33,289 nucleotides of DNA from Sneathiellales bacterium (lineage in GTDB: Bacteria; Pseudomonadota; Alphaproteobacteria; JANQFL01), in the NCBI GenBank assembly GCA_028277845.1, contig JANQFL010000017.1:1-33289 (forward strand), in the 5' to 3' direction. The notes under the pieces were generated by a model. The model was not told the DNA's origin and did not search any database. It saw nothing but the letters and a program-made list of their open reading frames with translations. A program made the translations under genes and the position numbers. Every line of letters starts with the position of its first letter. Position 1 is the stretch's first letter. This document shows positions 1 through 33,289 of this stretch, piece by piece.

Positions 1-7
1 GGGACGG

Positions 8-96
8 GCGTATTGGCGCCAAATCCGGCGGCTGCCGTCTCGGCCATACCCCCGGTATGGCCGTCACCGCCAGCCTTGGCCTTGGCGCCAATACGC
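8..96. repeat. Long imperfect inverted repeat upstream of the Lrp-type regulator
   Basis: Positions 8-22 and 82-96 are perfect 15-base inverted copies of each other. Nested inside them, 42-50 and 54-62 form a 9-base perfect stem around a CCC loop. The flanks between the two stems are also partly complementary, so the whole 89 bases could fold as one long hairpin. It lies about 90 bases before the regulator start. It could be an operator or attenuator region, the terminator of a gene to the left, or a small palindromic repeat element. Reading frames on both strands stay open across part of it, so I cannot exclude that it is the edge of a coding sequence. Confidence 0.6.
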
Positions 97-186
97 TCCG
101 TCAGAATGTTTCCATCTAAAGAGGAACTGCTCTAGATTCCCAAAACATTGATCCAGGAACCCTGGGAACCGATAGGCGAAAAATCC

Positions 187-648
187 ATGGATTCGATCGA
201 CCGTAAGATTCTCGGCATTTTACAGGAAGACGCCACCATCCCCATAGCCGACCTGGCCGAGCGCGTCGGATTGTCGAAAACGCCGTGCTGGCGCCGCATC
301 CGCAACCTGGAGGAAAAGGGCGTCATCCGCAGCCGCGTCACCCTGTTGGACCGGGAGAAACTCAATGTCGGCGTGACCGCGTTCGTCAGCGTACGCACCA
401 GCCAGCATGCCGACGACTGGCTGGAAAAATTCGCCTCGACCGTGCGCCGCCATCCCGAGGTCGTCGAGTTCTTCCGCATGAGCGGGGAGATCGACTATCT
501 GCTGCGCATCGTCGTGCCCGACATCGCCGCCTACGACGCCTTCTACCGCAAGCTGATCAAGGAAGTGGACATGTCGGACGTCAGCACCAGCTTCGCGCTG
601 GAAGAAATCAAATACACCACGGCGCTGCCGCTGCACTACGCCGAGTGA
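187..648 (+). CDS. Lrp/AsnC family transcriptional regulator, DecR-like
   Basis: A 153-residue Lrp/AsnC regulator with an N-terminal winged helix-turn-helix (about residues 1-60, recognition region around LSKTPCWRRIRNLEEKG) and a C-terminal RAM ligand-binding domain. The segments FFRMSGEIDYLLRI and FALEEIKYTTALPL resemble E. coli DecR (YbaO), which responds to cysteine, closely enough to suggest that subgroup; the ligand here is inferred. The ATG at 187 is preferred because it starts the domain exactly; a TTG at 148 would add 13 residues with no family counterpart. Such regulators usually control a divergent neighbour, which here would lie off the left edge. It converges with the TrpF-like gene, leaving 10 bases between the two stops. 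Confidence 0.92.
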   Translation: MDSIDRKILGILQEDATIPIADLAERVGLSKTPCWRRIRNLEEKGVIRSRVTLLDREKLNVGVTAFVSVRTSQHADDWLEKFASTVRRHPEVVEFFRMSGEIDYLLRIVVPDIAAYDAFYRKLIKEVDMSDVSTSFALEEIKYTTALPLHYAE

Positions 649-662
649 CCGGTTCCGGTCAC
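645..662. terminator. Hairpin between convergent genes
   Basis: Bases 645-652 and 655-662 are perfect 8-base inverted copies separated by TT, spanning the stop codons of the Lrp-type regulator and the TrpF-like gene. Because they are symmetrical they could end transcription from both sides. There is no T-run on either side, so a classical intrinsic terminator is not certain. Confidence 0.35.
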
Positions 663-1312
663 GCCGCCGCCACGGCGGCCATGAACGCAACCAGTTTATC
701 CGCGTCCAGCCGCCCGTCGGTCCGCACGCCGGTACACAGGTCGACGCCGTAGGGCCGCACCGCACGGATGGCGTCACCGACATTGTCGGGGCGCAAGCCG
801 CCGGCCAGGAAGACAGGTTTGGTAACGGCCTCGACGATGCGGCGGCTCAGCGACCAGTCGTGTGTCCGGCCGGTGCCGCCCAGTTCCTTCACCGATCCGG
901 CGAAACTGCCCGAGTCCAGCAGCACGGCGTCCACGTCTTCGGCAACGCCTTGCGCTTCGTCCACCGATTCGGTTCCGGTGACATGCACCACCTGCACGAT
1001 CTTCACGTGGGGCATCGCGTCGCGCAGCGCCCGGTAGACATCCGCCGACACCCGGTCGACGATCTGCACCGTATTGGTGCGGCACCGCCCGACATGCGCG
1101 GCGACGGCATCCGGTTCGGTTTCGCTGGTGAGCAGAAACGTCGCCACGGCCGGCGGTACGTGGCCGGCGATGGCGGTGATGGTTTCGTCGTCGATCGGCC
1201 CCGGCCCGGACGGCATGCGGCCGACCAGACCAAGGGCATGGGCGCCGAGACCGATCGCCATGTCGGCTTCGCCGCGGTCGGTGATGCAGCAGATTTTGAC
1301 GCGTACTGTCAT
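659..1312 (-). CDS. Phosphoribosylanthranilate isomerase-like (TrpF family) protein
   Basis: A 217-residue TIM-barrel protein resembling TrpF, which isomerises phosphoribosylanthranilate in tryptophan synthesis. Visible family marks are the N-terminal KICCIT with the expected catalytic cysteine, VLLDS carrying the expected catalytic aspartate, GGTGRTHDWSL, and the phosphate-binding stretches FLAGGLRPDNV and GVDLCTGV. The usual phenylalanine/proline-rich segment after the first strand (SPR type) is replaced by GRMPSGPGPI. The gene is not next to trpA, trpB or trpC; it follows a GNAT acetyltransferase gene on the same strand after 39 bases. It may be the real TrpF or a paralogue with another substrate. 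The ATG at 1312 fits the domain start. Confidence 0.8.
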   Translation of the reverse strand: MTVRVKICCITDRGEADMAIGLGAHALGLVGRMPSGPGPIDDETITAIAGHVPPAVATFLLTSETEPDAVAAHVGRCRTNTVQIVDRVSADVYRALRDAMPHVKIVQVVHVTGTESVDEAQGVAEDVDAVLLDSGSFAGSVKELGGTGRTHDWSLSRRIVEAVTKPVFLAGGLRPDNVGDAIRAVRPYGVDLCTGVRTDGRLDADKLVAFMAAVAAA

Positions 1313-1351
1313 GATGGAACCCGTGCTTCGCGATAGCTTTTACGGTTTTCT

Positions 1352-1816
1352 TCAAAGTGATTTCACCATAGTGAAATCGGTAACACCGAACTTCGATTCC
1401 GAACGATCGGAGTCTATCCAGCCGTTGGCAAGATAAAACCGATGCGCCGTTCCCGTACTGATCAATGTCGCGACCTTCACGCCATGCGTGCGCAAGACGC
1501 CCTCCATGTGCACCAGCATCGCCCGGCTTGCACCGCGAAACCGGAAGTCGGGCGAGACGTAATTCAGCAGTACTTCGCCCCTGAGCGCCACGCCGCCCAC
1601 ACAGACGAGATCGCCCGCATGATCGGCGGCCAAAATGACGTCGTCCGGGTTGCGGATCCAGCTCTCCACCACGTCCGGCGTCTTGTTCGCCAGCCAGCGC
1701 GCCAGGACCGAAGGGTCGCCGCGATGATCGGCGACGCACAGGTCCCGTATGGATGCCCGCAGGACCCGGGCGATCGCGTCGCTGTCCGACACATCAGCCT
1801 GCCGAATTGAAATCAT
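1352..1816 (-). CDS. GNAT family N-acetyltransferase
   Basis: A 154-residue GCN5-related N-acetyltransferase. The N-terminus (MISIRQADVSDSDAIARV) is a typical GNAT opening. The acetyl-CoA-binding motif A is seen as VSPDFRFRGASRAMLVHME at roughly residues 93-111, followed by a helix and GTAHRFYLANGW near the end, the usual aromatic motif B region. The substrate cannot be read from the sequence. The ATG at 1816 is chosen because the open frame upstream of it runs through the tRNA-Leu gene; GAGGCA lies just before it. The gene is downstream of the tRNA and upstream of the TrpF-like gene on the same strand. Confidence 0.88.
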   Translation of the reverse strand: MISIRQADVSDSDAIARVLRASIRDLCVADHRGDPSVLARWLANKTPDVVESWIRNPDDVILAADHAGDLVCVGGVALRGEVLLNYVSPDFRFRGASRAMLVHMEGVLRTHGVKVATLISTGTAHRFYLANGWIDSDRSESKFGVTDFTMVKSL

Positions 1817-1873
1817 CCGTGCCTCGATGACATTTCGGGCAACTATAGGCCGTGTCGGGGAAGGACAGAAATT

Positions 1874-1960
1874 TGGTGCGGGCGGTCGGACTCGAACCGA
1901 CACTTCCTTGCGGAAACCAGATTTTGAGTCTGGCGCGTCTACCAGTTCCGCCACGCCCGC
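1874..1960 (-). tRNA. tRNA-Leu (anticodon CAA)
   Basis: On the minus strand this 87-base sequence folds as a class II tRNA. The acceptor stem GCGGGCG pairs with CGCCCGC, followed by discriminator A and an encoded CCA. The D-arm has GGTAGACGC, the anticodon stem CCAGA/TCTGG encloses loop CTCAAAA giving anticodon CAA (codon UUG), a long variable arm is present, and the T-arm contains GGTTCGAGTCC. The long variable arm and anticodon both indicate leucine. Confidence 0.97.
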
Positions 1961-2206
1961 ACGGGCCAAGCCGATTCCGATCGAAAAACGGTCGGCCTGA
2001 GACCGGCGCATCATAGCCAGCCGCTATGACGGGTCAATAGGCTGTCTTGGGTTCGGGACCGCCGCAAAGTGGCCTTTTTGGCCGTTTCACGAAATATCTC
2101 CGACCCGGTTCACATTGCCGTAACCCCTTGGAATTTAACAAAACCAGTCATGGACACAGGCACGCGGCTTGGGCACACTGCGCCGCGCCGAATTCGGAAC
2201 CTCTTT

Positions 2207-2815
2207 ATGCTGCGCCGCCTTTACGACCGAACCATGGACCTCGCCCAGCACCGGCACGCCACCCGGTGGCTTGCCGCGGTGTCGTTCGCCGAAAGCTCGT
2301 TTTTCCCCATCCCGCCCGACGTGGTGCTGATCCCCATGGTGCTGGCCGACCGGAGCAAGACCTGGATCATCGCCACCGTGTGCCTGATCTCCTCGGTGCT
2401 GGGCGGCATTCTGGGTTACGCCATCGGCTACTTCCTGTGGAAGGAGATCGGCCAACCGCTGATGGAGTTCTACGGTACCAGTGAGAAGTTTTCGTGTTTC
2501 CAAACATCTTACAATGAATACGGTGCGTGGATTGTTGCGTTTTTCGGCCTGACGCCGTTTCCCTACAAGGTGATCACCATCGCCAGCGGTGTCACCGCGC
2601 TTAGCCCTGCTACATTTATCGTGGCAAGTGTAATATCACGTGGAGCCAGGTTCTTTGTCGTGGCCGCACTGCTGTGGCGTTATGGCCCTCCAATCCGGGC
2701 GTTGATCGAGAAATATCTCGGACTGTTCACGATCATTTTCTTTGTCGGCTTGTTCGGCGGCTATCTCATAATTAAGTATCTGTTTTCACCGAATATTTCG
2801 TTTCTTCCGTGCTGA
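2207..2815 (+). CDS. YqaA/DedA-type (VTT domain) inner membrane protein
   Basis: A 202-residue integral membrane protein of the DedA/VTT (SNARE-associated) group, closest in appearance to YqaA. The N-terminal FAESSFFPIPPDVVLIPMVL is the characteristic proline-rich re-entrant segment, followed by several hydrophobic helices; GLTPFPYKVITIASG and the ISRGARFF arginine motif lie in the second half. DedA proteins are proposed lipid scramblases or proton-coupled transporters; the substrate here is unknown. The ATG at 2207 starts the conserved region; an earlier GTG at 2069 would add a tail without family resemblance. Its TGA overlaps the dsbB GTG start by 7 bases, so the two are probably co-translated. 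Confidence 0.88.
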   Translation: MLRRLYDRTMDLAQHRHATRWLAAVSFAESSFFPIPPDVVLIPMVLADRSKTWIIATVCLISSVLGGILGYAIGYFLWKEIGQPLMEFYGTSEKFSCFQTSYNEYGAWIVAFFGLTPFPYKVITIASGVTALSPATFIVASVISRGARFFVVAALLWRYGPPIRALIEKYLGLFTIIFFVGLFGGYLIIKYLFSPNISFLPC

Positions 2816-3312
2816 ATTCCCTGACCAGTATTGCTCCCCAGCTCATGTTCGCGGCGAGCGCCGCCACATTGGGCGCGGCCTTGATCTCCCAGTATGTCTT
2901 CGGGCTGCATCCGTGCGTCCTGTGCATCTACCAGCGCTGGCCCTACGTGGCCGTGATGGTGTTGTGTGCCGGCGCCCTGGCGCTGGGCCGCAACGAAACG
3001 GCCCGGGCGTCGCTATTGGCGCTCAGCGGACTTGCGCTGCTGATCGGCATGGGCATCGCGGCCTACCATGTCGGCGTCGAGCAGCACTGGTGGGCCGGCA
3101 CCGCGGAATGCTCCGCCGATGCCCTGAACACGGCCAAGACCGTCGACCAGTTGCGGGCCATGCTGGAGACCGCGCCGGTGGTGCGCTGCGACGAGGTGGC
3201 GTGGTCCCTGTTCGGCATTTCCATGGCCGGATACAATGTCCTGGTGTCGCTGGGCCTGGCCGCCGGGTGCCTGGTCGCGGCGGTGCGGACCCTGAAAGAC
3301 GACGCCGCATGA
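2809..3312 (+). CDS. dsbB: Disulfide bond formation protein B
   Basis: A 167-residue four-helix membrane protein that passes electrons from periplasmic DsbA to quinone, reoxidising the thiol oxidase. The first redox pair is Cys36 and Cys39 (CVLCIYQRWP, with the quinone-proximal arginine), the second is Cys101 and Cys127 in the periplasmic loop. The start is GTG at 2809, inside the end of the upstream YqaA-like gene. Its TGA overlaps the next gene's ATG (ATGA). The next gene makes ubiquinone, the electron acceptor of DsbB, so this cluster links quinone supply and quinone use; that functional reading is inference. Confidence 0.94.
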   Translation: MLNSLTSIAPQLMFAASAATLGAALISQYVFGLHPCVLCIYQRWPYVAVMVLCAGALALGRNETARASLLALSGLALLIGMGIAAYHVGVEQHWWAGTAECSADALNTAKTVDQLRAMLETAPVVRCDEVAWSLFGISMAGYNVLVSLGLAAGCLVAAVRTLKDDAA

Positions 3313-3887
3313 CAGCCGACAAGAAGACATCTCGCCCGAGGACCACCGGAGACGGCCGCCTGCCGGGCGACCCCGACCGGGACGAACAGATCGCCCGCAT
3401 GATCCGCGTCGACCATGCCGGCGAATACGGCGCCGTGCGCATCTACCAGGGCCAGCTGGCGGTGTTGGGCAAAAAGGCCGGCAACGGCACCATCCGGGAG
3501 ATGCTGGGCCAGGAACAGGACCATCTGGATACCTTCAACAAGCTGGTGGTCGACCGGAAGGTGCGGCCGACGGCGCTGACGCCGCTGTGGCACGTGGCCG
3601 GCTTCGCCCTGGGCGCCGCCACCGCCATGCTGGGCGAGAAGGCCGCCATGGCCTGCACCGAGGCGGTCGAGGAAGTGATCGACGAACACTACGCCGAACA
3701 GGCCGCGCAACTGGGCGAGGACGAGGAGCCCCTGCGCCGGACCATCGAGCAGTTCCGCGCCGACGAGGTCCACCACCGCGACACCGCGCGCGAGCACGGC
3801 GCCAAGGAGGCGCCGGCCTACGAATTGCTGACGGGTGCGGTCAAGGCGGGATCGCGATTGGCGATCTGGCTCTCAACCAGAGTCTGA
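3309..3887 (+). CDS. coq7: Coq7-type demethoxyubiquinone hydroxylase
   Basis: A 192-residue diiron protein that adds the last ring hydroxyl in ubiquinone synthesis, at the inner membrane face. The ligand pattern of the Coq7 fold is visible: Glu39 in VDHAGEYGAVRIY, Glu69 and His72 (EQDH), a glutamate near 121 in EAVEEVIDEHY, and Glu153 with His156 (EVHH). It starts in an ATGA overlap with dsbB and is the last gene of the three-gene overlapping cluster. Length is normal for bacterial Coq7. It converges with the HNH gene. Confidence 0.95.
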   Translation: MTADKKTSRPRTTGDGRLPGDPDRDEQIARMIRVDHAGEYGAVRIYQGQLAVLGKKAGNGTIREMLGQEQDHLDTFNKLVVDRKVRPTALTPLWHVAGFALGAATAMLGEKAAMACTEAVEEVIDEHYAEQAAQLGEDEEPLRRTIEQFRADEVHHRDTAREHGAKEAPAYELLTGAVKAGSRLAIWLSTRV

Positions 3888-3892
3888 CTCTG

Positions 3893-3941
3893 TTGTTGGC
3901 CGAGGCCGGCCTGGCATTGCCGTCGGCACGACGGCCAACAA
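3893..3941. terminator. Possible bidirectional terminator between coq7 and the HNH gene
   Basis: Bases 3893-3902 and 3932-3941 are 10-base perfect inverted copies, and an inner stem 3919-3924 with 3930-3935 encloses a 5-base loop. These alternative hairpins occupy the 62-base gap between two convergent genes, the usual place for a shared terminator. The T/A tracts are short. Confidence 0.4.
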
Positions 3942-3949
3942 AGACCCAC

Positions 3950-4498
3950 CTACTCTTCCAGCTCGGCGTCCCAGTAGAGATAGTCACGCCAGCTTTCGTG
4001 CAGGTAGTTGGGCGGGAACTGGCGGCCGTTGCGGTGCAGTTGCTGGACCGTCGGCTGCACCGGATGGCTGCGCAGGGCCATGTTGGCCTGCTTGGCGGTG
4101 CGGCCGCCCTTGCGCAGATTGCACGGCGCGCAGGCGGTGACCACGTTGTCCCACCGGGTCAGCCCGCCCTGGGAGCGCGGGATGAGATGGTCGAACGTCA
4201 GGTCGTCGGGAATGCCGCAATACTGGCACTGGAAACGGTCGCGCAGAAACACGTTGAACCGGGTAAAGGCCGGATAGCGTGCCGGCTGCACATAGCGTTT
4301 CAGGGATACGACGCTGGGCACGCGCATGTCCATGCCCGGCGAATGCACCGCCCGGTCGTATTCCGACACGATATTCACCCTGTCGAGAAACACGGCCTTG
4401 ATGGATTCCTGCCACGGCCACAAAGACAAGGGGTAATAGCTCAACGGCCGGTAGTCGGCGTTGAGTACGAGAGCGTGGCAGGCGTCGAGTGCAAGCAC
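3950..4498 (-). CDS. HNH endonuclease family protein
   Basis: A 182-residue protein with a C-terminal HNH domain. Zinc-binding cysteines are Cys91/Cys94 (CQYC) and Cys123/Cys126 (CAPC); the catalytic region shows Asp103-His104 (FDHLIPRSQGG) and Asn118. The N-terminal 80 residues (ALVLNADYRPLSYYPLSLW) form the extra domain usual in this widespread chromosomal HNH family, which is often a stand-alone gene in alphaproteobacteria and has no settled role. The start is GTG at 4498, preceded by GGAAGGAG. Nothing nearby suggests a restriction or homing system. Confidence 0.9.
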   Translation of the reverse strand: MLALDACHALVLNADYRPLSYYPLSLWPWQESIKAVFLDRVNIVSEYDRAVHSPGMDMRVPSVVSLKRYVQPARYPAFTRFNVFLRDRFQCQYCGIPDDLTFDHLIPRSQGGLTRWDNVVTACAPCNLRKGGRTAKQANMALRSHPVQPTVQQLHRNGRQFPPNYLHESWRDYLYWDAELEE

Positions 4499-4673
4499 GG
4501 CTACTCCTTCCTTCCCCGGACCGTCATCATGACCGGTCGGCTGGGCAATAGCCAGCCAAAAGCGGGGAATACGCGCTGCCGTTCTACCACATCCTGTGTG
4601 TCAGTAAAATGTCACCGCATAATATGGCGGTTTTTGGCGGTATTGTCGGGAATTTGACCCAGCCGCGGACGGC

Positions 4674-5594
4674 TCAATCCGCAACGGAAACGCGCCGGAA
4701 ACGGCGGGCCAATCGCCCGTCGATGGCGGCCAGCCCGGCGGCGATCAGGGCCATGCCGGCGAACTGCATCGCGGTCAGGCGTTCGTCCAGAAAGACCGCT
4801 CCCAGCAGGATGGCGCTGACGGGAATGAGGAACGTGACCAGCAGCAGATTGGTCGCGCCGGCGGTCGCCAGGATGCGGAAGTAGAGCACATAGGCCAGCG
4901 AGGTGCTGAACAGGGCCAGGGCGACGATCGCCGCCAACGCGCCGCCCCAGGGAATGAACAGGGCGCCGATGCCTTCCGCCGCCAGGACGGCGGGCACGAT
5001 CATGACGGTCGAGGCCGAGGTCTGGCCGGCGGCGACGACGACCGGCGGCAGCGCCTTGAAGCGGCGTCCGAAAATACCGGCAAACGCGTAGGAGGCGGCC
5101 GCGCCCAACACGGCGATTTGCGCGACCACATGATCGCCGACGCCGGTCAGCGCCGCCGGGCCGATCATCACGGCCACGCCGGCAATGCCCAGGACGACAC
5201 CCGCCAGCTTGGCCGCCGTCATGCGTTCGTCCCGGGTCAGGGCATGGGCGAACACGACCGTGAACAACGGCGTCGTGGCGTTGAGGATCGCCGCCAGGCC
5301 GCTGGCGATATGGGTCTGGCCCCAGAAGATCAGGCTGAAGGGGATCAGGTTGTTCAGCCCGCCCATGACGAAAAAGGCCAGCCACACCCCGACCGACAGG
5401 GGCATGCGCTGCCCCATCGCGTACACCGCCACGAGCAGCGCCGCCGCCGCCAATCCGACCCGGAACATGACGACGGCGAACGGCGACATCACGGTCAGGG
5501 CGATCTCGGCGAAGAAGAACGACCCGCCCCAGAGGATGGAGAGGGTGATCAACAAGGCCCATTCCAGGCGGCCCATGGCGGGTACAGCGGTCAT
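4674..5594 (-). CDS. EamA/DMT family transporter
   Basis: A 306-residue inner membrane protein with two EamA repeats (about residues 10-140 and 155-290), roughly ten hydrophobic helices, and the typical opening LEWALLITLSILWGGSFFFAEIAL. DMT proteins of this type export amino acids or other metabolites; the substrate is not determinable from sequence. The ATG at 5594 (MTAVPAMG) is preferred over a TTG at 5627 because GAGAC precedes it and the longer form adds nothing conserved. It lies downstream of the AlkA-like gene on the same strand with an 81-base gap. Confidence 0.9.
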   Translation of the reverse strand: MTAVPAMGRLEWALLITLSILWGGSFFFAEIALTVMSPFAVVMFRVGLAAAALLVAVYAMGQRMPLSVGVWLAFFVMGGLNNLIPFSLIFWGQTHIASGLAAILNATTPLFTVVFAHALTRDERMTAAKLAGVVLGIAGVAVMIGPAALTGVGDHVVAQIAVLGAAASYAFAGIFGRRFKALPPVVVAAGQTSASTVMIVPAVLAAEGIGALFIPWGGALAAIVALALFSTSLAYVLYFRILATAGATNLLLVTFLIPVSAILLGAVFLDERLTAMQFAGMALIAAGLAAIDGRLARRFRRVSVAD

Positions 5595-5675
5595 CGGTGT
5601 CTCGCGATTTGCAATGTTCGATGGCAAGGTAACGGGGGAATAATCGGCGGACAGTCCGATTGTTGCGGCCGAACT

Positions 5676-6332
5676 TTATTGCCCCACGCCCGCCGCCCGG
5701 CCCTTGATGACGCGGTAGTATTGCCACAGCACCCGGGCGGCGACACCGCGATGGGGCCGCCAGGGATCGGCCACGGTGATGGCCGGTTTGCCGCGCAAAC
5801 GCGCGTCCCAGCCTTTCAAATGCTGCAGGGCGGCCTGAACCGCCAAGTCGCCGGCCGGCCAGATATCGGACCGGTCCAGGGCGAACAGCAGATAGACCTC
5901 GGCGGTCCAGCGGCCAATTCCGCGCACGTCGCACAGGTGGGCCAGCGCCGCGTCGTCGTCCATCTCCGCCAGCCGGTCCAGATCGAGCCGGCCGCCCTCG
6001 ACCGCCCGGGCCAGGGCATGGGCGAAATCGGCCTTTTGCCGCGACAGGCCCACGGCGCGCAGATCCGGTTCCGACAGGGCCAGCACGTTGGCCGGCGTGA
6101 ACGGCGCCGCGGCGGCCTCGAACCGGCCCCAGATGGCCGCGGCGGAGGCCAGCGACAACTGCTGCTGCATGACGATCTTGGCCAGCGTGGCGAAGCCGGG
6201 CGGGCGCCGCCGGTCGGGCAGCGGCCCGCCCAATTGGATCGCGCGCGCCAGGTCGGCGTCGCGGCCGGCGAGATCGGCCAGCGCGGCGCGCGTTCCGGGA
6301 CTTTGATCCAACCTCTCCACAGATGTGTTCAT
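5676..6332 (-). CDS. DNA-3-methyladenine glycosylase II-like (HhH-GPD)
   Basis: A 218-residue base-excision repair glycosylase of the HhH-GPD superfamily, AlkA-like, which removes alkylated bases. The segment IVMQQQLSLASA near residues 53-64 is a family hallmark; the helix-hairpin-helix is VRGIGRWTAEVYLLF (about 136-150), and the catalytic aspartate is Asp162 in WPAGDLAVQ. It lacks the N-terminal domain of E. coli AlkA, as do many bacterial short forms. The ATG at 6332 is chosen because upstream sequence has no family resemblance and would run into the divergent gluQ region. It is divergent from gluQ with a 79-base gap. Confidence 0.92.
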   Translation of the reverse strand: MNTSVERLDQSPGTRAALADLAGRDADLARAIQLGGPLPDRRRPPGFATLAKIVMQQQLSLASAAAIWGRFEAAAAPFTPANVLALSEPDLRAVGLSRQKADFAHALARAVEGGRLDLDRLAEMDDDAALAHLCDVRGIGRWTAEVYLLFALDRSDIWPAGDLAVQAALQHLKGWDARLRGKPAITVADPWRPHRGVAARVLWQYYRVIKGRAAGVGQ

Positions 6333-6411
6333 ATTGCCTAGATTACCGGTTTGTCGTGTCAGAGTGCCGGGTGTCCGCAGCAAGGCATCCAGATAGGCGC
6401 TCCAGAGGGGG

Positions 6412-7293
6412 ATGGCAACAATGGACCAGCCGCGACCCGTGGTCACGCGGTTTGCACCGAGCCCGACAGGGTTCCTGCACCTGGGCCATGCCTATGCCGC
6501 CCTGGTCGCCCATGACGAGGCCCGGCGCGCCGGCGGGCGCTTCCTGTTGCGCATCGAGGATATCGATGTCGGCCGCTGCCGGCCGGAATTCGAGCGCGCC
6601 ATCATCGAGGACCTGCAATGGCTCGGGCTGGAGTGGGACGGCCCCATGCAGCGCCAGTCGCAGAACCAGATGGGCTATGCCCGCGCCCTGCAGGAGCTGG
6701 CCAGGCTCGATGTGGTCTACCCCTGCTTCTGCACCCGCAAGGAGATCCGCGAGGAACTGAAACGCAGCCACGCCGCGCCCCACGGCCTGGACGGCATGAT
6801 CTACCCCGGCACCTGCCGGGTGCTGGGCCGCGAGGTCTGGCGTGCCCGCCTGGATGCCGGCGAGCCCCATGCCCTGCGGCTCGACAGCTTCCGCGCCATC
6901 GCCTTCGCCGAATCGGAACGGGGCGGGCCGTTCACCTGGCACGACCGCCACGCCGGCAACGTGACCTGCGATCCGAGCCCCCTGGGCGACGTGGTGCTGG
7001 CACGCAAGGACGTGCCGAACAGCTACCACCTGTCGGTCACCGTCGACGACGCCCTGCAGGGCGTGACCCTGGTGACCCGCGGCAAGGACCTGTTTTCCGC
7101 CACCCATATCCATCGGCTGCTGCAGGCCCTGCTGGGCTACGAGGCACCCGACTATTACCACCACAAACTGATCACCAACGAACACGGCGAGCGGCTGTCA
7201 AAGCGCGACGAGGCGATGACGCTCAGGCAAATGCGCGCCGCCGGAGTCACGCCCGACGATATCCGGGAAACGTTGGGCCTGGTGCAGGCCTAG
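6412..7293 (+). CDS. gluQ: Glutamyl-Q tRNA(Asp) synthetase
   Basis: A 293-residue truncated glutamyl-tRNA synthetase paralogue that attaches glutamate to queuosine in tRNA-Asp. The Rossmann core is complete: RFAPSPTGFLHLGHA with the HIGH-like signature at residues 23-26, and a KMSKS-like RLSKR at 261-265. Cysteines around 103-105 (CFCTR) and the YPGTCR segment form the zinc site seen in GluQ. The anticodon-binding domain of GltX is absent, which with the length of about 290 marks GluQ rather than GltX. The ATG at 6412 follows a GA-rich site (AGAGGGGG). It ends three bases before the convergent sulfatase gene. Confidence 0.95.
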   Translation: MATMDQPRPVVTRFAPSPTGFLHLGHAYAALVAHDEARRAGGRFLLRIEDIDVGRCRPEFERAIIEDLQWLGLEWDGPMQRQSQNQMGYARALQELARLDVVYPCFCTRKEIREELKRSHAAPHGLDGMIYPGTCRVLGREVWRARLDAGEPHALRLDSFRAIAFAESERGGPFTWHDRHAGNVTCDPSPLGDVVLARKDVPNSYHLSVTVDDALQGVTLVTRGKDLFSATHIHRLLQALLGYEAPDYYHHKLITNEHGERLSKRDEAMTLRQMRAAGVTPDDIRETLGLVQA

Positions 7294-7296
7294 CCG

Positions 7297-8871
7297 CTAC
7301 CAGACGCCGAACAGATAGCCGCGCTTTTTGGCCGTGCCGGTGGCCCTGTCCAAGTCTTCGTCCGAGCGCGTGGTGCGCAGACGCCGGGTCCTTGCCCAGT
7401 CGAACATGCGCCGTTCCATCTCCCGGCGCACCTCGGCATGGGCGTTGGAGCGGCCCAGGTCGACCCGTTCCTGTGGATCGGCCTCCAGGTCGAACAGCAT
7501 CGGCGGATGCTTCTCGAACATGACGTACTTCCAGCGCTCGGTGCGGACCATGTAGCCCCGCGCCTCGACCGGTTCGAGGCCAAGGGTGCGGCGCGCCGTG
7601 CGCAGGGCGAAATCGGAATCGGCGAAGACGGCATCGCGCCAGCCTTTCACGGCACCGCCGTCCAGCAACGGTACGATGGAGCGGCCTTCCAGCCGGTGGG
7701 GATGGGCCGCGCCGCCGGCCATGTCGAGGAAGGTGGGCACCAGGTCGATGGCCTCGACGAACCGGGTGTCCTGCCGGCCGCGGGTCTTGTCGGCCTGCGG
7801 CCGCGGGTCCATGACGATGAATGGCACCCGCATGACTTCCTCGTGGAACAGGTCCTTCTCGCCCAGCCAATGGTCACCGAGATAGTCACCGTGATCGCTG
7901 GTGACGACGACGACGGTATTGCCGGCGAGGCCCTGGTCCTCGAGGAACGCCATCAGCCGGCCGATGTGATGATCGAGCTGCGTGGTCAGCCCCATGTAGG
8001 TGGGGATGACGGTCTCGCGCACTTCGTCGCGGGCGAAATTGACGCTTTCCTCGTGCCGCATGAAGGCCGCCGTCACCGGGTGCGGATCGTCCCGCTCGGC
8101 CGCCGTCCGATTGGCCGGCAGCATATCGTCCGGTCCGTACATGTCGTTGTAGGGCGCCGGCGCCATGTAGGGCCAGTGCGGTTTGATGTAGCTGAGATGC
8201 AGGCACCAGGGTTGATCGCCGGCGTCGCGGATGAAGTCCATGGCCCGGTCGGTCATGTACGGCGTTTCGGAATGTTCTTCCGCCACCCGGGCCGGCAGGC
8301 GGGCGTTGCGCATGTACCAGCCGCTGACGACCTCGCCGTTTTCGTCGAGCGCCGAGTTGGCGTAGTCGTGCCAGGGATTGTCGCCGTCATAGCCTTGGTC
8401 CCGCAGATAGACGTTGTAGGCCAGGTTGGGATCGGCCGCCTGGTCCGGGTGCAGGCCGTCGTCCCGTTCATAAGGCTCGAAGCCGCATTCCCGGGCGAAC
8501 ACGCCGGCCGACGAGCCGGGATCGATGCCCAGTTTGGCGAAGGTGGCGTCGTCCGCCTTCATGTGGGTCTTGCCCACCAGCGCCACCCGGTAACCCAGCG
8601 GCCGCAGAAAGTCGCCCAGCGTGCGTTCGTCCACCCGCAGGGGGATGTTGTTGTAATGGGCCCCGTGGCTGAAGGCGTACCGCCCGGTGTAGAACGACAT
8701 GCGCGAACCGCCGCATACCGGCGCCTGCACATAGGCGCGGGTAAAGGCGACGCCGCGGGCCGCCAGGGCGTCCATGTGCGGGGTCCTGATGGCCGGATGG
8801 CCGTAACAGGCCAGGTAGTCGGCCCGTAACTGGTCGGCCATGATGAACAGGAAGTTGGGGGATCGGGACAT
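7297..8871 (-). CDS. Sulfatase-superfamily hydrolase with variant active-site motif
   Basis: A 524-residue alkaline phosphatase/sulfatase-fold hydrolase. Metal and substrate positions are recognisable: Asp13 (MADQLRADYL), Lys101/His103 (VGKTHM), Lys230/His232 (KPHWPY), and Asp326-His327 (SDHGDYLGDH). The nucleophile motif, normally C-x-P-x-R or C-x-A-x-R for conversion of the cysteine to formylglycine, reads Cys53-Gly-Gly-Ser-Arg, so the proline is replaced by glycine. It resembles sulfatase and phosphonate monoester hydrolase groups; the substrate is unknown. There is no signal peptide, so it probably acts in the cytoplasm. No sulfatase-maturing enzyme is in the window. Confidence 0.9.
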   Translation of the reverse strand: MSRSPNFLFIMADQLRADYLACYGHPAIRTPHMDALAARGVAFTRAYVQAPVCGGSRMSFYTGRYAFSHGAHYNNIPLRVDERTLGDFLRPLGYRVALVGKTHMKADDATFAKLGIDPGSSAGVFARECGFEPYERDDGLHPDQAADPNLAYNVYLRDQGYDGDNPWHDYANSALDENGEVVSGWYMRNARLPARVAEEHSETPYMTDRAMDFIRDAGDQPWCLHLSYIKPHWPYMAPAPYNDMYGPDDMLPANRTAAERDDPHPVTAAFMRHEESVNFARDEVRETVIPTYMGLTTQLDHHIGRLMAFLEDQGLAGNTVVVVTSDHGDYLGDHWLGEKDLFHEEVMRVPFIVMDPRPQADKTRGRQDTRFVEAIDLVPTFLDMAGGAAHPHRLEGRSIVPLLDGGAVKGWRDAVFADSDFALRTARRTLGLEPVEARGYMVRTERWKYVMFEKHPPMLFDLEADPQERVDLGRSNAHAEVRREMERRMFDWARTRRLRTTRSDEDLDRATGTAKKRGYLFGVW

Positions 8872-8952
8872 GCGTACGCCTTACGCCTGTAATGACAAAA
8901 AAACGCCACACCGATTGACGGCGGGCACGGCGGCAGCTTAGCCCTGAACGAA

Positions 8953-8976
8953 CGAAGGGCGCAAACGCGCCCTTCG
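8953..8976 (-). terminator. Hairpin after the VWA gene
   Basis: Bases 8953-8962 and 8967-8976 are perfect 10-base inverted copies with an AAAC loop. The hairpin lies 24 bases beyond the stop of the VWA-protein gene on the minus strand and before the sulfatase start, a sensible terminator position. A good T-run is lacking. Confidence 0.55.
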
Positions 8977-8999
8977 CCAGTCCCCCCTCCCGATCGGCT

Positions 9000-10652
9000 C
9001 TATTTCATGCTTTGCGCCAGGCGCACAAGCTGGACGAACTCGCCACGGTAGCCGAACGGGTCGTCGCCGCGGGCGTTGCGGGCCAGGTTGAGCACGGACT
9101 GGTAGCCGAAGCGTTCATCCACCTGGGTTTCGTCGCGCAGCATCTGGCCGAAACCGGCCACCGCCAGCGAGAACCGCACGTCCTTGGTCGCCGCCGCGAT
9201 CGTTTGGTGTTCATGCTGCCGGGTGACAGCGTGCTGCAGCAACCGGCTCTTGCTCTCTCCGGGTTTCTTGTAGCGCACCTTGACATAGGCATATTCGCCG
9301 GACGGCGCCGGCTTGGCGTCATCGGAACGGTTCGCCTGATAACGCAAGGGCTCGAGCCGCCGTGCCGTGCTCTCGGCCGGGGTGATTTCGAAGATCGCCG
9401 TAACGGTGTGGCCGCTGCCGATCTCGCCGGCGTCGATGCGGTCGTTCTTGAAATCCTGGCGCCGCAGCATGCGGGTTTCGAAACCGACCAGCCGGTACTC
9501 GGCGACCCGGGCCGGATTGAACTCCACCTGGAATTTCACGTCGTCGGCGATGGGGTAGAGATTGCGGTTGAGTTCGTCGTCCATCACCTTGCGGGCCTCG
9601 AGCAGGGTATCCACATAGGCGGCGTTGCCGTTGCCCATCTGGGCAATCTTCTGCATCAGCCGGTCATTGAGATTGCCGCTGCCGAAACCGATGGCGGAGA
9701 GATAGATGCCCGACTTGCGCTTGGCGGCGACGAAGCGGCCGAGCGCCTTGGGATCGGCGATACCCAGGTTGAAATCGCCGTCGGTGGCCAGAATGATCCG
9801 GTTGACCGACGTGTCGGCGAAGTTTTCCTCGGCCATGTCGTAGGCGAGCTGCAGCCCGGCGCCGCCGGCGGTACCGCCGCCCGCCTGCAGATCTTCGATG
9901 GCGCGGATGATCTTGTGCCGCCGGTCCGCCGCCGTCGGTTCGAGCACGACCTTGGTGCCGCCGGCATAGGTGACGAGCGACACCATGTCGTCCGGCCGCA
10001 ACGACTTGACCAGTATGCGCAGGGATTTCTTCACCAGCGGCAGCTTGTTGGGTGCGTGCATGGAGCCGGAGACGTCGACCAGGAACACCAGGTTGGCCTT
10101 GGGCCGCTGTTCGGCGGACAGGCCGTGGCCCTTGATGCCGATGTGCAGCAATTTGCTGTCCGCATTCCATGGCGAGGGCAGCACGGCGGTGGTGATCTGG
10201 AACGGCTGATCGAGGGTGTCCGGCACCGGATAGTCGTAGTCGAAATAGTTGACCATCTCCTCGACCCGCACCGCGTCGGCCGGCGGCATGTGGCCTGCGC
10301 GCAACATGCGCCGGATGTTGGCGTAGGCCGCCGTGTCCACGTCGGCGCTGAAGGTGGCGACCGGTTGCTCTTCCGTCAAATGGACCGGATTGGTGACGAA
10401 CGGTTCGTATTGCTCACGGTCCGCCGGCTGGGCGAACAGGGCGAGCCGCGCGGAAGACGGTGCCGCCTTGGCCGTCTGTTCCGCGGCCGGCACCCCACGA
10501 TGCGCCATGCTTTTGGTCTCGGGCGGTGTTTGGTTACACCCGGTGACGATGGCCGCCGTCAAGGCCATCAGGATCGGTGTGGACAGAAACCAGGCAAATC
10601 GCCGACTGCCTTGGTCCTGGCCGTCGGAGAAAAACAAAAACCCCTGCTGCAT
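9000..10652 (-). CDS. VWA-domain lipoprotein, YfbK-like
   Basis: A 550-residue protein with a predicted lipoprotein signal (hydrophobic stretch about 20-38, then IVTGC with lipidated Cys39). After a linker comes a YfbK-type N-terminal region (ADVDTAAYANIRRML, about 103-117), a von Willebrand factor A domain with the metal-binding DxSxS at Asp193-Ser197 (LVDVSGSM) and ATDGDF further on, then the C-terminal YfbK region ending with GYRGEFVQLVRLA. These proteins are envelope-anchored and thought to mediate protein contacts; no precise role is established. The ATG at 10652 follows AGGGGGT. No MoxR ATPase gene is adjacent. Confidence 0.93.
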   Translation of the reverse strand: MQQGFLFFSDGQDQGSRRFAWFLSTPILMALTAAIVTGCNQTPPETKSMAHRGVPAAEQTAKAAPSSARLALFAQPADREQYEPFVTNPVHLTEEQPVATFSADVDTAAYANIRRMLRAGHMPPADAVRVEEMVNYFDYDYPVPDTLDQPFQITTAVLPSPWNADSKLLHIGIKGHGLSAEQRPKANLVFLVDVSGSMHAPNKLPLVKKSLRILVKSLRPDDMVSLVTYAGGTKVVLEPTAADRRHKIIRAIEDLQAGGGTAGGAGLQLAYDMAEENFADTSVNRIILATDGDFNLGIADPKALGRFVAAKRKSGIYLSAIGFGSGNLNDRLMQKIAQMGNGNAAYVDTLLEARKVMDDELNRNLYPIADDVKFQVEFNPARVAEYRLVGFETRMLRRQDFKNDRIDAGEIGSGHTVTAIFEITPAESTARRLEPLRYQANRSDDAKPAPSGEYAYVKVRYKKPGESKSRLLQHAVTRQHEHQTIAAATKDVRFSLAVAGFGQMLRDETQVDERFGYQSVLNLARNARGDDPFGYRGEFVQLVRLAQSMK

Positions 10653-10839
10653 GATTACCCCCTAAAGAATTGGTTCATGACAGCCCCTCCGCCGGTGACA
10701 GTCACCACCTTTCAAGGCCAAGCCGGGGCGGGAATAAGGAGAGTTTGTGGCAAGCGCCGCCCATCGGAGGTTGCTTCCCTTGACTCCGCCCACATGGGCC
10801 AACATGTAGCCAGGAAACCAACCAGTCACCGGAGCACCC

Positions 10840-11601
10840 ATGACCAGCCCAACCGACCTGCCCTCATCCGAGACCATCCGCGTCCTGCACGACCGGGTCA
10901 GCGTGCGGCGTTTCAGCGAAAAAGATGTCTCCGAGGATCACGTCGAAGCCGTTCTGCGCGCCGCCTTCCGCGCGCCGACATCGTCCAACATCCAGTCCTA
11001 CAGCGTCATCATCGTGCGCGACGCAGACACCAAGGCGGCACTGGCAACGGCCGCCGGCAACCAGGGCCATGTAGCGCGCACGCCGGTGTTTCTCGCCTTC
11101 TGCGCCGATCTCACCCGCATCGAACTGGCCTCAAAACGCAACGGCCACGAACTGGCGGACAACAACCTGGAGGTCGGCCTGGTGTCGTCCATCGATGCCT
11201 CCCTGGTCGGCATGGCGGCCTACATGGCGGCGGATTCGCTCGGACTGAAAGGGGTGATGATCGGCGGCGTGCGCAACAACCCGCGCGACGTCGCCCGCAT
11301 CCTCGGTCTGCCGCACCGGGTCTATTGCGTCTACGGCATGTGCCTGGGCTGGCCGGCGGAAACACCGGCGCAGAAACCACGCATGGACTACCAATACGTG
11401 GTGCACCGGGAACGCTACGACGAGGCGGCGACCGCCGCCGCCGTCGACGCCTACGACCCGGCCCTGGCCGCCCATTACCGGGCCAGCGGCCGCCAGACCA
11501 CCGACGATTCCTGGTCCCACGACATGGCCGCCAAGTTCCATCCGCCGCTGCGCGACAATCTGCGCGCCGATCTGAAATCGCTGGGTTTCGATTTTCGGTA
11601 G
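10840..11601 (+). CDS. NfsA-like NAD(P)H-dependent nitroreductase
   Basis: A 253-residue FMN-dependent nitroreductase of the oxygen-insensitive NfsA/FRP group, which transfers two electrons from NADPH to nitroaromatics, quinones or flavin. FMN-contacting segments are SVRRF (residues 21-25), FRAPTSSNIQ (43-52) and GGVRNNP around 146. The C-terminal extension (SWSHDMAAKFHPPLRDNLRA) fits the NfsA-type arrangement. The ATG at 10840 follows a purine-rich site. It is divergent from the VWA gene with a 187-base gap and converges with the EEP-fold gene. Confidence 0.93.
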   Translation: MTSPTDLPSSETIRVLHDRVSVRRFSEKDVSEDHVEAVLRAAFRAPTSSNIQSYSVIIVRDADTKAALATAAGNQGHVARTPVFLAFCADLTRIELASKRNGHELADNNLEVGLVSSIDASLVGMAAYMAADSLGLKGVMIGGVRNNPRDVARILGLPHRVYCVYGMCLGWPAETPAQKPRMDYQYVVHRERYDEAATAAAVDAYDPALAAHYRASGRQTTDDSWSHDMAAKFHPPLRDNLRADLKSLGFDFR

Positions 11602-11621
11602 CCGGAAATTTCTACGCCGCT

Positions 11622-12716
11622 CTATCGCTTCTTCAGTCCCTTCAGGTAGTGATCCGTGAAGTCGACCCGAAGCTGCACCCACATGGGCATGTGATCGGAC
11701 ATCTGCCAGGTGCGCCATTCCTTGCGGTAATACGCTTGTTTTTCCGCATCATTGCGGGCAAGCCCCTTCTTTTTGCCTTTGGCATGAAAGTCCCGGAGTT
11801 TGGGCCGCATTTTGGCGAAGTAGGATATATAGTCTTGGTCCCGATAGACGGACTGAAAAATGTCAAAAACGCCCGAGGCGCCGATCTCCAATAGTTTGTT
11901 GGTAACGCGCAGGGCGATCTGGTCGTAGTGCATGTTGCGCTCCAGATTGGTTTTTTCCTTACGCAAGTTTTCCGGCACAAGGAAGTCCTGCTTTTCCAGC
12001 GCTTCCATGGTTGCGTCTTCGGGGCGGACGATATTGAAATCGCCGAGCAGAATATAATCTTCCTTTTCCTTTTCCTGCCGTTCGACGAAGAACTTGGCCA
12101 CGGCCTCGATCTCCTTGACCCGGCGCCAATAGGGTTGCCCGGATTTGGCCCCGTAGTAGATGTGCACTGTGCATAGATTGAATTTGAACCAGCCAGCCTG
12201 AAAGGCGGCAACGAACGGCGTGCGGGCGAACTGCAATTGCTTTGTCGCCTTCTTGTCGCCTTTCGTTTCGACGATTTTTCGTCCGGCCTTCAGCACGACT
12301 TCGCCTGCCATGTTGCGAAACTGGATCTTGCGGGTGTCGTAGACAAAGGCGAGCCGCTCCTGATTTCCTCCCGCCCCTTCCGTGGTATCGGTGACGATGA
12401 AGTCCCAACGATCTCCGAGCAGGTCCATGACCTTTCGAAGAGCCACGAGGTCGCGGTTGATTTCCTGCAGCGCTACCAGTTCGAATGCAGAGATGATTTC
12501 GGCGATATAATGAAACGCTTCCGGTTCACGATAACCGTGACCGAATTTGTCGGAATCGAAATCGCGGATGTTCCAGGTCGCCAACAAGAACGAGTCCTCA
12601 GACTGATAAGGGACGATCTCGTCACGCAATTGCTGGCGCAAAGCGAGCAGCCGGTCGACCGCACGATTTTGGTCTTTGGCGGTCTTGATATCCCGTAACG
12701 GATAGTACCGAGGCAT
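11622..12716 (-). CDS. Endonuclease/exonuclease/phosphatase-fold protein
   Basis: A 364-residue EEP-superfamily (DNase I-like) hydrolase. All core motifs are in order: Asn49 in ATWNIRDF, Glu85 in LQEI, His185 in TVHIYYG, Asp226 and Asn228 in LLGDFNI, and Asp341-His342 in SDHMPMW. This intact set predicts a metal-dependent phosphodiesterase or phosphatase; whether it cuts nucleic acid or a phospholipid or inositol headgroup cannot be told. A lysine-rich insertion lies around 305-330. There is no signal peptide, unlike its two upstream partners. The ATG at 12716 is preceded by AAAGGA. It is the last gene of a three-gene minus-strand operon, 20 bases after the giant lipoprotein gene. Confidence 0.9.
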   Translation of the reverse strand: MPRYYPLRDIKTAKDQNRAVDRLLALRQQLRDEIVPYQSEDSFLLATWNIRDFDSDKFGHGYREPEAFHYIAEIISAFELVALQEINRDLVALRKVMDLLGDRWDFIVTDTTEGAGGNQERLAFVYDTRKIQFRNMAGEVVLKAGRKIVETKGDKKATKQLQFARTPFVAAFQAGWFKFNLCTVHIYYGAKSGQPYWRRVKEIEAVAKFFVERQEKEKEDYILLGDFNIVRPEDATMEALEKQDFLVPENLRKEKTNLERNMHYDQIALRVTNKLLEIGASGVFDIFQSVYRDQDYISYFAKMRPKLRDFHAKGKKKGLARNDAEKQAYYRKEWRTWQMSDHMPMWVQLRVDFTDHYLKGLKKR

Positions 12717-12736
12717 GGCGTTGTCCTTTCCGTTCT

Positions 12737-15700
12737 TCAGCCGCCCGCGCCCTGCGAATTGCCGGCGAAGATGATGGCGGACTCGAACTCCTTCAACGCC
12801 TGCTCGCGCTGGCCGGAGATTTTGAGGATCAGGCCGCCGACGATTTGATTGAACGCCGAGGTGAGCTCGCGGCGGTGGGAGAGAATTTTGTCTTTCTCTG
12901 CCTGCTTTGCTTCAAGCTGGGACATGTTGTCCTTCAGAACCCCCTCCTGTTCGACCTTCTCCCGTTCTTTCGTTTCCAGATTGGTTCTTGCAGTAGTGTC
13001 TTCTGGATTGCTGGCAACTTGGCTTTTCAATTCGGTGATGGAGCCCTCCAGTTTGGCAATCGACTCGTTTGAACTGGTGATCGTCTCGTTCAGCTCGGCA
13101 ATACTGGTGTCTTGAGCCGTCGTACCCGTGTTTTCCAGCACCCTCCCGAGTAGGGCCTTCCGATAGGTTTCGACGTGGCGAAGCGCCGTGCGCGTGGCCT
13201 CACTCATGTCTTCCGCTTCCTCGCGGCGCCGGTCACGCAGTGCGGCGGTATCGTCGCCAGCACCGGCCGTTGAGAACACCCGGACCTGCTCGAGCGCGCT
13301 TTTTGCATCGGTCAATCCACCGACCTCGCCCGCCGGTTCTTCACCCAGAGTGCTTTCCCAACGCGACGTCACGGCGTTCTCGAGACCGCCGTCCCGAACG
13401 GTGCCACGCAACTCATCGTAGCTGCCCTTGGTCGCGTTCTCATATCGCTCCTCGTGATGAGCGACGATGCGGCGGAGCGTTTCGTTGCCACCGGCCGAGC
13501 GTTCACGCAGCTGGGTCATCTCGTCCCGGTCTGCCTGAGAAAAGCTTGCTGGATCGTTCGCTTCTCTTCGCCGCAGTTCATTGAGCCGCAACAGATTGGT
13601 GTTGAGTTGTCCGCCGAGATTAAACAGGGCCAGCGACTGGGCCGACCTAATCAGCTGTTCCGGGTCGGCGCTGTACGACTTGACCCGCCAGTTGCCGATA
13701 TCGTCCTTGATCAACGCATAGTTGGTTGTGCCGCCACCGGCGACCCGGACCGTATTGATGTTCTGCCAGAACTGCTGGTCGATTTTTTGCTGAATCGCGA
13801 CGGCAGCCTTGTCTTCGTTGACGATGCTCTCGCCTAGGAATGGGAACAATTTGTACCCTTGCCGCGCCAGCGTGTTCTCCCAACCCAGTCCCGGATTCTT
13901 TTGCAGCAACGGGGCCGGGTAACTGCTGCGCAGATAGGCGCTGGGTGGCCTGATATAGACCATGCCGGCGCGCTGCTCGAAGGCGGTCTTGATGGCCTTT
14001 TCCAAGAAGACCGCGCGTCCGCTATCGCCGCTTTCCCGTTTGGCCTGGATCAACTCGTGCCGTAAGGAGGCTATGACGCCATCGAGCACGTCGATCTTTT
14101 TCTGTTCGCACATTTGCGCACTCAGCCCCTCGCACATGGGGCCAAACGGCGCAAAGTCCGCCGGTGACGTGACTAGGTTTTTTAATTCTTTGCGTAGCGC
14201 GTTCATCCCGGTGACCTGATCGGTGGCGGATTGATCCGCGAGGGAGGCAACTTGTGAACCGTGCGCCGGCAGCGGGGCCGTCGTAACATCCTTTTTCATC
14301 TTCGTCTGGGCACCCTCGGCCGATCCGGTTTCCGCCGTGATTACCTGTTCCAGTGCCCGGTAGACGGCGCTTGGGTCACCCACCGTTTCGTCCCGCAGCA
14401 TCCGATCCAGCACTGTTGGTTTGACCGTCTCGTACGCCTTCACCACGCTTTCGGCCACGTTCTGTTTTACCAGGGTCTCCTGGGCGGCGGCGTCGAAGTC
14501 ACGAATCGCTAGAGCCGAGGCAGCCTGCGTCCGATAGGCCGTGTCGAACTTCTTTGCGACCCAGGCCGTCAACGCGGCCATCGCCGTTACCGGGGGTTTC
14601 ATCTCGCCGCCGAAGGGATCGCCTTTTATCTCCGCCAACAGATGCTGCAAGTGAACCAGCTCATCCTTTTGCGTCTGACTCGGTTTCTTGATCTCCGCAT
14701 CGATGACCTTGACGACGGATTCGAGGGCATCCCTTCCGGCAACGAGGCCTCTATTAGGTCCGTCCTCGGCTATTTTCGCTGCATCGATTGCCGTCATGAA
14801 CGACGCTTGCACGGCCTGCAATAAGGCATCTGCCGCCGTTATGAGCGTTTGATCGGTCCGCACAGGCATCGGCGCCAAATCGCATTCCTTTGCCGTTGAT
14901 CCCTTGCCGCACCACGGGGGCTGAACAAATTTCGCATCCAGCGACCGGCCTTGCATGAGAGACAGGGCATGCACGAGTTTAAGCAACACCGGCTGGCCTT
15001 CGGCATGCGCGGAGGTCAGCGCCTTCCTACTGTCGACATCATTAGCGCTTTCGGCCGTTTCCCGGGCCGTGCTGGCCCGCGCGGAGAACGTCCTGTGCAA
15101 TTCATCCAGCACATCCCGGGCGTTCTTCACCGTCGCTGACTTCACTGCTTGAATCTCATTCGCCGCGGCGGTGCGGCTGGCGGCCTTGGCCTGATACGCC
15201 GCCCGCTGATGCAACTCGTCCGCCTGGATGAGAATCGAATTGCCCACGGCCTGCAGGACGATGACGTAGCGCCGCAAGTCCTCTTTCGACAGGCCGGACT
15301 GATCGGAGTCGGGGTTCGTCAAAAGCTCGTGATTGGCGGTCGACAGGATCTTCTGTGAAAAATGAATCAACGCGTCCGAAAGTCTGCGAAACGATTCGTC
15401 GACGTTATGGAGGTCGCACTTGCCGATTTCACATTTGCGTTTTTTGTGCGACGCCGTACGAAACTGTTCGATGAGGGTGAACAGACCGTCTTTCAGTCGG
15501 CCTTTTTGAAAAGACTGGCCAGCGTGAAGATTTGTTGCTGTTTCCGATAAAGCATCTCCGATGCGCTTGCTTTCCATCTTGCCAGTATGGCCACCAAACG
15601 CTCTTACGATGCCGAAACGCCGTAGTTTTGCAGTTCTCCGCCCCTTCGGATATCGAACGACAACCGATCTTTCGGATCGGTACAGCGCGTCACGGTTGGC

Positions 15701-16972
15701 GAGCAGTTTCGCCGTGCCACGGGCGTCTGCATGAAAACGGCGTAATATGGCGTTATCAGCAGCTTCATAGTCGGCTCTCTCCCACTTTTTGCGCGACTTG
15801 GTCGCAAACGGACGCAGTTCGGGGAAAACAAATGAATAGGAGGCCCGTTCAGCGGAAACCAATTCGGGTTGGTGGGTCATCCAGGTCACGAATTGAATGG
15901 CACTCTCCAACGCCGCCGCATGACCGGGCGTCCGTCTGTCCTGTCCCGGCGCATCCAATGCCGCGATGAGGTCGAGGCCCGCCAGCCACAAGGCGTGACT
16001 GGCATGACGAATATCGATCAGCGCTTGAGCAGCATCGATGATTGGCGATTCGACTTTGTCTTCGAATGCATCATCGTCAGAAGGAAAAAACACCGGCCTA
16101 AAGTTCCGATGCACGAATTTTCGGTCAATAAGAAGATCGATCCGTTCGGTGCCTGAATGCGTCTCATCCAACGCAAACACCGGATACCCGTGTGTATTCG
16201 CGAATATGTACCTGGATTCGCGATAGTGACCATTCGGATCAATGAATTCCTTCAGACCTATCAGTTTGCCGCACAGATCTAGGTCGTCTTTGCATTTCGA
16301 CCGTTGGCCAGTAAGCACGGCGCCTCGATCGGCGTTGGTCAATCCGGAAACACCATCGATCATCATCCGCCAGACCAGCGAATCTCGGCCACGGTCGACG
16401 TTCCATATGTCTTCGGCCTGGCTGCGCGTTTCGTTGATCTTAGTGAGCTTTTCAAGAAACTCTTTGGAGCCTGGCAGCTTGCTCTCGATATTCTGATCGT
16501 CATACAGGGTCAGAATGGCATTGACCCGACGAGCCCGGTCATTTTGAAAACACTGCGGCAACATCTGGTCGTGGCTGTAGGTCTCGCAATTGATACGGAA
16601 AAACCGGTGATACTTTTTGTAGTCTGTTTCGCCGCAGTTTTTCGGTTCTGTCCCGTCGTCCATATTGGGTGATGGATGCGCGCGATCCATTTTGTTGGCA
16701 TTCGTCTGTAAATCGAAATACCCGACCTGGATACAGCGGCGCACCGACCGGTTGGGCCACTCCAGCGTGTCGCGCAGGTCTGACAAGGTCGGGCGGATGC
16801 CGCTGGCCAGGGCGGCGAGTTGTTGGGCCTGGACCTCTTCGTGGTTGGCCATCGGGCCTTTGTAGACGTCTACGTCGATTTGAAGGGTGGCACAGCCGGA
16901 CAGGACGGAGACACCAGCCATGGCCGTTAATACATGCCGGAGTCGGCTGGCAGAGTGCGAAAAGCTCATCAT
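12737..16972 (-). CDS. Giant predicted lipoprotein, unknown function
   Basis: A 1411-residue protein I do not recognise. It begins with a lipoprotein signal (basic N-terminus, hydrophobic stretch, VLSGC with Cys27 to be lipidated) followed by ATLQIDVDVYKGPM. The body is largely hydrophilic and predicted helical, with several scattered cysteines in the first 750 residues that may form periplasmic disulfides. The last 150 or so residues contain heptad-like repeats (SIAELNETITSSNESIAKLE and onward), a likely coiled coil. No catalytic motif stands out. Its ATG overlaps the preceding gene's stop; a second ATG follows directly. Base use looks less GC-rich than in neighbours. A structural or scaffolding envelope role is a guess. 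Confidence 0.9.
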   Translation of the reverse strand: MMSFSHSASRLRHVLTAMAGVSVLSGCATLQIDVDVYKGPMANHEEVQAQQLAALASGIRPTLSDLRDTLEWPNRSVRRCIQVGYFDLQTNANKMDRAHPSPNMDDGTEPKNCGETDYKKYHRFFRINCETYSHDQMLPQCFQNDRARRVNAILTLYDDQNIESKLPGSKEFLEKLTKINETRSQAEDIWNVDRGRDSLVWRMMIDGVSGLTNADRGAVLTGQRSKCKDDLDLCGKLIGLKEFIDPNGHYRESRYIFANTHGYPVFALDETHSGTERIDLLIDRKFVHRNFRPVFFPSDDDAFEDKVESPIIDAAQALIDIRHASHALWLAGLDLIAALDAPGQDRRTPGHAAALESAIQFVTWMTHQPELVSAERASYSFVFPELRPFATKSRKKWERADYEAADNAILRRFHADARGTAKLLANRDALYRSERSVVVRYPKGRRTAKLRRFGIVRAFGGHTGKMESKRIGDALSETATNLHAGQSFQKGRLKDGLFTLIEQFRTASHKKRKCEIGKCDLHNVDESFRRLSDALIHFSQKILSTANHELLTNPDSDQSGLSKEDLRRYVIVLQAVGNSILIQADELHQRAAYQAKAASRTAAANEIQAVKSATVKNARDVLDELHRTFSARASTARETAESANDVDSRKALTSAHAEGQPVLLKLVHALSLMQGRSLDAKFVQPPWCGKGSTAKECDLAPMPVRTDQTLITAADALLQAVQASFMTAIDAAKIAEDGPNRGLVAGRDALESVVKVIDAEIKKPSQTQKDELVHLQHLLAEIKGDPFGGEMKPPVTAMAALTAWVAKKFDTAYRTQAASALAIRDFDAAAQETLVKQNVAESVVKAYETVKPTVLDRMLRDETVGDPSAVYRALEQVITAETGSAEGAQTKMKKDVTTAPLPAHGSQVASLADQSATDQVTGMNALRKELKNLVTSPADFAPFGPMCEGLSAQMCEQKKIDVLDGVIASLRHELIQAKRESGDSGRAVFLEKAIKTAFEQRAGMVYIRPPSAYLRSSYPAPLLQKNPGLGWENTLARQGYKLFPFLGESIVNEDKAAVAIQQKIDQQFWQNINTVRVAGGGTTNYALIKDDIGNWRVKSYSADPEQLIRSAQSLALFNLGGQLNTNLLRLNELRRREANDPASFSQADRDEMTQLRERSAGGNETLRRIVAHHEERYENATKGSYDELRGTVRDGGLENAVTSRWESTLGEEPAGEVGGLTDAKSALEQVRVFSTAGAGDDTAALRDRRREEAEDMSEATRTALRHVETYRKALLGRVLENTGTTAQDTSIAELNETITSSNESIAKLEGSITELKSQVASNPEDTTARTNLETKEREKVEQEGVLKDNMSQLEAKQAEKDKILSHRRELTSAFNQIVGGLILKISGQREQALKEFESAIIFAGNSQGAGG

Positions 16973-17616
16973 GAACCGCCCTCCAGATTATGCCGCACCG
17001 GCCCGACGACCCGTTCCAATTCTTCGTTTTCGCGCTTTATACGCAGCAGCAGCTGGAACAGCTCCTCATCGGAGATCGCCTTGTCGGTGCCCTGAATGGC
17101 CGACGCGATGGTGCCGACAGACTCATTGACGGAACTAAAAAAGGCATCGGCATTCGATCCCATAACAACCACCAGACGGTGGTTGGCCGGCGCTTCGCGG
17201 AAGCCTTCCGGCCCGAACAGAATCAGGCGGCGGCCGGTCTTGAAATCCTTGATGGATTGATCATTGTCCGGCTTGTCGAACTTGACCTTGCCGCTTTTCT
17301 TGTCGAACGCAATCGACGTGCCCAAGGTGTCGACGAATTCCGCCGGCAGCCAGCCCGAGGCGAAATTGACCGCGCTGATGGCGCTGGCCTGACCGCGCAG
17401 GCGCACCCGGTAGACGGCGGGCGGCACCTGTTCCTGTTCGTCAAATATGCCCAGATAGTAAGTCTGCTCGATTTCGTTGGTCGGCGCCTGGCCACCGATC
17501 ACGGCGGCGCCAACAATACCGAGAGTTATTTTACCTTCGGGTGTATCACAGCCCGCCAGTATCGCACTCAGCGCCAACGCGCAGACCAACCGAAGCCCGT
17601 GTTTCCGGATGCACAC
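16969..17616 (-). CDS. Small predicted lipoprotein, unknown function
   Basis: A 215-residue protein with a lipoprotein signal: basic MCIRKHGLR, a hydrophobic core and ILAGC, with Cys23 as the likely lipidated residue. The following short glycine-rich hydrophobic segment (LGIVGAAVIGG) could insert in a membrane. The middle (YRVRLRGQASAISAVNF, then LILFGPEGFREAP) looks like a beta-rich domain and the C-terminus is helical and charged. I do not recognise the family. The start is GTG at 17616 behind GAGGGGAGGGG. It is the first gene of the operon with the giant lipoprotein, overlapping it by 4 bases. Confidence 0.88.
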   Translation of the reverse strand: MCIRKHGLRLVCALALSAILAGCDTPEGKITLGIVGAAVIGGQAPTNEIEQTYYLGIFDEQEQVPPAVYRVRLRGQASAISAVNFASGWLPAEFVDTLGTSIAFDKKSGKVKFDKPDNDQSIKDFKTGRRLILFGPEGFREAPANHRLVVVMGSNADAFFSSVNESVGTIASAIQGTDKAISDEELFQLLLRIKRENEELERVVGPVRHNLEGGS

Positions 17617-18025
17617 GATCCCCTCCCCTCATATCCCGGTGGTTTCTGAGAGGCGGCCGATAGGCCAGGACCTGTCGCCGAGGGCTCCCGAAACCACTCA
17701 TTTGCCGGCGGACAGCGGATACGCGCTGTTTGAAGCAGGAAATTGTGACGCCGGCTTTGTTCTTTACTCAAAAGTAAAACGCGACGAACGAATAAGACTA
17801 ATGATTGAAAATATGATCGTCAATAATCCATATGAGGGATATTCAAGGACCAACGCCCGCTTTTGATAGGTGAAAGCCTCTCCGTCGGCGAGAAATGCGA
17901 TCGGTAGTCCAGTTTCTTCGGTGGCGGGACCAGGCGGGCGGCGACGCCCCTCGACGATCGGATCCAGGGTGATTACCGTTGAGTTCAAAGGGCGGCGGCA
18001 TTCTGGGCAGGGAGGTCCATCCGTG
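17617..18025. other. 409-base intergenic region, AT-rich in its middle
   Basis: This gap separates the divergent lipoprotein operon and the FAH-family gene, so it should hold promoters for both. The stretch 17740-17870 is clearly richer in A and T than its surroundings. I see no convincing sigma-70 box pair. A minus-strand open frame covers 17764-18042 and is discussed as a finding; I do not call it a gene. Confidence 0.6.
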
Positions 18026-18859
18026 ATGTATTTCCGGCGCACATTCGTCTTTTCGTATTTGGTTGTCGCCCTGTTGGTTCCGATATCGGCCGGGGCAGCC
18101 GAGGTAAAACGCTTCGTACGAATCCAGGCAGGGGCAGTCACCGCCTACGGACAGTTGGACGGCAACACCGTGACCCGGTTGACGGCGGCACCCTATCTGG
18201 GCGGCCGGCCATCGGGGCCAACCCACGACCTGGACGCGGTGACCCTGTTGGCGCCGGCCGAACCCGGCAAGGTCATCGCCGTCGCGCTCAATTTCCGCAG
18301 CCACGCGGGCAACGCCGGAGCCGCCAAACCGGAACTGTTCGCCAAGCTGCCGAGTTCCGTCATCGGCCCCGGCGCCGATATTGTCGTGCCGCGCGAGGCC
18401 ACGTCGCTGCATTACGAAGGCGAACTGGTCGTGGTCATCGGCCGCACCGCCCGCAACGTGCCGGAGGCCGAGGCGAAGGGCTATGTCTTCGGCGTCACCG
18501 CCGGCAACGACGTCAGCGAGCGGGGCTGGCAGTCGGCCGACATCCAGTGGCTCAGGGCCAAGGCGTCCGACGGCTTCGGGCCGGTCGGACCGATGATCGT
18601 CACCGGGCTGAATTACGGCGACCTGATGATCGAAACCCGGCTCAACGGCCGGGTCGAACAGCGCGAGAGCTCGAAGTTCCTGATCCACGGCGTCGACCGG
18701 ATCGTGGCCTACATCAGCCGCTATATCACCCTGCATCCGGGTGACCTGATCTTCACCGGAACGCCGGGCCGGACCCGGCCGATGCAGCCCGGCGACACCG
18801 TCGAAGTCACCATCGAGGGCATCGGAACCCTTAGGAATCAAGTGGTTGCAGCCGATTGA
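18026..18859 (+). CDS. Fumarylacetoacetate hydrolase family protein with signal peptide
   Basis: A 277-residue FAH-superfamily protein, which typically hydrolyses or decarboxylates beta-diketo acids such as fumarylpyruvate. The metal site is visible as Glu131 and Glu133 in HYEGELVVVIG and Asp162 in GNDVSERGWQ; VALNFRSHAGNAG (86-98), FTGTPGRTRPMQPGD and the ending VTIEGIGTLRN are family segments. Unusually the N-terminus (RRTFVFSYLVVALLVPISAGAAEV) looks like a cleavable Sec signal, with a plausible site after Ala24. The ATG at 18026 follows GGGAGG; a nearby GTG at 18023 is possible. It precedes the flavoprotein gene by 138 bases, with palindromes between. Confidence 0.9.
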   Translation: MYFRRTFVFSYLVVALLVPISAGAAEVKRFVRIQAGAVTAYGQLDGNTVTRLTAAPYLGGRPSGPTHDLDAVTLLAPAEPGKVIAVALNFRSHAGNAGAAKPELFAKLPSSVIGPGADIVVPREATSLHYEGELVVVIGRTARNVPEAEAKGYVFGVTAGNDVSERGWQSADIQWLRAKASDGFGPVGPMIVTGLNYGDLMIETRLNGRVEQRESSKFLIHGVDRIVAYISRYITLHPGDLIFTGTPGRTRPMQPGDTVEVTIEGIGTLRNQVVAAD

Positions 18860-18869
18860 CCGCGGTCAA
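18856..18869. promoter_or_regulatory. 14-base perfect palindrome, possible operator
   Basis: TTGACCGCGGTCAA is a perfect palindrome overlapping the stop codon of the FAH-family gene, about 130 bases before the flavoprotein start. It could be a regulator binding site. TTGACC also resembles a -35 hexamer. Function is inferred from symmetry and position only. Confidence 0.4.
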
Positions 18870-18889
18870 CGGTTTTACTTGCCGAAAAA

Positions 18890-18907
18890 TATTTTAAGCT
18901 TAAAATA
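18890..18907. promoter_or_regulatory. 18-base AT-rich perfect palindrome, likely operator
   Basis: TATTTTAAGCTTAAAATA is a perfect 18-base palindrome, strikingly AT-rich in GC-rich DNA, 91 bases before the flavoprotein start. Size and composition match operators of MarR-type regulators, which commonly control aromatic-CoA degradation genes. A hairpin of the transcript is a less likely alternative because the stem has no loop. No MarR gene is in the window. Confidence 0.55.
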
Positions 18908-18997
18908 ATTTTGCTTTCGGGAGGCGCGCGGACCCGGTTCAAGTACCAATAAGCCGCCGCCGTCCAAGCTTTGCCCCTTTGTGAAGGACGACGCGCC

Positions 18998-21349
18998 ATG
19001 AAGATCTCCATCGTCGGCGGTGGCCCCGCCGGTCTCTATTTCGGCCTTTTGATGAAGAAGGACGACCCGAGCCACGACATTACGGTCTATGAGCGCAACA
19101 AGCCCGACGACACATTCGGTTTCGGCGTGGTGTTTTCCGACGAGACCCTGACCGGGTTCCTCGACTACGACACCGACAGCTACAAGGACATCGTCGAGAG
19201 CTTCGCCTACTGGGACGAAATCGACATCTTCACCAAGGGCGCGCACATCCGCACCGGGGGCCACGGCTTCTGCGGCATGTCGCGCAAGAAGCTACTCAAC
19301 ATCTTCCAGCGCCACTGCCGGCAGGCCGGCATCGAAATCAAGTACGAGACCGAGATCGGCGGAAACGTGCTGGAGCAGTTCCCCGACAGCGACCTGATCC
19401 TCGCCGCCGACGGCATCAACAGTGTCATCCGCGAGGAATACAAGGACAAGTTCCAGCCCAGCCTGGACTGGCGCAAGAACAAGTTCGTCTGGCTCGGCTC
19501 CACCCTGCCGCTGGACGCCTTCACCTTCATCCTGGAAGAAAACCGGCACGGCCTGTTCCGGGTGCACGCCTATCAGTTCCAGCCCGACCTCGCCACGTTC
19601 ATCATCGAATGCACCGAGGACACCTGGCACAAGGCCGGCTTGGACAAGGCGAGCGAAGAGGAAACCATCGCCTACTGCGAAGAACTCTTCGCGGACCACC
19701 TGAAAGGCCACAAGCTGATCGGCAACATGTCGGTCTGGCGCACCTTTCCCACCGTGCGCAACGAGAACTGGGTGCACGAGAATATCGTGCTGATGGGCGA
19801 CGCCCTGCACACCGCCCACTTCTCCATTGGATCCGGCACCAAGCTGGCGATGGAGGACAGCATCGCGCTCTTTGAGGCCTTCAAGGAAAACGGCGATGTG
19901 AAAAGCGCCCTGGCCGCCTACGAGGCGGGCCGCAAGGACGATGTCGCCCGGTTGCAGCGCACCGCCGAGACCAGCCTGGAGTGGTTCGAGGACACCGAGC
20001 GCTACATGCACCTCGACCCCGAACAGATCGGCTTTAGCATGATGAGCCGGTCGAAGCGGGTGACTTACGAGAACCTGGCCCTGCGCGACCCGGCCTACAT
20101 CAAGAACATCGACCGGTGGTTCGCCGGCAAGGTGGCGGCGAGCGGCCTCACCGTGCCGGAGGGCCCGGATGGCCCGCCGCCGCCCATGTTCATGCCGTTC
20201 AAACTGCGCGGCATGACGCTGCAGAACCGGGTCATGGTCTCGCCCATGTGCCAGTACTCGGCCACGGACGGCATGCCCGACGACTGGCATTTCGTGCACC
20301 TGACCAGCCGCGCGCTGGGCGGCGCCGGATTGCTCTACACGGAAATGACCGACGTCACCGAGGACGGCCGCATCTCGCCGGGCTGCACCGGCATCTACAA
20401 CGACGCCCAGGCGGCCGCCTGGAAGCGCATCGTCGATTTCGTGCATAGCCGCACCGGCACCAAGATGTGCATGCAGCTCGGACATGCCGGGCGCAAGGCG
20501 TCGACCTGCCTGCCATGGCAGGAACCGGGCATGGACAAGCCGCTGCCGGAAGGCAACTGGCCGATCATGGCGGCCTCGCCGATCCCCTACTACCCCGAGA
20601 ACCAGGTGCCCAAGCCGATGGACCGGGACGACATGGACCGGGTGAAGGAAGCTTACATCGCCGCCGCCAGGCGGGCCGAATGGGCCGGCTTCGACATGGT
20701 CGAAGTGCACATGGCGCACGGCTACCTGCTGGCCTCGTTCATCTCGCCGATCACCAACACCCGCGACGACGAGTACGGCGGCTCGCTGGAAAACCGCATG
20801 CGCTATCCGCTGGAAATCTTCGACGCCGTGCGCGCGGTGTGGCCCGAAGACAAGCCCATGGCGGCGCGCATTTCCGCCTGCGACTGGATCGACGGCGGCA
20901 TCACCGGCGACGACGCCGTCGAGATCGCCCGCATGCTGAAAGACCACGGCTGCGATATCGTCGACGTCTCCTCGGGCCAGACCGACCCGGCCGAGGACCC
21001 GGTCTACGGCCGCATGTTCCAGGCGCCGTTCTCCGACCGCATCCGCCACGAGGTCGGCATTCCGACCATCACGGTGGGCAATATCAGTTCGGCGGACCAG
21101 GTCAACACCCTGTTGGCCGCCGGCCGTGCCGACATGGTCGCCCTGGCCCGGCCGCACCTGACCGATCCCTATTTCACCCAGACGGCGGCGGCCCATTACG
21201 GTTACGAAGGCCAGCCCTGGCCCGAGCCCTACCACGCCGGCCGCAACCAGGCGATGATGACGGCCGAGCGCGACAACGAGGAACTGGCCGAACTGCGCGC
21301 CGCCGCCGCGCCGGTCAGCCCGCAGGAGATGCTCAAAGCCGCCGAATAG
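18998..21349 (+). CDS. Bifunctional salicylyl-CoA 5-hydroxylase-like / OYE-type oxidoreductase
   Basis: A 783-residue fusion. Residues 1-385 form an FAD-dependent aromatic hydroxylase: the dinucleotide motif GGGPAG at 7-12, and FAD-contacting GD at 268-269 in LMGDALHTAHFSIGSG. Residues about 398-765 form an Old Yellow Enzyme domain: FKLRGMTLQNRVMVSPMCQY, MQLGHAGRK with the catalytic-type histidine near 495, VHMAHGYLLASF, and SPITNTRDDEYGGSLENR. This architecture is known from 2-aminobenzoyl-CoA monooxygenase/reductase and from proteins annotated as bifunctional salicylyl-CoA 5-hydroxylase, which act on CoA thioesters of aromatic acids. Which substrate is used here is open. The ATG at 18998 follows GAAGGA. 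No matching aryl-CoA ligase is adjacent. Confidence 0.93.
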   Translation: MKISIVGGGPAGLYFGLLMKKDDPSHDITVYERNKPDDTFGFGVVFSDETLTGFLDYDTDSYKDIVESFAYWDEIDIFTKGAHIRTGGHGFCGMSRKKLLNIFQRHCRQAGIEIKYETEIGGNVLEQFPDSDLILAADGINSVIREEYKDKFQPSLDWRKNKFVWLGSTLPLDAFTFILEENRHGLFRVHAYQFQPDLATFIIECTEDTWHKAGLDKASEEETIAYCEELFADHLKGHKLIGNMSVWRTFPTVRNENWVHENIVLMGDALHTAHFSIGSGTKLAMEDSIALFEAFKENGDVKSALAAYEAGRKDDVARLQRTAETSLEWFEDTERYMHLDPEQIGFSMMSRSKRVTYENLALRDPAYIKNIDRWFAGKVAASGLTVPEGPDGPPPPMFMPFKLRGMTLQNRVMVSPMCQYSATDGMPDDWHFVHLTSRALGGAGLLYTEMTDVTEDGRISPGCTGIYNDAQAAAWKRIVDFVHSRTGTKMCMQLGHAGRKASTCLPWQEPGMDKPLPEGNWPIMAASPIPYYPENQVPKPMDRDDMDRVKEAYIAAARRAEWAGFDMVEVHMAHGYLLASFISPITNTRDDEYGGSLENRMRYPLEIFDAVRAVWPEDKPMAARISACDWIDGGITGDDAVEIARMLKDHGCDIVDVSSGQTDPAEDPVYGRMFQAPFSDRIRHEVGIPTITVGNISSADQVNTLLAAGRADMVALARPHLTDPYFTQTAAAHYGYEGQPWPEPYHAGRNQAMMTAERDNEELAELRAAAAPVSPQEMLKAAE

Positions 21350-21496
21350 TCCCGGTTGGCCCGATTTCCGGCGACGCCGGGACCATCTGGTCTCGGCGTT
21401 TCCGCATTGTGGGATTGTCCCCGCTCCCGCCATATCGTGATTGGCAAAATGCGGCCCCATCCGCATACTGCCGCCATATCAACATGGACAAGACCT

Positions 21497-23086
<1,590 letters not shown>

Positions 23087-23124
23087 CGAGGGGTATTGAG
23101 CCCGCCCCGGCAAAGGAGAACCGC

Positions 23125-23517
23125 ATGGAAGCGAAACGGCTGATCCCGTTGCTGAACGTGGAAGACACCCCGCGCGCCATCGCATTCTACTGCGAGCATT
23201 TGGGCTTCACCGTGGAGATGCAGTTCCCCGAGGACGGCCCGCCGGTGTGGGCCAACCTGCGCGGCGGCGACTTCGCCTTCATGATCAACCAGCCGAGCGA
23301 CCACAAGAGCGACGACCGGCGCCTGCGCCCGAGCTACTCCGACGCCGTGTTCTACCTGGAGGTGGACGACGCCGACGCCGCCCACGCCGAACTCAGTACC
23401 AAGGGCATCGCCGTTACCGAAGTGCGCGAGGAAATGTACGGCCGCGAGTTCTTCGTCCGTGACCGTGACGGCTACGAGATCGCCATCATCAGCCCGCCGG
23501 ACGGGAGCGGGGGCTGA
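23125..23517 (+). CDS. Glyoxalase/bleomycin resistance (VOC) family protein
   Basis: A 130-residue vicinal oxygen chelate protein with two beta-alpha-beta-beta-beta modules. The N-terminal IPLLNVEDTPRAIAFYCEHLGF and the C-terminal YGREFFVRDRDGYEIAIIS are standard. The last module carries a glutamate (YEI) that often binds metal. Members range from glyoxalase I to antibiotic-binding proteins and ring-cleavage enzymes; nothing here fixes the role. The ATG at 23125 follows AAAGGAG. It is probably co-transcribed with the GGT-family gene. Confidence 0.9.
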   Translation: MEAKRLIPLLNVEDTPRAIAFYCEHLGFTVEMQFPEDGPPVWANLRGGDFAFMINQPSDHKSDDRRLRPSYSDAVFYLEVDDADAAHAELSTKGIAVTEVREEMYGREFFVRDRDGYEIAIISPPDGSGG

Positions 23518-23739
23518 CTGGAGAACTCCCCAGCCAAATCACAATCTGTTTCACTGACCCGGCGAACGACCAGCCTGCTGACCAGGTCGATGATCGGTGA
23601 CGGCGTACCGGCTCCGTTCCAGTTTAGCGGATTGACCAATGATGACTTGCCCGAATTGTGATGGCGGACATAGTCAGCGGCCTACGATGCACGTAATGTT
23701 AGTTTCGTAGAGACGTTTGGACAAATAACAGGCAAACAG

Positions 23740-25116
23740 ATGCGTAACATAGTGATCCTTTTCGCGGCCCTGGCGGTCGCCGGCCCGAACAGCGTGGCGA
23801 TGGCCGAGGCCGCACAGCCCAAGTCCTATCAACTGGCGCAGGCCGCGCGCCCTCTCGTCTCGGGCGAGCGGGTCCGGCTGAAGAAGATGGTGCGGGACAT
23901 GGAAAGCGCCTTGCAGACCATCGACAAGGGCGGCATCGCGCCGTTTCAGGACCCGAACTACGTCAAGAAGTGGCGAAAGGCGATCGATCGTTACCGCATG
24001 GCCATGAAGAAGTATCCCCAGGTGGACGATCCTGACGTCAAGGCGGCCACGGCCAAACTGACGGAATTCGAAAACGTGGTTGCGTTCGGCGAACGTGAGG
24101 CCGCCAAACAACTGTCCCAGGTGGGTGATGTTCAAGCCATCCTGGCGACCATCGAAAAGAACCTGCGCGACAATCAACCGCCGCAATGGCTGCCGGCTCC
24201 GTTCGGAGACGAAGAAGTCCAGGCATGGGTGCGCACCGCGGCCATCGCCAAACGGACAGCCCAGAAATCCATCACCGAACTTCAGCGAATCGGCAAAACC
24301 GCCCACTTGCCGATCACGCGGGGCACGGTGCAGCAGGGCGCCCCCTATGACAAACAGGACCTCAGCCGTTTGACGACGTTTGCCAATTATCACATCCGCG
24401 ACGTCGGCGAAGCCGTGAAAAAGACCTTCGAGACCCTGAAGCATCAATTCCAATTCCAACACGGTGACCTGGACTACTACCGGTCCCTCGACCCGGATAA
24501 TCCCAAACATCGGGCGAACGCGTTCCTCATGGAGGGCGCCGAGGCGGAGATTTACAGCGGCCTAGACAGACAGCTGGCTTTGGCGAAATCGGTGGTGGCC
24601 TACCAACGTGCCTTCGGCAAAGAGCCGTCGGCCGCCTCGACCGCGCGAGTCGACGAGATTATCGCGCTGCGCAAGAGCTACGCCGCAAACCGGATCAAGG
24701 CACTTGGTGATTCAAAGTTGCCCGCAGCGAAAAGCACCGATGCGCAGCGACTCGCCGTCGCGAAACAGATTCTGGCCACGCCGAAGTACGCGTATGGCCA
24801 ACACGGCCCTGTCGTGCTGACGACGAAGGAAATCGTCGACCGCGAGAAGCAGGTCAGCCGCGCTGAGGTCAAGGACGTCGACGTCAGCCTGTCGGGTACG
24901 ATCACCCTGAGCGGCACCGAGACGACCTGGACCTACAAGTGGCAGGAGTTCAAATTCGCCACCCCGATCAAGGAAACCAAGAGCGAGGACTGGTACATCT
25001 GGTGGATCACCGCAAAGAAGTTTTCCTCGGGCGGCGCGCGCACACCGATCGGCGAATGGGTCTCCGGTGCCGCCACCAAGGGCGACCTGATTCTGGAGAA
25101 GAATTTTTCCAGATAA
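23740..25116 (+). CDS. Exported protein of unknown function
   Basis: A 458-residue protein I do not recognise. It has a cleavable Sec signal (MRNIVILFAALAVAG to about AMA-EA, residue 22). Residues 40-380 are charged and predicted almost wholly helical, with repeated lysine/arginine-rich amphipathic helices that could form a helical bundle. The last 80 residues switch to a beta-rich domain (VDVSLSGTITLSGTETTWTY, then EDWYIWWITAKKF). No cysteines or catalytic motifs stand out. The ATG at 23740 has only a weak ribosome site. It follows a 222-base gap in which I see no other feature. Its TAA overlaps the ATG of the truncated GST frame. Confidence 0.85.
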   Translation: MRNIVILFAALAVAGPNSVAMAEAAQPKSYQLAQAARPLVSGERVRLKKMVRDMESALQTIDKGGIAPFQDPNYVKKWRKAIDRYRMAMKKYPQVDDPDVKAATAKLTEFENVVAFGEREAAKQLSQVGDVQAILATIEKNLRDNQPPQWLPAPFGDEEVQAWVRTAAIAKRTAQKSITELQRIGKTAHLPITRGTVQQGAPYDKQDLSRLTTFANYHIRDVGEAVKKTFETLKHQFQFQHGDLDYYRSLDPDNPKHRANAFLMEGAEAEIYSGLDRQLALAKSVVAYQRAFGKEPSAASTARVDEIIALRKSYAANRIKALGDSKLPAAKSTDAQRLAVAKQILATPKYAYGQHGPVVLTTKEIVDREKQVSRAEVKDVDVSLSGTITLSGTETTWTYKWQEFKFATPIKETKSEDWYIWWITAKKFSSGGARTPIGEWVSGAATKGDLILEKNFSR

Positions 25117-25481
25117 TGAGAGGATACAATGGCGACCGGGTTCACCTCAATGCGAGCTGGGGTTTTTATCTCGGCCAGCAGAGCCGCCTCCCCATTTCCG
25201 TCGAACCGGAAATCGACGCCTACATCCGCCAGCGCGCCCATCGCATGTTCTCATCGTTGGAACACACCATGCCCGACTCCGATTTCCTGGTCGGCACCGC
25301 ACCGACCATCGCCGACCTGTGCAATTACGGCGAAGTCCCGTATGCGCGGCTGTGCGATTACGACCTGTCCCAATGGCCCAAGGTCAACGCCTGGTGCGGA
25401 CGGATCGAGCGCCTACCGGACTATCGCGATCCGTTCGATCTGCTGCCGATGCAGGACGCCGAGATCAAGTCCGCTTCGTAA
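25116..25481 (+). pseudogene. C-terminal half of a glutathione S-transferase
   Basis: This 121-residue frame encodes only the helical C-terminal domain of a GST. The segment FLVGTAPTIADLCNYGE holds the conserved TxAD folding motif, followed by QWPKVNAWCGRIERLPDYRDPF, the usual end of GSTs. The thioredoxin-like N-terminal domain that binds glutathione is absent; upstream is the end of the unrelated exported-protein gene. The in-frame ATG at 25116 overlaps the stop of that gene, so the remnant might still be translated, but it should not conjugate glutathione. The fragment is best read as a deletion remnant. Confidence 0.8.
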
Positions 25482-25701
25482 GGAATGCGCCCACGATTTC
25501 ATTGAGTGCTGCGGCCTCGTCTTCAATGCCTTCCGCCAAGCGCGCCGCCGCCAAACGGGCAATATCCATTTCGTGCCGAACAGCATCCTCGCCGGCACCG
25601 TGGTGGAACAGCTTGATGACGCGGTCGTCATCGAGGCCGAACACGTCCGCCGTTCGGCCTCCGCCAATTCTTGGACCCAGTTCGGCGACGCGCAACGTCA
25701 T
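25465..25701 (-). pseudogene. N-terminal fragment of a kinase-fold phosphotransferase
   Basis: A 78-residue minus-strand frame whose first 55 residues look like the nucleotide-binding lobe of an aminoglycoside-phosphotransferase-like kinase: a glycine-rich loop (IGGGRTADVFGL), a beta-strand lysine (DRVIKLFHH), and a helix with a glutamate (RHEMDIARLAAA). The rest of the kinase, including the catalytic loop, is missing, and the frame ends in unrelated sequence overlapping the GST remnant. The ATG at 25701 is plausible. It is probably non-functional. Confidence 0.7.
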
Positions 25702-25819
25702 ATGGATTGGACCACTCAGTTCTCCGGATAATAGCCAGCAAACTTGGCCCGGCGCACAACCAGGGCATCCATGATATCATTGCATCGTATCAAAGCATGA
25801 GATCATACATTCATTGAAC

Positions 25820-26125
25820 ATGAACATTGAATTTCTCAGCAGCATTCTTGTCCTCATCGGGCTTGGCATGTTCGTGGTCCCGCCGCTCGTGCTGGTGGTT
25901 TGCGGGCTTTACGTCTTTCTAACCAAGGCCGAGGCGCGCAAGTCGTTCTGGGACGATATCATGCGGCTCCACTTTGAAACGCAAGGCAACCCGCTCAAGA
26001 TGCTCCGTTTCCAAGGCAGGCCCCCGAAGGGAATTCCTACATGGATACTCGATCACCACGATACGTTTTTTCTTGTGATGCTGGCCGGACTGATTCTGCT
26101 GGGCGTGGGGGCCGGCCTGACTTAA
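25820..26125 (+). CDS. Small membrane protein, unknown function
   Basis: A 101-residue protein with two predicted membrane helices, near residues 5-35 (SSILVLIGLGMFVVPPLVLV and onward) and 82-99 (FFLVMLAGLILLGVGAG), joined by a charged, basic loop. No family is recognised. The ATG at 25820 is preferred over a TTG two codons earlier. The upstream 60 bases are AT-rich and contain the palindrome ATGATATCAT at 25771-25780, so it may have its own promoter. It stands alone between the decayed GST/kinase region and the ABC transporter genes. Confidence 0.7.
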   Translation: MNIEFLSSILVLIGLGMFVVPPLVLVVCGLYVFLTKAEARKSFWDDIMRLHFETQGNPLKMLRFQGRPPKGIPTWILDHHDTFFLVMLAGLILLGVGAGLT

Positions 26126-26251
26126 TCCGAAGGACCTGAAACCGTCGACGGATTCGTTGCGCAACGACACGGCCGATGACGGCACTCACCCGTTGGGCGC
26201 AAGCTGTGCTAAACATGCGCAACCATTGTCACCGCGCGAGGTTTGCCGAAG

Positions 26252-27151
26252 ATGTCTCCCGCCGTCGCGGAACTGAGCGATGTGCACAAACGATACGGCG
26301 CGACGGAGGCGTTGCGCGGCGTGTCGCTGACCGTCGGCGAAGGTGAGATCGTCGCCCTGCTGGGTCCGAACGGCGCCGGCAAGACGACCGCGATCAACCT
26401 GATGTCGGGGTTGCGCCGGCCCGATCGTGGCACGGCGCGGCTGTTCGGGCGCGACCCCCGGGACCCGGTTGCGCGCCGCAGCATCGGCGTGACCCCTCAG
26501 GATACGGCGTTTCCGGTGCGCCTGACGGGCCGTGAGGTCATCGCACTGGTGCGCGATCATTTCCCGGATCCCGTGGCAACGCCGGACCTGATCGGACGGT
26601 TCGGCCTCGAGGAATTCGTTGATCGCCAGACCGGGGGCTTGTCCGGCGGGCAAAGGCGGCGCCTCGCCCTGGCCCTGGCGTTCGCCGGCCGGGCGGACGT
26701 GGTGTTCCTGGACGAACCGACGACCGGCCTGGACGCGGGCGTGCGCCGCGACTTCTGGGATGCGGTGCGTGCATTCGCCGGTAACGGCGGCACCGTGTTG
26801 CTGACCACCCATTATTTGGAGGAGGCCGAAGCCCTGGCCAGCCGGGCGGTGCTGATCGATCACGGCCGCATCCGCCTAGCCGGTGGAATCGACGATATCC
26901 GCGCCCGCGTCGGTTTGAAACGTGTCGAACTGTGCGCTCCGGCTTTGCCCGCGTTGGACGGTGTTGCCGGGATCGGGAACACCGGCGACCGTCATGCTCT
27001 ACTGACCCGGGACGCCGACGCCCTCGTACGCGAGCTGGTCGCCCGCGGTGTGGATTTTCGCGACCTGGAGATCCGGCCGGTGTCGCTGGAGGACGCCATC
27101 ACGACGGCCCTGCGGGACGATGACTGCGCGGACGGGAGCACCGCGGGATGA
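26252..27151 (+). CDS. ABC transporter ATP-binding protein
   Basis: A 299-residue ATPase of an ABC-2 type exporter. Walker A is GPNGAGKTT (38-46), the signature LSGGQ sits at 130-134, Walker B ends with Asp-Glu near 154-155 (VVFLDEPTTGLD), and the switch histidine is His187. The C-terminal 80 residues form the accessory domain common in drug- and polysaccharide-type exporters. The ATG at 26252 fits the family; a TTG at 26243 is possible. It overlaps the permease gene in ATGA. Confidence 0.94.
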   Translation: MSPAVAELSDVHKRYGATEALRGVSLTVGEGEIVALLGPNGAGKTTAINLMSGLRRPDRGTARLFGRDPRDPVARRSIGVTPQDTAFPVRLTGREVIALVRDHFPDPVATPDLIGRFGLEEFVDRQTGGLSGGQRRRLALALAFAGRADVVFLDEPTTGLDAGVRRDFWDAVRAFAGNGGTVLLTTHYLEEAEALASRAVLIDHGRIRLAGGIDDIRARVGLKRVELCAPALPALDGVAGIGNTGDRHALLTRDADALVRELVARGVDFRDLEIRPVSLEDAITTALRDDDCADGSTAG

Positions 27152-27888
27152 TACGTCTAACCGCCGCCCACTGCCGCGCCACCTTGCTGGAGCTGTACCG
27201 CTCGCCCGGTTACTGGGTGCCGACCGTGGTGTTCCCGGCCATGCTGTTCAGCTTCTTCGGCGCGTCCATCGCCGGCGACGGCATACGGGCCGCGACCCTG
27301 GCGACGGCCTCCTTCGCCGTCTACGCCGTGGTCGGCGTCGCTTTTTACCAATTCGGCGTCGGCGTCGCCCAGGACCGGGAATCCCCCTGGGAAGGATTCG
27401 TCCGCACCCTGCCCGCTCCGGCCGCACCCCGTATCGCCGCACGGGTGGTCGCGGCCCTGATCTTCGCCGCGGCGGCCGCGGCAACGGTTATCGCCGTCGC
27501 CCACGGCATCGCGGCGCCGCGTTTCACGGCGGCATCAGGCCTGGCGCTGGCCGCCGTGCTGGCCATGGGGCTCGTGCCCTTCGCCCTGTTCGGCGTCGCG
27601 CTCGGCTATCTCGCCTCGGCCAAGGCTGCGGTCGCCCTGGCCAACATGATTTATCTGCCTCTGGCTTTTGCCGGCGGTCTGTGGATCCCGCCCCACGGCC
27701 TGCCCGACATGGTCGCCGCGCTGTCGCCGTTCACGCCGACGCGGCAGTTCGCCGAACTGGCCTGGGCCGCCGCCACCCACACCCCCCTGCCCGGCGCGGC
27801 GATGGTGGGCCTGGCGGCCTATACGGTGGTGTTCGGCGGCCTGGCCTTGTGGGCCTATCACCGCGACCAGGGCGCGCGCTTCCGTTAA
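27148..27888 (+). CDS. ABC-2 type transporter permease
   Basis: A 246-residue membrane protein with about six hydrophobic helices, the ABC-2 permease pattern. The motif region PLAFAGGLWIPPHGLPDMVAALSPFTPTRQFAEL before the last helices is typical of this group. It should form the membrane channel with the upstream ATPase, probably as homodimers, exporting an unknown compound. Translation is coupled to the ATPase by the 4-base overlap. Confidence 0.92.
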   Translation: MIRLTAAHCRATLLELYRSPGYWVPTVVFPAMLFSFFGASIAGDGIRAATLATASFAVYAVVGVAFYQFGVGVAQDRESPWEGFVRTLPAPAAPRIAARVVAALIFAAAAAATVIAVAHGIAAPRFTAASGLALAAVLAMGLVPFALFGVALGYLASAKAAVALANMIYLPLAFAGGLWIPPHGLPDMVAALSPFTPTRQFAELAWAAATHTPLPGAAMVGLAAYTVVFGGLALWAYHRDQGARFR

Positions 27889-27909
27889 CGCGGCAATAGT
27901 GCGCCGATC

Positions 27910-28893
27910 TCACCCCTCCGGGTAACAGCCGGCCTCTTTCGCCCGGCGCACGACGAGGCCGTAGACCGTGTCGATGACGGGCGTGGGCACGCCGGTCAGG
28001 CGGCCGAGTTCGGAAACCACGCCGACCAGCGCCTCGATTTCCATCGGCCGGCCCTGGTCGAGGTCCTGCAGCATGGAGGTGCGGTGGGCGCCGACGTCGG
28101 CGGAGCCCTGGATGCGGGTGTCGACGTCGATGGAGAACTTGACGCCGAGCTTCTCGCCGATCTCCTGCGCCTCGACCATCATCTGGCGGGCGATGGGCCG
28201 GGTCAGCGGGTCGGTGGCGAGCACGTCGAGGGTGGCGTCGGTCAGGGCGCTCATGGGATTGAAGCTGAGATTGCCCCACAGCTTCATCCAGATGTCGTTG
28301 CGGATGTCGGGCCGGGCCGGCGCCTTGAGGCCGGCCGCGATCAGCGCCTTGCTGAGCGTCTTGACCCGGTCGGAACGGGTGCCGTCGGGCTCGCCGATAG
28401 GCAGGCGGTTGCCATAGACGTGGCGCACCACGCCCGGCGCTTCCAGCTCGGCGGCCGGCCAGACGACGCAGCCGATGGCGCGCTGCGGGCCGATGTGGTC
28501 CCATTGGCGGCCGCCGGGATCGACGCTTTCGAGCCTTGTGTCGCGCAGCGGGCTGTCGAGGCCGTGGAAGTACCACCACGGTATGCCGTTCTGCGCCGTC
28601 ACTACCATGGTGCCGTCGGTCAGCATGGGCGCCATGCCGGGCGCGATGGCCGGCGACGCGGTGGCCTTGACGGTGACGAAGACCACGTCCTGGGGCCCGG
28701 CCTCGGCCGGGTCGTCGGTGCATTGGGGCCGCACCTGGATCTCCCGGTCCTCCATGATCAGGCGCAGGCCGTTTTGTTTCAGCGCTTGCAGGTTGGGGCC
28801 GCGGGCGATCAGCGTCACCTCGGCGCCGCTGTCGGCCATCAGGCCGCCGATCAGGCCGCCGATCGATCCGGCGCCGTAGATGCAGACCTTCAC
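27910..28893 (-). CDS. 2-dehydropantoate 2-reductase family protein
   Basis: A 327-residue ketopantoate reductase (PanE/ApbA) family protein, which would reduce 2-dehydropantoate with NADPH on the way to pantothenate and CoA. The nucleotide site is GAGSIG at 7-12; Lys76 (VTVKA), Lys204 and Asn208 in WMKLWGNLSFNP match catalytic or substrate-binding positions. Many paralogues act on other 2-oxo acids, and its coupling to an acyl-CoA ligase leaves the substrate open. Its ATG lies in a 4-base overlap with the stop of the upstream ligase gene. Confidence 0.88.
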   Translation of the reverse strand: MKVCIYGAGSIGGLIGGLMADSGAEVTLIARGPNLQALKQNGLRLIMEDREIQVRPQCTDDPAEAGPQDVVFVTVKATASPAIAPGMAPMLTDGTMVVTAQNGIPWWYFHGLDSPLRDTRLESVDPGGRQWDHIGPQRAIGCVVWPAAELEAPGVVRHVYGNRLPIGEPDGTRSDRVKTLSKALIAAGLKAPARPDIRNDIWMKLWGNLSFNPMSALTDATLDVLATDPLTRPIARQMMVEAQEIGEKLGVKFSIDVDTRIQGSADVGAHRTSMLQDLDQGRPMEIEALVGVVSELGRLTGVPTPVIDTVYGLVVRRAKEAGCYPEG

Positions 28894-30428
28894 GCCGCGT
28901 TCTCCTCATCCCCTTCCAGGCCCAAGGTCTTGGCCAGGCCGATGCGTTGCAGCTTGCCGGTCGGCCCCTTGGGGATTTCGTCAACGATGACGATCTTGCG
29001 CGGCACCTTGAAGTCGGCGAGGCGCGAGGCGGCATAGTCGCGCAGTTCGCGATCGTCCGCGCTGGCCCCTTCGTTCAGGACAATGGCGGCGCCCACTTCC
29101 TCGCCCAGTTTCGGATGGGCGATGGCGAAGGCCACGGCCTGGGCGACGGCGGGATGATCCATCAACACCTCATCCACCTCGCGCGGCGAGACCTTTTCGC
29201 CGCCCCGGTTGATGATCTCCTTGATGCGGCCGGTGATGGTGAGATAGCCGTCGTCATCGAGCTTGCCCTGGTCGCCGGTCCGGAACCAGCCGTCGGTGAA
29301 GGACTCGGCGTTGGCCTTGGGATTGTTTTCGTATCCCGCCGTGACATTGGCGCCGCGGATCGACACCTCGCCGATGGCACCCACAGACAGTACATCGTTA
29401 GCCGGGCCGAGGATGGCGATTTCGGGCCCTGCCGCCAGGCCGACCGTGCCCGGCTTGCGGGCGAGCGGCGGCAGGGGGTTGCAGGCCATCTGATGGGCCG
29501 CCTCTGTCATGCCGTAAGCCTCCACCACCGGGGCGGAGAACACCTCCTCCAACTCCGCCATGACCTGCGGCGGCAGCGAGGCCGACGACGAGCGGATCAG
29601 CCGCAGTTTGGCCGCGGCGATGATGTCGGCGTTGCGGCCGGCGCGGGACAGGATGGCCTGGTGCATGGTCGGTACCGCCGTGTACCAGGTCGGCGCGAAT
29701 TCGCTGAGCCAGGGAAAGAACCGCATGGCATTGAAGCCCGGCGTACAGACGATGCCGGCACCGGCGCCCAGGCTGGCCAGCACCGCCGCGATCAGGCCGT
29801 GGATGTGGAAGAGCGGCATGATGTTGAGGCAGCGGTCCGCCGCCGTGAGCTTGAGCGATTCGGCGATATTGCCGGCGGACGCCGCCACGTTGCGCTGGCT
29901 GAGCGGAACGATCTTCGGCCGTGACGTGGTGCCGGACGTGTGCAGGACCAGCGCCACGTCGTCCGCCGTAACCAGCCCCGCCGTCGCCGCGCCGTTTTCC
30001 GCGATGGACAATGTGAAACAGCCCGCCGGACCGGCGGGATCGGGCACCAGCGGCACGACCGGAATGTTGCGCGCCCCGGCCGCCGCCACCGCCGGGCTGT
30101 CGCTGCCGTCCAACACGATGAGGGCACGGGCGTTCAGATCGGACAGGTAGAAGTCATATTCCTCCTGCCGGTACGCCGGATTGAGCGGCGCCGCCGTGGC
30201 GCAGGCCGCAATGGCGACAAACGCCATCGCCATTTCCGGTCCGTTGGGCAGCACGATCGCGATGCGGTCGCCCCGGCCGATGCCGGCGGCCGCCAGGGAC
30301 GCACCCGTTTCCCGCACCAGCGCGCGCAGCCGCCCGTATGTCAGCGGATCCCGATCGGGCGCCAGGATGGCCGGATCATGGTCCTGACCGGCTTGCAGCA
30401 AATCGGAAATGGTCTGGGCGGTCGTCAT
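28890..30428 (-). CDS. AMP-dependent acyl-CoA synthetase/ligase
   Basis: A 512-residue member of the adenylate-forming family that activates a carboxylic acid as acyl-AMP and then as a CoA thioester. Core motifs are HTSGTTSRPK (163-172), YGMTEAAHQ (305-313), GWFRTGDQG (380-388), RIKEIINRGGEKVSPREVDE (401-420) and the C-terminal catalytic Lys492 in GPTGKLQR. It resembles oxalate/malonate or medium-chain acid ligases, but the acid is not assignable. The ATG at 30428 is chosen because AGGGAGA precedes it. It is coupled to the ketopantoate-reductase-like gene. Confidence 0.92.
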   Translation of the reverse strand: MTTAQTISDLLQAGQDHDPAILAPDRDPLTYGRLRALVRETGASLAAAGIGRGDRIAIVLPNGPEMAMAFVAIAACATAAPLNPAYRQEEYDFYLSDLNARALIVLDGSDSPAVAAAGARNIPVVPLVPDPAGPAGCFTLSIAENGAATAGLVTADDVALVLHTSGTTSRPKIVPLSQRNVAASAGNIAESLKLTAADRCLNIMPLFHIHGLIAAVLASLGAGAGIVCTPGFNAMRFFPWLSEFAPTWYTAVPTMHQAILSRAGRNADIIAAAKLRLIRSSSASLPPQVMAELEEVFSAPVVEAYGMTEAAHQMACNPLPPLARKPGTVGLAAGPEIAILGPANDVLSVGAIGEVSIRGANVTAGYENNPKANAESFTDGWFRTGDQGKLDDDGYLTITGRIKEIINRGGEKVSPREVDEVLMDHPAVAQAVAFAIAHPKLGEEVGAAIVLNEGASADDRELRDYAASRLADFKVPRKIVIVDEIPKGPTGKLQRIGLAKTLGLEGDEENAA

Positions 30429-30538
30429 GTGTGTCTCCCTGCGGCGAGACCGCATGATGTAACACAGGATGTTGCGCCGGTTCGAGCACGGAAAGGCCCG
30501 AAACGCCTAGCGGAAACCAAGGATTCCGTATGGTGGGA

Positions 30539-30967
30539 TTAGACGGCCCGGTCGAACGGGTAGACGGGGCCCATGACCGTGGCGATGCGGTCGTTGGCGT
30601 CTTCGTAGGCCCGGATGCCGGCGCCCTGGGCGTTGGCCTGCTGGTATTTGTGCTCGGGTACCACTTCCTGCGCCAGGGTTTGCGCCAGAAACGCCGGGGA
30701 CGGCCCCATGGGCGCGGCGCGGCGGCGGTCCTCCCGGACGCTCAAGTTGGCTTCGACCAGCGACCGGCCGGTCTGTGCGCCCCGGTGGCGGACCCGGGTC
30801 AGGCCCAGGCGCTGGGCTTCGGCGGCGGCCTGGAAACCGCGGCCGTGGCGGCCGTTCTGCGAATCAGCCTGCGACTGGTCAGGCGCCGCCGGGCGCCGTT
30901 CGACAGGAATGTCGGGCGCAACAACAGGGAGCGGGCTATGTGCCGGTATGGCAGGGTTGAGTTGCAA
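30539..30967 (-). CDS. Hypothetical protein with TTG start
   Basis: A 142-residue protein with no recognised domain. The N-terminal half is proline-, glutamine- and arginine-rich and probably disordered. The C-terminal part (PSPAFLAQTLAQEVVPEH, then YEDANDRIATVMGPVYPFDR) looks ordered, with patterned alanine-rich helices. The start is inferred to be TTG at 30967 because AGGAA lies at a normal distance and no ATG occurs until late in the frame. It ends 111 bases upstream of the ligase start, on the same strand. Confidence 0.6.
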   Translation of the reverse strand: MQLNPAIPAHSPLPVVAPDIPVERRPAAPDQSQADSQNGRHGRGFQAAAEAQRLGLTRVRHRGAQTGRSLVEANLSVREDRRRAAPMGPSPAFLAQTLAQEVVPEHKYQQANAQGAGIRAYEDANDRIATVMGPVYPFDRAV

Positions 30968-31236
30968 AGCTGGGTTCCTGAGTTATCGAAAATATGGGGT
31001 TTTGAGCCTAATTTTCTCCTAATTTTCTTCGTTAACGCGCTACGGGCCAGGAAACTCAAGAACAATCGAGCGCCGTTAACCTTAAAGCATATATACTCTA
31101 AAGGGAATTTTACCACGAAAACTACGACGTTTACTTTAAAAATTTAAAATTCTTTAAGTGCCGGCGCCTAGTTTCGAGTTCCCCAGCAAGTAATGATTGG
31201 GTCAGTAGCGTAGAAAGCTTGAGGCTAGGAAAACCC
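30968..31236. other. 269-base intergenic region with AT-rich core
   Basis: The segment 31000-31160 is markedly AT-rich, with runs such as TTTAAAAATTTAAAATT, between the divergent hypothetical gene and the PAS-GGDEF-EAL gene. It presumably holds promoters for both. I find no reliable -35/-10 pair and no RNA gene. Confidence 0.6.
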
Positions 31237-33009
31237 GTGGCCAAGGCGAGAGTACAGGGAAGTCGTCTCCACCCGGATTATGGTGGAGACTGGATGGGCA
31301 CAGCACTCGATGCGTCCGGTGTCATTGCCTATGACTGGAATCTACAGTCCGGCCGGATTCAATGGTCCGGCAACGCGGCCCAGGTTCTCGGCTGCGCCGA
31401 TGTCGACGAGATCGCGACGGCCAGCACGTTCCTTGCCCGCGTGCACGGGAACGATTTCGGCACCCTGAGCGGCCCCGGCGCCGATCGCGGTCGCAACGGA
31501 TCGATCCGCGCCACCTACAGAATCCGGCGCGATGACGGCTCCTTCTGCTGGGTCCAGGACCGCGGCGATATCCAAACCAACGCAGCCGGCGAGGCCGAAC
31601 GGTTTGTCGGCACGCTGCATGTGGTTACGGACGAGAAAGCCAAGGAAGCGCGGCTGGAGCGCCTGGCCCAGCACGATGAATTGACCGGTTTCTTCAACCG
31701 CGGCGGCCTGCGCGGCATCCTGGACCAGACGGTATTCGAAAGCCTCAGGGACAGGACGACCAGCGCCTATCTGGCGGTCGGCATCGATTCGATCAGCCGC
31801 ATCAACGAGACCTTCGGCTATTCGGCGACCGATTCCGTTATCGTCGCGGTGGGCGACCGGTTGCGCGCGCGCCTGCGCAGTGACGGCGCGATCGGCCGCG
31901 TCACCGGCAACCACTTCGGTATTCTGTTGCGCAACTGCAGCCCGGAAGACATGCGGCAAAAGGCCGACGCCTTGCTGGAGGCCGTCAACAGCGAACTGGT
32001 GGACACCGAGGCCGGGCCCGTCCCGGTGACCATTTCCATCGGCTGCGTTCAGTTGCCGGTTTCCGCCCGCAACGGCCACGAGGCCATGGCACGGGCCGAA
32101 AACGCCCTGGCCGAGGCCAAGAAGGCCGGCCGCGACCGGGTGGTGATCTTCACCCCAAACCGGGACAAGGCCGCCGACCGGCGCCGGGCCCGCGAGATCG
32201 TCGAGCGGGTGGCCTCCGCGGCCGACACCGGGGCCTTGCAGTTCGCCTTCCAGCCCGTCGTGCAGGCCCCGGATGGCGATGTCAACTTCTATGAATGCCT
32301 GATCCGGCTGCTGGACGACGACGGCCTGCCGATCCCGGCGGCCCGTTTCATGACCGTGGTCGAGGATCTGGGCCTGATCCGCAAGGTCGACCGCCTGACG
32401 CTCGAAATGGCGGCGCAGGAACTGCATGCGTCAAACGCTATGGAACTGTCCCTGAACGTGTCCGGCCTGACGGTGTCGGACGGTTACTGGCTCGAGATGG
32501 CCAAGTCGCTGCTGCACGCATACCCCGAGATCGCCGCGCGGCTGACCATCGAGATCACGGAAACGGCGGCGTTGCGGGACCCGGAGGAATCGCACCACTT
32601 CGTGTCCGAACTCAAACGCCTGGGCTGCCGCGTGGCCTTGGACGACTTCGGCGCCGGTCACTCATCGTTCCGGCAGTTGCGCAACCTGGCCGTCGATGTG
32701 ATCAAGATCGACGGGTCTTTCGTCCGCGGCGTGTCAGACAGCGCCGACAACCGGCTGCTGGTCAAGACCCTGCTGGATCTGGCGCAGGGCTTCCATCTGT
32801 CGACCGTGGCCGAGTGGGTCGAGAACGCCGAGGACGCGCGCTACCTGGTCGATCAGGGCGTCGATTACTTGCAGGGCTATCTGTTCGGCGCCCCCAGCCT
32901 GGAGCGGCCCTGGCTGTCGACGTCGGCCGTGCCCAACATTCACACCATTCCCGGGATCGCGCCGCATGAGCAGATACTTGGCCGTTTGAGCCGCGGCCTG
33001 ACCGGATGA
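31237..33009 (+). CDS. PAS-GGDEF-EAL protein, likely c-di-GMP phosphodiesterase
   Basis: A 590-residue signalling protein without membrane segments. Residues 20-135 form a PAS domain (IAYDWNLQSGRIQWSGNAAQVLG). The GGDEF domain (about 140-305) has the site motif changed to Thr-Gly-Asn-His-Phe at 223-227, so it should not make c-di-GMP. The EAL domain (about 325-575) keeps Glu353 in an ECL version of EAL, Asn407, Glu439, Asp469-Asp470 in ALDDFGAGHSS, Lys490 and the glutamate near 529, the set needed for c-di-GMP hydrolysis. GTG at 31237 is preferred because AGGAAAACCC precedes it; TTG at 31219 would add six residues. It ends flush with the convergent phaR. Confidence 0.92.
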   Translation: MAKARVQGSRLHPDYGGDWMGTALDASGVIAYDWNLQSGRIQWSGNAAQVLGCADVDEIATASTFLARVHGNDFGTLSGPGADRGRNGSIRATYRIRRDDGSFCWVQDRGDIQTNAAGEAERFVGTLHVVTDEKAKEARLERLAQHDELTGFFNRGGLRGILDQTVFESLRDRTTSAYLAVGIDSISRINETFGYSATDSVIVAVGDRLRARLRSDGAIGRVTGNHFGILLRNCSPEDMRQKADALLEAVNSELVDTEAGPVPVTISIGCVQLPVSARNGHEAMARAENALAEAKKAGRDRVVIFTPNRDKAADRRRAREIVERVASAADTGALQFAFQPVVQAPDGDVNFYECLIRLLDDDGLPIPAARFMTVVEDLGLIRKVDRLTLEMAAQELHASNAMELSLNVSGLTVSDGYWLEMAKSLLHAYPEIAARLTIEITETAALRDPEESHHFVSELKRLGCRVALDDFGAGHSSFRQLRNLAVDVIKIDGSFVRGVSDSADNRLLVKTLLDLAQGFHLSTVAEWVENAEDARYLVDQGVDYLQGYLFGAPSLERPWLSTSAVPNIHTIPGIAPHEQILGRLSRGLTG

Positions 33010-33289
33010 TCAGTCTTTCTTTGACGCCAGCTGGTTGAGCTGGCGCTGCATTTCGTCCAGCTTGTTTTTGAGGTCGGTCAGTTCGGCGTCCTGATCGGCG
33101 CCGGTGTTTTCCTGTGCGCCCGCGCCGCCGTCGCCGTTCGGCTGTCCGCCGCCCTGGCCCGGTTGGCCCTGCTGGAATGGATTGAACATGCTCATGGTCT
33201 GCTGCAGCATGGCGATGTTCTGCCGGCCCATTTCCTCGAACGACTTGAACGGGTTCATGTCGCCGAAGGTTTCCTCCATATAGCGCCGC
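33010..33289 (-). CDS. phaR: PHA synthesis regulator PhaR, C-terminal part (runs off the edge)
   Basis: The visible 92 codons are the C-terminal region of PhaR, a polyhydroxyalkanoate granule-associated repressor. The segment MEETFGDMNPFKSFEEMGRQ followed by NIAMLQQTMSMFNPF is typical of alphaproteobacterial PhaR tails; then comes a glycine/glutamine-rich linker and a short coiled-coil end (LTDLKNKLDEMQRQLNQLA). The frame is open through position 33289 (Arg-Arg-Tyr before the first visible Met), so the internal ATG at 33279 is not the start; the N-terminal DNA-binding domain lies outside the window. Confidence 0.85.
   Translation of the reverse strand, partial: RRYMEETFGDMNPFKSFEEMGRQNIAMLQQTMSMFNPFQQGQPGQGGGQPNGDGGAGAQENTGADQDAELTDLKNKLDEMQRQLNQLASKKD

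Follow-up and report, generated by a model that had tools for sequence, protein, structure and literature searches.

A conserved pair of putative lipoprotein genes and a neighboring, probable DNase I-like nuclease gene in a Sneathiellales draft genome

The locus described here raises the question of whether three closely spaced genes constitute one envelope-associated system or are merely neighbors. The window, i.e., the whole stretch of DNA that was analyzed (33,289 nucleotides), is one whole contig of a 5.39-Mb draft genome of a Sneathiellales bacterium. The initial annotation had recognized in it two predicted lipoproteins and an EEP-fold enzyme, and it suggested that the pairing of a very large envelope scaffold with a hydrolase of the DNase I fold could serve in defense, envelope stress, or lipid signaling. 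The two lipoprotein genes are referred to below as A and B and the third as the EEP gene.

RESULTS

Organization of the locus

The coupling of the three minus-strand genes was confirmed, with open reading frames of 215, 1411, and 364 amino acids. The end of A and the start of B share 4 bases (ATGA), and B is followed after 20 bases by the EEP gene. A purine-rich ribosome-binding site was present at each start (GGAGGGG, GGAGGG, and GGAAAGGA for A, B, and EEP, respectively), and the three genes are probably cotranscribed in the window. The features were as follows.

16969..17616, minus strand: gene A (P0003), small lipoprotein of 215 aa; open reading frame with lipobox LAGC and predicted lipidated Cys23; B is immediately preceded by an A homologue at 17/18 loci
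12737..16972, minus strand: gene B (P0002), large lipoprotein of 1411 aa; open reading frame with lipobox LSGC and predicted lipidated Cys27; 4-bp overlap with A
16844..16879, minus strand: B residues 32-43, IDVDVYKGPMAN, a near-invariant signature a few residues after Cys27, found in all B proteins with the N terminus available
13583..14095, minus strand: B residues ~960-1130, conserved C-terminal core (YIRPPSAYLRSSY ... WQNINTVRVAGGGTTNYALIKDDIGNWRVKSYS), from the alignment of 12 long and short members
12983..13129, minus strand: B residues ~1282-1330, heptad (coiled-coil-like) stretch; z of 3.9 against shuffles, SlyX match at 1285-1330
11622..12716, minus strand: EEP gene (P0001), putative cytoplasmic DNase I-like nuclease of 364 aa; codirectional, 20 bp after B; judged to be a passenger
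11602..17869, no strand assigned: low-GC block between the nitroreductase gene (ending at 11601) and the FAA-hydrolase gene (open reading frame from 17870); boundaries inferred

A sulfatase gene (7297-8871) and a gene for a YfbK-type VWA protein (9000-10652) adjoin this block and represent ordinary context. Elsewhere in the window, a tRNA-Leu (1874-1960) overlaps the upstream part of a GNAT open reading frame as called, and the tRNA-Gly predicted at 6897-6990 is unusually long (94 nt).

Sequence properties of A and B

Searches of Pfam, NCBIfam, and PADLOC returned no match beyond chance level for A and none for B except a weak match to the coiled-coil-type Pfam family SlyX, and the outcome did not change when the homologues of both proteins were scanned against Pfam. 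Remote homology to described families was rejected, as the A profile and the conserved B core gave only chance-level or coiled-coil matches to PDB sequences and the family libraries. No enzyme domain was found in either protein by the family-library searches, and the single-sequence structure model of A (pLDDT of 35) had no interpretable fold. A literature search for such a lipoprotein pair found nothing, nor was the motif KDDIGNW found in the papers searched. What A and B have in common with described lipoproteins is the general class alone, namely, lipobox-bearing envelope proteins, with a coiled-coil stretch in B. The description of both as lipoproteins of no known family was thus upheld. 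Judged from their sequences, A and B are undescribed families, and the novelty lies in the families, no new mechanism having been demonstrated.

The relatives were found to be of two types. In the long type, A has 215 to 288 aa and B about 1041 to 1524 aa, and in the short type A has 229 to 663 aa, its two conserved blocks being separated in some members by a long insert, and B has 431 to 777 aa. The conserved A blocks, YY...FD...YR.R..GQAS and GPEG.R...RLV, occur in both types. B is only about 30% identical among long types but likewise retains two blocks in both types, VDVYKGP near the lipid anchor and INTV...GNW (IN...GNW) near the C terminus, and the middle between them is very variable in length. 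Among the 12 aligned long and short members, the invariant residues of the core were W, I-N, G, D, G-N-W, and K. B of the window carries the signature of the pair, with (I/V)(D/E)V(D/E)VYKGP at residues 32 to 40 and WxxIN...GNWxxK at ~1069 to 1098. The C-terminal coiled coil noted initially was supported by the heptad pattern at residues ~1282 to 1330, which was significant (shuffle z of 3.9) and coincided with the weak SlyX match. A lipobox was present in A at 17/17 loci (weak in L128) and in B at 16/17; the B relative at L112 (8185-10518) has a signal-peptide-like start without a lipobox cysteine, and the other 16 readable B proteins have one.

Conservation of the A-B pair

The two lipoproteins proved to be a genuine pair. 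A lies directly upstream of B on the same strand in 17 of the 18 genomes with B, that of the window included, and the two genes overlap, usually by 4 bp, or come close to overlapping. The 18th copy (G280) has lost its upstream part at a contig end. In this copy (L092, ~8620-8872) the B gene is interrupted and the upstream sequence resembles the end of an insertion-sequence transposase, which probably means either that this copy is disrupted or that a repeat lies at the contig end. A search in the class detected a B relative of 598 aa in G055, which is preceded by an A relative with a 4-bp overlap. Further carriers are G280, G334 with seven more genomes of its order, four genomes in another class of the phylum, and G809; the count takes in B relatives within reach of the A3/A4 profiles. 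Of the 18 carriers, one is a Phycisphaerales genome (Phycisphaerales bacterium bin7, CP070678.1), and the others come from one class, in which they span several orders, and from a second class of the same phylum; Rhodospirillaceae bacterium Bin_39_2_2 is also among the carriers.

Neighboring families were not widely common to the A-B neighborhoods, and only the closely related loci L115 and L117 shared theirs. The distances of A and B covaried over all pairs (r = 0.93, permutation P = 0.0005); by type, the correlation was strong for the short type (r = 0.92) and weak for the long type (r = 0.31, P = 0.08). From their gene order, A and B appear to be an obligate two-gene module.

Distribution and mobility

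The occurrence of A-B was patchy, with 8/61, 4/48, and 2/15 genomes in three orders and four genomes besides that of the window in a phylum-wide sample of 398. The DNA flanking A-B in G789 (L112) was searched for within its own genus, and the two flanks were found to abut in the sister species G784, G786, and G788 (empty sites L139, L140, and L141), with no B match elsewhere in those genomes. The insertion (L112, about 8020-12533) is ~4.5 kb long, holds A and B only, and is flanked by the stop codon of an AraC-type gene on one side and by the apparent terminator of a gene for a BCCT transporter on the other. An 8-bp direct repeat, TCAATAAA, marks its two ends and occurs as a single copy in the L141 empty site. 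This repeat would be consistent with target duplication or with microhomology and does not point to a particular machinery. An inverted repeat near both insertion ends (18 nt, 89%) was one of 37 such pairs in AT-rich DNA and is not claimed. The GC content of A-B at L112 is 41%, nearly as low as that of the host (45%), and the pair therefore need not be freshly arrived there. A viral or plasmid origin was also considered and rejected, as no A or B relative was found in IMG/VR (two pattern scans) or PLSDB (tblastn with two B proteins).

At the window locus itself, the less GC-rich base use noted initially was correct, with 57.7% GC for A+B and 53.6% for the EEP gene against 64.6% for the flanks. 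At each of the 17 loci measured, A+B had a lower GC content than its own flanks, the difference ranging from 0.5 to 14 points. The shift is therefore deduced to belong in part to the gene family itself, and low GC is weak evidence of recent acquisition here; GC alone cannot date the acquisition of A-B. Direct repeats bounding the low-GC block of the window were limited to a 7-mer, which is expected by chance. The suggestion of acquisition is supported for the A-B family, by its patchy occurrence and by the empty site in another genus, and is not demonstrated for the window locus.

Assignment of the EEP protein

The model of P0001 (pLDDT of 89.8) was closest to DNase I among the structures compared (2dnj; Z of 24.6, 2.6 Å over 235 residues, 24% identity), followed by EEPD1, PDE12, TDP2, and sphingomyelinase with Z of about 20.6 to 22.3 (TDP2, about 21; neutral sphingomyelinase, 20.6). 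DNase I/DNase gamma was also the best PDB profile match (E value of 5.5e-12). Residues N49, E85, E120, H185, D226, N228, D265, D341, and H342 were invariant in 35 members, including the SDH motif and the central His. P0001 has counterparts of the DNase I catalytic and metal residues N7, E39, E78, H134, D168, N170, D212, and H252. In the profile alignment, the family aligned with Asn7, Glu39, Glu78, Arg111, Asp168, Asn170, and Asp212 of DNase I, while H185 was two columns off and H342 lay outside the aligned region. Roles have been assigned in DNase I to His134, His252, Glu39, Asp168, and Asp212 (PMC2987838).

No export signal was found in P0001 or in the aligned EEP family, the members of which align from residue 1. 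The initial description of an EEP enzyme with all catalytic residues and no export signal therefore stands. P0001 differs from DNase I in being bacterial, in lacking a signal peptide, and in having an N-terminal helical extension of ~40 aa and inserted loops. Exo_endo_phos and the MnuA and ExeM nuclease models were matched below their curated cutoffs. The nearest named bacterial models were MnuA (NF045851, matched by 31/35 members; P0001 scored 64.3 against a cutoff of 185 bits) and ExeM/NucH (NF033681, matched by 10/35; 30 against 300 bits). MnuA is described as a mycoplasma membrane-associated lipoprotein (PMC11729948), whereas P0001 carries no export signal. Assignment as an MnuA membrane nuclease was rejected on the score and on the lack of a membrane anchor or signal sequence. 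Because the model is closest to DNase I and the invariant active-site residues mostly align with those of DNase I, the EEP protein is most likely a cytoplasmic DNA-directed nuclease.

Relationship of the EEP gene to A-B

The neighborhoods of the 18 A-B loci and of the best 80 EEP relatives were compared, some of the flanks being short. These relatives are 43 to 60% identical and come from many phyla. Neither A nor B was found near any of the 80 within the fetched flanks by tblastn and profile searches with working positive controls, and no neighbor was conserved around the 80 loci beyond related genomes. Conversely, a P0001-type EEP gene was absent from every other A-B locus of the 18. In the order of G334, the EEP family occurs in 3/61 genomes, which include one of the eight A-B genomes (G796), with the gene on another contig. 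The host genome itself has an EEP paralogue, 46% identical, on contig C113 without A-B. That contig holds, near its end, two different EEP-type genes within 2 kb (L087, 5585-6724 and 7526-8662), with GC contents of 49.5% and 48.1% beside genes of 63 to 65%, possibly in an acquired island. At L113 (10061-12268, G773), a distant EEP gene, 27% identical to P0001, lies on the opposite strand, convergent and 6 bp from an A-B pair.

The initial annotation had proposed co-occurrence in other genomes as the check on its operon. The outcome was divided: the A and B homologues are adjacent in 17/18 genomes, and the EEP homologues are scattered. The EEP gene is an ordinary one, belonging to a widespread family.

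DISCUSSION

On these neighborhood data the three-gene A-B-EEP system was rejected, and with it the proposed link between the large scaffold and the hydrolase. The simplest view of the nuclease is that it is a passenger sharing the gene cluster here. That all three genes form one system, in which A-B would be the envelope sensor or scaffold and the EEP protein a cytoplasmic DNase effector, e.g., in defense or stress, was suggested by their tight codirectional spacing, with a ribosome-binding site of its own for the EEP gene, by their common low GC, and by the distant EEP gene adjoining the pair at L113, which may reflect a loose functional link. The L113 gene, however, is no more than 27% identical and is encoded on the opposite strand. 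The absence of A and B from the surroundings of all 80 EEP relatives, the location of the family elsewhere in the one A-B genome of eight that has it in the tested order, and the host paralogue without A-B all speak against such a system, which is considered quite unlikely. A role of A-B alone in the exclusion of phages or superinfection at the envelope would suit its patchiness within orders and genera, its clean stand-alone insertion, its strong divergence (about 30% identity for long-type B), and its predicted envelope anchoring. None of the three proteins matched a PADLOC model, the neighbors elsewhere are mostly housekeeping genes rather than defense islands (110 neighboring open reading frames gave scattered matches, mainly to methyltransferase models), and no relative was found in IMG/VR contigs or plasmids. 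An anti-phage module is held to be unlikely.

The fixed order of A and B with overlap, together with a B protein that is variable outside a conserved C-terminal core, could also be read as a large delivered or surface effector with A as its dedicated chaperone or immunity lipoprotein. Polymorphic toxins usually vary in their C-terminal part, whereas B is most conserved in its C-terminal core; moreover, no toxin domain was matched in B and no secretion apparatus was noticed nearby, making this the least credible of the alternatives, with a very low probability. Both the phage exclusion and the effector roles are weaker than a structural role, which is favored because no catalytic domain was recognized, length is variable, and a conserved motif lies close to the anchor. 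The best explanation overall, held at slightly below even confidence, is that A-B is a structural envelope module and the EEP gene an independent passenger.

From the conserved lipoboxes, both A and B are predicted to be exported and lipid anchored, most likely in one envelope complex. A would be the compact partner domain. B would form a long body, helical and in part coiled coil, that can differ freely in length from lineage to lineage and is fixed at two points, namely, at the anchor by the VDVYKGP segment and farther on by the INTV...DDIGNW core. Most likely, A-B would serve as a structural or surface-layer component of the cell envelope (a spacer, coat, or bridge) useful in some niches only, which would account for its accessory, horizontally moving distribution. 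The EEP gene would have been added behind A-B in the lineage of the window and would act on nucleic acid in the cytoplasm independently. Complex formation, the structural role, cotranscription, and the independence of the EEP gene are what we infer from the data. A-B is thus best read as an accessory, horizontally moving envelope-lipoprotein complex, with the nuclease a passenger here. A further-reaching proposal, put forward tentatively and rated as rather doubtful, regards A-B as an undescribed envelope system that is complete in its two genes. It would travel from class to class and phylum to phylum as a stand-alone cassette of ~4.5 kb and build a lipid-anchored helical structure, periplasmic or on the cell surface, with the variable middle of B, and in short-type pairs also that of A, determining its length.

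The A-B pair sets up two protein families with sharp sequence signatures and a fixed gene order across different classes and at least two phyla. Presence and absence between sister species of one genus mark genes that are useful only conditionally, as in predation, exposure to phage, or surface life, and the empty site provides a natural with-and-without comparison for A-B.
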